In this document: positions 1 to 64,000 of the stretch, piece after piece
How the letters are laid out: each line of letters begins with the position of its first letter
Position numbering within the stretch: position 1 is the stretch's first letter
Source of the DNA: Roseofilum capinflatum BLCC-M114
GTDB lineage: Bacteria; Cyanobacteriota; Cyanobacteriia; Cyanobacteriales; Desertifilaceae
DNA length: 64,000 nt
Reading direction: 5' to 3'
Assembly (NCBI RefSeq): GCF_030068505.1
Contig: NZ_JAQOSO010000055.1
Span: 1 to 64,000 of the forward strand
Translations under genes and position numbers: made by a program
Notes under the pieces: model-generated
What the model saw: only the letters and a program-made list of their open reading frames with translations
The model's database searches: none
Told to the model about the DNA's origin: nothing

Positions 1-39
1 CTCACTGCTCTTGCTTGAGTATTTGTACTACATTTTGTC

Positions 40-240
40 GTGCGGAATGTGGGTTATAGGGATGAAGTCGAAGCAGAGTATCAGGAAGTGCTGAAAACTA
101 GAGAAGAAATTCGTCAATACTGGCAAGAGCGAAATCGAGAGCATTTTGCGCGAATATCTGCTCATTCTCCCGCACCTGGAAAAGAACATTTATGGAAAAA
201 ACTTGAGGAGCAAAAAGCTAAACATTCCTCGAAAAAATAA
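40..240 (+). CDS. Small hypothetical protein (66 aa)
   Basis: This is a short, charged, helix-prone protein rich in Glu, Lys and Arg, with no domain I recognise. It starts at GTG 40. An in-frame stop at 16-18 means it is not the tail of a longer gene. Its stop overlaps the ATG of a second tiny reading frame at 240, the layout typical of small two-gene toxin-antitoxin-like units. That role is inference only. The next frame is cut short, so if this was an antitoxin its partner is probably lost. Confidence 0.45.
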   Translation: MRNVGYRDEVEAEYQEVLKTREEIRQYWQERNREHFARISAHSPAPGKEHLWKKLEEQKAKHSSKK

Positions 241-311
241 TGAAATTTTTGGTCGATTACAATTGGGATAGCTATGAGGAGTGCGAGCATCTTGCTCGCT
301 GGTTTCTCTAG
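240..311 (+). pseudogene. Truncated reading frame (23 codons), possible PIN-like toxin remnant
   Basis: The ATG overlaps the stop of the 66-aa gene. The frame begins MKFLVDYN, which resembles the N-terminus of PIN-like or DUF5615-like proteins, then runs into a palindromic repeat of the GAGCATCTTGCTCGC family and stops at TAG 309-311. The repeat appears to have interrupted or replaced the rest of the gene. With only about ten informative residues the family assignment is weak. Confidence 0.25.
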
Positions 312-325
312 CGAGCGAGACGTTT
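281..325. repeat. Palindromic intergenic repeat (GAGCATCTTGCTCGC family)
   Basis: CTTGCTCGCT and AGCGAGCGAG form an inverted repeat around a short loop. Related copies lie at 23045-23088 (16-bp perfect stem) and around 55030-55095. The rest of 312-529 shows no gene. It holds GC-rich repeat scraps (CCTGCGGACACACTACGCTACGC) and then presumably the promoter of the protease gene. Confidence 0.6.
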
Positions 326-529
326 GTCCTGCGGACACACTACGCTACGCATTCCTAAAGCACCAAATTAGCTGAAACAATCTACTACAGATAGATGTAA
401 TGCGTAAGTCTTGATGATAAGTTTACGGTCAACTATCAACACGCCCCTGTCCACTGGTATAATTACCTTCAGCTATGCCTTGTCTCTCTGGGCCAAGGTA
501 TTGCATTCTGTTTCATCTGCAATTCCTCT

Positions 530-2041
530 ATGATGTCTGCCATATCCAACAATTCCCTCACGTTCTTGATCTTACTGATTGCCCTGGGCATCTTGTTTTG
601 GGGCTTTCAACGCGCTCGCCCCTATGGTAAGTTGGGAATCCTGGCTTGGTTGCAGTCCGTGGTGCTGATGGTTCCCTGGTTGTTGTTTTTTGGGCTGTTT
701 TCCCTGGGAATTTATCTTAACCTGGCGGGAATTTTGTTTTTGCTGCTAGGTTCAACGGCAATTTATATTTTCTTGGGTAGGCAGTTGCGAGTATCGGGAC
801 AAGATGAGCTGTTGCGTCAACAGGTGGCTGAACGGTTGAAACAACGGGAAGAAAACACTTCGGCTCCGCTCAGTGACCAAGAGTTTGCGGGTCAGACGGG
901 AGAAACGCCTTCATTAGTCTCTTCAGAACCTATGGGTATCCCCACAGAGGAGTTGAATAAGATTAAGGAAATTTTTGGCATCGATACCTATTTTTTGACG
1001 GAAACCCTGCCGTATCAGGAAGGAGCGATTTTTAAGGGCAATTTACGGGGTGACCCGGATAAGTCCTATGAGAAACTTGCGGAGCGGTTAAGGGAGCGGG
1101 TTGGCGATCGCTATCGGTTATTCTTAGTGATAGGGCCGGATAATAAGCCAGTGGCGATCGTACTACCCCAAAGCCAAGACCCCAAACCCCTCACCCTGGG
1201 TCAAAAGGCTTTAGCCGCAGGTTTAGGCGTTGCCACCATTGCCACCAGTTTAGAAGCGGGGGGAATTTTCCAAGGCTTTGACTGGTTTAGTGAATGGACA
1301 AGGTGGCCGGAAGCGATGCCGATCGCCCTCGGCCTGTGGGTGATATTATTAGTCCATGAGTTGGGCCATCGCTGGATGGCGCAAAAATACCAAGTTCGCC
1401 TCAGTTTCCCCTTTTTCCTTCCCACCTGGCAAGTCGGTTCCTTTGGCGCAATTACCCGGTTTGAGTCTATCTTACCCAACCGCAGCGTCCTGTTTGATAT
1501 TGCCTTGGCCGGGCCAGCAGCAGGGGGTTTGTTATCCCTATTTCTGTTAATTTTGGGCTTATCCTTATCCCATCCCGGTAGTCTGTTTCAAATTCCCTCC
1601 CAATTTTTCCAAGGCTCAGTTTTGGTAGGAACTTTAGCGCGGGCAGTTTTAGGGGATGTGTTGCAAAATTCCCTGGTGGATGTGCATCCCTTAACCCTGA
1701 TGGGATGGTTAGGTTTAGTTCTCAGTGCCATTAATCTGATGCCTGCGGGTCAATTGGATGGGGGGCGCATGGTACAAGCGATTTACGGACGCAGAATTGC
1801 TGGAATTACTACGGTTGCGACTTTGATTGTGTTGGGGTTTGCCTCATTTGTGACTCCTTTGGCATTGTATTGGGCGATCGTTATTTTAGTCCTCCAACGG
1901 GATCTAGAACGACCGAGTTCTAATGAAATTACAGAACCTAATGATGCTCGCGCTGCTCTGGCTCTTTTAGCTCTATTTTTAATGATTGCCACCCTCATGC
2001 CCTTAACCCCCAGTTTAGCTGGGCGCTTGGGGATTGGGTGA
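530..2041 (+). CDS. Site-2 protease family (M50) intramembrane metalloprotease
   Basis: This 503-aa multipass membrane protein is probably a zinc-dependent intramembrane protease of the S2P/EGY family that cleaves membrane-bound substrates. The zinc motif HELGH is at residues 276-280, and the third ligand lies in a QLDGGR motif (Asp410), the usual M50 layout. Two hydrophobic segments near the N-terminus (about residues 8-25 and 45-85) precede a soluble region of roughly 130 residues, followed by the catalytic transmembrane core. It is a single gene; the start is the first of two consecutive Met codons. The substrate is unknown. Cyanobacterial homologues resemble the plant EGY proteins. Confidence 0.88.
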   Translation: MMSAISNNSLTFLILLIALGILFWGFQRARPYGKLGILAWLQSVVLMVPWLLFFGLFSLGIYLNLAGILFLLLGSTAIYIFLGRQLRVSGQDELLRQQVAERLKQREENTSAPLSDQEFAGQTGETPSLVSSEPMGIPTEELNKIKEIFGIDTYFLTETLPYQEGAIFKGNLRGDPDKSYEKLAERLRERVGDRYRLFLVIGPDNKPVAIVLPQSQDPKPLTLGQKALAAGLGVATIATSLEAGGIFQGFDWFSEWTRWPEAMPIALGLWVILLVHELGHRWMAQKYQVRLSFPFFLPTWQVGSFGAITRFESILPNRSVLFDIALAGPAAGGLLSLFLLILGLSLSHPGSLFQIPSQFFQGSVLVGTLARAVLGDVLQNSLVDVHPLTLMGWLGLVLSAINLMPAGQLDGGRMVQAIYGRRIAGITTVATLIVLGFASFVTPLALYWAIVILVLQRDLERPSSNEITEPNDARAALALLALFLMIATLMPLTPSLAGRLGIG

Positions 2042-2060
2042 TACAGCGCTTCGCGCGGTA
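2042..2060. repeat. TACAGCGC-type palindrome after the protease gene
   Basis: The sequence TACAGCGC-TTC-GCGCGGTA starts directly after the TGA stop and has one mismatch in an 8-bp stem. It belongs to the same family as 22964-22982, 36433-36455 and 38712-38730, all near gene 3' ends. It is followed to about 2088 by short TAATGGG/TAATAGG repeats. Confidence 0.6.
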
Positions 2061-2239
2061 ATGGGTAATAGGTAATGGGTAATGGGAAAACCATTTTTCA
2101 CACTATAGTTAATATTCGTAGGGTGGGCAGGGAATAAGCGGCATTATTCAAAGTCTACAACCCTACCCTGCCCACCTTACCCAGATACTTTAGTTAATTA
2201 TCCGGATTTGATATAATTTGAAAAACAGCTTGATTAACT

Positions 2240-2572
2240 ATGCAAATTCGGGACTACTTCAACTTTCTTGCCCCTGATGATATCCGAATCAAGGGCAGTC
2301 GTATCGGCATTGAAAGTGTTCTTTACGAGTATATTTATCGTGCCAAAACTGCCGAAGAAATTGCCCAACAATTTGAAACCATTACCCTAGAAGAGATTTA
2401 TGCCACTATTCTTTACTATTTACACCACAAAGAAGAGGTGAGTGCTTACTTGGCAGATTGGCTAGAGTTTTGTCGTCAACAACGAGAAGCGCAACAACAA
2501 AATCCTTCTCCTGCACGACAGAGGTTTCGCCAATTGAAAGCAAAAGCCGAAGTTAGAATTCTAATGTCTTGA
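2240..2572 (+). CDS. DUF433 domain protein
   Basis: This 110-aa protein has the DUF433 pattern: a short N-terminal segment, an IKGSRIGIESVLYEY-like strand and helix, then a helix-turn-helix-like stretch (AEEIAQQFETITLEEIYATILYYL). The tail is Gln/Arg-rich. DUF433 proteins are often antitoxin-like partners of DUF5615 toxins, but no toxin follows here. The 3' end overlaps the convergent Uma2 gene by 20 bp. The function in this organism is unknown. Confidence 0.75.
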   Translation: MQIRDYFNFLAPDDIRIKGSRIGIESVLYEYIYRAKTAEEIAQQFETITLEEIYATILYYLHHKEEVSAYLADWLEFCRQQREAQQQNPSPARQRFRQLKAKAEVRILMS

Positions 2573-3194
2573 CCCAATTCCTAAACATTTGCAGGGCTTG
2601 ACTACTCCCCGATACTTTACTTTCCTCGACAGATTGATTTACCCATTTAATAATGGGAATGTTGGGAAATGTGGGACTTTGCTCTGAGGTAATATACTGT
2701 CCACCTTGTAAGAGATGAATTTCTAATCCATTGGAGGAATAGCGCCAGAGTTCTAGTACCCCTAAACGTTGATAATGTTCTAAGCGAGTTCGAGAAGTCA
2801 GATCGATTTCTATGGCTAAATCAGGAGGGGGGTCAAGGGTCAAATCGAGTCGCTCTTTGCCAATAATTGCTGCTTGATTTTGAATATAAAAACAGGCATC
2901 CGGTTCAACTGCTTGAGTCATTTGGGCATTTTTTAAGGTAGTTGACCCTAACGATTCATAATTTCTCCCCTGTTCGTTCAGTAGGATTTTGACCATATCG
3001 CCAATGATTTCTTTGGCTTTTTCATGTTCTGGGAGAGGAACCATTATTTCTAATAACCCATGACTATAAGACAGCCTGACAGCAGGATGTTCGCCAAATT
3101 CAGTTAAAAAGTTGTCTAATTGCTGCCAGCTCACATTGTCTAGCAAGATTTGCTGCCCAGCTTGGATTTTGAGGGGGTTGAATTCTAACAACAT
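2553..3194 (-). CDS. Uma2 family putative endonuclease (DUF820)
   Basis: This 213-aa protein has the PD-(D/E)XK-like fold of the Uma2 family, which is greatly expanded in cyanobacteria. The EPDACFYI segment and the later PPDLAIEIDL segment carry the expected Asp and Glu-x-Asp active-site acids. It starts at ATG 3194, downstream of an AT-rich region. It converges on the DUF433 gene with a 20-bp overlap. The biological role of this family is not settled. Confidence 0.82.
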   Translation of the reverse strand: MLLEFNPLKIQAGQQILLDNVSWQQLDNFLTEFGEHPAVRLSYSHGLLEIMVPLPEHEKAKEIIGDMVKILLNEQGRNYESLGSTTLKNAQMTQAVEPDACFYIQNQAAIIGKERLDLTLDPPPDLAIEIDLTSRTRLEHYQRLGVLELWRYSSNGLEIHLLQGGQYITSEQSPTFPNIPIIKWVNQSVEESKVSGSSQALQMFRNWVKTLEF

Positions 3195-3320
3195 TAGAGA
3201 AAAAAGTGTTAGATGTAATTAATGGTATGATAATATATCATGCTTCAAAAGTCAATCATATATAGATAAGGAAGATGTTTATTTCTGTAGAATCCCTAAC
3301 TTTCAATTAACCTCTAACTC

Positions 3321-4028
3321 ATGAAAAGTCTACTGATTACCGGAACGGATACGGAAACGGGCAAAAGTGTCTTAACGACAGCCCTGATTGCTTATTGGCA
3401 AACCTATTATCCAAACCAGTCTCTGGGGGTGATGAAACCGATTCAATCTGGGGTGGGAGATCTGGAACTTTATCTCGATTTATTCACCCTCGACCAGTCT
3501 CCAGAATCGATTACTCCTCTCTATCTGCAAACTCCTGTAGCCCCTCCGATCGCCGCAGAAGTGGAGAATAGAACCATTGACCTTGCCCCTATATGGCAGG
3601 CGTTTACTAGCCTTCAGAAGAGCAAAGAGCGGGTGCTGGTGGAAGGTTTGGGGGGGTTGGGTTCGCCCATTACCCATGAGTTGGTGATTGCGGATTTGGC
3701 TAGGGATTGGAAGCTGCCGACGGTGTTGGTGGTTCCGGTTAAGTTGGGGGCGATCGCCCAAACCGTCGCTAATGTTGCCCTCGCTCGTCAATATCGCGTC
3801 CCTCTGATCGGACTGGTACTCAACTGCACCCATCCCTGCACCCCCACGGAGCAGGAACACTGGGCCCCCATTGACCTGATCGAGTCCCTGACGCAAATGC
3901 CAATTCTGGGCACACTCCCCTATTTAGAGAACCCCAGGGATGTCAAAAAACTGACTCAAGCAGCATCTAATCTTGACCTAGAGCGACTTTTTCAGCCATT
4001 AAAAATTAATAAAATTAAAGAAAGTTAA
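3321..4028 (+). CDS. bioD: Dethiobiotin synthetase
   Basis: This 235-aa protein catalyses the ATP-dependent carboxylation of 7,8-diaminopelargonic acid to dethiobiotin, the penultimate step of biotin synthesis. The P-loop GTDTETGKS is near the N-terminus (about residues 8-16). The MKPIQSG segment, the VEGLGGLGSPI segment and the VLNCTH region are typical of BioD. Length and start fit the family. It stands alone, with no other bio genes in the window. Confidence 0.9.
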   Translation: MKSLLITGTDTETGKSVLTTALIAYWQTYYPNQSLGVMKPIQSGVGDLELYLDLFTLDQSPESITPLYLQTPVAPPIAAEVENRTIDLAPIWQAFTSLQKSKERVLVEGLGGLGSPITHELVIADLARDWKLPTVLVVPVKLGAIAQTVANVALARQYRVPLIGLVLNCTHPCTPTEQEHWAPIDLIESLTQMPILGTLPYLENPRDVKKLTQAASNLDLERLFQPLKINKIKES

Positions 4029-4220
4029 TCGTTATTCTCTTTCAGTTTTGCGCTAGAATCCTGTTGCCATAGGCTTTTTTCTCTCATAAAGCAGAGAAAT
4101 CTCAAGGTGATTCCTATAGTATTTTTAGAAGGTTTAGAACCGTGTTATTGTCGATTAAAAACCTTTAAAAAGCGTTATTTTGACAACATGAAATTAGGGC
4201 AAATTACTGGATTAGCGTAA

Positions 4221-5174
4221 GTGATGAAACTGAAGAACCTACTTTTTTTACCTTTGCTGCTGTTAATGGCCTGTGGTTCTCAGGAGATGGGGTCTAACTC
4301 CAATTCTAGGGAAGCGATCGCCGCTTGTCCACCGCGAATGACCTTAGCAGTTACCGATATTGTGGGAGAAGAGCGCCTCAAAAACGAGTTTGGCGCATTT
4401 CAAACCGCTCTGGGAGAAATCTTAGGGATTCCCATTGACCTCTTTCCCATGAACGATCGCGTCACCGCCGTTCCTGCACTCCTCTTTGAGCGCATCGATC
4501 TCGCCCTAGCTGGCCCCTCTGAATATGTCCTCTTAAAAGCCAATGCTGATGCAATTCCCTTAGTCGGGATTACCCGTTCTGGCTATCATACGGTGATTGT
4601 GTCTAATGCTAACAGTGGTATTGAAACCTTAGAACAGCTCAAAGGTAAAACCCTAGGGATTCGGGAAGAGGGATCGACAGCGAGTCACTTAGGCGCTCTG
4701 AAAATATTAGCCGGGATGGGGTTAAAACCCAATGAGGATTTTAAGGTCGAAATTATTGGCAGCGATCGCGGATTAGTCGTCCTCAAGGAAGGTCAACTCG
4801 ACGCTTGGTCAGATGGCAACCCTCACTATCAGCGTGCCCTAGGAAAATACAATCTTCAAGCCTCAGATTTTACCCTAATTTCCGAGGGAGACCCGTTACC
4901 CAACGATCTGATTGTTGCTAATCCATCTCTGGATGCCAAGTGTATCACCGCATTGCAAGCTAGGATTGTTGAAAATGAAAGGAGGTTAATTGACGCGATT
5001 ATCGCCTCTCCAGCGAACCAAAAATATGCACAATCGCGAATGGTTGCTGCTCAAGACGAAGATTACGACCTGATTCGGGAAGGATATCAGGCGATCGGTC
5101 AAGAAGATTTACTTTCACCCACTGAAGAATCCGTTATTATTCATGAAACCACTCAAGAAAACATGGAGAAATAA
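4221..5174 (+). CDS. PhnD-like phosphate/phosphonate substrate-binding lipoprotein
   Basis: This 317-aa periplasmic binding protein of the PhnD superfamily has a lipoprotein signal peptide whose lipobox LLMAC gives Cys18 as the lipidated residue. The fold markers FPMNDRVTAVPALLFERIDLALAGPSEY and GIREEGSTASH match the phosphate/phosphite/phosphonate-binding family. No permease or ATPase gene is nearby. Instead a histidine kinase begins 3 bp downstream with a Shine-Dalgarno-like GGAG inside this gene's end. The protein may therefore be a ligand sensor subunit for that kinase rather than a transporter component (inference). Confidence 0.82.
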   Translation: MMKLKNLLFLPLLLLMACGSQEMGSNSNSREAIAACPPRMTLAVTDIVGEERLKNEFGAFQTALGEILGIPIDLFPMNDRVTAVPALLFERIDLALAGPSEYVLLKANADAIPLVGITRSGYHTVIVSNANSGIETLEQLKGKTLGIREEGSTASHLGALKILAGMGLKPNEDFKVEIIGSDRGLVVLKEGQLDAWSDGNPHYQRALGKYNLQASDFTLISEGDPLPNDLIVANPSLDAKCITALQARIVENERRLIDAIIASPANQKYAQSRMVAAQDEDYDLIREGYQAIGQEDLLSPTEESVIIHETTQENMEK

Positions 5175-5177
5175 CCC

Positions 5178-6923
5178 ATGAAAAAATGGCTGACCAACTG
5201 GCAAGTTTCCAGTATATTCCGAAAAATTGCTTACGCCAACTTCCTAGTGGTCAGTATTTCCATTACTGGAACAGTTCTAGGATTTTTCATCGGTGATTAT
5301 TATGAAGAGCAAGCGCAGAAAAACTTAACTCAAGCCACTCAACAAGAAGAGCTACTTCGCAGCTTAGAAACCTATATTCTTAAACTTCGCGCCCATCCTT
5401 ATAAACTCATTGGCACAGTCGAACAAGCGCTATGGTTTCGTTACGAAATTCAGCAGTTTGAAGAACATATTGATGATATCAAAAGTTTAATTAATGAACT
5501 TAATCAATTAGGAAGTCTTTCAGGAAGTGCCGCCCAATCGATTGATGAATTTTGTGAAGAGGCTGAGATAGCGATCGATCGGTATGAAAAACGCTTTCAG
5601 GAAATCTGGCCCCAAGTCGATCCCCTGCGATTATCACCGCAAAGCCGAGCAGAGGCTCAACAACAAGTTTTGCTTTCTGTTCTAGAAGATGAAACTCAAA
5701 GTATTGATGTTCAATTTGAGAAATTAACCAGTCAACTTGATAAACTGCTTGACATTTCCGAAGAGCAACAAGAAACCGCACACTTACAAACAAAACAGGC
5801 AAAAAAAATACGAAAATTAATTATTTCTATTAGTCTAGTTATTTCTACTTCTATGGCATTTATTTTGGCCATTTATACCGGACGAAAAATTGCGAGTCCT
5901 ATTGAATTAGTGACCAAAACAGCCCAAAAAGTAACCGCAGATTCCAATTATAATCTGGAAGCACCTGTGATTACAAACGATGAAGTTGGAATTTTGGCTA
6001 ATGCATTTAATCAACTCATTGTCAAGGTCAAAAAACAGATTTATGAACTATCAGAAGCACAATACTTTTTAGAAAAAAGAGTTGAAGAAAGAACCCATAA
6101 ATTACAGGAAGCTTTAGACTCCCTGCAAGAAACTCAGGCACAACTGATTCAAACCGAAAAAATGTCGAGTTTGGGTGAAATGGTTGCCGGAGTTGCCCAT
6201 GAAATTAATAATCCCGTGAGTTTTATCCACGGCAATATTACCCATGCCCAGGAATATATAGATGACCTTTTAGATTTATTACTCCTTTACCAAGAAGTTT
6301 ATGTGGATATTAAACCTGAAATTCAAAACAAAATCGAGGAAATAGACTTGGATTATATTCAATCTGATTTTCCCAAAATCTTAGCTTCAATGCGTATGGG
6401 AACCCGCCGAATACAGACCATTGTCTCGTCTTTAAGAAATTTCTCGCGTTTAGATGAATCAGAAGTCAAGGATGTTAATCTTCATGAAGGATTAGATAGC
6501 ACGTTAATTATTCTCAGTAGCAAAATAAAACCAGAAATTGAAATCATTAAACAGTATGGAGAATTGCCCCAAATTAATTGTTATCCGGCTCAAATCAATC
6601 AAGTTTTTCTCAATTTAATTGTCAATGCAATTGATGCGCTCTTGAATAGTGATGTAGAACCCAAAAAGATCTCGATCATCACGGATAGAATCAGCCGCAA
6701 TCGAGTTCAGGTTAAGATTGAAGATAATGGGCCGGGAATACCTAAAGAGATTCACCATAAGATTTTTAATCCGTTTTTTACCACTAAGCCAATTGGTGAA
6801 GGAACAGGGTTAGGTTTAGCGATTTCCTATCGCATTATTGAAAAACATGAGGGTAAACTTGAAGTTATTTCTGAAGTGGGTCAAGGCACTACTTTTAAAA
6901 TCACGCTTCCCATAAAATCCTAG
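5178..6923 (+). CDS. Membrane sensor histidine kinase paired with a PhnD-like lipoprotein
   Basis: This 581-aa kinase has transmembrane helices near residues 14-38 and 212-235 around a roughly 175-residue extracytoplasmic helical region. HAMP, a coiled coil, HisKA (GEMVAGVAHEINNP, phospho-acceptor His341) and a HATPase domain (N-box NLIVNAIDAL, then DNGPGIP and GTGLGLAI) follow. It forms a tight operon with the PhnD-like lipoprotein. No response regulator gene is adjacent, so its partner is encoded elsewhere. Ligand and output are unknown. Confidence 0.88.
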   Translation: MKKWLTNWQVSSIFRKIAYANFLVVSISITGTVLGFFIGDYYEEQAQKNLTQATQQEELLRSLETYILKLRAHPYKLIGTVEQALWFRYEIQQFEEHIDDIKSLINELNQLGSLSGSAAQSIDEFCEEAEIAIDRYEKRFQEIWPQVDPLRLSPQSRAEAQQQVLLSVLEDETQSIDVQFEKLTSQLDKLLDISEEQQETAHLQTKQAKKIRKLIISISLVISTSMAFILAIYTGRKIASPIELVTKTAQKVTADSNYNLEAPVITNDEVGILANAFNQLIVKVKKQIYELSEAQYFLEKRVEERTHKLQEALDSLQETQAQLIQTEKMSSLGEMVAGVAHEINNPVSFIHGNITHAQEYIDDLLDLLLLYQEVYVDIKPEIQNKIEEIDLDYIQSDFPKILASMRMGTRRIQTIVSSLRNFSRLDESEVKDVNLHEGLDSTLIILSSKIKPEIEIIKQYGELPQINCYPAQINQVFLNLIVNAIDALLNSDVEPKKISIITDRISRNRVQVKIEDNGPGIPKEIHHKIFNPFFTTKPIGEGTGLGLAISYRIIEKHEGKLEVISEVGQGTTFKITLPIKS

Positions 6924-6972
6924 GGTGGGTAGCAGGGGGTTTTCAAAGTCCGGGGAAATCTTTAAAAGAAAA

Positions 6973-7035
6973 GATCCCCCCTTGCCCCCCCTTAAAAAAG
7001 GGGGATTTTCCGCAAGCGGACATGAAAGGGGGATC
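6973..7035. repeat. GATCCCCC inverted repeat with a nested TCCGC/GCGGACATGAA element
   Basis: An outer repeat runs from GATCCCCC to GGGGGATC. It is interrupted at 7009-7026 by TCCGCAAGCGGACATGAA, a small palindromic element found again at 7080-7098, 55001-55018 and 55117-55135. The copy at 7080-7098 also sits inside another palindrome (TAGCGCT...GCGCTA). The 6924-7229 gap otherwise holds no gene that I can see. Confidence 0.7.
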
Positions 7036-7229
7036 AAGATGTCCCACATAACAGCGAAAACTGCTGTCTTATAGCGCTTTCCGCTTCGCGGACATGAACG
7101 CGCTAGGGAATAGGGAATAGGGTTGTGGTATAATTTTGAGAATAAAAAAACCCTGCTTATTAAGGGTAATTTAGGGGGATCTCAAGAGAAAAGCTATATG
7201 ATAGATAACCATGGATCGATCTGAGTATT

Positions 7230-7709
7230 ATGGCCATTGAAATTGAACGCAAATTTCTAGTCAAAGGAGACAGTTGGCGAGGATTAGGCAAAGCTATCCA
7301 CTATCGCCAAGGTTATATTCGCACTGAAAATCATGCAACTGTGCGCGTGCGAATTGCCGGAGATCGGGGCTACTTAACCCTGAAAACCTTACCCTCTGGG
7401 TCTTCTGGCATTCGTCGCCTAGAGTATGAATATCCCATCCCCTTAGAGGATGCCCAGGAAATGCTAGAGTATTTGTGCGATCGCCCCCAAATCGATAAAA
7501 CTCGCTACACCTTTAACTGGGGCGGCATGGTTTGGGAAGTTGATGAATTTGCCGGAGACAATCAAGGCTTAATCCTCGCAGAAGTTGAACTCACCGATGC
7601 CAATCAAGAGATTCAATTACCGGAATGGGTGGGTGAAGAAGTATCCGAAGATTACCGGTATTTTAATTCTTATTTAGCCAGCCATCCCTATAGTCAATGG
7701 AAGTCTTGA
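7230..7709 (+). CDS. CYTH domain protein (inorganic triphosphatase-like)
   Basis: This 159-aa protein starts MAIEIERKFLV, the ExExK signature of the CYTH triphosphate tunnel fold. It continues with the expected YRQGYI, TVRVRIAGDRGYLTLK and EYEYPIP strands that place basic and acidic residues in the tunnel. Small bacterial CYTH proteins of this size usually hydrolyse inorganic triphosphate. The exact substrate cannot be told from sequence. It appears to be monocistronic. Confidence 0.87.
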   Translation: MAIEIERKFLVKGDSWRGLGKAIHYRQGYIRTENHATVRVRIAGDRGYLTLKTLPSGSSGIRRLEYEYPIPLEDAQEMLEYLCDRPQIDKTRYTFNWGGMVWEVDEFAGDNQGLILAEVELTDANQEIQLPEWVGEEVSEDYRYFNSYLASHPYSQWKS

Positions 7710-7718
7710 TAGTATTTT

Positions 7719-7830
7719 GCCCTCTCCCTTTCATGTCCGCAGGAAAATCCCTCTCCCTAAATCCCTCTCCCACGGGAGAGGGACTTTTCCCCCTTCTCCT
7801 GCGGGAGAAGGGGGCAGGGGGATGAGGGGC
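7719..7830. repeat. CCCTCTCCC / GGGAGAGGG repeat block
   Basis: The block has alternating CCCTCTCCC and GGGAGAGGG units with a half-copy of the TTCATGTCCGC element at 7730-7740. It lies just upstream of the gene at 7885 and creates a spurious Pro/Arg-rich in-frame extension of that gene, which I exclude. Confidence 0.6.
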
Positions 7831-7884
7831 AGCCATTACATAACTCATTTAGGTTTGCTATATTTTCAAATAAATTCTAATTTT

Positions 7885-9039
7885 ATGTCGATTCAACTTC
7901 GGACTGAAATCCTCAAATCCTACGGAGCAACCCCTTCAGAAGTGGAAGAACTTCTGACCTACAATCAAAATATTTTTGACCCCAGTCAACTCAAGGACTC
8001 TCCTACCTTTCCCTTAGAACCCGAACCGCATATTCAGACTTGGGAAACCTATCTGAGTGAATCTCAAAACCATGGCGTATTTCCTACCCTGAAATCTAAA
8101 CTCGTTCAGTGGCAATTTCCCATTCAATCGGGTATCAGTGAAACAGAAAATTATCGCGCTGCCACTCGCAAAGGAAAAGCAACACATGAAATGCCAGAAG
8201 CAACGGGATTAGTGTTGCAAGAGCCAGAGAATTTAGCATTACAACTCTATGAAAGTTTAGCGGGAAAAATTCCCGTTTTAATCGTCGGATGTCGCCCCGA
8301 TTTTGTCTCGATTATCCAAGCCTTAACCCAGCGCAATGAACCCCAACCGATTCCCGATTCTATGGGAGCCAGTATGATTGCAGGATATAATAATTGGGAT
8401 CGAATTCGTGCCTATCGTCAAGGATGGGAAGAAAAACAAACTCAACCGGTTACAGAAATGCAGTGGAAACTTGAGTTTAAACGCCTCACTCCTCAAAAAC
8501 ATCTGTATCAAGACCGGTTTATTGTCCTCAGTTCTGGGGGATATAGTGGGGTGAGTGCTGCCGAAATGGGGATGACAGAATTGGAATGGTTGCAGGTTTC
8601 GCTTCAGATTCGTTTAGCCCATGAATGCACCCATTATTTTACTCGTCGGTTGTTAGGAGCAATGCGAAATAATTTGATGGATGAACTGATGGCAGATTAT
8701 CAAGGAATTGTTGCTGGAAATGGTGGGGAGTATCGAGCAGATTGGTTTTTACGCTTTTTGGGGCTGGAGAATTTTCCAGAGTATAGAGTTGGGGGACGGT
8801 TGGAAAATTATCGCGGAGATCCTGAACTGTCTGAAGGTGCGTTTAAGGTGTTGCAGTCTTTAGTTAAGGATGCGGCAGAAAATCTAGAACGCTTTCATCT
8901 CCATCATGCTGAAGCCTTAGCTACTCCAGCAGGACAAGCGCGTTTATTGATTGCTTTGAGTCAGTTAACTTTGGAAGAAGTGGCTCATTCTCAGGAAGAT
9001 TTTTTAAGTTCCCAGTTTCAATTCATATCAAATCCTTAA
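7885..9039 (+). CDS. Uncharacterised protein with an HExxH motif
   Basis: This 384-aa protein has no family I can name with confidence. A HECTH motif at residues 246-250 sits in a hydrophobic helical context (IRLAHECTHYFTRRLL). It is followed about 15 residues later by an acidic MDELMADYQG segment that could give a third ligand, so a gluzincin-type metal site is plausible. I chose ATG 7885 because the upstream in-frame sequence is a repeat block. There is no signal peptide. It stands alone. Confidence 0.72.
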   Translation: MSIQLRTEILKSYGATPSEVEELLTYNQNIFDPSQLKDSPTFPLEPEPHIQTWETYLSESQNHGVFPTLKSKLVQWQFPIQSGISETENYRAATRKGKATHEMPEATGLVLQEPENLALQLYESLAGKIPVLIVGCRPDFVSIIQALTQRNEPQPIPDSMGASMIAGYNNWDRIRAYRQGWEEKQTQPVTEMQWKLEFKRLTPQKHLYQDRFIVLSSGGYSGVSAAEMGMTELEWLQVSLQIRLAHECTHYFTRRLLGAMRNNLMDELMADYQGIVAGNGGEYRADWFLRFLGLENFPEYRVGGRLENYRGDPELSEGAFKVLQSLVKDAAENLERFHLHHAEALATPAGQARLLIALSQLTLEEVAHSQEDFLSSQFQFISNP

Positions 9040-9045
9040 ATAGTT

Positions 9046-9151
9046 GTCATTGCGACCGCAGGGAAGCAATCGCTGCAATTAGCTATCTGGATCGAGATTG
9101 CTTCATTCCGCTTTCGGCTGTCGCCGACATGAACGCTCCATTCGCAATGAC
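9046..9151. repeat. Long imperfect inverted repeat (GTCATTGCGA...TCGCAATGAC)
   Basis: This 106-bp MITE-like palindrome has termini GTCATTGCGA and TCGCAATGAC and inner arms GAAGCAATC and GATTGCTTC. A related copy is at 28598-28682. Compared with that copy, this one carries about 20 extra bases (around 9112-9134) resembling the CGACATGAA mini-element. It lies between two convergent genes and could fold into a long hairpin in either transcript. Confidence 0.65.
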
Positions 9152-9183
9152 GTACTATAACTAATCCAACGGACTTGATCTAG

Positions 9184-10488
9184 CTAAAAATATCCAATTC
9201 CATAGCCCATTTCTGCAAAACCAGAAGTGGTAAACATACTAAAGTTTATGTCTTGATCTTCGCATTGCTGGGCAGCAGCAGCTACAAATTCTTGATGTTG
9301 AGTCAAGGGGTGGGGGAGATTCTGACCGAGTTGACAAAACTGCTCAAATTCATTGAGTAATTGTGGATGGTCAAATTTTTTTAACTCAGTCTGGTAGTTA
9401 GATTGGGCAAATTTCCAAAATTCGCTCTCAAATCTCGATCCCATGGAATAGTGCCAACCGATAAATAGGGCTGTTCGCATGAGATGATTGAAGAGAATTT
9501 GATTAAAGCGTTGTAAATTGTCAGGCTTAAGTTTGGGTTTGGTGTGCTTGAAAACTAACTGACGTAGAGGCCAAACGGATAGCGATCGCATAAAAACCAA
9601 GATCCAGACGATCGCTGTGGCTTCGAGAGGTTCCAAAAATGACGCAGTATTGCCAATGCGGAACACTGCTCCATCAAAAAAGGAACGGCAGGTAAAGTTA
9701 GGGAATGTGAGCTGGCGTTCTTTAGCAACGGACGTTACACCTTCACTGTCTAGAAAAATATCAAAGTCCTGGGTTACGTCCTCAATACTGGTAATCAAAT
9801 GGTTATAGATATAACCATAGGAGGTGCGGTGAGTGAGGGGAATCATAAAAATCCAACCATGGGGACGGGCGATCGCTCTGGTGGCTGAGTTGTATTCAAA
9901 CGGATGACCATTGATTTTCAGGTCAACAATACCGCCAGGGATAGCTGGACATTGGCGCAGGAGAGCCGCATTGGTGGGAATAATGTTCACCTTGATATGC
10001 TCATCCCCTAGGGTTTTCGGGAGTCCCCGTGCATCGATCGCAAAGTCTACGTCTAGGTGAGTGCGATCGCTAAACTCAATCTTAGCCACCATCCCATCAC
10101 TCTCCAGTGCAATGACTTTCTTATGAATAGAAGTTGCCGACACATACCGATCCAGCAACTTCACAATTTCCTCAGAAGAAAGATGATAAGCATACTCCTC
10201 TCGCAGGGGGCAAAAGTGATGAAAGAACGATTGATGTTGAGTTCCCCAATTCTCAAACTTAATGCCATACTTACGAGTCATAAAACATTGCTCGACTAAC
10301 TCTAAGTCGCTTAAACCCGTCAGTTCTTGTAACCAATCCCGAAAAATAGCCGTTGTTCCCTCTCCCACACCAATAATGGGGATATTTGGATCGTAAATAT
10401 GGTACAAATCGAAAGTCGGGAAATATTTGCTCAGGTGTGCAGCCGCCACAAAACCGGCTGTTCCACCCCCAATTACAGCAATTTTCAT
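9184..10488 (-). CDS. Flavin-dependent tryptophan-halogenase-like enzyme
   Basis: This 434-aa FAD enzyme of the PrnA-type halogenase family would oxidise halide to hypohalous acid and halogenate an aromatic substrate, here probably Trp in the precursor peptides. The GxGxxG FAD motif is at residues 7-12. Lys73 in KYGIKFENW matches the catalytic lysine region, and a PLEATA segment (Glu290) matches the PLESTG active-site glutamate region. The hallmark WxWxIP motif appears as WIFMIP (212-217), with Phe for the second Trp. It is the last gene of a four-gene operon; no flavin reductase gene is adjacent. Halide and position cannot be predicted. Confidence 0.82.
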   Translation of the reverse strand: MKIAVIGGGTAGFVAAAHLSKYFPTFDLYHIYDPNIPIIGVGEGTTAIFRDWLQELTGLSDLELVEQCFMTRKYGIKFENWGTQHQSFFHHFCPLREEYAYHLSSEEIVKLLDRYVSATSIHKKVIALESDGMVAKIEFSDRTHLDVDFAIDARGLPKTLGDEHIKVNIIPTNAALLRQCPAIPGGIVDLKINGHPFEYNSATRAIARPHGWIFMIPLTHRTSYGYIYNHLITSIEDVTQDFDIFLDSEGVTSVAKERQLTFPNFTCRSFFDGAVFRIGNTASFLEPLEATAIVWILVFMRSLSVWPLRQLVFKHTKPKLKPDNLQRFNQILFNHLMRTALFIGWHYSMGSRFESEFWKFAQSNYQTELKKFDHPQLLNEFEQFCQLGQNLPHPLTQHQEFVAAAAQQCEDQDINFSMFTTSGFAEMGYGIGYF

Positions 10489-10533
10489 AACGGCTTACTC
10501 TGGCTTGATTCTAAAAGTTTAGTGGAAAAGAAG

Positions 10534-11166
10534 CTATCGTTTATAATCGTGAGTAACGGATAAACATTCCTGTAAATTAACCACACCATGATACATGCCT
10601 CCTGGTGTAAAAACAATATCTCCAGGCTCTGCTATGCCAGTCAGGACGCGATCTTTATCTGGAAAAAACCACCAGTATTTTGAACCATAAATACTCACAT
10701 TCCAAGCATGACACTCTTCAACATCGATATGAGCTTCTGTCATTGAAGAAGGCGGGCCCAGAAAAATCCATCGATATTTGTCAGGTTGATATGAAGCGTC
10801 TGCAAAAAAAGGTGGGATTGAATAATCTTCCTCTAAAAAACGATTTTCTTCTATGGGAATATCACGCAGATAATTGGTCTTTCTATTGGAAAAAGACAAT
10901 TGAGGGAAATTAGCTAAATATTTCTTGTAGTTATTAATGCAAAATTTCTCAGTGATGAAATTGCGATCCCACTTCTCAAACGCTTTCCAATTCAACGGAA
11001 AGTTTTTGATCATCACCGGAATATTTTGTTTTTCATACGTTTCAATAAATTCATCCGTTGAAATAGCTTCAATCACCTGCACTGGCTCATAACTCTTTTG
11101 GCGATTGTCTTGCTTTTTTCTAATCAGGTTTTTTAAGACTGATACACTATCTAGGGTTTCTGACAT
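10534..11166 (-). CDS. JmjC/cupin_8-type Fe(II)/2-oxoglutarate hydroxylase
   Basis: This 210-aa protein has the JmjC (cupin_8) fold. The iron triad is complete: His146-x-Asp148 in AHIDVEECHAWN and His193 in GGMYHGVVNL. Lys164 in SKYWWFFP is a candidate 2-oxoglutarate ligand. Bacterial relatives hydroxylate amino-acid side chains in proteins or peptides. It starts 6 bp after the UPF0489 gene and ends 45 bp before the halogenase, so it belongs to the tailoring operon. I infer that it hydroxylates a residue of the precursor cores (Arg, Trp or an aliphatic residue). Confidence 0.83.
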   Translation of the reverse strand: MSETLDSVSVLKNLIRKKQDNRQKSYEPVQVIEAISTDEFIETYEKQNIPVMIKNFPLNWKAFEKWDRNFITEKFCINNYKKYLANFPQLSFSNRKTNYLRDIPIEENRFLEEDYSIPPFFADASYQPDKYRWIFLGPPSSMTEAHIDVEECHAWNVSIYGSKYWWFFPDKDRVLTGIAEPGDIVFTPGGMYHGVVNLQECLSVTHDYKR

Positions 11167-11172
11167 GGTGAG

Positions 11173-12132
11173 TTAAACTAAAACGACATTGGATTGATTT
11201 AAACCTTGCTCTGCCAAAACTTGATCGATACTCATAGCGTTAATCTCATAAGTTTCACCCAGTTTTTCCAGTAATGTCTTTTCAATGAATTGGCATTGAT
11301 CGTCAGGAGTATAGCCACTAATTCGCGATCGACAGATACAAACCATCTGAATCTCAACGTTGTGGGATACCAAAAAGTTAACTAACTGTTCAATCCGATT
11401 AACAATCGCATCCTCTGAGACTTTCAATTGTCTATCAAAAGAGTCATCTGTGAACGGAAAATCATGAAATTGAATATAGTATCGATTCTCTTCAACTCGA
11501 ATGGAAAAACGGCTGCCATAAAAAATTCTCAAGAAATGATATCGATCTTGGATTAAGGATTCATACTGCTCTTTCGTAATTTCAAGAATGCCTTCACCTT
11601 CAAAGACTTGCTCATTACAAGAAAAGTAATCTAAGTCGATATCTAGAACTACAGTTTGATCGTCTGGGAATTCATCATCCACCGTCAAATGTTGAATTTT
11701 GGCCAGCTTGCAAGAGGGATCGCCTAATAACTTAATCACATTTTTTAGACCCGTTTCTTCAGGCTTCAGGGGTTTGGCGACTAAGATATCATGCTCTGGA
11801 TTGGGAAAGTACAGTTTATAAGTACGCCTTTTTGTCGATAATTTAGGCGAGGGATGTCTGAGCCAATATTCTTCCTTAAAGACTCCCTGATAGAGGGCGG
11901 GTACAATAAAATTGGCAATGTTTAGCTCATTGTAAGTAAACTGATAAACCTCGGATAGATCGCGGGTATTCAGTTGATCTAGCGGCTTTTTGAAGCTCGG
12001 ATAATTAAAGTCTGAATGCTCATCGACATGAAACAAAATATTATCAGATTCTGGGATTAATTTTTTATGGATTGCATAATGCCAGATCAAAAAAGCTTCG
12101 TTGTGTTCTTCAAAAGTAAAAACGGGAATCAT
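11173..12132 (-). CDS. UPF0489 family protein, putative peptide arginase
   Basis: This 319-aa protein has the ureohydrolase-like metal motifs of UPF0489: HVDEHSD at residues 35-41 and LDIDLDYF with acids at 164, 166 and 168. Members of this family act as peptide arginases that convert Arg in RiPP precursors to ornithine (OspR of landornamide biosynthesis). Both motifs are intact, and the precursor cores encoded nearby are rich in Arg, so Arg-to-Orn conversion is the likely role (inference). It lies 34 bp after the fusion gene and 6 bp before the JmjC gene in one operon. Confidence 0.8.
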   Translation of the reverse strand: MIPVFTFEEHNEAFLIWHYAIHKKLIPESDNILFHVDEHSDFNYPSFKKPLDQLNTRDLSEVYQFTYNELNIANFIVPALYQGVFKEEYWLRHPSPKLSTKRRTYKLYFPNPEHDILVAKPLKPEETGLKNVIKLLGDPSCKLAKIQHLTVDDEFPDDQTVVLDIDLDYFSCNEQVFEGEGILEITKEQYESLIQDRYHFLRIFYGSRFSIRVEENRYYIQFHDFPFTDDSFDRQLKVSEDAIVNRIEQLVNFLVSHNVEIQMVCICRSRISGYTPDDQCQFIEKTLLEKLGETYEINAMSIDQVLAEQGLNQSNVVLV

Positions 12133-12166
12133 TATTAATCCTTAAATTAACTTTAACTGACTCTGA

Positions 12167-13537
12167 TTAATTGGCGTTAGGAGGCGGAAATTGGTAAGCG
12201 ACTGTAACTCGCAGTTTATTACATAAACGACTGGGAGCGCAACCCCGATGAGGGATAGTATTATCAAAAATAATTACTCGTCCGGGTTTAGGGAGACAAC
12301 TATAGATCAGATCGGCCTGACTCAAATCACGATGGCTATAAAATTTGGTTTCTCCATCCCAATCTGCTCTCCACATGGGATTGATATAACAAACTGCTGT
12401 TTGTCCTGGATTCTCTAAATTTTCTGAATCCCGATGAATACTATCTCCGAGGGCAAAAACATGACCATTGACGATCGTTCTGGGAGTATCGGGTTTATAG
12501 TCGAGTTGTTCGGTAACAAGTTGTCTGAGTTGATCGATACTGTCTGGAAACTCTTCTGTTGCCCAAAAAGAAGTAAATAGGTCGTCTTCATCTCCGTAGT
12601 TTTTAAACTCCCAACGCAAGCCAGATTGATAGTAGTTATAGATCTCTGTTAATAAGTCGTGGGGGATTAGGTTATCATAGACTCTGATCCGACCAGAGTC
12701 TAGTTTGACTTCAGTGAGTGAGGCTGAGGAAGAACGACCAGAGGAGGAGCCAGATGGACGCTTTGATTCGGATAACTGCATAGAACTGACAATTTTTTTC
12801 TTCTCTTGCTTGTACTCTTCTCTTAATTGGTTATTTTCCCAAATTTCATCTAAGGAGAGAAATTGCAATGGATAAATTTGGCTCAGGCGCTCTACCAGTT
12901 GTTCTTGAATCCATGGCCATTGTTCTTCTCCCCTGAAGCCACTGATTTGAGAGCGACGAATACAAATCAGTTTGGGATCGATACTATTTTGCTTTAAGAA
13001 ATCAACCAGTTCATCTATTCTCTGAAGCTGGTCTTCTGGATGAGCAGGACTGGAATTGATACTGAAGTAATCGGAGACAATATCCAAAACGACACCTTGC
13101 CGATCGGGTTGATCTAAAATGGTCGATTTGGGGTTTAATGTCTGAAATTCTTGGAGTTTATATTTCGGTTTGATCAGCCATTGCAAGAAAGTCTGGGAAT
13201 CGATTTCTTCTTTGTGGAACGTTTTGTAGGTTAAAATCTCTCCACTTTGAGAGGTATAAGTACAAACCCACAGGGATTGAGACGGTACTTCTTGATTGGG
13301 ATAAAGCCAATAGACTTCCTTAAACAAACCCCGATGGATCATGGGTACAAGGAAATGAGCGATGGATATCTCGTGGGGATAAATACCATACAGTGCTGCT
13401 AAATTAGGCTGGTCATTAATATATCGATTGATATGAAGGAGAATATTCCCGTCTTCAGAGATCAATTGTTTGTGTATGGCATAGTGCCATAGGATAGAAG
13501 ACTCTTTCCGGTCTTCAAATATAACGGTATGGATCAT
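12167..13537 (-). CDS. Fusion: degenerate UPF0489 (arginase-like) domain plus 2OG-Fe(II) oxygenase
   Basis: This 456-aa protein is the first gene of the tailoring operon. Residues 1-235 align with the neighbouring UPF0489 protein (LWHYAIHK, ICIRRSQISGF), but the DEHSD metal motif reads NRYIN (37-41) and DIDLDYF reads DIVSDYF (152-158). The arginase site is therefore almost certainly dead. A Ser-rich linker (about 255-275) leads to a prolyl-4-hydroxylase-like domain with complete catalytic residues: His368-x-Asp370, His430 and Arg443. I infer that the N-terminal domain binds the substrate peptide and presents it to the hydroxylase. I do not know this architecture from characterised pathways. 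Confidence 0.8.
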   Translation of the reverse strand: MIHTVIFEDRKESSILWHYAIHKQLISEDGNILLHINRYINDQPNLAALYGIYPHEISIAHFLVPMIHRGLFKEVYWLYPNQEVPSQSLWVCTYTSQSGEILTYKTFHKEEIDSQTFLQWLIKPKYKLQEFQTLNPKSTILDQPDRQGVVLDIVSDYFSINSSPAHPEDQLQRIDELVDFLKQNSIDPKLICIRRSQISGFRGEEQWPWIQEQLVERLSQIYPLQFLSLDEIWENNQLREEYKQEKKKIVSSMQLSESKRPSGSSSGRSSSASLTEVKLDSGRIRVYDNLIPHDLLTEIYNYYQSGLRWEFKNYGDEDDLFTSFWATEEFPDSIDQLRQLVTEQLDYKPDTPRTIVNGHVFALGDSIHRDSENLENPGQTAVCYINPMWRADWDGETKFYSHRDLSQADLIYSCLPKPGRVIIFDNTIPHRGCAPSRLCNKLRVTVAYQFPPPNAN

Positions 13538-13801
13538 TTTTGTCTTCGTTATTATTACGGGGTTTTATGTTTTTTTTGAACTATGTAGTCGCTCTAAATC
13601 TTGAAGCTAAATAATGGTAAATACTTACCCACAGTAACCCACAAGACTCATCAAAATCCATTAAATTTAATATTTTCTTAAAATGTATAAATAAAATATA
13701 AAGAAAAACAAGATAGCCTTGTCAATTCAGAAAGTACCTGGTTATGATGGCGGGCAAAGTTAGACCGAACTTAACCAACTTACATAAGGAGTTTTTGCTC
13801 A
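13538..13801. promoter_or_regulatory. Divergent control region of the RiPP cluster
   Basis: These 264 bp separate the leftward tailoring operon from the rightward precursor genes and must hold both promoters. An AT-rich tract with TATAAATAA-like sequence near 13685-13700 could supply the -10 regions. The precursor gene has a strong Shine-Dalgarno sequence, ATAAGGAG (about 13783-13790), ten bases before its ATG, which suggests high translation. I see no clear operator. Confidence 0.5.
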
Positions 13802-14077
13802 ATGTCCATTGAATCTTTGTCTAAAAAAATCTCAGAATCCTCAGAATGGTCTCAAAAGTTTGAAGCTTGTGAGACAAACGACCAAGTTATTTTGACTCTT
13901 CTGAAGGGATCGGTAGACTTAGGTGAAGGAAACTTAACTGTTAATGAGTTGGTATCCTTCATTGATAATTTGAGTTCCGCAGACGATCAAGAGCTAGATG
14001 ATGCGGAATTGGAAGCAGCAGCCGGTGGTGGCTGGGCCCGTCGGTCTTGGAGACGTGCCAGTAGAGGAACTTGGTAG
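13802..14077 (+). CDS. RiPP precursor peptide 1 (Nif11-like leader, Trp/Arg core)
   Basis: This 91-aa precursor has an acidic helical leader (residues 1-77) ending DQELDDAELEAAAGGG. That ending resembles Nif11-type leaders and carries a Gly-Gly cleavage site for a C39 peptidase. The core (78-91) is WARRSWRRASRGTW: three Trp, five Arg, and no Cys, Lys or acidic residue. The modifying enzymes encoded divergently (halogenase, peptide arginase family, two hydroxylases) fit Trp and Arg targets. A strong AAGGAG ribosome site precedes it. Cleavage after the second or third Gly cannot be settled from sequence. Confidence 0.88.
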   Translation: MSIESLSKKISESSEWSQKFEACETNDQVILTLLKGSVDLGEGNLTVNELVSFIDNLSSADDQELDDAELEAAAGGGWARRSWRRASRGTW

Positions 14078-14144
14078 TTGTACCCTGAATTCAACTTCAC
14101 AGTTTGACCCAACGTTCAAGATATAGTATGGAGATTAAGAAGCT

Positions 14145-14417
14145 ATGTCAATTGAATCCCTGTCTAAAAAAATCGCGGAATCTTCGGAATGGTCTCAGAA
14201 ACTGGAAAGTGCTGAGAGTAATGAACAACTCGTTTTAACTCTCCTGAAGGGATCGGTAGACTTAGGTGAAGGAGACTTAACCACTAGCGAGCTGGTGTCC
14301 TTCATTGATAATTTGAGTTCCGCAGACGATCAAGAGCTAGATGATGCGGAATTGGAAGCAGCAGCCGGTGGTGGCTGGGCCCGTCGGGCTTGGAGAGGTG
14401 TCTCTAGAGTTTGGTAG
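14145..14417 (+). CDS. RiPP precursor peptide 2 (Nif11-like leader, Trp/Arg core)
   Basis: This 90-aa paralogue of precursor 1 has a leader of the same length (77 residues) and a 13-residue core, WARRAWRGVSRVW, with three Trp and four Arg. Ninety bases spanning the leader end and core start are identical to precursor 1 (14298-14387 versus 13955-14044), silent positions included, which points to recent duplication or gene conversion. Beyond that the core diverges. It lies 67 bp downstream of precursor 1 with a weaker AAGAAG ribosome site. Confidence 0.88.
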   Translation: MSIESLSKKIAESSEWSQKLESAESNEQLVLTLLKGSVDLGEGDLTTSELVSFIDNLSSADDQELDDAELEAAAGGGWARRAWRGVSRVW

Positions 14418-14460
14418 TTTTGTCGCTAACCCACTGACCTGAACAACTATAAATCTCATG

Positions 14461-14500
14461 CAAGGTTTGTATCTTGATAAATATCTAGATATAAACCTTG
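14461..14500 (+). terminator. Hairpin after the precursor genes (terminator or attenuator)
   Basis: CAAGGTTTGTATCT (14461-14474) pairs with AGATATAAACCTTG (14487-14500) over 14 bp with a single G-U pair, followed by TTGAGTTTTA. Placed between the precursors and the export genes, it could let the peptide genes be expressed well above the exporters. Confidence 0.65.
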
Positions 14501-14517
14501 TTGAGTTTTACAGCCCT

Positions 14518-14574
14518 TTTGCCTGTTGCCTGTTGCCTGTTGCCTGTTGCCTGTTGCCTTTTGCCTTTTGCCTT
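14518..14574. repeat. STRR heptamer block (TGCCTGT / TGCCTTT)
   Basis: Perfect heptamer units TGCCTGT followed by TGCCTTT fill the DNA just upstream of the ABC transporter start. This is a typical cyanobacterial short tandem repeat. Confidence 0.85.
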
Positions 14575-14582
14575 AACTGATA

Positions 14583-17276
14583 ATGAATCAAAACCTAACT
14601 ACTCAAACCCTGATTCGAGGTAATGAACCGCTTCTGTTGAATGACCCTAATCGAGTTTGGTTAATTGAGTCAGGTTCAATGGTCGTTTTTGCGGTCAATG
14701 TGGTGGATGGAGTGGCTCAAGGAGCGCGTCGTTATTTGTTTAGTGCTACAGCAAATGAAACTCTATTTGGGTTGGGCGATCTAAGCAATGCTCCTTATCA
14801 ACTGCTGGCGATCGCCATAGAAGAAACAGCACTAACATCATGGAGTCTGAACGATTTTCTTGAGCCAGGACAAGGCAATGGCCATCATGCAGACTTTGCA
14901 CAAATGCATGTGGAACAGTGGAGATCTCGCCTCAGCTCCCCTTTTTCCCATACCAATATTCCCTTTACGCCTCCAACGCTTGAAAACCTGGAATCCACTG
15001 CCGTTCTGTCTTCCTATCTCGATCACCTGCATCAAGACTTTCTCCACAGTTTAGACCAACTCGAACAGGAAGAACTAGCGGATAAACTCACCCAATTTCA
15101 AGAGCGCCAACGGCTGAATCAAAACACTCAGCGCAGCAGTATTGGCGATCTCGTCTCTGTCCTCAAACCCAAACAAGCGGAATTTCTGCAAGAAGGAACG
15201 CCTCTGTTGGTGGCTGCGGGGGCAGTGGGACGCTCCATGGGGCTTGAAATTCGCCCTCCTGCACACTCAGAAAATACGGAGCGGACGAAAAACCCCCTCG
15301 ATGCGATCGCCCGCGCTTCCGGTATTCGCATTCGTCGCGTTCTATTGAGCGATCGCTGGTGGGAAAAAGACTGCGGCGCTCTCCTGGCCTATACTCAAGA
15401 GGATAACCATCCCGTTGCCCTGCTACCGGGAAAACGGGGCGGCTACGACCTCTTCGATCCCATTGCCGAAGCCCGCACACCCATCACTCGCGCCCTCGCT
15501 TTCCAACTCGATCCCGTTGCCTACACCTTTTATCGACCGTTCCCAGATAAACATCTGAATTTCCTGGAACTGTTGCGGTTTTCCCTGCGAGGTTTAGGAC
15601 TCGATGTAATTACCATTGTGCTGATGGGCATTCTCGCCTCCTTAGTGGGAATGGTGGTTCCCCAAGCCACCGGTATTCTGATGGATCAAGCCATTCCCGA
15701 TGCCAACCGCAGCCTAGTATGGCAAATTGGACTTGCTCTCTTAGCGGCTAGTTTTGGTAAAGCCATTTTCGAGTTAGCCCAGGGGTTTGCCATTCTGCGA
15801 ACCCAAGCCCTTTTCAACTTTGCCAACCAAGCCGCCCTCTGGGATCGACTGCTGAAGCTGCGGATGTCTTTCTTTCGCCAGTATGCGACTGGGGATTTAA
15901 TGGATCGAGCGACTGCCTTCGATCAGATGCGACAACTGCTGACTGCGAATGTGATGCGATCGCTCTTTACGGGCGTGTTTTCCTTGCTGAACCTGGGCTT
16001 GATGCTATTGTATAGCGTACCCCTCACCCTAGCGGCGGCGGCGATCGCGATCGTCAACGTGATCATCACCCTAATTGTCAGCAACATCACCCGCAAAAAA
16101 ATGCAACCTCTGCAACAAATTCAAGGAGAAATCTTTGGATTAACCGTGCAACTCATTGGCGGCGTTTCCAAACTCAAAATTGCCGGAGCAGAAAAGCGAG
16201 GTTTTGCCTACTGGACAAAAAAATATAGAGAACAACTGATGTTAACCCTGAGTACAGAGGGTGTTGAAGATGCCGTAAACCTCTTTAATACCATCTTACC
16301 CACCGTCAGTTCCATTATTATCTTTGCCGTAGCCGTTCAACTAATTAACACCGCTCAAGCCCAAGGACAAGCCGGACTCTCAACCGGAAAATTTCTCGCC
16401 TTTAATGCCGCCTTTACCATTTTAATTACCGGTCTCACTAGCCTCAGCGATACCCTAATTCAAGTCCTAGAAGTATCCGTTCTCTGGGAGAGAACCCAAC
16501 CCATTTTACAAGCCATTCCAGAAGTCGATTTATCCAAAGCCGATCCTGGAAAACTCAACGGCGATGTAAAACTCGACCGCGTGACCTTCCGTTACCGAGA
16601 AGATGGCCCCCTCATTCTCAATGAAGTCACCGTCGAAGCCAAAGCTGGAGAATTTATTGCCCTGGTTGGCCCTTCCGGAAGTGGTAAATCAACCACCATT
16701 CGTTTACTCCTCGGATTTGAAACTCCAGAAGACGGAACCGTATATTATGACGGTCAAGATTTAAGCGGTTTAGACATCTCCGCCATCCGCCGACAATTGG
16801 GAGTCGTTTTGCAAGGCGGACGCATTAATACTGGTTCCATTTTCGAGAATATTTCCAGTGGCGCATTAGTCACCATGGATGAAGTTTGGGAAGCCGCACA
16901 AATGGCCGGATTTGCCGAAGATGTGGAAAAAATGCCCATGGGAATGCATACCGTAATTTCTGAAGGTGGGGGTAATCTTTCCGGAGGACAAAGACAACGA
17001 TTACTGATTGCCCGTTCCTTAGTTTTAAAGCCCAAAATCCTCATTTTTGATGAAGCCACCAGTGCCTTAGATAACCGCACCCAAGCCATTGTCAGCCAAA
17101 GTTTAGATAGTCTAGATGTGACTCGAATTGTGATTGCTCACCGTCTGAGTACCATTGTCAATGCCAATCGCATCTACGTGATTGAAGCTGGTATTGTTGT
17201 GCAGCAAGGAACCTTTGACGAACTGGCATCACAACCGGGTTTATTTGCCCAATTGATGGCGAGGCAAATGGCGTAG
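14583..17276 (+). CDS. NHLM-type bacteriocin ABC transporter, non-peptidase ATPase/permease
   Basis: This 897-aa protein matches the larger, peptidase-less ABC component of NHLM/NHLP microcin export systems. A long N-terminal region of about 330 residues with no C39 active site precedes a six-helix ABC membrane domain (about 345-610) and an ATPase domain with Walker A GPSGSGKSTT, signature LSGGQRQR and Walker B ILIFDEATSALD. In such systems it works with an HlyD adaptor and a C39 ABC protein, both present downstream. It starts at ATG 14583 after the STRR block. No good Shine-Dalgarno sequence is visible. Confidence 0.87.
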   Translation: MNQNLTTQTLIRGNEPLLLNDPNRVWLIESGSMVVFAVNVVDGVAQGARRYLFSATANETLFGLGDLSNAPYQLLAIAIEETALTSWSLNDFLEPGQGNGHHADFAQMHVEQWRSRLSSPFSHTNIPFTPPTLENLESTAVLSSYLDHLHQDFLHSLDQLEQEELADKLTQFQERQRLNQNTQRSSIGDLVSVLKPKQAEFLQEGTPLLVAAGAVGRSMGLEIRPPAHSENTERTKNPLDAIARASGIRIRRVLLSDRWWEKDCGALLAYTQEDNHPVALLPGKRGGYDLFDPIAEARTPITRALAFQLDPVAYTFYRPFPDKHLNFLELLRFSLRGLGLDVITIVLMGILASLVGMVVPQATGILMDQAIPDANRSLVWQIGLALLAASFGKAIFELAQGFAILRTQALFNFANQAALWDRLLKLRMSFFRQYATGDLMDRATAFDQMRQLLTANVMRSLFTGVFSLLNLGLMLLYSVPLTLAAAAIAIVNVIITLIVSNITRKKMQPLQQIQGEIFGLTVQLIGGVSKLKIAGAEKRGFAYWTKKYREQLMLTLSTEGVEDAVNLFNTILPTVSSIIIFAVAVQLINTAQAQGQAGLSTGKFLAFNAAFTILITGLTSLSDTLIQVLEVSVLWERTQPILQAIPEVDLSKADPGKLNGDVKLDRVTFRYREDGPLILNEVTVEAKAGEFIALVGPSGSGKSTTIRLLLGFETPEDGTVYYDGQDLSGLDISAIRRQLGVVLQGGRINTGSIFENISSGALVTMDEVWEAAQMAGFAEDVEKMPMGMHTVISEGGGNLSGGQRQRLLIARSLVLKPKILIFDEATSALDNRTQAIVSQSLDSLDVTRIVIAHRLSTIVNANRIYVIEAGIVVQQGTFDELASQPGLFAQLMARQMA

Positions 17277-17278
17277 AG

Positions 17279-17384
17279 AGGCAATAGGCAAGAGGCAATA
17301 GGCAAAAGGCAAGAGGCAAGAGGGAATCATAAGGCAAGAGGGAATGATAAGGCAAGAGGCAAAAGGCAAGAGGCAAAAGTTTAA
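17279..17384. repeat. STRR heptamer block (GGCAAGA / GGCAATA / GGCAAAA)
   Basis: Imperfect heptamers of the GGCAARA type run from the transporter stop almost to the GTG of the next gene. The complementary family recurs at 17806-17858 and 18939-18969, so these blocks bracket the two genes inserted between exporter components. Confidence 0.8.
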
Positions 17385-17400
17385 GAGGGAGGAGTGAACT

Positions 17401-17763
17401 GTGTCAGAGATTAAAGATTTTAAAGATTTAATGATTTGGCAAAAAGGAATGGATATTGCAGAAAAATGTTATTATCTTACCCAAAATTTCCCCAGAGAAG
17501 AACGGTATGTTATGGTGGATCAAATTAGAAGAGCTGCTGCATCTATCCCTGCCAATATTGCGGAAGGATATGGAAGACGTTCTAGAGGTGACTATGCAAG
17601 ATTTCTGAATATTGCACAAGGTTCAATTAATGAACTCCAAACCCATCTTATTCTTTCTGAAAGAGTAGATCTATGTACGAACAAAGATATAGAAACAATC
17701 CTGTCATTACTACAAGAAGAAACGCGAATGATTGCAGCACTGATCAAAAAGCTCAATCCCTAA
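17401..17763 (+). CDS. Four-helix-bundle protein (S23/IVP family)
   Basis: This 120-aa protein begins at GTG and carries the family pattern FKDLMIWQKGMDIAEKCYYLT, then RRAAASIPANIAEGYGRRSRGDYARFLNIAQGSINELQTHL. This family was first noted as proteins encoded in 23S rRNA intervening sequences but is now found widely as small independent genes of unknown role. It sits between NHLM export genes and is bracketed by STRR blocks, so it looks like an insertion rather than a pathway member. Confidence 0.85.
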   Translation: MSEIKDFKDLMIWQKGMDIAEKCYYLTQNFPREERYVMVDQIRRAAASIPANIAEGYGRRSRGDYARFLNIAQGSINELQTHLILSERVDLCTNKDIETILSLLQEETRMIAALIKKLNP

Positions 17764-17805
17764 CAATCCCTATTCCCAAAAGAAAAGGGTAAAATCAGTT
17801 TCTAA

Positions 17806-17858
17806 CTCTTGCCTCTTGCCCTTTACCTCTTGCCTTTTGCCTTTTGCCTTTTGCCTTA
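17806..17858. repeat. STRR heptamer block (TTGCCTC / TTGCCTT)
   Basis: Heptamers of the TTGCCTY type precede the cNMP-binding gene and give a false upstream reading frame that I exclude from that gene. Confidence 0.8.
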
Positions 17859-17863
17859 AAACT

Positions 17864-18889
17864 ATGCAACAAACCATCGCCCAATTCCCCTATTTTGAAG
17901 TCCTCAAATCCCAGGATATTGATTGGATTGTTTCCCAATCGACCTCAGAGGACTGTAAACCAGGAACGGTTCTGATTCAACAAGGATCTCCGGTTGAATC
18001 AATTTATCTGTCTCTGTCTGGGACTTTAGCGGTTACGGTCTCTGGAGAAAAACAAGCGGAACAAGAACTCAAGCAAATGCATGGGGGAGAAATGATGGGA
18101 GAGATGTCTTTTTTAGATAACCATCCCCCTTCGGCTAATATTAAAGTGGTTGAACCGTCGAAAGTTCTATCAATTTCTAAACAAAAGCTGGCGCGAAAGT
18201 TGGACAGTGATGGAGATTTTGCGGCTCGATTTTATCATTTGTTAGCCTTAAAACTCTCCGGTCAGTTGCGGGGACTGTCTAATTTGTTAACTCATACAGA
18301 AGCGACAGCAGCGAGTCAACCGTTACGCAAGGTTCTGTTGGTGTTTTCGATTTTAACCGATCGCGACATTTCCTGGGCGATCGCCAATGGTACATCCCAA
18401 AAAGTGACCCCCGGAACCACCCTGATTGAACAGGGAAAACCCGTACCGGCGGTGTATATTCTGCTCGAAGGAAATCTCGGCATCTATATTTCCCTCTCCG
18501 ATAATGGAGGGAACCGCGAGAAACAAGTCGCCAATTCCTTTAAGGGAGAGATCCTGGGGGAAATGTCGTTTGTAGAAACCGGAATGGCTTCAGCAACGGT
18601 AAAAGCGGCGGAAAAATCTTGGATACTGGCGATCGATCAAGCCAAACTAGCCGCTAAACTGGAACAGGATCGCGGCTTTGCGGCTCGATTTTATCGGGCG
18701 ATCGCCATTGTACTCTCGAATAGATGGCGCGATCGCCTCTTCCGTCGAGGCTTTGCTACCCTAGAGAGCGAGCCAAGCGACTTGTTATCCGAAGATATTG
18801 AAGCCGAAGATGAACTCGATCTCGATGTCATTGACGGAACAGCGATCGCCGGAACCCGTTTTGATTGGATGATTCGGCAACTGCGCTAA
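17864..18889 (+). CDS. Protein with two cyclic-nucleotide-binding domains
   Basis: This 341-aa protein consists of two consecutive CNB (CAP-effector) folds at about residues 5-140 and 150-300. Each has a beta-roll with the GEMMGEMSFLD or GEILGEMSFVE phosphate-binding-cassette region. No HTH or enzyme domain follows; the C-terminus is acidic. Such stand-alone CNB proteins occur beside type I and NHLM secretion genes in cyanobacteria, perhaps as regulators of export. The cassettes lack an obvious Arg for cyclic-nucleotide phosphate, so ligand binding is uncertain. I take ATG 17864, not the start inside the repeat. Confidence 0.8.
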   Translation: MQQTIAQFPYFEVLKSQDIDWIVSQSTSEDCKPGTVLIQQGSPVESIYLSLSGTLAVTVSGEKQAEQELKQMHGGEMMGEMSFLDNHPPSANIKVVEPSKVLSISKQKLARKLDSDGDFAARFYHLLALKLSGQLRGLSNLLTHTEATAASQPLRKVLLVFSILTDRDISWAIANGTSQKVTPGTTLIEQGKPVPAVYILLEGNLGIYISLSDNGGNREKQVANSFKGEILGEMSFVETGMASATVKAAEKSWILAIDQAKLAAKLEQDRGFAARFYRAIAIVLSNRWRDRLFRRGFATLESEPSDLLSEDIEAEDELDLDVIDGTAIAGTRFDWMIRQLR

Positions 18890-18924
18890 CCCAGTAACCA
18901 TAAATGAGGGGTGCATCTATTACA

Positions 18925-18969
18925 TAGCGCTTCGCGCTAGGCAAAAGGCAAAAGGCAAAAGGCAAAAGC
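18925..18969. repeat. Palindrome TAGCGC-TTC-GCGCTA plus GGCAAAA heptamers
   Basis: A perfect 6-bp stem at 18925-18939 is followed by four GGCAAAA units. This is the third STRR interruption within the export region. Confidence 0.7.
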
Positions 18970-19031
18970 TTGTATTGCTTAGGGTCTAAGGCTTGAAGCT
19001 GTACTCAATAGAAGATAGAATTGCTATAAAA

Positions 19032-19065
19032 ATTGTTAATTGTTAATTGTTAATTGTTAATTGTT
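19032..19065. repeat. STRR heptamers (TTAATTG)
   Basis: Consecutive TTAATTG/TTGTTAA units abut the ATG of the HlyD gene and leave no room for a normal Shine-Dalgarno sequence. A similar AATTAAA block (20692-20730) lies before the C39 transporter gene. Confidence 0.8.
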
Positions 19066-20688
19066 ATGCCTAGTCAAGAAAAAGATTCCAAACCGAGCAT
19101 TTTTCGCCAAGAATCTTTAGACCAACTGTCTTCTCCAGAACGGCTCGATCAGCTCATGCAAGTGGTGAGTCCGAAAGACTGGCTGCCCTTAACGGTGTTG
19201 GGAAGTTTAGTCTTTATTGGATTAGTCTGGAGTGTTTTCGGACGCATCCCCATTACCGTTCAAGGCAAAGGCATTCTCATCGATCCGCGCCGCATTGTCG
19301 ATTTCCAATCTCCTATTTCTGGACAACTGGAATCTTTGCATGTAGAACCGGGCGAATGTGTCGAAAAAAATACGCTTTTAGCGACGATTAATCCCTCGGA
19401 ACTGCGAAATAAACTCGCATTAGCACAAACGAAAAAGGAAGAATTAGAAGACCAATATAACCAAACTGCTTTGGTCTTAAATCAGAAAAATAGCCGAGAG
19501 CTAGAGGCGATCGCCGCTTCTAGAGCCAGTATTCAACAGCGCCTTCGCGATACCCAAGCTGTTACCCCCCTGCTCAAAGAGCGCGGTTTAGACTCCATTG
19601 CCGAGCAGCGAGAGAGCTTGCAGGAACAGTTAGCCAATACGCAAAACCTCAGCCCCATCCTCAAAGATAAAGTGTTAGAGGCGATCGAGGAACAGCGCCA
19701 AAGCGTGCAACAGCGCCTCGATAATGCTAGAGAACTCGCTCCCGTTTTAGAAGAAAGGCTCACCAAGCGCCAAGAATTAGTGGTAGAAGGGGCGATCGAA
19801 GAAGATACCGTCTTAGATGCTCAACAATCCTACATCGGAGCCTTAGAAAATATTTCCGAACTCGAAGCCCAACTGAAAAATCTCGATGTTCAAGAAGCCG
19901 ATGCTAGACGACAATCTGTGGAAAATCTCAGTCAAGTAAGCAATTTACAAGCCCAAATTAAAGCCTTAGAAGTTCAGGAAACGGAAGCGGAAAAGCGCTA
20001 TTTAGATAATCTCAATGAAGTAGGCACACTCACCGCCGATCTAGAAGAATTAGACACCAGAGAAAAGCGCCTAGAGCAAGAAACCCTTGAGGAACTGAAT
20101 ACTAAAAGAAATCAAATTCGGGAAGTCGAGCGGGAGATGATTCAACTTGAACAACAAATTGCTGAAAAGAGTGAAATTCTCAGCCCTAACTCTGGATGTA
20201 TTCTGGAAACAACCGCCACAACCGGGCAAGTGGTTTCCATGGGAACTCGCTTAGGATCGATGAATATGACCGGAGCAGAGGGAAAAATGATCGGCATTAC
20301 TTATTTTGCCCTCAGAGATGGTAAAAAAATTCAACCCGGAATGCCCATTCAAATCACGCCCGATATTGTTAAACAACAGCGTTATGGTGGTATTGTGGGC
20401 ACGATTACCTCGGTTTCTGATTTTGCTGTCACTGAAGCAGGAGCTACCACCATTGTGGGCAATTCCGATGTGGTGAAGGGATTAATTTCTAGTGGTGGCG
20501 TAATCGAAATTCGAGCCGAATTACAAGAAAATGAAAATAACTTTAGTGGTTATCAATGGTCTTCTTCTCAAGGGCCACAATTGGAAGTTAGCCCAGGAAC
20601 AACGGCAACAGCACGAGTGAGGGTAGAGGAGCGATCGCCCATTACCTTCGTCTTACCGATTTTGCGAGAATGGACAGGAGTGTATTAA
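19066..20688 (+). CDS. HlyD-family adaptor of the NHLM bacteriocin export system
   Basis: This 540-aa periplasmic adaptor bridges the inner-membrane ABC exporter and an outer-membrane channel. One N-terminal membrane helix (about residues 45-65) precedes a biotinyl-lipoyl half domain (GKGILIDPRRIVDFQSP). A long coiled coil (about 105-375) contains repeated QQRL/EEQRQS heptads, then the second lipoyl half and a beta-barrel. This is the membrane-fusion member of NHLM systems. I chose ATG 19066; an upstream in-frame TTG lies in repeats. No outer-membrane factor gene is in the window. Confidence 0.88.
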   Translation: MPSQEKDSKPSIFRQESLDQLSSPERLDQLMQVVSPKDWLPLTVLGSLVFIGLVWSVFGRIPITVQGKGILIDPRRIVDFQSPISGQLESLHVEPGECVEKNTLLATINPSELRNKLALAQTKKEELEDQYNQTALVLNQKNSRELEAIAASRASIQQRLRDTQAVTPLLKERGLDSIAEQRESLQEQLANTQNLSPILKDKVLEAIEEQRQSVQQRLDNARELAPVLEERLTKRQELVVEGAIEEDTVLDAQQSYIGALENISELEAQLKNLDVQEADARRQSVENLSQVSNLQAQIKALEVQETEAEKRYLDNLNEVGTLTADLEELDTREKRLEQETLEELNTKRNQIREVEREMIQLEQQIAEKSEILSPNSGCILETTATTGQVVSMGTRLGSMNMTGAEGKMIGITYFALRDGKKIQPGMPIQITPDIVKQQRYGGIVGTITSVSDFAVTEAGATTIVGNSDVVKGLISSGGVIEIRAELQENENNFSGYQWSSSQGPQLEVSPGTTATARVRVEERSPITFVLPILREWTGVY

Positions 20689-20691
20689 TAT

Positions 20692-20730
20692 CAATTAAAA
20701 ATTAAAAATTAAAAATTAAAAATTAAATTC
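20692..20730. repeat. STRR heptamers (AATTAAA)
   Basis: About five AATTAAA units fill the gap between the HlyD gene and the C39 transporter gene. Confidence 0.8.
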
Positions 20731-20755
20731 AACTATTACAATTCTCTAAAAAATC

Positions 20756-22963
20756 ATGGCCCAAGCAACTGCGGAAAAAGAAACAAAAGAGAAAGTCTAT
20801 AAGCGGGTAAAAACGCCGACCTTACTGCAAATGGAAGGGGTTGAATGTGGTGCTGCTTCTTTGGGTATTATTTTAAGTTACTATGGCCGGATTGTTCCTT
20901 TGCCCGAACTGCGAATTACTTGCGGAGTGTCTCGTGATGGGAGTAATGCGGCCAATGTGGTGAAAGCCGCTAGAACTTATGGCCTGCAAGCGAAGGGATT
21001 TAAGAAAGATCCCATGAAGCTTAAAGATGTGAAGCCTCCCTTCATTGTGTTTTGGAATTTTAATCACTTCCTGGTGGTGGAAGGGTTTGTCAAGGATCAA
21101 GTGTATTTAAACGATCCAATGGATGGCCCCAGGAAGATTTCGTTTGAAGAATTCGATCGCGCCTATACGGGAATCGTTCTGATCATGGAACCCGGGCCAG
21201 ACTTCAAAAAAGGAGGGCGCAAACCCAGTATGGCTGCTGCCTTGTATAACCGCCTTCAAGGGTCTTTAGGCGCGATTCTATACTGTATTGTAGCGGGTCT
21301 GCTGCTCGTGATTCCTGGGTTAGCCGTCGCCGTTTTCAGTCAGGTCTTTGTGGACAATATTCTGGTAGAAAACCGGATGGAATGGCTGCGGCCGCTGATT
21401 TTGGGGATGATTCTGACGGCGATCGTGCAAGGGATGCTTTCCCTGCTGCAATTTCGGTATCTTAGACATTTGCAGATTAAACTTTCGGTCACCATGTCCG
21501 GTAATTTTCTGTGGCATGTTTTACGACTTCCTCAAAGATTTTACGCACAAAGGTTTGCTGGAGAAATCGGCGATCGCGTCAACCTGAATACCAAAGTCGC
21601 CAATGTTCTCTCTGGTGAGTTAGCCAAAACCGTCATTGATGCGATGGTTGTCGTCTTTTACGCGGCTGTCATGTTCGCCTATGACTGGGTACTCACCCTG
21701 ATTGGCATCTTCTTTTCCGCCGTCAATGTCCTCGTTTTGCAATGGGTAGCCCGGCGACGCAAAGATACCCACAGTCGCTTAACCCAAGATGAAGGTAAAC
21801 TTGCGGGTGTCAGTATTGCCGCCTTACAAAGTATTGAAACCCTCAAATCTGCTGCCTTAGAATCAGACTTTTTCGCCCGTTGGAGTGGCTATTACGCCAA
21901 AACCACCAACGCCCAACAAACATTAGGCGTTCCCGATCAAATATTAGGAATACTTCCTTCCCTCGTCACCTCTTTAACCACCTTATTTCTACTCGTAGTC
22001 GGTGGTTTTCGGGTAATGAGTGGCGAACTCAGTATTGGAATGTTGATTGCCTTTCAAAGCTTAATGACCAGCTTTCAACAACCCGTTAGCACCCTGGTTC
22101 AATTTGGCTCTACCCTACAAGAATTAGAAGGCGATATTAACCGTTTAGATGATGTCCTTGATAATGAAGTCGATGCCCAAGTCGCCCAAGAGACCAAAAA
22201 TCAGAATGCTCTTCAAGTTTATGCCAACACTTCCTATAAACTACAAGGATATTTAGAGTTACGCAACCTTACCTTTGGCTATGCAAAAGTCAATCCCCCA
22301 TTAGTGGCAGACTTAAGCTTAAAACTCCAACCCGGACAGCGTGTTGCCCTAGTCGGAGGCAGTGGTTCGGGCAAATCAACCGTTGCCAAATTAGTGGCTG
22401 GACTCTATGAACCTTGGTCAGGAGAAATTCTGTTAGACGGTATTCCTAGAGAAGATATTCCCAGAGAAGTATTAACCAATTCTCTCTCCATGGTGGAACA
22501 AGATATTTTCTTATTTGGCGGTACAGTCCGAGATAATCTCACCCTTTGGGATAGTACCATTCCCAATTCCCAATTAATTCGTGCCTGTGAAGATGCCCAA
22601 ATTTTAGATGCCGTTTTAGCCATTCCTGGAGGACTGGACGGGAGTTTATTGGAAGGAGCTGGAAATTTAAGTGGAGGACAGCGCCAGCGTTTAGAAATTG
22701 CCCGCGCTTTAGTCAACGATCCTTCACTTTTAGTGATGGATGAAGCCACCAGTGCCTTAGATGCGGAAACAGAGAAAATTATCGACCAAAATTTGCGTCG
22801 TCGAGGTTGCACTTGTTTGATTGTGGCTCACCGTTTGAGTACGATTCGCGATTGTGATGAGATTATTGTTTTAGAACAAGGTAAGGTTGTACAGCGCGGA
22901 ACCCATGAGGAGATGAAACAGGATGAAGATAGCGTTTATGCTCGATTAATTCAATCGGAGTAA
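20756..22963 (+). CDS. NHLM-type C39 peptidase / ABC exporter
   Basis: This 735-aa protein combines a leader peptidase with an exporter. The C39 domain (about residues 18-150) has oxyanion Gln25, catalytic Cys31 in VECGAAS, His104 in FNHFLVV and Asp120 in YLNDPMDG. The ABC membrane domain (about 170-450) and an ATPase (Walker A GGSGSGKST, LSGGQRQR, VMDEATSALD) follow. It would cut the GG-type leaders of the two precursors during export to give the mature Trp/Arg peptides. All catalytic residues are present, so processing in cis with the cluster is credible. Confidence 0.9.
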   Translation: MAQATAEKETKEKVYKRVKTPTLLQMEGVECGAASLGIILSYYGRIVPLPELRITCGVSRDGSNAANVVKAARTYGLQAKGFKKDPMKLKDVKPPFIVFWNFNHFLVVEGFVKDQVYLNDPMDGPRKISFEEFDRAYTGIVLIMEPGPDFKKGGRKPSMAAALYNRLQGSLGAILYCIVAGLLLVIPGLAVAVFSQVFVDNILVENRMEWLRPLILGMILTAIVQGMLSLLQFRYLRHLQIKLSVTMSGNFLWHVLRLPQRFYAQRFAGEIGDRVNLNTKVANVLSGELAKTVIDAMVVVFYAAVMFAYDWVLTLIGIFFSAVNVLVLQWVARRRKDTHSRLTQDEGKLAGVSIAALQSIETLKSAALESDFFARWSGYYAKTTNAQQTLGVPDQILGILPSLVTSLTTLFLLVVGGFRVMSGELSIGMLIAFQSLMTSFQQPVSTLVQFGSTLQELEGDINRLDDVLDNEVDAQVAQETKNQNALQVYANTSYKLQGYLELRNLTFGYAKVNPPLVADLSLKLQPGQRVALVGGSGSGKSTVAKLVAGLYEPWSGEILLDGIPREDIPREVLTNSLSMVEQDIFLFGGTVRDNLTLWDSTIPNSQLIRACEDAQILDAVLAIPGGLDGSLLEGAGNLSGGQRQRLEIARALVNDPSLLVMDEATSALDAETEKIIDQNLRRRGCTCLIVAHRLSTIRDCDEIIVLEQGKVVQRGTHEEMKQDEDSVYARLIQSE

Positions 22964-22982
22964 TACAGCGCGAAGCGCTGTA
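22964..22982 (+). terminator. Perfect palindrome directly after the exporter stop
   Basis: TACAGCGC-GAA-GCGCTGTA begins at the base after the TAA stop: an 8-bp perfect stem with a 3-nt loop, followed by AAAATT. Its position fits a terminator or 3'-end stabiliser, but it belongs to a dispersed repeat family. Confidence 0.6.
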
Positions 22983-23044
22983 AAATTGAGAGTCATTGTA
23001 TCGTAGTGCCGTGACACAGCTAAAATGAGGTCATCAATGTAGTG

Positions 23045-23088
23045 CGAGCATCTGGCTCGCTTCCTTTCTCTAGCGAGCCAGATGCTCG
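23045..23088. repeat. 16-bp perfect inverted repeat upstream of the rRNA/tRNA methyltransferase gene
   Basis: CGAGCATCTGGCTCGC pairs with GCGAGCCAGATGCTCG across a 12-nt loop. The hairpin ends 8 bases before ATG 23097 and contains an earlier in-frame ATG (23082), so it could occlude the start region in the mRNA. Confidence 0.75.
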
Positions 23089-23096
23089 TATTCCTA

Positions 23097-23888
23097 ATGT
23101 TAACCAGTCTTCAAAATCCTTGGGTGAAACAACTGCGAAAGTTACATCAACCCAAAGGGCGCAAACAAGCCCAATTATGTTTATTGGAAGGAACCCATTT
23201 GGTAGAAGCGGCTTGTCAGGTGAATGCCCGTTTAGAGAGTGCCGCCTATACTCCGGAATGGTTGGCGAAATATCCCCAGATTGGAGAAAAACTGCCAGAG
23301 TGCTGTGAACGGGTGCAACCGGTGAGCTATGAGGTGTTGAAGTCCATCGCCACTACGGTGAATCCCGATGGTGTAATTGCTACTCTGCGCCGAGATGCTC
23401 GTAAACCTCTTTCGCCACAACTGAACCGACTAGGGCTAATTCTGGAAACGGTTCAAGATCCAGGGAATTTGGGCACAATTATTCGCACCGGTGCAGGGGT
23501 AGGCTTAGAGGCGATCGCCCTCAGCCAAGATAGTGTGGATTTAGATCATCCCAAAGTCCTACGTGCTTCTGCGGGGGCTTGGTTTCGGGTTCCGATGGCG
23601 ATGCAACCGAGTTTACCGGATTTTATTTCTCAATGCCGTCAAGAACAGATGCAAATTATTGCTACCACTGCGGATGCACCCCAAACCTATTGGGACATCA
23701 ATTGGACACAACCAACTTGGGTATTATTGGGCAATGAAGGGGCGGGGTTATCCTCAGACCTGTTGGAGTTAGCCGATCGCCAGGTGAGCATTCCTATTGC
23801 GGAGGGAGTAGAATCTTTGAATGTGGCGATCTCTGCTGCTCTGATTCTTTACGAGAGCCAAAGACAATGGACGCAGAAGGATGGATAA
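23097..23888 (+). CDS. SpoU/TrmH family RNA 2'-O-methyltransferase
   Basis: This 263-aa protein has an N-terminal RNA-binding substrate domain (SLQNPWVKQLRKLH...GTHLVEAA) and a C-terminal SPOUT knot domain. Its motifs are LGLILETVQDPGNLGTIIRTGAGVG, VLLGNEGAGLS and VSIPIAEGVESLNVAISAALILYE, so it transfers methyl from SAM to a ribose 2'-OH of rRNA or tRNA. The RNA target cannot be read from sequence. I take ATG 23097 because an earlier ATG lies within the palindrome. Confidence 0.87.
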   Translation: MLTSLQNPWVKQLRKLHQPKGRKQAQLCLLEGTHLVEAACQVNARLESAAYTPEWLAKYPQIGEKLPECCERVQPVSYEVLKSIATTVNPDGVIATLRRDARKPLSPQLNRLGLILETVQDPGNLGTIIRTGAGVGLEAIALSQDSVDLDHPKVLRASAGAWFRVPMAMQPSLPDFISQCRQEQMQIIATTADAPQTYWDINWTQPTWVLLGNEGAGLSSDLLELADRQVSIPIAEGVESLNVAISAALILYESQRQWTQKDG

Positions 23889-23963
23889 TTTCCTCAGATT
23901 CCATCTTTTGATAAAGTCAAAGATAAATCTGACCAGCTAAAACTTAAGGGAGGCTCAGGCATT

Positions 23964-24866
23964 TTGGCAAAGCACTGGTGGGAAATTCAAATACTCTGCG
24001 ATCCAGCCTTAGAAGACCTGATCTTCTGGCGTTTAGACCTATTTGGCTGTCAAGGAACCAGCAGCGAAGCCAAAGGCAACTCTCGGTTAGTTCAAGCCTA
24101 CTTGCCCCAAGAACAAGCCCAACTCCTCGATTTAGCTGCCTTATCGATTGCTTTTCGCCAAGATGCGATTACCGTTTCCTTGCCGGTTCCTGGAGTTCAC
24201 TGGCATTTAATTGATGAAGAAGATTGGTCAGTCACCTGGAAAAAGCATTGGCAACCCCAACCCATTGGCGATCGCTTCCTCATCTGTCCCGCTTGGTTAT
24301 CCGCTCCTGAAGCGCCTGAACGTCATCTTTTACACCTCGATCCAGGGATCGCCTTTGGCACAGGAGATCATGCCACCACCCAACTCTGCCTAGAGTCCCT
24401 AGAAATGCGCCTCAGCATCGACCCCCAAGAGAACCAAGAGATTGTATTAGCTGACATCGGCTGCGGCTCAGGGATCTTATCAATTGGCGCTCTTTTATTG
24501 GGCGCTCGTCAGGTTTACGCCGTCGATACCGATCCCCTAGCCGTTCGCGCCACGGTCTGTAATAGTAAACTCAACCATTTGGGAGGCGATCGCCTAATGA
24601 CCTCCCAAGGAAGTATCAACGAACTGATCGAAACCCTTCCCGGCCCCGTCGATGGTATCTTGTGCAACATCCTCGCTGAAGTCGTAATTGACCTCATTCC
24701 CAAATTTGAAGCCATCTCTAAACCCAACACCTGGGCAGTCATCAGTGGTGTACTCTTAGATCAGGCCAAACCCGTAGCCGACACCTTAGAGCAACACGGC
24801 TGGACAGTTGCCACCCTGTGGCGACGGAAAGAATGGTGTTGTTTCAATATCCGTCGGGAAGAATAG
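23964..24866 (+). CDS. prmA: Ribosomal protein L11 methyltransferase
   Basis: This 300-aa SAM-dependent enzyme trimethylates ribosomal protein L11. The start is TTG 23964, preceded by a good GGGAGG Shine-Dalgarno sequence. The N-terminal region [20 protein letters not shown] is typical of cyanobacterial PrmA. The central [21 protein letters not shown] motif and SAM-binding [19 protein letters not shown] are diagnostic, as is [13 protein letters not shown]. It converges with the HD gene, 7 bp apart. Confidence 0.9.
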
Positions 24867-24873
24867 GCAATGG

Positions 24874-25437
24874 TTAAGGGGTTAGGTTTTCCATCTCGGT
24901 GACGACTTGGGCGAGTTCTTGGACGAGGGGGGTATTTTCAGCCTGTTGGAAGGCTTCGACTAGAGCGCCGTAGTACCATAGGGTTCCGGCTTTTCCGCCC
25001 TTAAATCGCTCCCAGATGCTCTCTCCAACTTGACGATAGTCTTTGATAATGGAGCGAGCGTTATAGAGTTTATCCGCAGCAGAGACGAGACGAACAGAAG
25101 TCGAGGCTTGGGGTAAGTGCGCTAAATAGGCTTGTTTACGTTCTCGCCAAGGGGGTTTAGGAGTTGTGTAAGCATCGGTACATCCTTCGACTATGGCGGT
25201 TACTGTGTCTCCAAATTGTTCTCGAATGCGATCGCGGGTTGCTTCTCCTCCTTGGTCTTCGATGGCATCATGTAAAAGGGCGGCGATCGCCTCATCTTCA
25301 GTTGCACCGTATTCTAGAGCAATGCTGGCAACACCCAATAAATGGGCGATATAGGGCACTCCTGAACCTTTACGGAGTTGGGTTTGGTGCAGTTGGTGTG
25401 CCCAAATCAGGGCGTTTTCAAAGCGTTCAGAAAGCAT
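24874..25437 (-). CDS. HD-domain phosphohydrolase (RelA/SpoT-HD-like)
   Basis: This 187-aa protein is a stand-alone HD domain of the (p)ppGpp-hydrolase type. It has a His in PYIAHLLGVASIALEYG, the HD dyad in ALLHDAIEDQGG and a later Asp in SAADKLYNAR. Small proteins of this kind hydrolyse ppGpp or related nucleotides in some bacteria (Mesh1-like). The substrate here is not proven. It is probably monocistronic. Confidence 0.83.
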   Translation of the reverse strand: MLSERFENALIWAHQLHQTQLRKGSGVPYIAHLLGVASIALEYGATEDEAIAALLHDAIEDQGGEATRDRIREQFGDTVTAIVEGCTDAYTTPKPPWRERKQAYLAHLPQASTSVRLVSAADKLYNARSIIKDYRQVGESIWERFKGGKAGTLWYYGALVEAFQQAENTPLVQELAQVVTEMENLTP

Positions 25438-25534
25438 GGTTGGATCGCAAGAGTAATCGGTAATGGGTAATAGGAAACCTATTTTTCTGTACTATCAGAT
25501 CATAGATCCCAGGGGTAAGGCGATCGCCACACAA

Positions 25535-28144
25535 TTATGCTTGTCCCTTGCGAGTCATTCCAATTCCAGACAGATAAAGATCGGGAACTTTATACCGTTC
25601 CACCTCATTTTCACTCCCTTCATAAATGGACAGCAACCCGACTTCCCTCGCTAGGCTCAACTCATCTTCTAAGCCAGTGATATCAGTTGCTTTAAACGGA
25701 GAATAACTAATCTCCTTCAGGCGATCGACTAATTCTTCAAGCTCCCGAAACTCTTCATTAATTAAAGCATCTAAGGCTTGTTTTGAAACTTTTTCCAGAG
25801 AAGAACTTAAAGCACGGGGACGAATAATCGTCTTCTCATAGGGATTCTGTTTCTGTTCTCTCTGTTCCCAGTTTTTTGCTTCTGCAAAAAGTTGCAAAAG
25901 AGCGCGAGGACTATGATTATCACTTCCATCAGCGATGCGTTTCCAGACCCAATTTCGAGTAAAGGCAGATTTACCACCTCTCATCCGTTCTCCCACGAGC
26001 AGATTCCAGATGGCAAAGACTTGTAATTCACTTAAATGATCGTAACTGTTCAAAATCCTACCTTGATCGGCTGATTCTACCACTTGTTTAAAACTTTGAG
26101 ATTTCAAAGCTTGTTTAACCAAAACCTTAAAGAACGTTGCCTTATCTTTCCAGACTAAAGTCACTGAACGCCCGTAAAAATGACTTTGATTATCAAATTT
26201 CAGCTTTCTCCAGATATCCTCGCGCAACAAAACTTTGAATTTCAAATGTTGCAGACTGTCTCCTATATCCGTTACTAAAGAGAGCAAACCTTCAATCGCC
26301 CTAGTCCGTCTCTCTCGATCCGTCTGAGTATTACCAAAGCCCGTGTCTAATCCATCAATTAGTAGGAATAGAGGAGATCTTACCGCGCCATCGAAACGGG
26401 TTAACCAATCTCTGGATAATAAGCCAATTTGAGAAATAGGTAGGAGATTTTCAAACCAGCGAACGACTTCTAATTCGCTCCTTGGATGGCTTCCTAAAAC
26501 TTCTAAAAAAGCTGTATCCGGTTTAGGTGCTTCTCCATCCCAGGAAATCCAGCAAGCTAAACAAATTTGTAGCAACCAAAAATCTCGCCAGTTCTTTCCA
26601 TTCCTTTCTAATATTTGACTAATAAAACTAAATCCTTCCGAATTGATTATCCAAGGACGATTACCTTTAAGAGGACTCGGAGATAAAACAACAATAGAAT
26701 TAAAATTTGAGTCTTCTAGTAAACGTCTAAAAATTGCTGTTTTACCCGTTCCTTTTCGACCTAGAATTAATGAAATATTCGATTGAAGTGCCCTGTTAAC
26801 CAAGTCAGTTTGTACAAAGGTTTCTAGAAAATTATCTTGGGATTCTGCTGTTCCTCCTGAGAATCGCAATTCCTGCAAAATTTGGTTTTTACTACTTGAC
26901 AAATTACTGGGAATCTGCTCTTCGCTGGCTGTAGGTAGAAAGCGCTCTAGCCATTCCGCGATCGCCTCAAAATCACGCCATGCATCGCGATTAAGCAAGA
27001 TTTTGTCTGAAGTAGCAATAACTTCACGATAGGGAATAAAGTGGGTAATTTCAGGGGCTTTAATCGGTTCTGTACTCGATCGCTTTTCCCGTAAAATAGA
27101 CAGCCATCCTTCAATCCAATCAATGGCTCGATGTTGATATCTCTCCACCACTTCTGGTGCTTGACTCGCAGGTATGGGAGAAACAAGAAATCGAGGTTCT
27201 GGTGTTAAAGATAATTTTGTTCGTCTTGTCTTTGCTGAGAGTAAAGCGCGAACGAGTTCACCTGTCCCGACTAGAGTTTGAGGATGGGGGAAAAATACAA
27301 TAATAGCCAGGTCAGCTAAATCAAATAGCAGGGGGGCATTTAGAGGTGTAATACCTGTCCTAGCATCGAGTAAAATCACATCGGGTTTAAAGGTTAGATT
27401 CTGGCTTAAATTCTGGATCAATTGCCGTAATGGGTTCTGGTCTTCACGATACCATGCACCTGGATCAATAAAGTTGAGCAAACGAGCATAATTCGCATTT
27501 GGTAATCCTGCTGGCAGGCAATAAATTTCCTCTGTTTCTGATACTCTAATAATATGATTTTGGATGTTAGGATTTTCCCCTCGATCCAAACTCAATAAAA
27601 TAGAAACCAAACCCTGTCCCTCCTCAATTTCATCTTCTTTTCCCCATAGAGCGGCTAACCCTGGTGCTTCTAAATCCAGATCCACACAGAGTACAGTTCT
27701 TCCTCGACTGGCAAGAATTTGAGCGGTATAAGCCAAGGCTGTCGATCGCCCCACTCCACCTCTGAGAGAATAGAAAGTAGTTACAATGGGGAGGTCAAGG
27801 TCATCATCCAGATCGGATGGAAACAGGATGGCTTCAGGATCGGGGGATTTAGCTAATGCTTCCGGCCACAGGGGTAAGTCTTCTAAGGTAGAATCAATAG
27901 GGAGAGAACCGGCCCATTCTTGCTCTTCAGGAGTAAGCAAATCTAACCACTGAATAGTCAAGTCTTCCAGTCCTTTTAAGGCTATATTCTTCCGTTCTGC
28001 GGGTGATTTTCCCTGAAATTCTGGAGAAATGACAGCAATACGCCAGCCCATAAAAGGATCGGGTTGAACTCGCAAGTCTTGAACCTCTAAAGTAGCCGAT
28101 GACATATTATTAAGAATATGTTGTTTAAGATCTTGGTGATTCAT
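25535..28144 (-). CDS. KGGVGR-type ParA-like ATPase fused to a second P-loop ATPase
   Basis: This 869-aa protein has a short alpha/beta N-terminal region (1-115) and a ParA/MinD-like domain with a variant deviant Walker motif RGGVGRSTA (129-137) plus CVDLDLEAPGL. A second, AAA/STAND-like ATPase domain has Walker A GRKGTGKT (462-469) and Walker B LFLLIDGLD. The C-terminal region looks winged-helix-like. It overlaps the upstream HEPN gene by 4 bp (ATGA), so the two are translationally coupled. No function is established. The HEPN plus NTPase pairing is common in conflict systems, so defence is a hypothesis. Confidence 0.72.
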   Translation of the reverse strand: MNHQDLKQHILNNMSSATLEVQDLRVQPDPFMGWRIAVISPEFQGKSPAERKNIALKGLEDLTIQWLDLLTPEEQEWAGSLPIDSTLEDLPLWPEALAKSPDPEAILFPSDLDDDLDLPIVTTFYSLRGGVGRSTALAYTAQILASRGRTVLCVDLDLEAPGLAALWGKEDEIEEGQGLVSILLSLDRGENPNIQNHIIRVSETEEIYCLPAGLPNANYARLLNFIDPGAWYREDQNPLRQLIQNLSQNLTFKPDVILLDARTGITPLNAPLLFDLADLAIIVFFPHPQTLVGTGELVRALLSAKTRRTKLSLTPEPRFLVSPIPASQAPEVVERYQHRAIDWIEGWLSILREKRSSTEPIKAPEITHFIPYREVIATSDKILLNRDAWRDFEAIAEWLERFLPTASEEQIPSNLSSSKNQILQELRFSGGTAESQDNFLETFVQTDLVNRALQSNISLILGRKGTGKTAIFRRLLEDSNFNSIVVLSPSPLKGNRPWIINSEGFSFISQILERNGKNWRDFWLLQICLACWISWDGEAPKPDTAFLEVLGSHPRSELEVVRWFENLLPISQIGLLSRDWLTRFDGAVRSPLFLLIDGLDTGFGNTQTDRERRTRAIEGLLSLVTDIGDSLQHLKFKVLLREDIWRKLKFDNQSHFYGRSVTLVWKDKATFFKVLVKQALKSQSFKQVVESADQGRILNSYDHLSELQVFAIWNLLVGERMRGGKSAFTRNWVWKRIADGSDNHSPRALLQLFAEAKNWEQREQKQNPYEKTIIRPRALSSSLEKVSKQALDALINEEFRELEELVDRLKEISYSPFKATDITGLEDELSLAREVGLLSIYEGSENEVERYKVPDLYLSGIGMTRKGQA

Positions 28145-28569
28145 CGACTTTTCCTCCTAGATTGACGACGAAGTTGCTGCTGTATCTGTCTGGTTAATTG
28201 TTTGGCTCCATCTAGTAATTCTGCAATAGAGATACTACTATCCAAACTGAGTTGATACCGTAAGGATGTATCCCAGGATTCGATAAAAAATGTCTTTGCT
28301 CCTTTAGAGTCGTGCAAATCTGAGAGGCGAAATTTTGCAGCTTCCCATAAACCCCGGAGGTTATGTCCCTCATTACCATGCTTGGGAAATCCCACATTGC
28401 GATCGCGCAGTAATGCTTTTAGGCTACATTCTATCGCATATCCAGCCATATAAACACAGCCGATAGAGGTAGGTCTAGCTTTGTAAATCGCGTCTGCATC
28501 ACTAGCTCGCTCCTTAGCAAGATATAGCCAATCCTGGTATTGGTTGGGATGTTGAGAAGCCATAGTCAT
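28141..28569 (-). CDS. HEPN-domain protein coupled to the double ATPase
   Basis: This 142-aa all-helical protein has the HEPN layout: DWLYLAKERASDADAIYKARPTSIGCVYMAGYAIECSLKALLRDRN, a typical HEPN helix pair, followed by a second helical half. An RDRNVGFPKHGNEGH stretch could correspond to the Rx4-6H RNase motif, but the spacing is loose, so catalysis is uncertain. The C-terminus is basic (RRQSRRKSR). Its stop overlaps the start of the ATPase gene. Confidence 0.72.
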   Translation of the reverse strand: MTMASQHPNQYQDWLYLAKERASDADAIYKARPTSIGCVYMAGYAIECSLKALLRDRNVGFPKHGNEGHNLRGLWEAAKFRLSDLHDSKGAKTFFIESWDTSLRYQLSLDSSISIAELLDGAKQLTRQIQQQLRRQSRRKSR

Positions 28570-28597
28570 ATCAAATCCGAATAATCAGTTACCGTAT

Positions 28598-28682
28598 GTC
28601 ATTGTGAATAGAACGCAGTGGAATGAAGCAATCTCAACCATCTCAGTAGTTTTGGAGATTGCTTCCCTGCGATCGCAATGAC
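28598..28682. repeat. Second copy of the GTCATTG...CAATGAC inverted repeat
   Basis: An 85-bp palindromic unit with ends GTCATTGTGA and TCGCAATGAC and inner arms GAAGCAATCTC / GAGATTGCTTC. It is related to 9046-9151 but lacks that copy's nested insertion. It separates the HEPN gene from the 3' end of the macroglobulin gene. Confidence 0.65.
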
Positions 28683-28694
28683 ATGCCCTATCAC

Positions 28695-31600
28695 TCAATT
28701 ATCCACCAGTAACCTAGACGAAGCATTGCGGCCAAACTCCTCTGGTGCATATTGTAGGTGCGCTTCTGCACCCGGCCAGAGATAGGAACCGGGGGTAACC
28801 GATCGCGCCAAATAATGCACTTCATAGATCCCAGGGGTGAGGCGATCGCCGTAAGCCACCACTCGGTCTTTGTACACCTGTTGGTAGTCGATTTGCCAGC
28901 TATCGGCATCCGCTTGCACCGCTTGATTAGCCGTCTGAAACTCTGTATTCACCGCCTCAAAACCGGCGGGCAGGGGGTCAGTAATCACCACATGATCCAC
29001 GGGATGATCCGTGATAATCTCTAATGCTACGTCAAACACTTGACCGGCTTCCACTTCAAAGGGTTGGTCGCGATCGTAGAGTCCTGTCGTCCGCAGCACC
29101 TCCTCCTCATTCGCTCGGCGCACTTGACGCACCACCCGCAGACCATTTAAGCGCCCCGGTTGATTGCCCGTTAAGCGGTAGCCGTAGGAGACGAGATAAT
29201 GGAGGTTTCCAGGGCCAGATTTTTGCAACACTAGATCGCTGTTTCCCTTGGGTAACTGAGCCATGGGAACGCTCAAATTCCAGGTGGAATTCTCATAACC
29301 TTGAAACTGGGTATTGCCCAAACTTTGACCCGCGAACGTCACCCCTACGCCAAAATTGGGGGGCGTGCTTTCCGTTTGTGCGTAGGCAACCAAAGCATCC
29401 AGCGCTTGGGCATTATTATAGGTACTGCCCCAAGTGCCATTACGACGCAAGGATAGCAAACTGGTTAACAAGCGCCCGGTTTCTGCCGGTGTTGCATCTT
29501 GGGCAATGAACAAGCGCAAGGCTTCCGCTTGTGCCGTGGTTGCAGAGGACAACCATTGATAGCCCTCTGGTAAATTAATCGTTGCCCTGCGTCCCGTTTG
29601 ATAGATAGACTCGCGAATTTCATTAAACAGGCTTTGGCTTTCTGTCCTCCATTGGGGGAAATTGGCCAAATAGCGAGCTAACTTAATCTGCGTGACGGGA
29701 TCGAATTCGCTGCGGACGCTGTAGATATCCGAGAGGAACTCATTTCGCACATCTCCCCAGGCGGCTAGAGCGATCAGGGTTTCTAGGCGGAGGGTACTTT
29801 TACAGAGGGAAGAGGTACAGAAATCCTCGTTTTCCGGGTCGGCTAAGAGGTCTCGCAGATAGCGCTTGAGTGGGTCAACTTGGATACCTTCGAGGGCAAA
29901 ACCAGCGTTGGCGGCTTTTGCGATCGCCTCGGCCACGTAGGGCGTAAGATACGGGTTAGACTGGCGCACTCCTGGATAGCTACTAAACCCGCCATCTTCC
30001 CGTTGCAGACTAGAGAGTTGATTGAGTGCTTCACTGGTTTTTTGGGACAGATTGACACCTCGACTCCGCTCGGTGACCGCTCCGTTCCCTGAGCGGAGTC
30101 GAAGGGAACCATATTGACTACTCAGACGTTGCAAACTGGCAGCAATCAGCAGTTGACTTGCCATGGGTTCGGCAAAAGGTAGGGGGTTCTCGGCAAACAC
30201 CTGTTGAGCGGGTGCGAGAATTTGGGGCATTAAGGTACTGGCGAGGTTAATGTCTAGTCCTCCCGTATCGGTGGCCGTATCAGGCGCAACATTAACCGGT
30301 AGGGTGACGGTGTTGGTGCTGGTTCCTGACTCAACCACCTGTTCAGTCACTTCTAATGCTTTAATCTCTAAGGGGACTTCAAATGCATCTACGGGTTGGC
30401 CGTTGAAATTAGTCGCAAAGGTTACCGTAGCTGTGCCAGGTTCACTGACTGACCCTTCGGCTCCGCTCAGGGCAAGTAGGGGGAACCTCTCGCCCATGGT
30501 TCCTTGACTCGATCGCACCTGACGAGAATCCATACTGTTATTAGTAGACTCGAAGGTTAACCCGCCGCTCACGGTTCCGGTGATGTCTAAGTTACCGGTG
30601 GTTTCCGTGGTATTGGTGATCGAGAGACCGGCGTTTAGGCGATCGCCCGGTCGGACGAATTGCGGTAAAATCGGATTCGTGAGGATGGGCTTACTGGTGA
30701 TAAACGTGGTTTCGCCATTGCCAAAGCGCAGACTACCATCTTTGGCAACCACCATCACCCGCCAGGTGGTCAGGTCATCGGGTAGGGTAAATGTAACACT
30801 AGCTTGTCCCTGGTTATTGGTGAGGACAGAACCATTGTAATAAGCCAGGGGTTGGAAGTCGCGACGGGTGCGGGTGTCGGCTGCTCCGGCGGAAAATCCC
30901 CCCCCATATCCCCACCCTTTAGCCAGGGGGGAAGCTTGGGGTTGCAAGACGACATCGGGACGGTTATCGCTAAACCGGGTGGAAATGGGTTGCTCGGCGT
31001 ATACGGTGTCGAGCAGGTTGGGGGCGCGATAGCCCGTCAGTTGTAAGATGGCTTCGTTGACCACCATCACCGTCAGTTCTCCCGCTACCGGTGAGCCAGT
31101 GTTATCCCTGAGTTGCAGTTGCAGGGTTTGGGATTGTCCCGGTTGCAGTTGGGCATTGGATGGGGTAGCTTCGACGGATAAGAGGCGATCGCTCAAATCA
31201 ATCTTAAAGGGCGCAAACCCGATTTTGACCAAGTTATCCACATCCCCTTCGACACTGCTCCCTTCGGCTTCGCTCAGGGAGCGTCCCTGACGCACTAGAA
31301 CCGCCTCGAATGCGGCATTCGGGAGCATCTCTGGCGTGACTTCAAACTGCACTTGGGGGGCCCCGCCTTGTACGGGTTGCAGGGCTTGGAATAGGGGTTT
31401 ATCGCGGATAATGGCAAAGTAGAGTTGCCCCTGTTCGTAGGGAGATTGAATCAGCGCGGTTGCCGTATCTCCAGGTTTATAGGTCTCTTTGTCCAGTTTA
31501 ATTTCTAGCTTATCTTCATCTCCTCGACCCCAACGCACCCCACTGCCTCCAGTAGCCCAGATTTGCAAGTCTGTGGCAGTGGCGCTATTTTGACTGCGGG

Positions 31601-34559
31601 CAAAGTTGGCGCGGATGCGATAGGAGCCGGAGTCCGGGGGCGTAAGTTGCCCAGTGGTGGGGGTTTGGCCAGATCTGACCGTAGTTTCGCCGACGGTTTC
31701 ATATTCGACTTGGGTGCGATCGCTCCGTCCCCCTTCTACCACACGAGTTACGCTAGAGTAGGTCATTTTCTGTAACTCCAGTCTCACCCGCTCACCCGCT
31801 TTCGGGTTCCCCTGTGCATCCGTAACCACCACTTCTACAGGAAAGGCTTGCCCGGCATCCGCCACAAAGTTACTCTTCAGACCGATAATATTGGCACTCG
31901 GCAACACAGTCAGGGTTTGGGAGTCACTCACGGACAAATTGGAGACATCGGAAACCGACACATCCACCTGATAGGTCATGGGATAGGGCAAATCGGCATC
32001 TAGGTTAAACCGTTGCTCTCCAGCACCCGAATCATCCAGGGTTTGCCGAGTTTGCAACACTTCCGTTTCTACCACAGGCGCTTCTTCCGGCCAAAACCAT
32101 TGGGGGCCAAAAGTATACTCTTGCCATTGCTGGGGATTAAACTGGGTTTGGCGACGAGTGACATAATATTCTGCGCTGCCACCAATAACAGGAGCGCCAA
32201 ATAAGTAGTTACTGCTCGTGGTCGCGGTGATAGCATCTCCGGGTTGGGCCACCTCTTGATTGAGAGCCACTTCTACCTTAAAATTGGGCGGATTAAATTC
32301 AGCCACCTGGAAGTTACCGGTTAAGGTGATGCCAGAACCTTGAGCGCGAATCACATATTCTCCGACTTCCTGAGTTTCATCTAAGGGAAACTCAACGGAA
32401 AACGTCCCAAATTGATTGGTTTGAACCGTTCCTAAGTCCGTTTCATTGCCTTTGGGGTCTTGAATTTCCACCCGATAATTGGCTCGTGCATCGGTTTTCA
32501 GGTCTCCCTGTTCCAGATAGTAGGCTACACCAGTAAATGTGGCTTGCTCTCCGGGTTGATAGAGCTGGCGATCGGAAAATATTGTACCCCTAGAAACAGG
32601 TTTTGTATCTTCCCAATCGGCATAAATGCCATAACCATAAGCCCCACTATAAGACTCAGTGCGGGTGAATGCCCAATCTTGACCTTCTCTGGCAATAACG
32701 AGCAATTCTGGAGCTTCAGAAAACCGACTTCCTCCCATACAACTTCGCAAGTTTTGGGCCGTTAATTGTAGTAATCCTAAATCATCGGTTTGTCCCGTGG
32801 CACAAGCTCTAGGTTGGGGTCTCGATTTTGCTCCTAATTGGGATTGATAAATCTCTACGGTAGCACCGGCAACCGCTTGCCCATTATCCAGGTGATTGAC
32901 ACGCACTAAACCCGACTCTGGAAACCATTGGGCAAATACTCCCAGATTGGTCAGTTCTACTAATCCATAAAAGGTGGGGGTATTCCATCGCCGTTCCCCG
33001 TTGTCTTCATAGGAGTTGGTTCTGGCTTTCACCCCATAGGCAAGTAGTCCTGATTCTCCGCCTAATTGAGATTTTAAGTTGACTGAATTAATGATCGTTT
33101 GGTTTTGTTGACCGGAAACTTGATAGGATTGCCATTGATTTTCGGAGGGTAAAATATCGTTACCATTCCCTTGAGGATAGGCGGAATCGATATAAACTAA
33201 ATCGGTGGGTTGTAGGCGACGGAATGCGGCTTGATATTCTCCATCGGGGAGGTTAACACTGGAAATATCAAGCTGAATATCTTCGGTGTTGGGTAAAATA
33301 TTTAATCCACGCTGCACCCAAATATCCGCAGCTACATTACCCGTCTCGTACTGTAGAGTAACTGGATTTTCTAGGGTTTGCCCAAATCGATCCTCTAACT
33401 CCGAGCCGATGGTAATCGTATAATTGGTATCTGGCTCTAATGCCCAGGGATTAAGCTGAATTAGGTTGGGTTCATAGGTGAATCGCACCAGGGGAGGGGC
33501 GTTTGGTGCAGGAGGGGGATTAATCGTAATCGCATTAACAGCAGACTCAGCAACAATGGGATTATTAAATCTCAATTGGGGGCTACCCTGAACAAAGCGC
33601 CCATAGGTTCCACCCTGCCCCGGTTTGCCAGTTGTTTCGAGTTCGTCAAAGTTGAGGGCATTGTAGGTTTTAAATTGACTGGAAAAGGGGATTTCGCTGG
33701 CTAAGTTTCCGTTGGCGGGTTCTAATCCGGCGGAGATTTCTAGGCTGTAGGGGGTGTTTTTTTCGAGGGTTCTTTCGGGGGTAATGGTATAGTCGTACTG
33801 TTGCTGGGAGGGATCGAATTCGGTTTGGGGCGTGGGGTTTGTGCTGTTTTCATCAAGGGCAATATTCAGGGGGATGTCGCGATCGCTCCCCGCAGAGACT
33901 AAGCGAGTATGTTCGGCTAAGGAATTCAGGTCTAAAGCAACGTTAGAGGTAAACTTCAATTCGGGATTAATATCTACCGGTTCCGGGTTTCCCTCCCGAT
34001 CCACACTCATCCCCGGAAGGTTGGAGAGCTGAATGGGAGGGGTGTTAAACGTCCAAGCAAAATCCCGGTCTAATTGATGGTTATTCAGGTCTTGTAACCC
34101 TTGTTTGAGCGTCACTTGTACCCTGGTGGCTAAGGGGAGAGCGCGATCGGCTTGAAATCCCACCATGCGCGGGGTTAAAAAGCGAAACGTTCCCGGTATT
34201 CTGGGGGTAATTTCAAATTTATTCAGCAGATCCCGTTGTTGGGGAGAGTCGAGACTTTCTAGGGGAATGAGGGGATCGGTAAAGATAACATTAATTTGAT
34301 TCAGAGGTTGTGCTTCTTCCGTGGGGTTAATACTCTCGATCCAAGCTGGGGGAGTGGCTAAGGGGAGGGGAGAGACGCTAGGGAGGGGTTGATTTCCCGA
34401 TCGCATCCCACCGAGTCTACATCCTGTCAATGTCACTGTCAATGTCAGCACAAAGAGCAAGATGAACACCAATGCTCGATGCTTGCGGTAATACTGGCCA
34501 ATTCCACGACGAAGTTGGCGATATTGTCTCATTCCGAGTATGGAGCGACGACGGGACAT
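28695..34559 (-). CDS. Bacterial alpha-2-macroglobulin-like lipoprotein without thioester
   Basis: This roughly 1954-aa envelope protein has an N-terminal membrane segment with a lipobox-like LTGC (after about 50 residues), Ig/MG-like domains (Big_5-like, WYFGDRQLYQPGEQATF-type MG strands) and an A2M domain (TWRVMVVAKDGSLRFG). The C-terminal part is an alpha-alpha toroid (NPYLTPYVAEAIAKA). The usual thioester CxEQ motif is replaced by PFAEP (30165-30182), so covalent protease trapping is not expected. Start ATG 34559 is favoured by a GAGGGAAG ribosome site; a GTG at 34577 is also possible. Short palindromic repeats are inserted in frame at several places. It may be a structural protease inhibitor or envelope protein. 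Confidence 0.85.
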   Translation of the reverse strand: MSRRRSILGMRQYRQLRRGIGQYYRKHRALVFILLFVLTLTVTLTGCRLGGMRSGNQPLPSVSPLPLATPPAWIESINPTEEAQPLNQINVIFTDPLIPLESLDSPQQRDLLNKFEITPRIPGTFRFLTPRMVGFQADRALPLATRVQVTLKQGLQDLNNHQLDRDFAWTFNTPPIQLSNLPGMSVDREGNPEPVDINPELKFTSNVALDLNSLAEHTRLVSAGSDRDIPLNIALDENSTNPTPQTEFDPSQQQYDYTITPERTLEKNTPYSLEISAGLEPANGNLASEIPFSSQFKTYNALNFDELETTGKPGQGGTYGRFVQGSPQLRFNNPIVAESAVNAITINPPPAPNAPPLVRFTYEPNLIQLNPWALEPDTNYTITIGSELEDRFGQTLENPVTLQYETGNVAADIWVQRGLNILPNTEDIQLDISSVNLPDGEYQAAFRRLQPTDLVYIDSAYPQGNGNDILPSENQWQSYQVSGQQNQTIINSVNLKSQLGGESGLLAYGVKARTNSYEDNGERRWNTPTFYGLVELTNLGVFAQWFPESGLVRVNHLDNGQAVAGATVEIYQSQLGAKSRPQPRACATGQTDDLGLLQLTAQNLRSCMGGSRFSEAPELLVIAREGQDWAFTRTESYSGAYGYGIYADWEDTKPVSRGTIFSDRQLYQPGEQATFTGVAYYLEQGDLKTDARANYRVEIQDPKGNETDLGTVQTNQFGTFSVEFPLDETQEVGEYVIRAQGSGITLTGNFQVAEFNPPNFKVEVALNQEVAQPGDAITATTSSNYLFGAPVIGGSAEYYVTRRQTQFNPQQWQEYTFGPQWFWPEEAPVVETEVLQTRQTLDDSGAGEQRFNLDADLPYPMTYQVDVSVSDVSNLSVSDSQTLTVLPSANIIGLKSNFVADAGQAFPVEVVVTDAQGNPKAGERVRLELQKMTYSSVTRVVEGGRSDRTQVEYETVGETTVRSGQTPTTGQLTPPDSGSYRIRANFARSQNSATATDLQIWATGGSGVRWGRGDEDKLEIKLDKETYKPGDTATALIQSPYEQGQLYFAIIRDKPLFQALQPVQGGAPQVQFEVTPEMLPNAAFEAVLVRQGRSLSEAEGSSVEGDVDNLVKIGFAPFKIDLSDRLLSVEATPSNAQLQPGQSQTLQLQLRDNTGSPVAGELTVMVVNEAILQLTGYRAPNLLDTVYAEQPISTRFSDNRPDVVLQPQASPLAKGWGYGGGFSAGAADTRTRRDFQPLAYYNGSVLTNNQGQASVTFTLPDDLTTWRVMVVAKDGSLRFGNGETTFITSKPILTNPILPQFVRPGDRLNAGLSITNTTETTGNLDITGTVSGGLTFESTNNSMDSRQVRSSQGTMGERFPLLALSGAEGSVSEPGTATVTFATNFNGQPVDAFEVPLEIKALEVTEQVVESGTSTNTVTLPVNVAPDTATDTGGLDINLASTLMPQILAPAQQVFAENPLPFAEPMASQLLIAASLQRLSSQYGSLRLRSGNGAVTERSRGVNLSQKTSEALNQLSSLQREDGGFSSYPGVRQSNPYLTPYVAEAIAKAANAGFALEGIQVDPLKRYLRDLLADPENEDFCTSSLCKSTLRLETLIALAAWGDVRNEFLSDIYSVRSEFDPVTQIKLARYLANFPQWRTESQSLFNEIRESIYQTGRRATINLPEGYQWLSSATTAQAEALRLFIAQDATPAETGRLLTSLLSLRRNGTWGSTYNNAQALDALVAYAQTESTPPNFGVGVTFAGQSLGNTQFQGYENSTWNLSVPMAQLPKGNSDLVLQKSGPGNLHYLVSYGYRLTGNQPGRLNGLRVVRQVRRANEEEVLRTTGLYDRDQPFEVEAGQVFDVALEIITDHPVDHVVITDPLPAGFEAVNTEFQTANQAVQADADSWQIDYQQVYKDRVVAYGDRLTPGIYEVHYLARSVTPGSYLWPGAEAHLQYAPEEFGRNASSRLLVDN
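30062..30106. repeat. In-frame palindromic repeat inside the macroglobulin gene
   Basis: GACTCCGCT (30062-30070) and AGCGGAGTC (30092-30100) form an inverted repeat. It includes the unit CCCTGAGCGGAGTCGAAGGG and encodes a segment with VTERSRG. Related units in opposite orientation occur at 30453-30472 (encodes LALSGAEGS) and 31260-31279 (encodes SLSEAEGS). All keep the reading frame. Confidence 0.75.
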
Positions 34560-34675
34560 TACTGAATCTTCCCTCACTGAATCTGATCTTGTCTTACCTG
34601 ATGAGGGCAGGATTTGGGAAGGTCTTGTAGATATACTTTACAATCTGTGACCTAACGTTATGGCGCTACGCGCAG

Positions 34676-34715
34676 GGAATGGGGAATGGGGAATGGGGAA
34701 TGGGGAATAGGGAAA
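34676..34715. repeat. GGGAATG heptamer STRR block
   Basis: About five GGGAATG/GGGAATA units lie between the macroglobulin gene start and the 3' end of the C15-like peptidase gene, just downstream of a GGCGCTACGCGC half-palindrome. Confidence 0.8.
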
Positions 34716-34743
34716 CAGCCAAAAATAATGCTGTATCAGGGTT

Positions 34744-35256
34744 TCATTGCTTTTCCAGACGGTGGAGAATCTCTACAAAGGTGCTGATAATTGTCTGCTC
34801 ATTCTCTGGATGGAGGATCGGGACGTGGATGAATAGAGCGCGAGTGGGGAGATTGAGGGTTTTAATCTCGTTTAAGACCCCATAGTACAGGTCTTCACAG
34901 ACAAATCGACCGGCATAATCGCTAATGTACACCCAATCTAGACCCGCAATGAGCTGTTCTAGGTCGATCGCCGGTCTTAAGATTTTATCCCCTTGCGTCG
35001 CATTCGACTCAATACTGAGGCTATCGCGTTTTTCTGCCATACCGCAACACAGCACCCAAACCGGTTGCTCGCGGTGCAAAGACAACAGAGTTTTGGCGAT
35101 CGCCTGTTGGGAATGCACCGGCAGCTTTCTCAGCAACGATAACCGTTCTGGATGGGGATAATATTGACCAATGCGCTCCAGGAGATCGTCGGAAGAGTTA
35201 CTTTTCTGATGCGGTTTCCAGGTGGTAAATGAGGTTAACAGAAAGGGTATAGTCAT
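34744..35256 (-). CDS. Pyroglutamyl peptidase I-like (C15) protein
   Basis: This 170-aa protein has C15-type features. The N-terminus is LLTSFTTWKPHQKSNSS, then VLCCGMAEKRDSLSIESNA, where family members have a glutamate. The catalytic-Cys region is SDYAGRFVCEDLYY, followed by FIHVPIL with the catalytic His. It may remove N-terminal pyroglutamate or have a related peptidase role. I use ATG 35256, because the in-frame extension upstream runs through GGGTAAT repeats. The protein is slightly shorter than typical Pcp enzymes. Confidence 0.78.
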   Translation of the reverse strand: MTIPFLLTSFTTWKPHQKSNSSDDLLERIGQYYPHPERLSLLRKLPVHSQQAIAKTLLSLHREQPVWVLCCGMAEKRDSLSIESNATQGDKILRPAIDLEQLIAGLDWVYISDYAGRFVCEDLYYGVLNEIKTLNLPTRALFIHVPILHPENEQTIISTFVEILHRLEKQ

Positions 35257-35305
35257 CGCTATCGCGTCCAGTTCAACAATGATTAAACTTGATTGACATG
35301 CCCAG

Positions 35306-35343
35306 GAGGTAAGGGGTAATGGGTAAGGGGTAATGGGTAATGG
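35306..35343. repeat. GGGTAAT/GGGTAAG STRR block
   Basis: Heptamer-like GGTAAGG/GGTAATG units lie between the divergent C15-like and GUN4-domain genes. Confidence 0.75.
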
Positions 35344-35442
35344 CAATACTGGCGATCGCTGACCCAACTCAACTATCCGTTATTTTAGTTGAGACGGGCT
35401 ACAATGTTAAGATAATGGATAAGTTACTCAATCCTGGGCGTT

Positions 35443-35919
35443 ATGGAAAACCCTAATAACATCACCCAAAAATGGCAAATGTTATCCTATTTTCTAGGAC
35501 AGACAAGATGGAAACAGGCTGATTATGCGACCAGAGATTTGATGCTAACAATTGCTGGAGCTAACACCAGAGTCGATCCCTTGCTGACGCAATCCGATCT
35601 CAATAATTTTAGTTGTAGCAGTTTGCAGAAAATCGATCGATTATGGATGAGTGCCAGTCAGGGAAAATTCGGCTTCACAACAACGCTAAACATTTATGAA
35701 GACGTGGAAGAAGACTTTCGCCAATTTTGCGCGAGAGTGGGCTGGTTTACCAATGACCATTGGCTTAAACATAATGAAATTCAGTTTAATCTTGAAGCTC
35801 CTCCGGGTCATTTACCCGTCACTTGGTTGGTTCCGTTAACATTTGGAGATTATTGGTGTGCCCGATTTTCTCGACCAGGATGGAGAATGCTATTGGGCCG
35901 TTTTAAGGAATGTTGTTAG
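35443..35919 (+). CDS. GUN4 domain protein
   Basis: This 158-aa protein is essentially one GUN4 domain. It has WKQADYATRDLMLTIAGA, the FSCSSLQKIDRLWMSASQGKFGFTTTLNIYED core and the PPGHLPVTW loop. GUN4 domains bind porphyrins; the canonical protein stimulates Mg-chelatase. Many cyanobacteria encode extra GUN4-domain proteins of unknown role. This one lacks the N-terminal helical bundle of true Gun4, so it is better called GUN4-like. Confidence 0.82.
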   Translation: MENPNNITQKWQMLSYFLGQTRWKQADYATRDLMLTIAGANTRVDPLLTQSDLNNFSCSSLQKIDRLWMSASQGKFGFTTTLNIYEDVEEDFRQFCARVGWFTNDHWLKHNEIQFNLEAPPGHLPVTWLVPLTFGDYWCARFSRPGWRMLLGRFKECC

Positions 35920-35945
35920 CCCGCGATCTTAGGGATTGCGTCCCT

Positions 35946-36345
35946 TCAGCTGCATGGTCGCAATAATTCTAATACGGGAGTATTTTCTTGTACAAATCGT
36001 GCGGGACGTACCCAGGAGGCGATCGCAGTTTCTGGGGATAAATCTCCCTTAGCTAGGGGGCCAGCCAATTGTTTAAAGTTAATAATTCCCCGAATATCAT
36101 CCAGGGAATCAGCCATGACTGGATAGCGAGAATGGCCCGTTTTTGCCACTTCATCCGGACGTGAGCAGAAAGCGGGTAGAGTGGTTGAGTATCCAAATGA
36201 AGGGATTAAAAAAGCGAGCGATCGCCCAACTGGGTGGCCCTAACACCCTCGCGAGTTGTTCTGAATAGAGCAGAGCAACGGATTTCGGGCATAATTCCCC
36301 TAAAACGATCTGTAAATAGGCAATTAGGATAAAGGCTAGGGGAAT
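35946..36345 (-). pseudogene. Remnant of a CNNM/CorC (hemolysin-type) membrane protein gene
   Basis: Two pieces in different frames on the minus strand match the DUF21-CBS family. About 36345-36160 encodes PLAFILIAYLQIVLGELCPKS and ends in a stop after a FFNPFIWILN segment. 36149-35946 encodes AKTGHSRYPVMADSLDDIRGIINF, a CBS-domain piece. The middle, the 5' end and the C-terminus are missing. The 5' break coincides with a 34-bp copy of macroglobulin-gene sequence (36336-36369). This is a decayed gene, not an expressed one. Confidence 0.75.
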
Positions 36346-36369
36346 GAGGGGATCGGTAAAGATAACATT
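36336..36369. repeat. 34-bp exact duplicate of 34259-34292
   Basis: The 34 bases beginning CTAGGGGAATGAGGGGATCG here are identical to an internal segment of the macroglobulin gene about 2.1 kb away, in the same orientation. In the macroglobulin gene it encodes NVIFTDPLIPLE, while here it abuts the truncated hemolysin-type gene. This looks like a recombination scar. Confidence 0.8.
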
Positions 36370-36432
36370 TGAATCGCCCTCAATCCGCCCTTAGACAACA
36401 CTCACAGGGACTTTCTTACTCATTACTCATAC

Positions 36433-36455
36433 TTTACAGCGCAAAGCGCTGTAAA
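36433..36455. terminator. Perfect palindrome 3' of the glycosyltransferase gene
   Basis: TTTACAGCGC-AAA-GCGCTGTAAA has a 10-bp perfect stem and lies 12 bp beyond the glycosyltransferase stop (minus strand). It is the same family as 22964-22982 and 38712-38730. Confidence 0.6.
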
Positions 36456-36467
36456 CCCCCAAAGGCA

Positions 36468-37541
36468 TTAAAGATAAGATTTAAGCACTTTACAAGTCGC
36501 TTCTCCAGTGCGAGACCAACTAAACTGTGCTGCTCTGTTCAGACTCCCTTGACGAAGATCTTCTCGTGCTTGCGGATCTTTGACTAGGGTTTCCATGGCG
36601 GATGTGATTTCGGAAACCTGATAAGGATCGACCAAAAGAGCGGCATCGGCGGTAATTTCGGGAAGGGAGGAGCAGTTAGAGGTAATAACGGGAGTCCCGC
36701 AAGCCATGGCTTCGAGGACGGGTAAACCAAAACCTTCCCAGAGACTAGGGAAAATGAGTGCGATCGCCTGATTCATCAGTATCGGCAGTTCTTTTGCTGA
36801 CACATAATCAATAAATTTGACTTGCTCGGTTACTCCCAGTTCATTAACTTGAGCGATTAAATGGGGGGTGTAGCGGCGATCGCTTGGCCCGACTAACCAC
36901 AACTGATAGTCTTGACGTTGGGACAAGTTCGCAAATGCCTCAATGACGCGATGCAGATTTTTATAAGTTGCATGGCGACCGACATAGAGAAAATAGTTAG
37001 AAGTGGGTAAATTTAATGGCTGAAATTGATGCTGATTATAGCCGAGTAAAATGGGAGTAATCTGCTTAGACTCGATGGAAAACCAGTCCATCATATCATT
37101 AGCCGTGGCTTGGGAATTACAGATAATATGAGTGGCTTGCTTGAGAACTTGTGGCAGATAATACCGGGAATAGAGAGTAAGCGGCGATCGCCTTTCCGGA
37201 AACCGCAACGGAATCAGATCATGAACCATTACCACAAACCGACACCCCTGCAATAACGGCGCTTCCGGTAGAGGAGAAAACAGCAAGCGCCCTTGCAGCT
37301 TGCGATAAATCTTAGGTAACCTAAACTGAGTCCAGAGTAACCGTTTCAGATGTCCCTTAGCCCCCTGTTCCGGCGTTTGTCCCCCTGGAATGGGATAATG
37401 GGAATACCCCTCCAATCTCTGGGCACTTAACAGGGTTGGATGCAAAGAAGTCAGATAGGGTAAAATATTCAGAGCATAGGTACTAATTCCCGTCGGTTTG
37501 TTCATTAGCACCCCTAAGTTAATTAAAAGGCGATCGTTCAT
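36468..37541 (-). CDS. Glycosyltransferase family 4 protein
   Basis: This 357-aa GT-B glycosyltransferase has an N-terminal acceptor domain containing NKPTGISTYALN. The C-terminal nucleotide-sugar domain has YVGRHATYKNLHRVIEAF and the E-x7-E motif EGFGLPVLEAMACGTPVITS. It is probably cytoplasmic or membrane-associated and involved in polysaccharide or glycolipid synthesis, with unknown donor and acceptor. It stands alone, next to a pseudogene. Confidence 0.87.
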   Translation of the reverse strand: MNDRLLINLGVLMNKPTGISTYALNILPYLTSLHPTLLSAQRLEGYSHYPIPGGQTPEQGAKGHLKRLLWTQFRLPKIYRKLQGRLLFSPLPEAPLLQGCRFVVMVHDLIPLRFPERRSPLTLYSRYYLPQVLKQATHIICNSQATANDMMDWFSIESKQITPILLGYNQHQFQPLNLPTSNYFLYVGRHATYKNLHRVIEAFANLSQRQDYQLWLVGPSDRRYTPHLIAQVNELGVTEQVKFIDYVSAKELPILMNQAIALIFPSLWEGFGLPVLEAMACGTPVITSNCSSLPEITADAALLVDPYQVSEITSAMETLVKDPQAREDLRQGSLNRAAQFSWSRTGEATCKVLKSYL

Positions 37542-37646
37542 TTTATCAAATAACTATAAATATTCAGGAACTTTTTTATGGCTGAACCACAAATTAAAAA
37601 TCACTCACTCTATTAAAATTATACAACACATATCGATAAGCTAATC

Positions 37647-38237
37647 ATGATGTCTCATGTTCAACCGAAGCAAGCGTTTCGTATTACTAACAATATTGTT
37701 CTTGTCGATGGAGATATGTTCTTTTCTAAGATGCAAACGCTCACCATTACTGTTAATTTACAAGGAGTGATGGGCAAAGGATTAGCTGCTAGGGCAAAGA
37801 AAGAGTTTCCTGATGTTTTTGTTCGATATCGGGATGCTTGCAAGAGTACGCAAGTAACTGTCACAACCCCTTATCTGTATAAACGAGAAGCTTCCGTAGA
37901 TCAAGAATTAGCTGATTTACAGACTCCATTAAATACTCCGAATTCTGTCAAATGGTTTTTACTGTTTGCCACGAAACGACATTGGCGACAAAACTCTAGA
38001 ATAGAGGATATTGAAGCGGGATTGAATTGGGTTAGACATAATGCCGTTCAACAGGGCATTAAATCTCTAGCTATTCCTGCATTGGGTTGTGGGCTAGGAA
38101 AACTGGAATGGTCACAGGTTGGCCCTTTGATGTGTCGCTATTTATCGGATATTGGTATCGACGTGGCTATTTATTTACCCCGCGAACAGCAACTCGATCC
38201 TAAATTATTAACTCCTGAGTTTTTACTCAATACTTAA
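37647..38237 (+). CDS. Macro domain protein (ADP-ribose binding or hydrolase)
   Basis: This 196-aa macro domain has a GVMGKGLAARAKKEFP loop like those of DarG/TARG1-type macro domains, which remove ADP-ribose from DNA or protein, and an AIPALGCGLGKLEW segment. No DarT-like toxin gene is next to it. The C-terminus (IDVAIYLPREQ) completes the fold. It is probably a nucleic-acid or protein ADP-ribosyl hydrolase, but an orphan here. A short AT-rich region separates it from the membrane protein downstream. Confidence 0.82.
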   Translation: MMSHVQPKQAFRITNNIVLVDGDMFFSKMQTLTITVNLQGVMGKGLAARAKKEFPDVFVRYRDACKSTQVTVTTPYLYKREASVDQELADLQTPLNTPNSVKWFLLFATKRHWRQNSRIEDIEAGLNWVRHNAVQQGIKSLAIPALGCGLGKLEWSQVGPLMCRYLSDIGIDVAIYLPREQQLDPKLLTPEFLLNT

Positions 38238-38257
38238 TTATAGTGGGGCTATTTTGT

Positions 38258-38698
38258 ATGCAAGTCTTATATAAGCATACCCAAATTGGGACAATTATTC
38301 TCATTCTCTTAGCTGCTCTTCTGCCTTTGGTCTTTTTCTATCTCTCCAAAGGCTTTGTGGGGATGGCAGCGAGTCTTTTGATCGGAATTTTAGTGATTAC
38401 GGTTTTGTTTAGCACCTTAACGGTGACGATTACAGCCGATCGCATCAAATGTTCGTTCGGGGTAGGTTTGATTCATAAAAGTTTTTCCTTGTCCCGAATC
38501 ACTAATACCGTGACGGTCAAAAATCCTTGGTATTATGGCTGGGGAGTTCGCCTGACTCCTAGGGGATGGATGTTTAATGTGTCGGGGTTGGATGCGGTGG
38601 AGATTGAGTTAGATTCTCAGTCCTATTTTCGCATTGGCACAGATCAACCGCGAGCCTTAAAAGCAGCGATTGATGAGGCAATTGAAATCAATCATTAA
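38258..38698 (+). CDS. Small membrane protein with a PH-like domain
   Basis: This 146-aa protein has two close transmembrane helices (about residues 10-30 and 35-58). A soluble region of strands (VTITADRIKCSFGVGLIHKSFSLSRI...) resembles bacterial PH domains. I chose ATG 38258 over an upstream GTG. The function is unknown. It follows the macro gene by 20 bp and may share its transcript. Confidence 0.65.
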   Translation: MQVLYKHTQIGTIILILLAALLPLVFFYLSKGFVGMAASLLIGILVITVLFSTLTVTITADRIKCSFGVGLIHKSFSLSRITNTVTVKNPWYYGWGVRLTPRGWMFNVSGLDAVEIELDSQSYFRIGTDQPRALKAAIDEAIEINH

Positions 38699-38711
38699 GG
38701 ACTTGATCTGA

Positions 38712-38730
38712 TACAGCGCTTTGCGCTGTA
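38712..38730 (+). terminator. Perfect palindrome after the membrane protein gene
   Basis: TACAGCGC-TTT-GCGCTGTA is an 8-bp perfect stem 13 bp after the stop codon. It belongs to the dispersed family seen at 22964 and 36433. Confidence 0.55.
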
Positions 38731-38939
38731 ATGAGGGACAGCAGGAAACGATCGCCCCTAAATCTCCCTGCTTTCTGAGCTGTGGGGGAGCGATCGCTAA
38801 CTCCTCACCCAAGTTTAAGTGGATATACTTAAAACAGAACTTATGCTTCTCGATGCTTAAAGAAAGGCGCACATTATGTCATAATAATTCACAGAAATTT
38901 TAAGATTTCTATAAAAACTCCCAAGGTTCTGTTAGGGCA

Positions 38940-39302
38940 ATGAGTACCGGATCGTCTGAGACCCCAGAAACATCTAAGCAAACTCCAGAGACGGCACTCG
39001 ATCGCTATGAGTGTCGTGCCTGCGGCTATGTCTATGAGCCAAGCAAAGGCGATGGAAAACGCCAAGTGCCCCCAGGCACACCCTTTGAGGAATTACCCGA
39101 AGGCTGGCGCTGTCCCGTCTGTGGCGCACAACGCCGCAAATTTGAGAACATCGGTACAGCCAGTGAAGGAGCCGGCTTTGCCGAAAATGTGGGCTATGGA
39201 TTTGGGGTCAACGCCTTAACCCCCGGCCAAAAAAATCTCCTGATTTTTGGGGGGTTAGGATTGGGATTGTTGTTTTTTCTGAGTCTTTACGGTTTACAGT
39301 AA
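38940..39302 (+). CDS. rubA: Membrane-anchored rubredoxin
   Basis: This 120-aa protein has an N-terminal disordered segment and a rubredoxin domain with two iron-binding Cys pairs (CRACGY and CPVCGA) ligating one Fe. After a linker, one C-terminal transmembrane helix (LLIFGGLGLGLLFFLSLYG) anchors it in the membrane. Cyanobacterial RubA is required for photosystem II (and reported for photosystem I) assembly and lies upstream of ycf48 and psbEFLJ. That order is conserved here, supporting one operon. Confidence 0.93.
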   Translation: MSTGSSETPETSKQTPETALDRYECRACGYVYEPSKGDGKRQVPPGTPFEELPEGWRCPVCGAQRRKFENIGTASEGAGFAENVGYGFGVNALTPGQKNLLIFGGLGLGLLFFLSLYGLQ

Positions 39303-39331
39303 AACCCTAACTGGCGGTAAAATCCGGAGTC

Positions 39332-40348
39332 ATGCAATCAATTGTGAAAATTCTGCAACGAGTTGTAACATTAATCGCGGTTGTTCTGCTGTGCGCTAGT
39401 TGTAAAAATGCCTATTTACCTTCTGTAGAGTCCAGTCCTTGGCAAGTGATTCAGTTACCCACTGAAGACACCGTTCAAGATATTGGCTTTACAGGCGATC
39501 CCAACCATGGGTGGCTAGTCGGCAGTAATGCGACCTTATTAGAAACCAACGATGGTGGCCAAACCTGGCAACCCAAATATTTAGACATCGATCCGAGGAC
39601 TCGGTTGACCTCGGTTAGTTTCCGTGGTAGTGAAGGATGGATTGTGGGAATGCCTTCAATTCTGCTTCATTCCACCGATGAAGGGGCCTCTTGGTCAAGT
39701 ATTCCCCTAAGCGCTAAGTTGCCAGGAACCACAAAAACCATTTTGGCTTTAGGGCCTTCCTCAGCCGAAATGACCACAGATTTAGGCGCGATTTATCGCA
39801 CCGAAGATGGGGGCAAAACCTGGAAGGGTTTAGTGGAGTCTGCGGTTGGGGTGTATCGCAATATTTCGCGATCGCCTGATGGGAAGTATGTCACGGTTTC
39901 CGCCAATGGCAACTTCTATTCCACCTGGGAGCCAGGAGATTCTGCCTGGGTTCAGCATAACCGCAATAACTCCAAACGCTTGCAAAAAATGGGCTTCACC
40001 ACCGACGATCGGTTATGGCTACTCGCTAGGGGAGGCGCTCTCCAGTTTAGTAAAGTCGAAACGCCAGAAACCCCTGAAGATTGGCAAGAAACCCAAAACC
40101 CAGAATTTGCCAGCAGTATTGGCTTTCTGGATTTAGCCTATCGTACCCCAGAAGAAATCTGGGTATCGGGTGGCAGTGGTAACCTGATTGTCAGTTTTGA
40201 TGGCGGAGAAACCTGGCAAAAAGACCGCACCGTGCAAAATGTGCCCTCTAACTTCTACCAGATTGATTTTGAATCTCCCGAAATCGGATTTGTGATTGGC
40301 AATGGAGGAGTAATTTTAAAATATGACGACTCCACCCAATCGGCCTAA
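39332..40348 (+). CDS. ycf48: Photosystem II assembly factor Ycf48 (HCF136)
   Basis: This 338-aa lumenal seven-bladed propeller assists D1 insertion into the photosystem II reaction-centre complex. It starts with a lipoprotein-type signal (VVLLCASCKN). Repeated Asp-box-like blades follow (NDGGQTWQPK, TDEGASWSSI, EDGGKTWKGL, DGGETWQKD). It lies 29 bp after rubA and 60 bp before psbE. Length and order match other cyanobacteria. Confidence 0.94.
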   Translation: MQSIVKILQRVVTLIAVVLLCASCKNAYLPSVESSPWQVIQLPTEDTVQDIGFTGDPNHGWLVGSNATLLETNDGGQTWQPKYLDIDPRTRLTSVSFRGSEGWIVGMPSILLHSTDEGASWSSIPLSAKLPGTTKTILALGPSSAEMTTDLGAIYRTEDGGKTWKGLVESAVGVYRNISRSPDGKYVTVSANGNFYSTWEPGDSAWVQHNRNNSKRLQKMGFTTDDRLWLLARGGALQFSKVETPETPEDWQETQNPEFASSIGFLDLAYRTPEEIWVSGGSGNLIVSFDGGETWQKDRTVQNVPSNFYQIDFESPEIGFVIGNGGVILKYDDSTQSA

Positions 40349-40408
40349 TCTTTCGTATGATATAAACTAATGATCTCAATTGTCCTGTTCTAAAAAGGAG
40401 GAAAATTC

Positions 40409-40660
40409 ATGGCAGGTGGTTCCACCGGAGAACGCCCCTTTGGGGATATTATTACCAGTGTTCGCTATTGGTTAATCCATAGCATCACTATTCCCATGTT
40501 GTTTATTGCCGGTTGGCTGTTTGTTAGCACCGGTTTGGCCTATGATGCCTTCGGGACTCCTCGTCCGGATGAGTATTTTACTCCCCAACGTCAGGAGCTT
40601 CCGATCGTAACGGATCGTTATGAAGGCAAAAAACAAATCGAGGATTTTATTGGTAAGTAG
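40409..40660 (+). CDS. psbE: Cytochrome b559 alpha subunit
   Basis: This 83-aa PsbE starts [17 protein letters not shown]. The heme-ligand His lies in [21 protein letters not shown], followed by the conserved lumenal part ending in EDFIGK. With PsbF it binds the b559 heme in photosystem II. A strong ribosome site, AAAAAGGAGG, precedes the ATG. Confidence 0.97.
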
Positions 40661-40684
40661 TTTTTCAGAAACTGATCGAAAATT

Positions 40685-40819
40685 ATGACAAGCAGTAACC
40701 AAAACCAACCTGTTTCTTATCCCATTTTTACCGTCAGATGGCTGGCTGTTCATACATTAGCTGTGCCTTCTGTCTTCTTTTTAGGCGCGATCACAGCAAT
40801 GCAATTCATTCAGAGATAG
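40685..40819 (+). CDS. psbF: Cytochrome b559 beta subunit
   Basis: This 44-aa single-helix protein has the pattern [21 protein letters not shown]; its His supplies the second axial ligand of the b559 heme. It ends FIQR. It lies between psbE and psbL in the conserved operon, 24 bp after psbE. Confidence 0.97.
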
Positions 40820-40828
40820 GAAAAAAAC

Positions 40829-40951
40829 ATGCCCACCCGTAATCAAAATCCCAATAAGCAACCTGTTGAACTCAATCGGACATCCCTCTATCTGGGCTTG
40901 TTGCTGATTTTTGTCTTGGGTATCTTATTTTCCAGTTACTTCTTTAACTAA
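40829..40951 (+). CDS. psbL: Photosystem II protein L
   Basis: This 40-aa single-helix photosystem II subunit contains the conserved [18 protein letters not shown] segment and ends FSSYFFN. It starts 9 bp after psbF. PsbL sits at the monomer interface and stabilises the acceptor side. A strong hairpin follows before psbJ. Confidence 0.96.
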
Positions 40952-40969
40952 TTGGGTTGCTCTGAAGAT

Positions 40970-40999
40970 TTCCCCACCCACTCATTTTAGGGTGGGGAA
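40970..40999 (+). terminator. Hairpin between psbL and psbJ
   Basis: TTCCCCACCC and GGGTGGGGAA form a perfect 10-bp stem around a 10-nt loop. There is no immediate U-tract. It may act as an mRNA processing or stability element, or a partial terminator, within psbEFLJ. Confidence 0.6.
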
Positions 41000-41041
41000 C
41001 TGGTTAATTGTTGTGTTGTGTAAATTAGGAAGAAACATCAA

Positions 41042-41158
41042 ATGTCGGATTTTAAAATTCCTCTTTGGATTGTTGCAACTGTCGCCGGAACTGGCATATT
41101 AGTTGTCGTTGGCTTGTTCTTTTATGGAGCCTACGTTGGTGTTGGGTCTTCGATGTAA
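41042..41158 (+). CDS. psbJ: Photosystem II protein J
   Basis: This 38-aa single-helix protein has the family pattern [32 protein letters not shown]. PsbJ affects electron flow from QA to the plastoquinone pool. It is the last gene of rubA-ycf48-psbEFLJ, 90 bp after psbL. Confidence 0.95.
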
Positions 41159-41185
41159 ACGATTGCTATAGTTGCATATCTGTCT

Positions 41186-41226
41186 TTAACCCACGCTCTA
41201 CTCAAAATTGGGTAAGTGTGGGTTAA
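41186..41226 (+). terminator. Hairpin after psbJ
   Basis: TTAACCCAC (41186-41194) pairs with GTGGGTTAA (41218-41226), followed by TTGTATT. It lies 28 bp after the psbJ stop and probably ends the photosystem II operon transcript. Confidence 0.65.
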
Positions 41227-41254
41227 TTGTATTGGAAAGATGGCATGATAACTG

Positions 41255-42625
41255 ATGTTTCAAACCACCCGTCGCCGTTTAGCTTTGTGGTACACTGCCG
41301 TGACTGCGGTGCTGCTGCTGTGTTTTGCTGGGGGGATTTATGGGTATGTGCGGGCGACGTTAATTGAGCGGATTGATGATACGCTCAATCATGTGGTGGA
41401 GGTGGTGGAGCGATCGCTGATTTTTGAGGCTCTGTCTAGCGCTAATCATCAATCTCCCCATTTCCAGATTAACCTAGAAGCGAGTTTTCAAGACCAAGTG
41501 GAACCGGCAGAGGACGATCGCATTGATTTAGAATGGTTTAGTCCCACAGGAGAGCTGTTATGGTCAACTTGGGAAACGCCTCTAAATCTGCCTCTCCATT
41601 TTAATCGCATGGGGGAAACGGTGCGAATTGAGCGATCGCCCCAGGAGAATCTTTGGAATTATACGGACGATGTACTGTTGCGACAAGTGACCGACCGCGT
41701 ACAAGTGGGTCGGGAGGTGTTAGGATACCTGCGCGTCAGCCATCCTTGGTTTGAAGTGACGAAACCCACACGCCAGTTAATGGTCGATTTGGCAGCAGTT
41801 GTCAGTGTAACCATCTTAGCAGTAGGGGCGATCGGCTGGTTCTTGTCGGGTTTAGCCATGGAGCCGGTGAGAGTGAGCTACCTGAAACTGAAGCAATTTA
41901 CCTCCGATGCATCCCATGAATTAAGAAACCCCATTGCCACCATTCAAACCAACGTTCAAGTTGCCCTTGCCGATCCCAGTTTAGATCCTCAACAACATCA
42001 ACATTTACAAGTCGTCGAACGACTGACGCGACGGATGGGAGGATTAGTCAACGATCTGTTATTTTTAGCTCGGCAAGATAGTGGTATGGCAGAGCAGCAA
42101 TGGCAACCTATTCCTTTAGATGCTTTAGTGATGGAAGTGATGGAAGAACAGCAACTGATTGCCCGATCGCGCCAGTTAACCTTAGAGTTTAACTTAGATG
42201 CTCCCGATTCTGCTTGCGATCGAGATCCCTTTACCGTTGCTGGAGATTGGACTCAGTTAAGTCGTCTCTGCACGAATTTAGTGAGTAATGCTCTGCAATA
42301 TACCCCGACTGGAGGAACGATTACGGTGAGTTTAACCCAGAGTTCTGGGATACAATTGCAAGTCAAAGATACAGGGATAGGCATTGCTAAAGCGGATTTA
42401 CCCTATCTGTTCGATCGCTTTTATCGAGTCGATCCCGCTCGCAGCCGAGATGCGCGAGATCCTGAAGGTAAAGTAGCCACCGGATCGGGGTTAGGATTAG
42501 CGATAGTGAAGGCGATCGTTGATAACCATCAGGGCAGCATTAAAATAGAGTCCCAATGCGATCGAGGGACAACCGTTACTGTGAATTTACCAGAGTATCG
42601 CGCCGATCAAGGATTATCGAGTTAG
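41255..42625 (+). CDS. Sensor histidine kinase (NrsS/RppB-like)
   Basis: This 456-aa kinase begins FQTTRRRLALWYTAVTAVLLL, resembling the N-terminus of cyanobacterial NrsS/RppB-type sensors. It has a first membrane helix, a periplasmic domain of about 130 residues and a second helix (about 180-205). HisKA (FTSDASHELRNPIATI) and HATPase (NLVSNALQYTPTGG, DTGIGIAKADL, GSGLGLAIVKAI) follow. No response regulator gene is adjacent, unlike typical nrsRS or rppAB pairs. Its stimulus may be metal or redox but is not shown. Confidence 0.87.
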   Translation: MFQTTRRRLALWYTAVTAVLLLCFAGGIYGYVRATLIERIDDTLNHVVEVVERSLIFEALSSANHQSPHFQINLEASFQDQVEPAEDDRIDLEWFSPTGELLWSTWETPLNLPLHFNRMGETVRIERSPQENLWNYTDDVLLRQVTDRVQVGREVLGYLRVSHPWFEVTKPTRQLMVDLAAVVSVTILAVGAIGWFLSGLAMEPVRVSYLKLKQFTSDASHELRNPIATIQTNVQVALADPSLDPQQHQHLQVVERLTRRMGGLVNDLLFLARQDSGMAEQQWQPIPLDALVMEVMEEQQLIARSRQLTLEFNLDAPDSACDRDPFTVAGDWTQLSRLCTNLVSNALQYTPTGGTITVSLTQSSGIQLQVKDTGIGIAKADLPYLFDRFYRVDPARSRDARDPEGKVATGSGLGLAIVKAIVDNHQGSIKIESQCDRGTTVTVNLPEYRADQGLSS

Positions 42626-42684
42626 GGAGGAATATCTGTTATTTTGGATCAATCTTCCCATCTGAAATTTCTCCAAAAAATAGA

Positions 42685-42702
42685 GTGCGTTAAATAACGC
42701 AC
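42685..42702 (+). terminator. Hairpin after the histidine kinase gene
   Basis: GTGCGTTA-AA-TAACGCAC is a perfect 8-bp stem, with a wider inverted context (ATAGAGTGCGTT...GCACCCTAT), about 60 bp downstream of the kinase stop. Confidence 0.5.
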
Positions 42703-42789
42703 CCTATCAGAAATTGTAACTCTAGGGTATTTTGCCACAACTGAACAAAATAGAGATACTCTCAAAAAGTTAAACAATGATACACAGCC

Positions 42790-43188
42790 TCATAAATGCC
42801 AATTATCCTCAATTGCTTTAATTAAAGATCGAGTAGGATATTCAACCTCTGTACAATAAGCCCATTTTAACCAAGCATGAATTGCTGTTTTTAATCTTTG
42901 TGGGTATTGTGCGACAACTGCGAGTAACTCTGAACTCTCAAGGTTGACACCTTGGTGCTGAAGTTCCAGGCTTCTAGGCAATTGAGCAGAATCAAACACT
43001 TTTTGAGTCGAGGTGTAACCAGAGGTATTGGTCACTTCAATCGTTTTTAATGAAGGAGAAGCGTCAGCAGCAAAACTCATCAAAGTATTTTTTTGTACCA
43101 ATTCATGTACCAAGGCTAAGATTTCATATCCTTTGGGATGATTCATGGCAGCCATAGCAACATCCGTACTATTGAATTCGTTATTCAT
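42790..43188 (-). CDS. Hypothetical protein divergent from the DGQHR gene
   Basis: This 132-aa protein is one I do not recognise. It is largely helical at both ends, with a central Ser/Thr-rich stretch (TIEVTNTSGYTSTQK) and a C-terminal AIHAWLKWAYC segment. It is transcribed away from the DndB-like gene across a 148-bp region, which suggests but does not prove co-regulation. Confidence 0.55.
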   Translation of the reverse strand: MNNEFNSTDVAMAAMNHPKGYEILALVHELVQKNTLMSFAADASPSLKTIEVTNTSGYTSTQKVFDSAQLPRSLELQHQGVNLESSELLAVVAQYPQRLKTAIHAWLKWAYCTEVEYPTRSLIKAIEDNWHL

Positions 43189-43231
43189 GATTTTCTACTT
43201 ACTTGGTAAACCAATATAAACATAGCGCCCG

Positions 43232-43253
43232 TCACACGCGATGTCAAGTGTGA
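43232..43253. promoter_or_regulatory. Possible operator in the divergent region
   Basis: TCACAC and GTGTGA form a spaced inverted repeat (10-nt spacer) between the divergent 132-aa and DGQHR genes. It could be a regulator site or a small hairpin. Support is the symmetry and position only. Confidence 0.3.
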
Positions 43254-43336
43254 TTTTGCAAAAAGAGATGTGGCACTCTTCAGGAATTGTGTTACTATGG
43301 TTATGGCAATCACGAATCGTACAATATACAAGCACT

Positions 43337-44617
43337 ATGGTTTCTGAAACGACTACTTTCTCTGAAGCTAACGACAATCAGAGAGACGATGACTCTTTGG
43401 TGACGGAAGAACTGACTAAAGCTATCACTGATAGCATTCAACCGATTATGGTCAAGTGGTATAGAACAGGACAAACCTATTTGGCCATCGGATCTCAGCA
43501 TGGAGGTCGTTTGATGCTTCAAATCAATGCTCATGTTGCGGAAATCCCTACCCTTCTCAGAGGGAGAAGTGTCACTCATCATAGTAATGATCCCAGTTCT
43601 GGGAAAAATCGTCCCATTAATGAGGAGCATGTAAAAAGGATTAAAAACTATATTATTGAACGGGCTGAATCAAAAAACAAGTGGATTTTGGGAGCAATTA
43701 CTGCTAATGTTGATCCATCCAAAATCAAATATCAAAAGATTTGGGGAGATTTGTATGTTGTAGTCATTTTGAATAATACATCACTAGAGATTACTGATGG
43801 ACAACATCGCAGAAGGGCAATTGTTGAATTAATTGAATCTGATGGAATAGAGCGCGATCTGATTAAAGATTGTACTTTTCCGATTAACTTAATCCTTGAG
43901 GCTGAGTTGGAGCAATGTCAAACTGATTTCTGTGATATGGCTCAAACTCTTGCAATTCCTCAATCCCTTTTAGTCGCTTATAGTGGCTTTGGGAAAGATG
44001 CAATTGCTAGAATTGTTGTTGAAAATGTCAATATGTTTGATGAAAAAACACAAAAGATAAAATCCACACCCGGATCTAAGACCGGTTACATTTACACTAT
44101 TAATTATGTAGCCAAGCTGGTCAGTTGTGCATTTACAGGCTATCCTAATGACAAGTTATCTGAGGTGAACAAACAGGATTTGGTCAAACAGTATGGACAA
44201 GAACTGAGTAACTGTCTAAATTCCTTTTTCCTTTTCTATTCACAAACCGCAGAATTTCCAAACAAAAGCCGAGAGTGGCAAAAAACAGCACGTTTAGCTG
44301 GAGAGATCATTGGCAAAGACCAACTGTATTGGAAGGATGCCGCAAAATTTCGTGAGTCTTGCATTTTAGGCATTAGTGTTGGCTTGGAAATTTTAGGCTC
44401 TCTCTTGCACTATATTCGTCAATACAATGAAAATGACGGTTTTGATGAAGAAATGGTGAAACAGATTGCTCAAGATATCGATTGGTCAAAACAAGGGCCA
44501 TGTTGGAAAGATACAGTTATTGTTCCAGATGGAAAAGGTGGTACTAAAATTAGTGCGGGTCGAGGTTCTGTGAAGACAGCCTTTCAAAAGTGTCTCCAAC
44601 AACTAGACTGGGAATAG
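43337..44617 (+). CDS. DGQHR domain protein (DndB-like)
   Basis: This 426-aa protein has the DGQHRRRAIVELIE motif that defines DGQHR/DndB proteins and an earlier RPINEEHVKRIKNYI segment. DndB is the transcriptional regulator of dnd phosphorothioate DNA-modification operons. No dndA, C, D or E gene is here, so this is an orphan. I chose ATG 43337; an earlier start would add 32 residues overlapping the likely promoter. It may belong to a different DGQHR-based system. Confidence 0.75.
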   Translation: MVSETTTFSEANDNQRDDDSLVTEELTKAITDSIQPIMVKWYRTGQTYLAIGSQHGGRLMLQINAHVAEIPTLLRGRSVTHHSNDPSSGKNRPINEEHVKRIKNYIIERAESKNKWILGAITANVDPSKIKYQKIWGDLYVVVILNNTSLEITDGQHRRRAIVELIESDGIERDLIKDCTFPINLILEAELEQCQTDFCDMAQTLAIPQSLLVAYSGFGKDAIARIVVENVNMFDEKTQKIKSTPGSKTGYIYTINYVAKLVSCAFTGYPNDKLSEVNKQDLVKQYGQELSNCLNSFFLFYSQTAEFPNKSREWQKTARLAGEIIGKDQLYWKDAAKFRESCILGISVGLEILGSLLHYIRQYNENDGFDEEMVKQIAQDIDWSKQGPCWKDTVIVPDGKGGTKISAGRGSVKTAFQKCLQQLDWE

Positions 44618-44656
44618 TGACAAAGTAGGGGTAATTGTTAATTGCAGGTGGTGGCT

Positions 44657-45904
44657 ATGTCTTTTATTCGCGATCGCTCTTCCCATCTGAGCAGATCGCC
44701 CCATTCTCCTCAATTTTGGTTCTTTTTAGCCTTGGGGTCAATCTTACTCCATGGATTAGCCCTATGGTTCTTACAGCCCCTATTGCGTTTGCGGATCACT
44801 GAGGTAAACTCTGCATCTTTTATTCCCATTGAAATGTTGGAGGTTACGGTAGAGGAAACCCCAGCACCGGAACCGACTCCTTCCCCCATTGAGCAGAGGG
44901 AACCTGAACCCCCATCCCCATCTCCTGCACCTCCTCCACGTCCTGTAGTGCCAGAAGTGCAACCTGAGCCAGAAGAGGCAATTCCTACCTGGGAAGCATT
45001 TCCGGAAGCTTTTCCTTCTCCCACCCTTTCCCCCTTTCCGTTTCCCGAACCAACTCCTGAACCGGAACCAAGTCCTGAACCGGAACCAAGTCCCGAACCG
45101 GAACCAAGTCCTGAACCGGAACCGAGTCCCGAACCGGAACCGAGTCCTGAACCGGAACCAAGTCCTGAACCGGAACCAAGTCCTGAAGCGACTCCAACTC
45201 CGGAACCGACTCCAACTCCGGAACCGGAACCAAGTCCTGAACCGGAACCAAGTCCGGAACCGGAACCAAGTCCCGAACCGGAACCCACGCCAGAAGAGTC
45301 TCCAGTTCCCACACAGAGCGTCGTTCCTCGTCCTGTAGTGACTCCATCACCAGATCTAGAGTCGGTTCCCGTGCGATCGCCTGTTCCCTCTCCGACTCCC
45401 CAACCTTCCGCCTCTCCACTCAACCCTTCCCCCCCAGATCCACCGGTTGCAGAAGAAGAATTACCCAATATTGAGGACATCAAACCGGAACAATTTGCCC
45501 CCAAACTCTTAGGAGTCCAACCCCCTCCCCCCGAACAACAAACCGATATCCCCGACGAATGGGCAAAAGCCAAACCCTTAGACACCCCCCTGATTTTTGA
45601 CTCGGAGAATCCCACTTGTCCCCTAGAGTCTGATACGCGGCAATACTTTGGTCAAACGATTACCCTATTCGTCACCATTGATGAGAATGGCAGAATTTTG
45701 CCCAGTTATACCAGGGTTTTAGATGCTCAAAATACCAGTATCGCCTATCAAAATTTAGTCCAATGCCTGGTCAATCAGCAAACCTGGACATTTGAAGCGG
45801 CGATCGCCGGAAATAACCCAGTAGTCAGCAATGCCCAGCTAGAAATCACCCTCGATCCAATTCTGCCCGATCCTATTCCCGAATCGGGGAAATTTTCTGA
45901 TTAG
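44657..45904 (+). CDS. TonB-like protein with a long Pro/Glu repeat
   Basis: This 415-aa protein has a short basic N-terminus and one transmembrane helix ([20 protein letters not shown]). A Pro/Glu-rich spacer contains tandem EPEPSP units (about residues 130-215, encoded by 18-bp repeats at about 45055-45290). The C-terminal domain is about 110 residues ([19 protein letters not shown]...). This layout matches TonB/TolA-like proteins that span the periplasm. No ExbB/ExbD genes are adjacent. The 3' end overlaps the convergent kinase gene by 32 bp. The start is ATG 44657. Confidence 0.68.
45055..45290. repeat. 18-bp coding tandem repeats (EPEPSP)
   Basis: Units of the form GAACCGGAACCAAGTCCT repeat about ten times with silent C/T and A/G variation, and are interrupted once by [13 protein letters not shown]. 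The repeat opens long false frames on the opposite strand. Confidence 0.9.
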
Positions 45905-48848
45905 ACTCCCCTTGAGCTTGTAATTGAGTTAACAAAGCTAACAGTTCTTCTTCTTCAAATTTCAGGGCAAGTTCACGAATGTGTTGGGCTAAAGGTTGCA
46001 ACCTCCGGTCTTGTTTTTCTAGGGTATCCGCTTCTCGAATAATGCCTTTTAAGTTACCTTGTTGAGCCAGGTGACACAGATGATCTAAGGAATGGGCATC
46101 GACTATCATCAATTCTAAGCTTGAGTGTTGCGCTTCACCCTTCTCTAGTCCAACTGTATATTCCTCCTCATAGATCCAAGTCAAGTTCAGTAAGCGTTCC
46201 AATTGACACAGTAATTCTTCCAACTGGATGGGTTTACAGATTACCCCATTTTTTTCCTGATTGAGTGTGGAGGCTTCAGGGTTGATGAGACAGGGATCAA
46301 CAGTGGTTAAAATAGGAGTATCCTGAAACTGAGGATGCGATCGCAGGCGATCGAGGATTTGAGGGCTGTGCTGAGGGTGTTCCCCGAAGGGGTTGCGGAG
46401 CGAATCGCCACCCAACCCATCTACAATAATTAAATCCGGTTTTCTGTCCCAAAACTGCCCAATTTCTCCGAGTTCACCCATCATCACCTCAAAACCCAAA
46501 GAGGTTAACAGATCTTGGATTAACCCTCCCGAATCATATAATCTCCGATCCCAATTAAAAGCCTTAAACCCACAACGACTTAAGATTAACACTTTTTTCC
46601 CTTTTCCCTCATATCCCCGAACTTTAGTCCCAAGGGCAACCGGAGCCTCTAAGCCGCGATCGTTTTGATATTCTAAATCTAGAATAAACTCAAATCGACT
46701 CCCTTCCCCCAAGGTACTGGTAACCGTAATTTCACTGCCCATCAAGCGAATAATTTGTTGACTAATGGCTAATCCTAAACCCGTTCCTTGGCTATTTTTT
46801 TCCCGATCACCAACCTGTTCAAACGGTGAAAATATCTTTTTGATCTGCTCTTCTGTCATCCCAATTCCGGTATCAGCAATGACAAATTTCAGAGTCGCAA
46901 AATCAGCACAGTCTAAAACTTCAACAGTAAAGGTCACTTCCCCAGCATCCGTAAACTTAATCGCATTTCCCAACAAATTAATTAAAACTTGACGTAAGCG
47001 CTTTTCATCAGCATAGATAACTTGAGGAATCTCATTCACCCATTGATAGGTTAATGTTAGGTTCTGGCTATGGGCCCGAACTTGCAGCAAATGAACAATC
47101 GTTTGCAGAAAGTTAGGAAAATCAATATTATGAGTCACCAATTCTAGTTTGCGGGCTTCTATTTTTGAAAGATCGAGAACATCATTAATCAAGGTTAATA
47201 AATGGGAGCCACATTGATGAATCACTGAAATAGCCTTGCCATATTCACAAGTTAATTGAGTATTGCGCTCTAAAATTTGGGCATAGCCTAAAATTCCGTT
47301 TAACGGGGTTCTGAGTTCATGGCTCATATTAGCTAAAAATTCACTTTTGGCCTGATTCGCAGATTCGGCTGCTTGTTTGGCTTCCTCTAACTGTTCTTGA
47401 GAGTTGCGTAAGGCTTCTTCAACGGCTTTACGCTGTTCAATTTCGGCTAAGAGTTCTAAGTTGAGTTCCGCTTGAGATTGGGTATGATGTTGAATTTCTT
47501 GGAAGGCATTGAGGATGCGATCGGCCATCTGATTAAAATTGGCAGTTAAATGGCCAATTTCATCCGTAGATATGACCGGAGATCGCGCTCTTAAATTTCC
47601 TTGAGAAAAGGATTGAGTCACCTGTTGCAATCGTTTAATGGGGCGAGTGATGGTAATGCCTAATAAAATAGCTAAAATAATATCAATACCTAATGCAAAA
47701 GCTGCGACAATGGCTTGGAAAAGAAGACTTTCTTGGGTTAACTCTGCTAAGGAGGTTTCAGACGTTCCGCGCACTAAAATACCAATGGGTTGGCCTTGGT
47801 AATTATGAATGGCTTTGGCGGCAACAGTGTATTGCTGTTCCCCTAGCTGAATTCGCTGGGTAACCGGGTTTTGATTGGGGGTATTAATAGCCTTTTGAAG
47901 TAAGCTAAAATCTGGAAGTTGATAATCTAAGACATATTCGTTATACACTGCTGCATAGGCAGAACTTTGGGAACGATCGTCGATTTTTTTAATGGAGGTA
48001 ATTAAGTGAAACTCCTGTGTTGGTGGATCGTAAAGATAAATGCCACTATAGCCTCCATCGAGAGCTTCTAGAGTTGATTGGACAATCTTTAACTTTTTAT
48101 TGACTAAATCGCCAGAAACCAGGACGGCAATCGGTTTATTAGTTTGTGGATCTTTTACGGGGGTAATGGTATACCGAATTAAGCCCGGTTTTCCAGGAGT
48201 TAAGGCAGCAAGATGTTCGGGAGATTCAGATTCTAAATCTTGCCAAGAGATGATTTCACTGGTTTTGATTTGCTCGCCGGTGTTTAAAGCAATTTTAACC
48301 AAGTTGTTTGGATTAAATAATCCACCCGTTCGGTTATGATTGCCATTGACAATAATTTCGAGGTTGTTTCCGACTAAAGTCGCATATTCAATATTACGCG
48401 CCCTGAGTTCGTTTTCTAAAATTTGATGAACTTGTGCTTCTAGCTCTGGAGGAATGGGTTGATCTTGACGGTGATATTTTGCTGCTTGGATAATGGCTAG
48501 ATTATCGGATTGGCCGCGAAAGCCAAATCCCATTTGATCGATTTTGATGTTGTAATTGATTTGGCTAACGGCTAATTCAGATTTGGCTTGATTTTCTAAT
48601 TGATTTCGTCCAGATTTAATGATTAAATAGGCTCCGACTCCAACGAGTCCAACAATGGAGATGATTTCCGAGGTAAACAGTCCAATGAGTTGTTTTTGGC
48701 GAATGGGCAGATTTTTGAACCACTGAATGAATCCAACTCTAGCAGAAGGAGGATGGAGAGATTTTGGGGAAACCAGTTGAGGGTTAGAGGTTGGGTGAGT
48801 TAATGGGGCTTCAGATACGGTTAAGTCTGAGGAATTGGGGTGATCCAT
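45873..48848 (-). CDS. Large membrane sensor histidine kinase with degenerate receiver
   Basis: This 991-aa kinase has an N-terminal membrane helix (about 55-75) and a large extracytoplasmic CACHE-like domain (about 80-370). A second helix, HAMP (about 400-450), a coiled coil, HisKA ([19 protein letters not shown]) and HATPase ([31 protein letters not shown]) follow. The C-terminal receiver-like region ([13 protein letters not shown], then ILTTVDPCL and VICKPIQ) is atypical and is followed by a short helical tail. It probably signals to an unlinked regulator. The ligand is unknown. Confidence 0.85.
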
Positions 48849-48965
48849 GGTAAGTCAGAGCATAATATTTTCTCGGTAGATATGGTATAACTGGTTGCAA
48901 TTATAGCGTTAAAAGACGGTGGTGTTCGTTAAGTAAGATACCAATTGTTGAAGATAGGCTAAGTT

Positions 48966-50300
48966 TTACCACTCTTGTAGAGCGATCGCCAATCCATCTT
49001 GCAGTTTCCTAGGTACATTGGCTTGTTCACTCAGATACTGGAGTTGTTGATAAGCCCGATCGCCAAATGGTTTCAGAGCGGCGATCGCATGAAGACGCAC
49101 CGTCATCTCCTCTTGAGCTAATAACTCAATTAAACTCGCCAGAGCGCGATACTCCTTTGGAGTCGCTTCGCGATCGCATTTTAAATACCCCAAACTTAAG
49201 GCAATTTCCCCCTTAACCCTGGGGGAAAACTCCAAATTTAAGCCCTCAATCAATGCGCTCGTGACTCGTTCTCGTTGTTCTTGCGGTTGCACCTGTGCCA
49301 CCCCTTTAACGATCTCTAGGGTTATAGTTTCCGAATATCGACCACTCAGAAAACGTTCTAGCAAAGTCTCCAGGGCAAAATGAGCGACTTCTGAATCTGA
49401 ATCTAGCATCAGTCCCAATCCCTGAATGGTACTCTGTTGTAAGGGTTTAGGGGTACAGTGAGAACGAAGGATCGCAGAGAGCGCGATCGCCCCCTCCAGG
49501 GTTGCCAAACGTCCCAGAGCGATCGCCGCCTGTTTACACACTTGCAGATCGAAATCCCAGAGGCGATCGCGCAACTTCCCAACCACCTGCTCCTTCGATA
49601 CCAGACTTAGGGAATGGCGATCGCAGCGCAATCCTAACCCCACCACCGCAGCAGAGCGCACCCTTGCCATCACATGCTCCAACCCCATCATCAAAGCCGG
49701 AACCACACGGGGATCTTGAAAATAACTCAATCCCTCCAGAGCCAAAGTATACACCTGGGGATTCTCATCCGGAACCACCTTTAACAAAGCAGAAATCACC
49801 TCTGGATGGCGAATCCGAATCAGAGCGCCCACCGCCAACTCCCTCGTCATCGGATTTTCCAGTAACTCTTGCAACACCGCCAGGGCAGAATCACCAAAAC
49901 TACTGAGAATATCAGCGCCCAAAGCGCGTAATTCTTCACTCTCAGTCGTTCTTAAAACCTCTAGCAACCCTGCAATCACCACCGGTTGGTTAAACTTCTC
50001 CAAAATACTGCCCGCAAACCACCGTAATTCTTCATCCTCCTCTTCATCTGCCAAAAGTTGCAATAATGGGGCGATCGCCCTCGATCCCAACTTGGGTAAC
50101 AGCTTCGCCACATCCCACCGCATCTGAAAATCCCCAGAGCGCAAAACCCTTAACCCTAAATCCAATAGCTCTAATCGGCGATCGTCCCCTATTCCTTCTT
50201 GCCAAACCTGCACCTGATGCTGAAACTCAAGATACAACTGATCCTCTTGTTCTCCATCATGGTGGCCCTGAGACGCGATCGCCGTTTTTAACCTTTTCAT
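48966..50300 (-). CDS. HEAT-repeat protein
   Basis: This 444-aa protein is built of HEAT/PBS-lyase-like helical repeats (GSRAIAPLLQLLADEEEDEELRWFAGSILEKF and many similar). It begins with a basic segment and ends with another repeat run. Such proteins are scaffolds or, in cyanobacteria, sometimes phycobilin-lyase-like. I see no E/F-lyase-specific feature and no neighbouring phycobilisome gene, so no specific role is assigned. Confidence 0.8.
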   Translation of the reverse strand: MKRLKTAIASQGHHDGEQEDQLYLEFQHQVQVWQEGIGDDRRLELLDLGLRVLRSGDFQMRWDVAKLLPKLGSRAIAPLLQLLADEEEDEELRWFAGSILEKFNQPVVIAGLLEVLRTTESEELRALGADILSSFGDSALAVLQELLENPMTRELAVGALIRIRHPEVISALLKVVPDENPQVYTLALEGLSYFQDPRVVPALMMGLEHVMARVRSAAVVGLGLRCDRHSLSLVSKEQVVGKLRDRLWDFDLQVCKQAAIALGRLATLEGAIALSAILRSHCTPKPLQQSTIQGLGLMLDSDSEVAHFALETLLERFLSGRYSETITLEIVKGVAQVQPQEQRERVTSALIEGLNLEFSPRVKGEIALSLGYLKCDREATPKEYRALASLIELLAQEEMTVRLHAIAALKPFGDRAYQQLQYLSEQANVPRKLQDGLAIALQEW

Positions 50301-50510
50301 ATAGTACGACTCAAATATTATGTTGAATTTTTTTTAGAGTATCCAGTCACCCTAAGCAAGTTTTCTCTCGATTTTAGTAATGGAAACAACAAAAATTATA
50401 ACCCTATGAGCTTTATGCATCCAATCTATGCTTTTTTCCACCCAAGTTAGCCCTTATCGCCAAGCTAAAATGGTGTTCAAGTTTGTTATCCGTGCTAGAT
50501 CTAGACAGCC

Positions 50511-51263
50511 ATGATTCAACTCTATCCCCATCCCAAGCAGAAATCCCTGCCCACCATGTATGAGCTACCCAGCGAAAACCCGGAGGAACCTGGATTGCCT
50601 GATGAATTTCATGACTACCAACCCGATTTACTCACCCAAACTTGTCAATCTCCCTGCTACCAAGAACAAGACTATTTTATCGCCAGCGATCTCAATCTCT
50701 ACTATGACAGCAATCATCCCCTCTGGTACAAACGCCCCGATTGGTTTGTGGTGTTGGGAGCCAAGCGTAGCCGAAATCAACAAGAGTTACGCCTCAGTTA
50801 TGTGATTTGGCAAGAAGAAATCAGTCCCTTTCTGGTGATTGAGTTAGCCTCCCCAGGAACGGAAGATGAAGATTTAGGACGTACAGAGCGTGAAGAGAAA
50901 AAACCACCGACAAAATGGGAAGTTTACGAACAAATTTTACAGGTTCCCTATTATCTGATTTACGATCGCTATCAAAATCAGTTGCGGGGGTTTATCCTCA
51001 ATGCTGGCAGATACGAACCCCTGGATTTATCGGAAAAGAAGGTGTGGTTAGAAGAATTAGGTTTAGGTTTGGCACTATGGCAAGGAGAATATGAGGGAGT
51101 GGAGGGGTTATGGTTGCGTTTCTGCGATGCAGATGGCAACTGGATACCCACACCAAGCGAGCGAGCAGAACGAGAGCAGCAACGAGCAGAACGAGCGAAA
51201 TTAGAATTACAACAACTACGGGATAAACTGCGACAGCTCGATATCGATCCCGACTCCCTGTAA
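50511..51263 (+). CDS. Uma2 family putative endonuclease
   Basis: This 250-aa Uma2/DUF820 protein has the PD-(D/E)XK-like acids in YKRPDWFVVLGAKRS and SPFLVIELASPGTEDED. A C-terminal coiled coil is rich in Arg/Glu/Gln (ERAEREQQRAERAKLELQQLRDKL). Its last 61 bases recur exactly at 54904-54964, beyond the NB-ARC module, as though the module had been inserted at or after this gene's 3' end. Confidence 0.82.
   Translation: MIQLYPHPKQKSLPTMYELPSENPEEPGLPDEFHDYQPDLLTQTCQSPCYQEQDYFIASDLNLYYDSNHPLWYKRPDWFVVLGAKRSRNQQELRLSYVIWQEEISPFLVIELASPGTEDEDLGRTEREEKKPPTKWEVYEQILQVPYYLIYDRYQNQLRGFILNAGRYEPLDLSEKKVWLEELGLGLALWQGEYEGVEGLWLRFCDADGNWIPTPSERAEREQQRAERAKLELQQLRDKLRQLDIDPDSL
51203..51263. repeat. Left copy of a 61-bp perfect direct repeat
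   Basis: The 61 bases start AGAATTACAACAACTACGGG and end at the Uma2 stop codon. They are identical to 54904-54964. The two copies bracket the five-gene NB-ARC module. Confidence 0.9.
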
Positions 51264-51347
51264 TATCAAGTCGGTTGGATCGGTTAGTGTTGTTTCGTCC
51301 ATTGAATTTCGGTTAAACTTTAGACTAACAATCTAGCAATATAGAGA

Positions 51348-51725
51348 ATGACTTGTATGAGCAATGAAGCCTCTCAAAATGCCCCAACTAATATCGAAGT
51401 GCAGATGAACTTCAAAAGTTCTGTGAATAGCGCAGTAGGGAAAGCGGGGACGGTAAATGTTAATCTGAAGCAGAGTCTGGCGGATTCGGCGGCTGAAATT
51501 CAGCAGTTACTGCAATTGCTCAATCGCTCCTACCCGGAGGACTTGCCTGCGGAGACTCAGGCAGAGATTGAGGTTGCAGTGAACGGGATAGAGAAAAATC
51601 CGGCGCTCAAGGAGCGAGTAATGGCAGCGTTGAAGGCTGGAGGAGTCGAGGCGCTGAAGGAACTGACGGATAATGCTTATGTGAATATTTTCGTGGCAGC
51701 TTATGAAGGGTTCCAGAATCCATAA
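51348..51725 (+). CDS. Small NLR-associated protein with an N-terminal amyloid-like motif
   Basis: This 125-aa protein (or 122 aa from ATG 51357) begins with a short motif, IEVQMNFKSSVNSAVGKAG. That motif resembles IQMNFEGPVGTAIGK at the start of the nearby NB-ARC protein. A helical domain (SLADSAAEIQQLLQLLNRSYP...ALKERVMAALKAGGVEALKELTDN) of a type common in cyanobacteria follows. The shared motif may mediate homotypic assembly, as bacterial amyloid signalling motifs do with NLRs; this is inference. Its stop overlaps the next start (TAATG). Confidence 0.65.
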   Translation: MTCMSNEASQNAPTNIEVQMNFKSSVNSAVGKAGTVNVNLKQSLADSAAEIQQLLQLLNRSYPEDLPAETQAEIEVAVNGIEKNPALKERVMAALKAGGVEALKELTDNAYVNIFVAAYEGFQNP

Positions 51726-52024
51726 TGCCCTTTTTAGAAAAGCATGAGGTTAGACTGATGACAGTTGAATCATTTCGCTACGGTAAGGAAGAATTTGCGC
51801 GACGGGGGAATGAGATTTATCAATCTCAGGTGCGTCCTCAAGTTGAGGAAGGCAATTATGGCAAGATTGTGGCGATCGATCTGGAGACTGGAGCATTTGA
51901 ACTAGCAGAGGATACCATGACGGCTTCGGATCGATTAATGGAACGATACCCGGATGCACAAATCTGGTGCGTTCGCATTGGATACAAGGGTGTTCATCGC
52001 TTTGGAGTCGGTCGCTTACTGTAA
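51725..52024 (+). CDS. Small conserved cyanobacterial-type protein (99 aa)
   Basis: This 99-aa protein carries FRYGKEEFARRGNEIYQSQVRPQVEEGNYGKIVAIDLETGAFELAED and ends in RIGYKGVHRFGVG. Proteins like it are commonly encoded just before a retropepsin-like protease gene, as here. It may start at an internal Met (MTVESFRYG). Toxin-antitoxin-like pairing is a guess. Translation is coupled to the upstream gene through the overlapping TAATG. Confidence 0.65.
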   Translation: MPFLEKHEVRLMTVESFRYGKEEFARRGNEIYQSQVRPQVEEGNYGKIVAIDLETGAFELAEDTMTASDRLMERYPDAQIWCVRIGYKGVHRFGVGRLL

Positions 52025-52028
52025 CATT

Positions 52029-52409
52029 ATGATGCAGGGAATAGTTAATCACAATTGCGAGGCCATACTCCGGCTGGTGGTGGGTAATGTGGGTTCGCAA
52101 AGGCAAGTTATTGATGCTGTGATTGATACGGGTTTTACTGGTTTTCTAACTTTGCCTGTATCGGTGCTGACCGATCTCCAACTCAGAGCTTACAGGCGGG
52201 AAGAAGGCACTTTAGGCGACGGAAGCAGTTGTGTTTTTGATGTTTACCGTGGTTCTGTAAATTGGGATGGAGAGATTCGACAAATTGATATCAATGCCTC
52301 GGAGACTACGCCTTTGGTTGGGATGAGTCTGCTGTATGGCTATCAGATACAGCTTGATGCTGTGATTGGAGGTCGTGTTACTGTTCGTTCGTTGAGCAGT
52401 TTGAACTGA
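52029..52409 (+). CDS. Clan AA (retropepsin-like) aspartic protease
   Basis: This 126-aa single-domain protein has the aspartic protease triad in VIDAVIDTGFTGFLTLP (Asp-Thr-Gly) and a C-terminal hydrophobic-glycine segment (TPLVGMSLLYGYQIQLDAVIGG). It would function as a homodimer. It begins 5 bp after the 99-aa gene. Within an NB-ARC module it could be an effector or maturation protease (inference). Confidence 0.75.
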   Translation: MMQGIVNHNCEAILRLVVGNVGSQRQVIDAVIDTGFTGFLTLPVSVLTDLQLRAYRREEGTLGDGSSCVFDVYRGSVNWDGEIRQIDINASETTPLVGMSLLYGYQIQLDAVIGGRVTVRSLSSLN

Positions 52410-52451
52410 TGGGTAGGAAAGAGATTACTGAGGACTGGAGGTTAACCGGTT

Positions 52452-53636
52452 ATGCCGGAAGAGGAGTCTAAGCCAGAAATACAGATGAATTTCGAGGGGC
52501 CAGTGGGGACGGCCATTGGTAAGATTGTCCATCAACCCCCAAAACCCCTACCGGTAGGGGTTCCGCAGAACTTGCCACTGACGGGGGCTAGGGTGTTTGT
52601 GGGACGGGATGAAGTGATGGAGCGGTTACACGAGCAGCTCCAGAGAACGGAGCGGGTGGCGATTACTTCGGTGACGGGGATGGGGGGAATTGGCAAGACG
52701 GAGTTGGCATTACAGTATGCTCGTCGGTTTCTGGAAAAAGCTTATCCGGGGGGAGTGTGCTGGTTGGAGGGGCGCGGTGTGGATGTGGCGGTGCAGTTTT
52801 TGAGCTTTGCTAGGTCGCGGCTGGATTTGAATCCTTCGGAAGAGTGGAGTTTGAAAGAGCGGGTAGATTACTGTTGGCAGCACTGGAAGCCAGAGGGTAA
52901 GGTGCTGGTGGTGTTTGATGATGTGCAGGAGTACGAGACGATTGAGGGAGTGCTGCCGTCGGATGGACGGTTTAAGGTGTTGGTGACCACGCGCAAGCAA
53001 AAGTGGGAATCCTTTCAACGCCTAGAGTTGCAGGTGTTGACAGCAGAGGCGGCATTGGAGTTATTGGTGTCATTTGTGGGAGGGGAGCGGATAGAGCGGG
53101 AGTGGGAGACAGCGAAAGCCCTGTGTGCGGATGTGGGCTATTTACCCTTGGCGTTGGAGTTGGTGGGACGGTATTTGGCCAAGAAACGGGATTTATCGTT
53201 GCTGAAGATGCGGGAGCGGTTGGGATTAGAGCATCGCTCTTTGCAGGATAGGTCGGCGGAGATGACGGCCGAGCGGGGGGTAGCTGCGGCGTTTGAGTTG
53301 AGTTGGCAAGACTTGACAGAAGAAGAGAAGGAGTTGGGACGGTTGCTGAGTTTGTTTGCTCCAGCACCGATAACTTGGTCATGGGTAGAAACGATTCATT
53401 CGGAGGTAGATGAGGAAGATTTAGAGGACTGGCAAGCAGGCTTGGTGGAATTGAGCTTATTGCAACGGGTGGAGGAAGAGCGCTATCAACTGCATCCGTT
53501 GATGCGAGAATTTTTTCAAGTAAAACTTGTCGATCTACATGATGCTGAGTTGCCAGAAAGTATAACTCATGAGTTTGCAAAAATTGTTAAAAAAATTCAT
53601 TTAGTGCATCCCAGATACTTCATCAAAAAATGTTAG
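52452..53636 (+). CDS. NB-ARC (STAND) NTPase, short form
   Basis: This 394-aa protein has an N-terminal IQMNFEGPVGTAIGK motif, then an NB-ARC ATPase (ARVFVGRDEVMERL; Walker A GMGGIGKTELA; Walker B VLVVFDDV; LPLALELVGRYL) and a winged-helix region ending LHPLMREFF. The usual C-terminal TPR, LRR or WD sensor repeats are missing. The last 40 codons are AT-rich and unlike the GC-rich body of the gene. Its stop overlaps the ATG of the downstream 395-aa gene (ATGTTAG), so the sensor part may be supplied by that second polypeptide. Confidence 0.82.
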   Translation: MPEEESKPEIQMNFEGPVGTAIGKIVHQPPKPLPVGVPQNLPLTGARVFVGRDEVMERLHEQLQRTERVAITSVTGMGGIGKTELALQYARRFLEKAYPGGVCWLEGRGVDVAVQFLSFARSRLDLNPSEEWSLKERVDYCWQHWKPEGKVLVVFDDVQEYETIEGVLPSDGRFKVLVTTRKQKWESFQRLELQVLTAEAALELLVSFVGGERIEREWETAKALCADVGYLPLALELVGRYLAKKRDLSLLKMRERLGLEHRSLQDRSAEMTAERGVAAAFELSWQDLTEEEKELGRLLSLFAPAPITWSWVETIHSEVDEEDLEDWQAGLVELSLLQRVEEERYQLHPLMREFFQVKLVDLHDAELPESITHEFAKIVKKIHLVHPRYFIKKC

Positions 53637-54817
53637 ATTGGGATTTTGGCATACAAAATCCAGCACTTTCTGCTCTGAGAATTGGCAAACTATTTCGAGT
53701 TGCGATGCAGAGTTGGTCAATAGGAATTGGTTCTCTCAGTCAATTAGTCATTACCTTCACTAAAGATGGTGATTTCCCTAGGATAGGCACGGCTATGGTT
53801 GATGCAAAATGGACGGATGACATTACTCTAACTTCTATGGTCATTGCCTACTACTTCGGTGATAAAATGGGTGATAATGTTGTTTGTTTGCCTCCAGGAG
53901 TAAGTCAATATTTTGCAAGTAGAAATTCTAGTTATGATTCAGAACTTAGAACTCTTTTAGATGAAGGATGGAATATTAACTGTATGCCATATGAACCAAA
54001 ACCTTCTTGGGTTTGGAAGAAAAGTTTTCAAACTATTACTAAAAAACTGTCTAAATTGATAAACCAGAGATCTATTCCTGTTTCAGGAAGTTATCTTTCT
54101 TTCGAGGCAGCTTGGCATGGAGCCTTATATGTAACAGGAATACGTTACCCTGATTTTGAACCAATTCGGATAGATGAGATTGAATCTAGGTTAGATAAAC
54201 TAGAAATTTCTAAAGCTTCACCAATGATTAAATTTTGCATCAGTCAATTAGAAGATCAATTAAACAAAAGTCGTTCACAAGATGAAACTTATTTAACTCT
54301 TCCATCCACATTCAGATATTTCTGTGAAACTGATATAGTCTCTCCTGAGATTGTGCTTGAATATGTAGAAGATGTTTATCAAAAAGCAATTGATAGCTAT
54401 CAACAGTTGCTTGATACTTGGTTCAGTCATCTTCTACCAGAGTTACAACTTGCATCAATCCTACCTGCTAAAATCGTAGGTGTGGTTACACCCCCTAAAC
54501 ATAAGCGAGGCTCAGTTAGTATTAGTTGGTGTTGGGTTCCCTTGCCTAAAGGTTCTAAAAATCGTGTAGATTTTAAATTGGGCGACCAAAGGTTATTAAG
54601 GGAAGATTCCCGCTTGCCTCACTTGTCTCGGAAGATAGTGCAAGATCGCTTACATTTACGAGATTGCAGTGAGCCAATTTATCCTTATATTCATATGAGA
54701 GAAGATTCTTTAGGATGCTATCCAGTAACTAAGATGGTTTATCGGTGGTTGTGGCACGATTTAGAAAGAATTGGCTGGGTTACAGGTAACTTCAAAGATG
54801 AGTTCTCTTGGAAATAA
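53630..54817 (+). CDS. Unknown protein coupled to the NB-ARC gene
   Basis: This 395-aa protein is one I cannot assign. It is a soluble alpha/beta protein with FGIQNPALSALRIGKLFRV near the N-terminus, WVWKKSF and WHGALYVTG in the middle, and many aromatic residues at the C-terminus (YRWLWHDLERIGWV). It is AT-rich, unlike the upstream part of the NB-ARC gene. Translational coupling (overlap of 7 bp) suggests a complex with the NB-ARC protein, as effector, sensor or partner. Confidence 0.65.
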   Translation: MLDWDFGIQNPALSALRIGKLFRVAMQSWSIGIGSLSQLVITFTKDGDFPRIGTAMVDAKWTDDITLTSMVIAYYFGDKMGDNVVCLPPGVSQYFASRNSSYDSELRTLLDEGWNINCMPYEPKPSWVWKKSFQTITKKLSKLINQRSIPVSGSYLSFEAAWHGALYVTGIRYPDFEPIRIDEIESRLDKLEISKASPMIKFCISQLEDQLNKSRSQDETYLTLPSTFRYFCETDIVSPEIVLEYVEDVYQKAIDSYQQLLDTWFSHLLPELQLASILPAKIVGVVTPPKHKRGSVSISWCWVPLPKGSKNRVDFKLGDQRLLREDSRLPHLSRKIVQDRLHLRDCSEPIYPYIHMREDSLGCYPVTKMVYRWLWHDLERIGWVTGNFKDEFSWK

Positions 54818-54903
54818 CGCCACAAATGCGATCGCCTTCTCCTGAACCCTCTGCTGTCACTTTCGGCGATCGCGATCGCTAACCCTGCAAGACTTCTAGA
54901 ATG

Positions 54904-54964
54904 AGAATTACAACAACTACGGGATAAACTGCGACAGCTCGATATCGATCCCGACTCCCTGTAA
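54904..54964. repeat. Right copy of the 61-bp perfect direct repeat
   Basis: An exact copy of the Uma2 gene's 3' end (51203-51263), ending at the corresponding TAA. The rest of the gene is absent here. The surrounding 54818-55150 region has no gene. It contains HIP1 octamers, two TCCGC/GCGGACATGAA elements and a GAGCATCTTGCTCC repeat. Confidence 0.9.
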
Positions 54965-55000
54965 AATCTCTATCTTCCTCTCCTTATATCAAGTCCGGTT

Positions 55001-55135
55001 TCCGCAAGCGGACATGAAAATTTGTTAAGAAGCGGGCAAGATGCCCGCACTCCTCAAATTCTTTGATATGACTGGAGTGGGAGCATCTTGCTCCCTGGAT
55101 TTTTAATTAGGGTATTTCCGCTTCGCGGACATGAA
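55001..55135. repeat. Cluster of small palindromic elements
   Basis: Two TCCGC-GCGGACATGAA elements (55001-55018 with AA loop and 55117-55135 with TTC loop) flank a GGGCAAGATGCCC and GGGAGCATCTTGCTCCC pair. They lie between the NB-ARC module and the OmpA gene's 3' end. Confidence 0.65.
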
Positions 55136-55150
55136 TAAGCGAACTTGATA

Positions 55151-57211
55151 TTACTGGGGATAAAAAACAACAGCTCGCTTGAGCCAATCCGCTTGGTTAG
55201 GGTTGACATCGGCTGGCGGATAGGCGATCGCCTCCACCTGAAGCCGCTTGGGATCGATGCCCTGCTGAATCAGCACCTTTTGCACCGCTTCCGCCCGTTG
55301 ACGGCTCAAGGTTTGACCGTTTTCTTCTTCCTGATCGGGACTAATATGGCCGGCAATTTTCAGGTTTAATTCGGGGTAGCGTTTCAACAGCGTTACCAAG
55401 GGAATAATTTTTACTCGGATATCTGTCGTCGGTAACTGGGCGGAATTGACGGTAAAATAAATGCGAATCGGAATTTGTGGGGGTTGCACTTGCACCGTAT
55501 TAGTTACCGCTTCGACTCCGGGAATTTCCGTAAACGCTTGAGTGATGCGAGTAGCATCAGCAGCTTGAATCACCGTCCCAGTTACCGTAACTTCCCCATT
55601 GGCATACTCAGCCGAAATGGAAATACCATCTAACTGATCCAATGTTGCCTCTACCCTGGTGACCTCTGCTTGAATTTCTTCCGGTGTGGGAGGGGGGGCA
55701 ATAATTTCTACCTGATTCTCTAACTCCAAATTCGGGGCATTTTCCTCCATCACCCGTTCTACGGTTGCTTGTAAACTCGGATCGGGCAATTGTCCGGTTA
55801 ACGTCACCTCATCCCCTCTCACTTGTGCATCTAAGCGATAGGGCGCAAGGGTGGGTGAAGCCGCCAAAACTTCTGTAATTTGGCGACTTAACCGGGTTTC
55901 CCGCATCGAGCGATAGGCAAACCAGCCTAATGGCAACAGGGCGATCGCCACCACCCAAGCCAGAGCCGCCAGCCAAACCTTAGAAATACCGCCAGAGCGC
56001 AGGTTTTCCACTTTTTCCTTAAACACCAAGGTAGCCGGTACATGGGGTGCTTTTTCTCCCTCTCCAGTCCCCCCTTTAGCGGCGATTAACTCCTCAATTT
56101 GGGGACTGAGCAGTTCCATTAACTCTTCTGGTGTGCGTTGTTCCGAGGGTTCAGGTGCTGGAGGCAATCCGGCTAAGGCAGTTTCGATCTTTTCTGCAAC
56201 TAGCGCTTCTACGCGACTATCAATTTTGGCTTGCACTAATCCTTCTAACTGACTCAATAGGGCAGATTCGAGCTGTTGCATATCCGGATTTTCCGGCAGG
56301 TTGATCTGTCCCAATAATTCCCCTTGTACCTGCTCCACCCGTTGTCCAATTAAGCTCTCTAGCGTCGGTTGCAAACTTTTTACCAGCTCCGAAGAATCCG
56401 GTAATGTTTGGTTTTGCACATACTCTGATAACTTCTCAGACAATTGAGTGTTCACCTGAGCGGCGATCGCCGGTTGCAGATCCTCCACCGAAGGCAACGC
56501 AGGCTGCTCCTTGGGAGTCAGCAACCTTACCAACTCTTCCCGCGACTCTTGCAGTCGTTGCGTCATCCACTCCGTTAACTGCTGCTGTAATTGGCTTTCG
56601 AGTAGTTCCTGTTGCTGTTCTAAATAGGGTTGGAGGGCGCGTTTAAGTTGCTTTTGCAACGGCGGCACTAACTGAGGTAAAATCAGATGCACCACATCCT
56701 CCGAGTGAGTTTCAATATACTCCATCAGATCCGTCCGTAGCCAGCGATCGAACTGCTTACGGGTTCGCTCATCCGACTCTTTCAAGGACTCTTCAATCCG
56801 CTCATCAACTCCCCGCAGCAGTTCATCCAACAGCCGATCCCAATTTCCTGGAGAGAGCATCCCCTGATTCTGTTTCGGCATCAGAGGAATCAGGGTTTCG
56901 GCAATTTCCTGCTTGTTGTCTTTAATGGTGCTAGTCAAGGCTGGATGAAGCCATTGCATCAGGCTAGTGGGCGATCGCATTAAATACCGCTTCACCTCCT
57001 CCCCCACCACCGGCACTAACACCCGCGTTAACTCCTGCACATCCGGCCCTTTCTTCTGTAAGCTTGCCAATTCTTGCTTCAGCTCTTGCAATTCTTTTTG
57101 TTTGCTTTGCAACTCATAAGATTCCGGTGGGATAAGTAGATTCCGCAGTTGTGTTAAAGGATCTTCTTCAATTGACTCTTCTGTTTGTGGTTTGTTTAGA
57201 TCCTCTGCCAT
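55151..57211 (-). CDS. OmpA-type protein with BON domains and long helical N-terminus
   Basis: This 686-aa protein has a cytoplasmic, Gln/Glu/Leu-rich helical region (about 1-400) and a single transmembrane helix (WLAALAWVVAIALLPLGWFAY). Two BON-like domains (VRGDEVTLTGQLPD; YANGEVTVTGTV) and an OmpA C-terminal peptidoglycan-binding domain (RIYFTVNSAQL...LNLKIAGHISPDQEEENGQTLSRQRAEAVQ) follow. It probably links the inner membrane to peptidoglycan. It is divergent from nirA across 291 bp. Confidence 0.85.
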   Translation of the reverse strand: MAEDLNKPQTEESIEEDPLTQLRNLLIPPESYELQSKQKELQELKQELASLQKKGPDVQELTRVLVPVVGEEVKRYLMRSPTSLMQWLHPALTSTIKDNKQEIAETLIPLMPKQNQGMLSPGNWDRLLDELLRGVDERIEESLKESDERTRKQFDRWLRTDLMEYIETHSEDVVHLILPQLVPPLQKQLKRALQPYLEQQQELLESQLQQQLTEWMTQRLQESREELVRLLTPKEQPALPSVEDLQPAIAAQVNTQLSEKLSEYVQNQTLPDSSELVKSLQPTLESLIGQRVEQVQGELLGQINLPENPDMQQLESALLSQLEGLVQAKIDSRVEALVAEKIETALAGLPPAPEPSEQRTPEELMELLSPQIEELIAAKGGTGEGEKAPHVPATLVFKEKVENLRSGGISKVWLAALAWVVAIALLPLGWFAYRSMRETRLSRQITEVLAASPTLAPYRLDAQVRGDEVTLTGQLPDPSLQATVERVMEENAPNLELENQVEIIAPPPTPEEIQAEVTRVEATLDQLDGISISAEYANGEVTVTGTVIQAADATRITQAFTEIPGVEAVTNTVQVQPPQIPIRIYFTVNSAQLPTTDIRVKIIPLVTLLKRYPELNLKIAGHISPDQEEENGQTLSRQRAEAVQKVLIQQGIDPKRLQVEAIAYPPADVNPNQADWLKRAVVFYPQ

Positions 57212-57394
57212 TGATCCTAGTCCTTACTGTAATTAATGGGTTCTACAGATTCTTTGCCGTTCTTTACCAGCGCGTTTTCAGTCATTTTGCACCTTTAACC
57301 CCTATTGAATCGGGGTTTGAGACCTTCACACTTGAATTACTTATGTAAGTTTTGCACTTTTATCATACAAGAACTTCATAAAAATAAATATTTT

Positions 57395-57436
57395 GTAATT
57401 TGAAATACGAAACCTTGCGATCGATCTCCCTAACAT
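57395..57436 (+). promoter_or_regulatory. NtcA-activated promoter of nirA
   Basis: GTA-N8-TAC at 57395-57408 is an exact NtcA consensus. A -10 box TAACAT (57431-57436) follows after 22 bases. This is the canonical class II NtcA arrangement, so the nitrate genes should be induced under nitrogen limitation and repressed by ammonium. The remaining intergenic DNA shows no gene. Confidence 0.85.
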
Positions 57437-57502
57437 ACTAGCTAATTCACGGCGGAGCAGACCCAGATCAATTCTTACCGAACTTAAAGAGGTTCTTTAT
57501 CT

Positions 57503-59365
57503 ATGACCACCGTTCCCTCCACCGAAAAACTCAATAAATTTGAACGATTTAAGGCCGAAAAAGACGGATTAGCCGTCAAAGAGGAACTCGAACAATTTGC
57601 CCAAATTGGGTGGGAATCCATAGACGAAACTGACCGCGACCAACGGCTCAAATGGCTGGGAATCTTCTTCCGGCCCGTCACCCCCGGCAAATTCATGCTC
57701 AGAATGCGGATGCCTAATGGTATCCTCACCAGCGAACAAATGCGAACTTTAGCCGAAATTACCCAAAAATATGGAGAAGACGGCAATGCCGATATTACCA
57801 CAAGGCAAAACTTGCAACTGCGAGGTATTCGCCTAGAAGACATTCCCCAAATCTTCCAGAAATTCGAGCAAGTGGGCTTAACTTCCATACAATCGGGGAT
57901 GGATAATGTGCGAAATATCACCGGTTCTCCCGTCGCTGGCATTGATGGCGCTGAACTGATTGATACCCGCCCCCTGGTGCAGGCAACCCAGGACATGATT
58001 ACTAATTCTGGTCAAGGGAACCCTGAGTTTACTAATTTACCTCGAAAATTCAACATTGCGATCGCCGGCGGCCGAGACAACTCCGTTCATGCCGAAATCA
58101 ACGACATCGCCTACGTTCCCGCCTACAAAGACAGTATCCTCGGCTTCAACGTTATCGTCGGCGGCTTCTTCTCCGGCAAACGCTGCGAAGCCGCCATTCC
58201 CCTAGACGCTTGGATAGAACCCAATGACTGCGTAGCCGTCAGCCGCGCCATTCTCGAAGTCTACCGAGACCATGGACTGCGGGCAAACCGCCAAAAATCC
58301 AGACTCATGTGGCTCATTGACGAATGGGGAATCGAACGCTTCCGAGCCACCGTCGAAGAACAACTCGGCAAACGTCTCCAAGAAGCCGCCCCCAAAGACG
58401 AATTCGACTGGGACAAGCGCGACCACATCGGAGTTTACCCGCAAAAACAAGCTGGACTCAACTATGTTGGACTGCACATTCCCGTCGGTCGGCTCTATGC
58501 CCCCGATATGTTTGAACTCGCCCGGCTTGCTGAGGTATACGGCAATGCAGAAATTCGGCTCACTGTCGAACAAAATGCCATTATTCCGAACATTCCCGAC
58601 TCCCGTCTAGAAGCCTTCCTCGCTGAACCTCTATTAGAGAAATTCAGCCTCAACCCCGACCCCCTCTCCCGCGCCCTCGTCTCCTGTACCGGTTCCCAAT
58701 TCTGCAAATTTGCCTTGATTGAAACCAAAAATCAGGCCAACGCTATGATTGCAGAACTGAGTCAGGAATTAACCCTAGAAAAACCGGTTCGCATCCATTG
58801 GACAGGATGCCCCAACTCCTGCGGACAACCCCAAGTCGCCGATATCGGCTTAATGGGAACCAAAACCCGCAAAGACGGGAAAAGCGTAGAAGCCGTTGAT
58901 ATCTTCATGGGGGGAAAAGTCGGCAAAGAAGCACAACTGGGCGAAAAAGTCATGAAAGGTATCCCCTGCGAAGACCTCAAACCCGTCTTACGCAACCTGC
59001 TTGTTGAGCAATTTGGGGCCCAACCGAAACCGGGCTATGTAGCCCCAGTGAACCCAGAAGTTAACGGCAATGGGAAAAAATCTCACACCTCTGAACCGGT
59101 TGCACCCCCTGTGGGAACGGTGCAATTAACCAAAATGGGTAAAACCTTCACCTGTTATGAGGGCGAGTCCATCTTGGAAGCCGCAGAACGGTCAGGTATT
59201 GACCTAGATTCGAGTTGCCGTTCTGGAACTTGTGGAACCTGTCAACAACACTTGGTTTTTGGAGAAGTTCGCTATCTCCAAGACCCTCAAGCTTTGGGTA
59301 AACAGGAGGAAGTCATCCTCACCTGTAGCGCTCATCCCGTCGGAGACATTGTTCTTGACGTTTAG
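57503..59365 (+). CDS. nirA: Ferredoxin-nitrite reductase with C-terminal ferredoxin domain
   Basis: This 620-aa enzyme reduces nitrite to ammonium with six electrons, using siroheme and a 4Fe-4S cluster. The cluster ligands are Cys395, Cys401, Cys436 and Cys440. After a linker (about 515-540) comes a plant-type 2Fe-2S ferredoxin domain with Cys572, 577, 580 and 608, a fusion known from some filamentous cyanobacteria such as Plectonema/Leptolyngbya. It is the first gene of the nitrate cluster, under an NtcA promoter. Confidence 0.95.
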   Translation: MTTVPSTEKLNKFERFKAEKDGLAVKEELEQFAQIGWESIDETDRDQRLKWLGIFFRPVTPGKFMLRMRMPNGILTSEQMRTLAEITQKYGEDGNADITTRQNLQLRGIRLEDIPQIFQKFEQVGLTSIQSGMDNVRNITGSPVAGIDGAELIDTRPLVQATQDMITNSGQGNPEFTNLPRKFNIAIAGGRDNSVHAEINDIAYVPAYKDSILGFNVIVGGFFSGKRCEAAIPLDAWIEPNDCVAVSRAILEVYRDHGLRANRQKSRLMWLIDEWGIERFRATVEEQLGKRLQEAAPKDEFDWDKRDHIGVYPQKQAGLNYVGLHIPVGRLYAPDMFELARLAEVYGNAEIRLTVEQNAIIPNIPDSRLEAFLAEPLLEKFSLNPDPLSRALVSCTGSQFCKFALIETKNQANAMIAELSQELTLEKPVRIHWTGCPNSCGQPQVADIGLMGTKTRKDGKSVEAVDIFMGGKVGKEAQLGEKVMKGIPCEDLKPVLRNLLVEQFGAQPKPGYVAPVNPEVNGNGKKSHTSEPVAPPVGTVQLTKMGKTFTCYEGESILEAAERSGIDLDSSCRSGTCGTCQQHLVFGEVRYLQDPQALGKQEEVILTCSAHPVGDIVLDV

Positions 59366-59379
59366 AAGCCATAAAAAAA

Positions 59380-59397
59380 CTGGGGGAGTTTCCCCAG
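59380..59397 (+). terminator. Hairpin after nirA
   Basis: CTGGGG-GAGTTT-CCCCAG, preceded by a run of seven A and followed by AAATTTTAG, 14 bp after the stop. It may attenuate transcription between nirA and the downstream genes. Confidence 0.55.
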
Positions 59398-59434
59398 CCC
59401 ACAAATTTTAGTCTTATTTCGGAGTATCGCAAAA

Positions 59435-59986
59435 ATGTCTGCACATCACAACCGTCTTTCCCCCGTTGAGTCTGTCTTGTTAAAAAGCTTAAGCTTAGTG
59501 GGTGTGGTGATATTTACTGGACTGATGGCCAGTCGTTGGAATCATCTGTTAGCCCAAGCCGCTTCCGCCGAAACCGAAGTCGCCGAAACCGTCGCGCCAG
59601 AACCGGAACCGGAAGAAGTCATTGTTGCTAGTGCCAGTAGCACTCCAGTAACTCCTGTAGTTATGACCGAAACCGTAGAGCCTGAAGCCCTTGCCATGGT
59701 TGATGAAGCAACTCTCACCAAGCTAGGCTCCGAACTTTATGAGCAAATCGATAGCAGTTGGCAAACTGCGCCCACCTTCTCCGAGAGTTTAGTGTATCAG
59801 GTGGAGGTTAACCAAGAAGGGGCGATCGCCAAATACACCCCCCTAAACTCCCTCGCCTCCGACCACCTCAGCGAAACCCCCCTCGCCACCCTAGCCCAAA
59901 CCGAAAACAGCTCCAGCGCTGCCCCCTTCCTCGTCGTCATGGCTCCCACTGGAGTCCTCGAAGTCAGTCCCTGGACAGGGAAATAG
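59435..59986 (+). CDS. Hypothetical membrane-anchored protein between nirA and nrtP
   Basis: This 183-aa protein has one N-terminal transmembrane helix (SLSLVGVVIFTGLMA). An Ala/Glu/Pro-rich linker (EPEPEEVIVASASSTPVTP) leads to a C-terminal region of about 90 residues with SELYEQIDSSWQ and VYQVEVNQEGAI that resembles TonB/TolA-like periplasmic domains. I do not recognise a named family. Its place within the nitrate cluster suggests co-expression, but a role in nitrate assimilation is unproven. Confidence 0.65.
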   Translation: MSAHHNRLSPVESVLLKSLSLVGVVIFTGLMASRWNHLLAQAASAETEVAETVAPEPEPEEVIVASASSTPVTPVVMTETVEPEALAMVDEATLTKLGSELYEQIDSSWQTAPTFSESLVYQVEVNQEGAIAKYTPLNSLASDHLSETPLATLAQTENSSSAAPFLVVMAPTGVLEVSPWTGK

Positions 59987-60078
59987 GGAATAGGGAATAG
60001 GGAATAGGGAATAGGAAAAACCCGGTTTTACCCCTTACCCCTTACTCATTACTTCTTACTCAATTACTCATTACTTAA
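59984..60078. repeat. STRR block (GGGAATA) and TTACTCA repeats
   Basis: GGGAATA heptamers (to about 60016) are followed by CCCCTTAC/TTACTCA repeats up to the nrtP start. There is no Shine-Dalgarno sequence close to the ATG. Confidence 0.8.
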
Positions 60079-60087
60079 TTCATCGTC

Positions 60088-61599
60088 ATGCTCAAAGAAA
60101 TGTGGTCATTCCAGGGCAGATACAAAATTCTGCACATGACCTGGTTCGCCTTCTTCCTCTCCTTCGTCGTTTGGTTCAACCTCGCCCCCCTAGCCACCGC
60201 CGTTAGAGAAGACTTCGGTCTCGAAGTCGGCCAAATTCGCACCCTTGCCATCTGTAACGTCGCCCTCACCGTACCCGCCCGGATTATCATCGGGATGCTC
60301 CTGGACAAATACGGGCCCAGAATCACCTACTCTGTCCTGCTCGTCTATGCAGCCATTCCCTGCATCGCCTTCGCCAGCGCCCAAAACTTTAGCCAACTGG
60401 TCATTAGCCGACTCGCCCTCAGCATCGTCGGTGCAGGTTTCGTCATTGGCATTCGCATGGTTGCCGAATGGTTCCCCCCCAAAGAAATTGGTCTCGCTGA
60501 AGGCATCTATGGAGGATGGGGAAACTTTGGTTCTGCTGCTTCCGCCTTCACCCTACCCACCATTGCCGCCATTCTCACCTTCGGAGCCGGTAGCCTCATC
60601 AACTGGCGACTCGCCATTGCCGGAACCGGAATTATTGCCGCCCTCTATGGAGTCCTCTACTTCTTCAGCGTCCAAGACACTCCCCCTGGCAAAGTCTATC
60701 AAAAGCCCAAGAAAGCTACCGGCCTAGAAGTCACCACCAAAAAAGACTTTTGGTTCCTAATGCTGATGAATATTCCCCTCTCTGGCATTCTGGCTGTTCT
60801 CGCTTGGCGCTTAAGTAAAGTCGGCTTTCTCAATACGTCCCAACTCTATATTGTTTGGGCTTGTTTACTCGGTCTCTATCTCTTCCAAGCCTATAACTGC
60901 TGGGACGTAAACAAAGAACTCATGCTCGGCAAAAAGCGCTATCCAGCCGAAGACCGTTATGACTTCTCCCAAGTTGCCCTCTTAGAACTCACCTATATTG
61001 TCAACTTTGGCTCAGAACTCGCAGTTGTTTCCATGCTCCCCGCCTTCTTTGAAGGAACCTTTGGCCTCAGCAAACAAGCCGCCGGTATGATTGCTGCCAG
61101 TTATGCCTTCATGAACTTAATGTCCCGTCCTGGAGGCGGTTTAATCTCCGATCGCCTCGGAAGCCGTAAAATGACTATGGCAGTATTGACCGGATGTATG
61201 GGTATTGCCTATCTGATGATGGGCCGCGTTACCGGCGGTTGGTTTTTACCCCTCGCTGTCATGCTCACCATGATGTGTTCCTTCTTCGTGCAAGCGGGAG
61301 AAGGCTCCACCTTCGCCATGGTTCCCCTCGTTAAACGCCGCGTCACTGGACAAATTGCCGGTAATGTCGGAGCCTACGGCAACGTCGGAGCCGTCGCTTA
61401 CCTCACCCTCTTTAGCTTGCTCCCCTCCGGAGATGTGGGTAACCGAGTCTTCTTTGAAGTCCTAGGAGTCGCCAGTCTCATCGTCGCCTTCCTCTGCGCC
61501 TTCTTCCTCAAAGAACCCAAAGGCTCCTTCGCCGACCACCACGAAGGAGAAATGGAAGCCACGACTGTTCCCCACGTGGAACCCATTGCGGCCGAATAA
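60088..61599 (+). CDS. nrtP: Nitrate/nitrite permease, MFS type
   Basis: This 503-aa major-facilitator protein of the nitrate/nitrite porter family has twelve predicted membrane helices. The signature [30 protein letters not shown] is near helix 5, and a second glycine-rich [19 protein letters not shown] segment is near helix 11. It is the NrtP-type porter used instead of the NrtABCD ABC transporter. It lies between nirA and narB in the nitrate operon. Confidence 0.92.
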
Positions 61600-61913
61600 G
61601 GGAATGGGGAATGGGGAATAGGGAATAGGGAATAGGGAATGGGAATAGGCAATAGGGAATGGGCAATAGGCAATAGGCAATGGGCAATAGGCAATAGGCA
61701 ATGGGCAATAGGCAATGGGCAATAGGCAATAGGCAATAGGTATCTGTGTCTCCCCATCATCCCATCACCCCATCCCCCCATCACCCCATTCCCCCATCTC
61801 CCCATCACCCCATCCCCCCATTCCCCCATCTCCCCATTCCCCCATCCCCCCATCCCCCCATCCCCCCACTCCCCCATTTTTAATTTTTAATTTTTAATTT
61901 TTAATTGAACACT
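61600..61913. repeat. Long compound STRR region between nrtP and narB
   Basis: The 314-bp gap is almost all repeats. GGGAATA/GGCAATA/GGCAATG heptamers (to about 61740) precede CCCCATC/CCCCCAT units (about 61752-61877) and TTTTTAA units (about 61877-61905). Strand composition flips from purine-rich to pyrimidine-rich around 61745, so the RNA could fold or the DNA adopt unusual structure. There is no gene and no Shine-Dalgarno sequence near narB. Confidence 0.85.
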
Positions 61914-64000
61914 ATGGTATACAAAACCCTCTGTCCCTACTGTGGAGTCGGTTGCGGTCTCGAAGCTTCTCCTCCTGCTGTTCCTGGTAAAGCCACCAAC
62001 CGAGACAAAGATGGTAATCCCATCTGGAAAGTTATGGGAGATAAATCCCATCCCTCTAGTCTTGGGAAAGTTTGTGTTAAAGGCGCAACTATTAGTGAAT
62101 CTTTAGATAAAAATCGCCTCAAAACGCCCATGATGCGCGAGTCTTTAGATGAGCCATTTCGTAAAGTCACCTGGGATGAAGCGCTCCAGCGCATTGTGGG
62201 CAAAATTAAGACGACGCGCTTAGTTCAAGGCCCCCATGCTATTTGTATGTATGGGTCGGGACAGTTCCAAACGGAAGATTATTATATTGCCCAAAAGTTG
62301 CTCAAAGGTTGCCTGAAAACCAATAATTTTGATGCCAATTCGCGCTTGTGCATGTCTTCGGCAGTGTCGGGATATATCCAAAGTTTGGGTTCGGATGGCC
62401 CGCCCTGTTGCTATGATGATTTGGAACTCACCGATTGTGCGTTTTTAATTGGTACGAATACGGCGGAATGTCACCCAATTATTTTTAACCGCTTGCGGGT
62501 TTATCACAAGAAAAATAAAGAGGTGAAATTGATTGTGGTTGACCCGCGCAAGACGCAAACGGCAGAAGCGGCTGATTTGCATTTGGCGATTAAGCCGGGA
62601 ACGGATATTGATTTAATGAATGGCATTGCCCATTTATTGCAGAAGTGGGGATTGATTGATTCCCTATTTATCGACGAACAAACCACGGGGTTTGTTGATT
62701 ATGCTCAGGTTATCGAGTCTTATCCCCCGGAATTAGTGGCGCAAAATTGCGAGATTTCGGTGGAAGATTTGGAACAGGCTGCTCGCTGGTGGGGAGAGTC
62801 GAAGCGGGTGCTGTCTCTGTGGTCGATGGGGTTAAATCAGTCTTCGGAAGGGACGGCGAAGAATCGGACGTTGATTAATCTGCATTTAATGACCGGGAAT
62901 ATGGGTAAACCGGGAGCTGGCCCGTTTTCGCTTACGGGGCAACCGAATGCGATGGGTGGCCGGGAAGCGGGGGGACTGGCCCATATTTTGCCGGGGTATC
63001 GGTTGGTGAAGAATGAACAGCATCGCCGGGAGGTGGAGCAACTCTGGGGGTTAACTCCGGGTAGTATTCATCCTCAACCGGGGTTGTCTGCTTGGGAGAT
63101 GATTCAGGGGTTGGAACAAGACCGGGTGGGGGTTTTGTGGATTGCGGCGACGAATCCGGCGGTGAGTATGCCGGATTTGGAGCGGACAAAGGCGGCGTTG
63201 TTGCGATCGCCTTTCACCATATACCAAGATGCATATTATCCCACAGAAACGGCCCAATATGCCCATGTGTTGCTGCCCGCAGCTCAGTGGAGCGAGAAGA
63301 CGGGAACGATGACGAATTCGGAGCGCCGTGTGACGCTCTGTCCGGCGTTTCGACCGGCTCCGGGTTATGCGCGTCCCGACTGGGAAATTTTTGCCGAAGT
63401 GGGACGCAGATTAGGCTTTGAGCAGCAGTTTGATTTTGCAGATTCGGAAGCGGTGCGTAATGAATTTATCCAACTGACGGCGAATCGCCCCTGCGAACAG
63501 AGGGGAATTACTTACGAAAGATTACGCAATGAAGGGCCGCTGCAATGGCCTTGCACAGAAGGGGGAGAACCGCAAGCTCGCATGTATACGGATTTGCGTT
63601 TTAATACCCCTGATGGTCGGGCACGATTTGCTGCATTCCATTCGCGGGGACTGGCGGAACCGCCGGATGGCGAGTATCCGTTTGTACTGACGGTGGGACG
63701 GCTCTATGGCCATTGGCATACGTTAACCCGGACGGGTCGCATTGATAAGATTCAGAAGATGCATCCAGAAGCAGAGATTGAGGTTCATCCTTATGATGCG
63801 GAGCAGTTAGGGATTACGGAGGGGATGATGGTGGATGTGCGATCGCGGCGCGGCTGGTGTCGGTTTCCGGCGAAACTCACCAAAAATATTACTAAGGGAA
63901 CCGTGTTTGCACCCATGCATTGGGGCGCTATGTGGGGCGATCGCACGGAAGCCAATATGTTAACCCATCCCGAAGCTTGCCCCAGTTCCGGACAACCGGA
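61914..64000 (+). CDS. narB: Ferredoxin-nitrate reductase (partial, runs off the window)
   Basis: At least 695 codons are present and the 3' end lies beyond the window. NarB reduces nitrate to nitrite using a bis-MGD molybdenum cofactor and one 4Fe-4S cluster. The cluster motif is Cys7, Cys10, Cys14 and Cys54 (LCPYCGVGC and GKVCVKG). SRLCMSS (the region of the Mo-ligand Cys), [35 protein letters not shown] and the late molydopterin-dinucleotide-binding segment [15 protein letters not shown] are all typical. It is the third enzyme or transport gene of the nitrate cluster. Confidence 0.95.

What the first reader, a model, noticed from the sequence alone, without database searches (positions are those of the whole stretch)
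12167..13537. Pseudo-arginase domain fused to a 2OG-Fe(II) oxygenase
Aligned position by position with the adjacent UPF0489 protein, HVDEHSD becomes HINRYIN and DIDLDYF becomes DIVSDYF. At least D37, E38, H39, D41 and the second Asp of the other motif are lost, yet the surrounding fold residues are kept. The C-terminal hydroxylase keeps His368, Asp370, His430 and Arg443. A dead enzyme domain tethered to a live one suggests recruitment as a leader or core-binding module that presents peptide to the hydroxylase.
Basis: partly seen in the sequence, partly recalled or inferred. Interest (0 to 1): 0.85.

Follow-up and report, generated by a model that had tools for sequence, protein, structure and literature searches.

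The report
Dead peptide-arginase domain on a hydroxylase
In some cyanobacteria, a spare copy of an enzyme that trims arginine side chains in a small peptide lost its metal site and became attached to an oxygen-adding enzyme, probably to help it hold the same peptide.

Summary
The gene at 13537..12167 (minus strand, 456 aa) joins a UPF0489 / peptide-arginase-like domain to a 2OG-Fe(II) oxygenase, in a RiPP cluster with Nif11-type precursors and an intact arginase. The OspR dimerisation insert is nearly gone. The oxygenase residues are kept. Four such fusions were found (three Roseofilum genomes, one other cyanobacterium), each beside an intact arginase. All four lose OspR H41 (Y) and D165 (V); the distant copy keeps the other four ligands and the insert, so loss was stepwise. 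The dead domains form one clade, next to their partner arginases, and the domain is under purifying selection (dN/dS 0.19). This is a maintained pseudoenzyme, probably from one tandem duplication. That it brings the precursor to the oxygenase is the likeliest reading but untested; the missing insert and neutralised motif positions argue against OspR-style leader or arginine binding in Roseofilum.

The parts
12167..13537 (-). fusion gene: pseudo-peptide-arginase domain + 2OG-Fe(II) oxygenase, 456 aa
12830..13537 (-). residues 1-236: peptide-arginase (UPF0489) homology region without a complete dimanganese site
   Evidence: NCBIfam NF052474 E 1.5e-27; OspR E 3.2e-22; ligands lost
13508..13510 (-). 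R10, in place of the MnA ligand His (OspR H12)
13415..13435 (-). HINRYIN (35-41), in place of HVDEHSD: three ligands lost (OspR D39, H41, D43)
13064..13087 (-). LDIVSDYF (151-158), in place of LDIDLDYF: bridging Asp (OspR D165) is V154; OspR D167 kept as D156
13025..13060 (-). residues 160-171, where the ~65-residue OspR dimerisation insert is nearly absent
   Evidence: 13 residues align to OspR 170-234 against 63-69 in 11 intact arginases
12722..12829 (-). Ser-rich linker, residues 237-272 (limits set by eye)
   Evidence: sequence; least constrained part
12170..12721 (-). 2OG-Fe(II) oxygenase domain, residues 273-456; H368, D370, H430, R443 present
   Evidence: Pfam PF13640 29.2 bits over cut-off 27; 4 of 4 fusions keep the residues
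11173..12132 (-). intact peptide arginase with all three motifs (EEHNEAF, DEHSD, LDIDLDYFSC)
   Evidence: Pfam UPF0489 58.4 bits, NF052474 E 6.5e-80 but below its cut-off, six of six ligands
10534..11166 (-). JmjC/cupin hydroxylase-like protein, 210 aa
   Evidence: Pfam JmjC E 4.7e-11, Cupin_8 E 2.6e-10
9184..10488 (-). Trp-halogenase-family flavoprotein, 434 aa
   Evidence: Pfam Trp_halogenase E 3.5e-53
13802..14077 (+). Nif11-type precursor 1, candidate core WARRSWRRASRGTW after GGG
   Evidence: TIGR03798 E 0.0011, below cut-off
14145..14417 (+). Nif11-type precursor 2, candidate core WARRAWRGVSRVW after GGG
   Evidence: TIGR03798 E 0.0067, below cut-off
14583..17276 (+). NHLM bacteriocin export ABC transporter (ABC2 type)
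   Evidence: TIGR03797 over cut-off
19054..20688 (+). NHLM HlyD-type secretion protein
   Evidence: TIGR03794 over cut-off
20756..22963 (+). NHLM ABC transporter with peptidase domain (ABC1 type)
   Evidence: TIGR03796 over cut-off

Best explanation
The protein is a RiPP maturase. A Nif11-linked peptide arginase was duplicated in tandem. One copy stayed a working arginine-to-ornithine enzyme. The other was joined to a FlmC-like 2OG-Fe(II) oxygenase, lost its dimanganese site in steps, and was kept as a non-catalytic domain. The working half hydroxylates a residue of the same arginine-rich core; the dead half most likely holds the precursor (its Nif11 leader, or leader plus core backbone) for the hydroxylase. 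Shown from sequence: fusion, ligand loss, shared losses, purifying selection, intact oxygenase residues, pairing with an intact arginase in 4 of 4. Supported by trees: one origin. Inferred: no arginine hydrolysis, precursor binding, hydroxylation of the core. Which residue is hydroxylated is open: hydroxyornithine has a precedent, and each of the five candidate cores has a Trp-Arg step, but that is not significant. My confidence: dead and maintained pseudoenzyme 0.95 (Roseofilum copies); hydroxylase acts on the precursor 0.85; dead domain binds the precursor 0.55.
For: Window copy keeps one of six OspR ligands, 11 of 11 intact arginases keep six. OspR D39N-H41Q-D43N is about 1% active with 1.8% Mn (PMC10028609 passages); the window copy has D39N and D43N plus H41Y, H12R, D165V. 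Four fusions, each directly beside an intact arginase. H41Y and D165V in 4 of 4. Dead domains one clade, 99/97; 87/90, not starred, with motif, loop and insert columns removed; grouped with the partner arginases 100/99 and 100/100 (midpoint root). dN/dS window against R. halophilum: dead domain 0.19 (0.12-0.29), oxygenase 0.11, intact arginase 0.105. Oxygenase HxD...H...R in 4 of 4. Each cluster has a precursor with an Arg-containing core after GG; Nif11 by Pfam in G360, just under cut-off in G386, weak in the window, R. halophilum's by likeness only. Arginase and fusion are the only maturases seen in all four clusters in the stretches viewed.
Against: No structure, binding or activity data. 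The OspR dimer contact is almost exclusively the 170-234 insert, and the dimer cleft is its proposed leader site (PMC10028609); Roseofilum fusions keep 8-13 residues of it, so binding cannot simply copy OspR. The eight motif positions compared fall from charge -6 to 0, against arginine binding there. Only four fusions, three in one genus. The dead domain has longer branches than the intact arginase; its dN/dS is higher, though the intervals overlap. Non-ligand invariant positions also change (16 of 46 in the window copy); the contrast with ligands is marginal or absent (Fisher p 0.034 window, 0.072 R. halophilum, 0.072 G386, 0.595 G360). The single origin of the dead domains is not starred once the motif columns are removed.
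Confidence: 0.55

Rival explanations
1. The dead domain does not bind the precursor itself; it docks onto the neighbouring intact arginase and makes a two-enzyme complex, so that arginine removal and hydroxylation are coupled.
For: Fusion and intact arginase are adjacent in 4 of 4 clusters. The G360 fusion keeps the OspR-type dimerisation insert, 68 residues. The two proteins are close paralogues.
Against: The insert that makes nearly all OspR dimer contacts is nearly gone in 3 of 4 fusions, so the known interface cannot be used there.
Confidence: 0.2
2. The dead domain is only a structural support or solubility domain for the oxygenase, left over from the fusion and kept because removing it would unfold the protein.
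For: Longer branches and higher dN/dS than the intact arginase, intervals overlapping; loss of insert and loop.
Against: dN/dS 0.19 (0.12-0.29) over 233 codons; 23 positions identical in all 15 proteins, one of them the kept ligand D167; a stand-alone FlmC-like oxygenase exists on a Polaromonas plasmid, so the fold does not need such a partner.
Confidence: 0.15
3. The domain still has, or has gained, a chemistry of its own, for example a single-metal site; the G360 copy keeps H12, D39, D43 and D167.
For: G360 keeps four of six ligands and the motif positions compared have charge -3; OspR single D43 changes keep 5-14% activity (PMC10028609).
Against: In the three Roseofilum copies five of six ligands are gone and only D167 is left. 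Alternative ligands elsewhere in the fold could not be looked for, because no structure model was obtained.
Confidence: 0.07

Closest known systems
OspR peptide arginase (landornamide; PDB 8BRP; pfam12640/UPF0489)
   Same: Homology over the N-terminal region in two stretches (E 3.2e-22); same kind of context, a RiPP precursor cluster.
   Different: Five of six Mn ligands lost and the dimerisation insert nearly gone in the window copy; fused to an oxygenase. The OspR-type locus here (L018) has an NHLP-like leader by eye, the window Nif11-like ones.
FlmR/OhkR peptide arginases and the FlmC-family 2OG oxygenase (NCBIfam NF052474, NF052475)
   Same: Both halves match these models best. The names suggest that an arginase and a 2OG enzyme belong to one flm cluster; the layout itself was not seen, and FlmC gave 0 occurrences in PMC12703449.
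   Different: There separate enzymes (inferred from the model names); here one chain with a dead arginase half. Scores are below the curated cut-offs.
Biphenomycin BipC (UPF0489 arginase) + BipG (JmjC ornithine gamma-hydroxylase)
   Same: An arginase followed by an alpha-ketoglutarate hydroxylase on the same peptide (PMC12707348, passages).
   Different: BipC has the metal motifs and is separate; BipG is a JmjC protein, nearer in kind to the window's 11166..10534 gene than to the fusion's oxygenase.
Catalytically dead E1/ThiF-like leader-binding proteins of thiazole/oxazole-modified peptide clusters (recalled, not tested)
   Same: A catalytic fold reused, without catalysis, to bring a precursor to its modifying enzyme.
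   Different: Different fold; leader binding there is, as recalled, by an RRE domain. No RRE search was made here.

Membership tests
[quoted passage not shown]
   Window, R. halophilum and G386 fusions keep 1 of 6; G360 fusion keeps 4 of 6
Peptide arginase (pfam12640/UPF0489) | Pfam UPF0489 score over gathering cut-off 27 | tested here: not met
   Window 14.5, R. halophilum 14.5, G386 17.6 bits; G360 51.5 passes
Peptide arginase (pfam12640/UPF0489) | Homology over the arginase domain | tested here: met
   OspR E 3.2e-22; NF052474 E 1.5e-27
Peptide arginase (pfam12640/UPF0489) | Dimerisation domain (OspR 170-234) | tested here: not met
   13 residues aligned in the window copy, 13 and 8 in the other Roseofilum fusions, 68 in G360
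Peptide arginase (pfam12640/UPF0489) | Hydrolysis of peptidyl arginine, Mn binding | not testable with these tools
   needs protein
2OG-Fe(II) oxygenase (PF13640) | HxD...H iron triad and 2OG-binding Arg | tested here: met
   H368, D370, H430, R443; 4 of 4 fusions; PF13640 29.2 bits, cut-off 27
FlmC-family 2OG oxygenase (NF052475) | Score over curated cut-off 240 | tested here: not met
   70.7 bits; nearest model, so a relative, not a member
Nif11-type RiPP cluster | Nif11-like leader with GG before an unrelated core | tested here: inconclusive
   Window precursors match TIGR03798 below cut-off (E 0.0011, 0.0067); the G360 precursor passes Pfam Nif11 (56.1 bits), the G386 one just misses (22.8 against 23.8); R. 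halophilum's was not scanned
RiPP recognition module (functional kind) | Binds the precursor leader | not testable with these tools

The most novel reading that the evidence does not exclude
A whole peptide-modifying enzyme has been turned, step by step, into a precursor-recognition module: a pseudo-arginase serving as the leader-binding domain of another maturase, a recognition fold unrelated to the usual RRE, with a half-way form (two of six ligands lost, insert kept) still present in a related cyanobacterium.
Probability: 0.4. Interest if true: 0.72.

Novelty: new variant of a known kind. Interest (0 to 1): 0.56.

Why it matters
How peptide arginases bind their large precursors is, in the words of the OspR authors, unclear (PMC10028609). 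A dead arginase domain that evolution keeps on a hydroxylase separates binding from catalysis and makes the question directly testable. If it binds, it would offer a portable recognition domain for Nif11-type precursors. The series intact arginase, G360 (two ligands lost, insert kept), Roseofilum (five lost, insert nearly gone) would be a readable case of an enzyme turning into an adaptor.

Tried and rejected
Chance or assembly artefact: rejected, four genomes carry the same fusion with open frames.

Independent decay in each genome: disfavoured, not excluded. Dead domains form one clade also without motif, loop and insert columns, but unstarred (87/90), and holding the two G360 paralogues together is only marginally rejected (p-AU 0.0425).

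Relatives elsewhere: the one genome-contig scan gave 8 pattern matches and 1 relative, R. halophilum. Viral contigs gave none (71 pattern matches, 0 confirmed). Plasmids gave six records, all matching in the 2OG part only, all Burkholderiales; I opened three of six. The neighbour in the first matched no arginase model; in the other two it is annotated DUF6817. The intact arginase had no match in plasmids. The FlmC model rang in 60 of 388 genomes, but after the four fusions (63.4-73.1 bits) the next best is 31.8 bits. The 'relatives of G360' search gave the matches of the order sample again, without the window's own genome. Three weak oxygenase-only hits (G235, G312, G357; E 4.7e-4 to 9.7e-4) were left out of all counts of fusions.

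Trp-Arg step in 5 of 5 cores as a target signal: by shuffling, 0.04 for all five and 0.08 for three unrelated ones, so only a lead. That cores start after GG is my assumption.

Cupin_8 as a marker for the JmjC gene: it did not report the window's own JmjC gene, so its silence at the G360 cluster says nothing; the JmjC model itself was not searched.

No model and no fold search.

PDB 9blq, a weak hit for the oxygenase (E 0.021; E 0.00068 with the G360 protein): the four papers listed for that code are unrelated by title. Paper searches for an arginase-oxygenase fusion listed none that I recognised by title; I looked into only four papers, and supplements could not be read. A Roseofilum genome paper (PMC9967302, passages) reports RiPP-like clusters but has no occurrence of Nif11 or halogenase.

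Full report
What is there. On the minus strand, 13537..12167 encodes 456 residues without interruption. Directly downstream on the same strand lie an intact peptide arginase (12132..11173), a JmjC/cupin protein (11166..10534) and a Trp-halogenase-family flavoprotein (10488..9184), with gaps of 34, 6 and 45 bases. Divergently, on the plus strand, lie two precursors of 91 and 90 residues (13802..14077, 14145..14417) ending in WARRSWRRASRGTW and WARRAWRGVSRVW after a GGG, then NHLM-type exporter genes between 14583 and 22963, three of them over their NCBIfam cut-offs. This is a RiPP cluster. The nearest named record is Roseofilum halophilum BLCC-M91, with the same four maturase genes in the same order, the exporter on the other side, and one precursor found instead of two.

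The two halves. Residues 2-166 match the NCBIfam peptide-arginase model (E 1.5e-27) and residues 275-450 the FlmC-family 2OG model (E 1.5e-19), both far below the curated cut-offs (whose numbers are one lower because I gave it the gene without its first codon). By phmmer the best PDB match is OspR (8brp, E 3.2e-22). In Pfam, UPF0489 is below its cut-off (14.5 against 27) and 2OG-FeII_Oxy_3 just above (29.2 against 27).

The metal site. The OspR paper (PMC10028609; part 1 of 6 and passages seen) names H12 and D43 for MnA, H41 and D167 for MnB, and D39 and D165 for both. In an alignment of 4 fusions and 11 intact arginases, 11 of 11 intact proteins have all six. The window and R. halophilum fusions have R at H12, N at D39, Y at H41, N at D43 and V at D165, and keep D167. 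The G386 fusion (a third Roseofilum genome) has M, N, Y, K and V, and keeps D167. The G360 fusion, from another family of the order, keeps H12, D39, D43 and D167 and has Y at H41 and V at D165. So two losses are common to 4 of 4; the three Roseofilum copies lose three more. OspR with D39N-H41Q-D43N had about 1% activity and 1.8% of the manganese of wild type; the window protein has the same two Asn changes and more. The residue next to the first His (OspR E11, thought to steady the guanidine group) is Asp in 4 of 4 fusions and Glu in 11 of 11 intact enzymes.

What else was lost. The OspR dimer contact is almost exclusively residues 170-234, and the cleft between subunits is the proposed leader site. 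Residues aligned to that insert: 13, 13 and 8 in the three Roseofilum fusions, 68 in G360, 63-69 in the intact arginases. The loop after DxHxD is also shortened, by 13 columns in Roseofilum and 10 in G360. The eight motif positions compared (OspR 11, 12, 39, 40, 41, 43, 165, 167) go from net charge -6 in 11 of 11 intact enzymes to -3 in G360 and 0 in the three Roseofilum fusions. Of 46 other positions invariant in the intact enzymes, outside the insert, the fusions keep 30, 29, 29 and 37 (window, R. halophilum, G386, G360); the excess of ligand loss over general loss is marginal or absent (Fisher p 0.034, 0.072, 0.072, 0.595). It is therefore the shared identity of the losses, not their number alone, that argues for a real state.

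Origin. The four dead domains form one clade (99/97). With motif, loop and insert columns removed they still do (87/90, not starred), and the best tree pairing the two G360 paralogues is 13.95 log-likelihood units worse, p-AU 0.0425. With their four partner arginases they form a group supported 100/99 and 100/100 (root at the midpoint). The simplest account is one tandem duplication in a Nif11-linked arginase, fusion of one copy to an oxygenase, loss of H41 and D165, and later loss of the rest and of the insert in Roseofilum.

Constraint. Window against R. halophilum (Nei-Gojobori, 500 bootstraps), dN/dS is 0.19 (0.12-0.29) for the dead domain, 0.29 (0.10-0.87) for the linker, 0.11 (0.05-0.20) for the oxygenase, 0.105 (0.07-0.16) for the intact arginase, 0.16 for the JmjC gene and 0.10 for the flavoprotein. 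Comparisons with G386 and G360 are saturated or nearly so at synonymous sites and say little. The dead domain is thus selected, perhaps less tightly than its neighbours; the intervals overlap.

Distribution. In the genus 3 of 6 genomes have it, the window's included. In a phylum sample 6 of 386 genomes matched the window protein, three of them only weakly in the oxygenase part. In G360's family 3 of 20 genomes matched, one with the fusion. Each fusion has an intact arginase directly beside it (4 of 4). The Trp-halogenase family had no match in the whole G386 genome and matched the other three. A JmjC/cupin gene sits in the three Roseofilum clusters; none was seen in the 19 kb taken around the G360 fusion, by eye and by Pfam on seven of its ORFs. 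Fusion and arginase are therefore the constant pair in what I viewed.

Oxygenase. H368, D370, H430 and R443 are present and aligned in 4 of 4 fusions. The other three oxygenase domains are 92, 69 and 68% identical to the window's. The dead domains are 81% identical between window and R. halophilum and 40-42% in the five other pairs, so they diverge faster.

Precursors. Nif11-type leaders go with the fusions: Pfam Nif11 at 56.1 bits for G360 and 22.8 against a cut-off of 23.8 for G386; the window's are weak matches to the Nif11-like model; R. halophilum's resembles the window's. Of seven arginase loci without a fusion, a precursor was found by my GG pattern in three (L018, L040, L042), and their leaders look NHLP-like by eye. 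Each of the five candidate cores has Arg and a Trp-Arg step; by shuffling the latter is not significant.

Mechanism. The biphenomycin pathway sets a precedent for arginase plus alpha-ketoglutarate hydroxylase on one peptide: BipC makes ornithine and the JmjC protein BipG hydroxylates it (PMC12707348, passages). In the window the JmjC gene would be the nearer counterpart of BipG, which leaves the fusion's oxygenase a different site or residue in Roseofilum; in G360, with no JmjC gene seen nearby, it could be the ornithine hydroxylase. What the dead domain does is inference. Recruitment of the precursor is most likely because the domain descends from an enzyme whose substrate is such a precursor, is selected, and sits on an enzyme that should act on the same precursor. 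It cannot be OspR-style cleft binding in Roseofilum, because the insert is nearly gone, and arginine binding in the old pocket is unlikely there, because the charges are gone. A complex with the intact arginase is the main rival.

Limits. Four fusions, three in one genus, is a small set. Nothing here shows binding or activity. PMC12703449 was read in parts 1-4 of 5; its supplement, with the flm gene table, could not be read. The literature searches listed no title that I recognised as reporting such a fusion.

Noticed in passing
9184-10488 (-): Trp-halogenase-family flavoprotein with GWIFMIP where halogenases typically have WxWxIP (motif recalled); weak match to the flavin monooxygenase QhpG (25 bits, far below cut-off). 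It may be a peptidyl-Trp halogenase or monooxygenase acting on the Trp-containing cores; a similar protein, by eye, lies beside the arginase in L039 and L040.
   Followed up: partly
10534-11166 (-): JmjC/cupin protein directly after the intact arginase, an HID and a distal His present by eye; same domain kind as the BipG ornithine gamma-hydroxylase, so hydroxyornithine is a plausible product.
   Followed up: partly
L016:3880-7185, 10386-10640: The G360 cluster also holds a LanM-type lanthionine synthetase (DUF4135 + LANC_like) and a Nif11 precursor with the very short candidate core ACWRWSG.
   Followed up: no
L016:17020-18108: DUF6445 protein (PF20043, E 5.8e-57) downstream of the flavoprotein in the G360 cluster; function unknown.
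   Followed up: no
L050:3713-4869, L051:3713-4860: On Burkholderiales plasmids a stand-alone 2OG oxygenase gene overlaps a DUF6817 gene by four bases, in two of three records opened: a possible unrelated two-gene unit.
   Followed up: no
17401-17763 (+): A 23S rRNA intervening-sequence-type protein (PF05635, E 3.6e-38) sits between the ABC2 transporter and the cyclic-nucleotide-type regulator; no ORF is listed in the matching gap of R. halophilum (L015 4366-4503).
   Followed up: no
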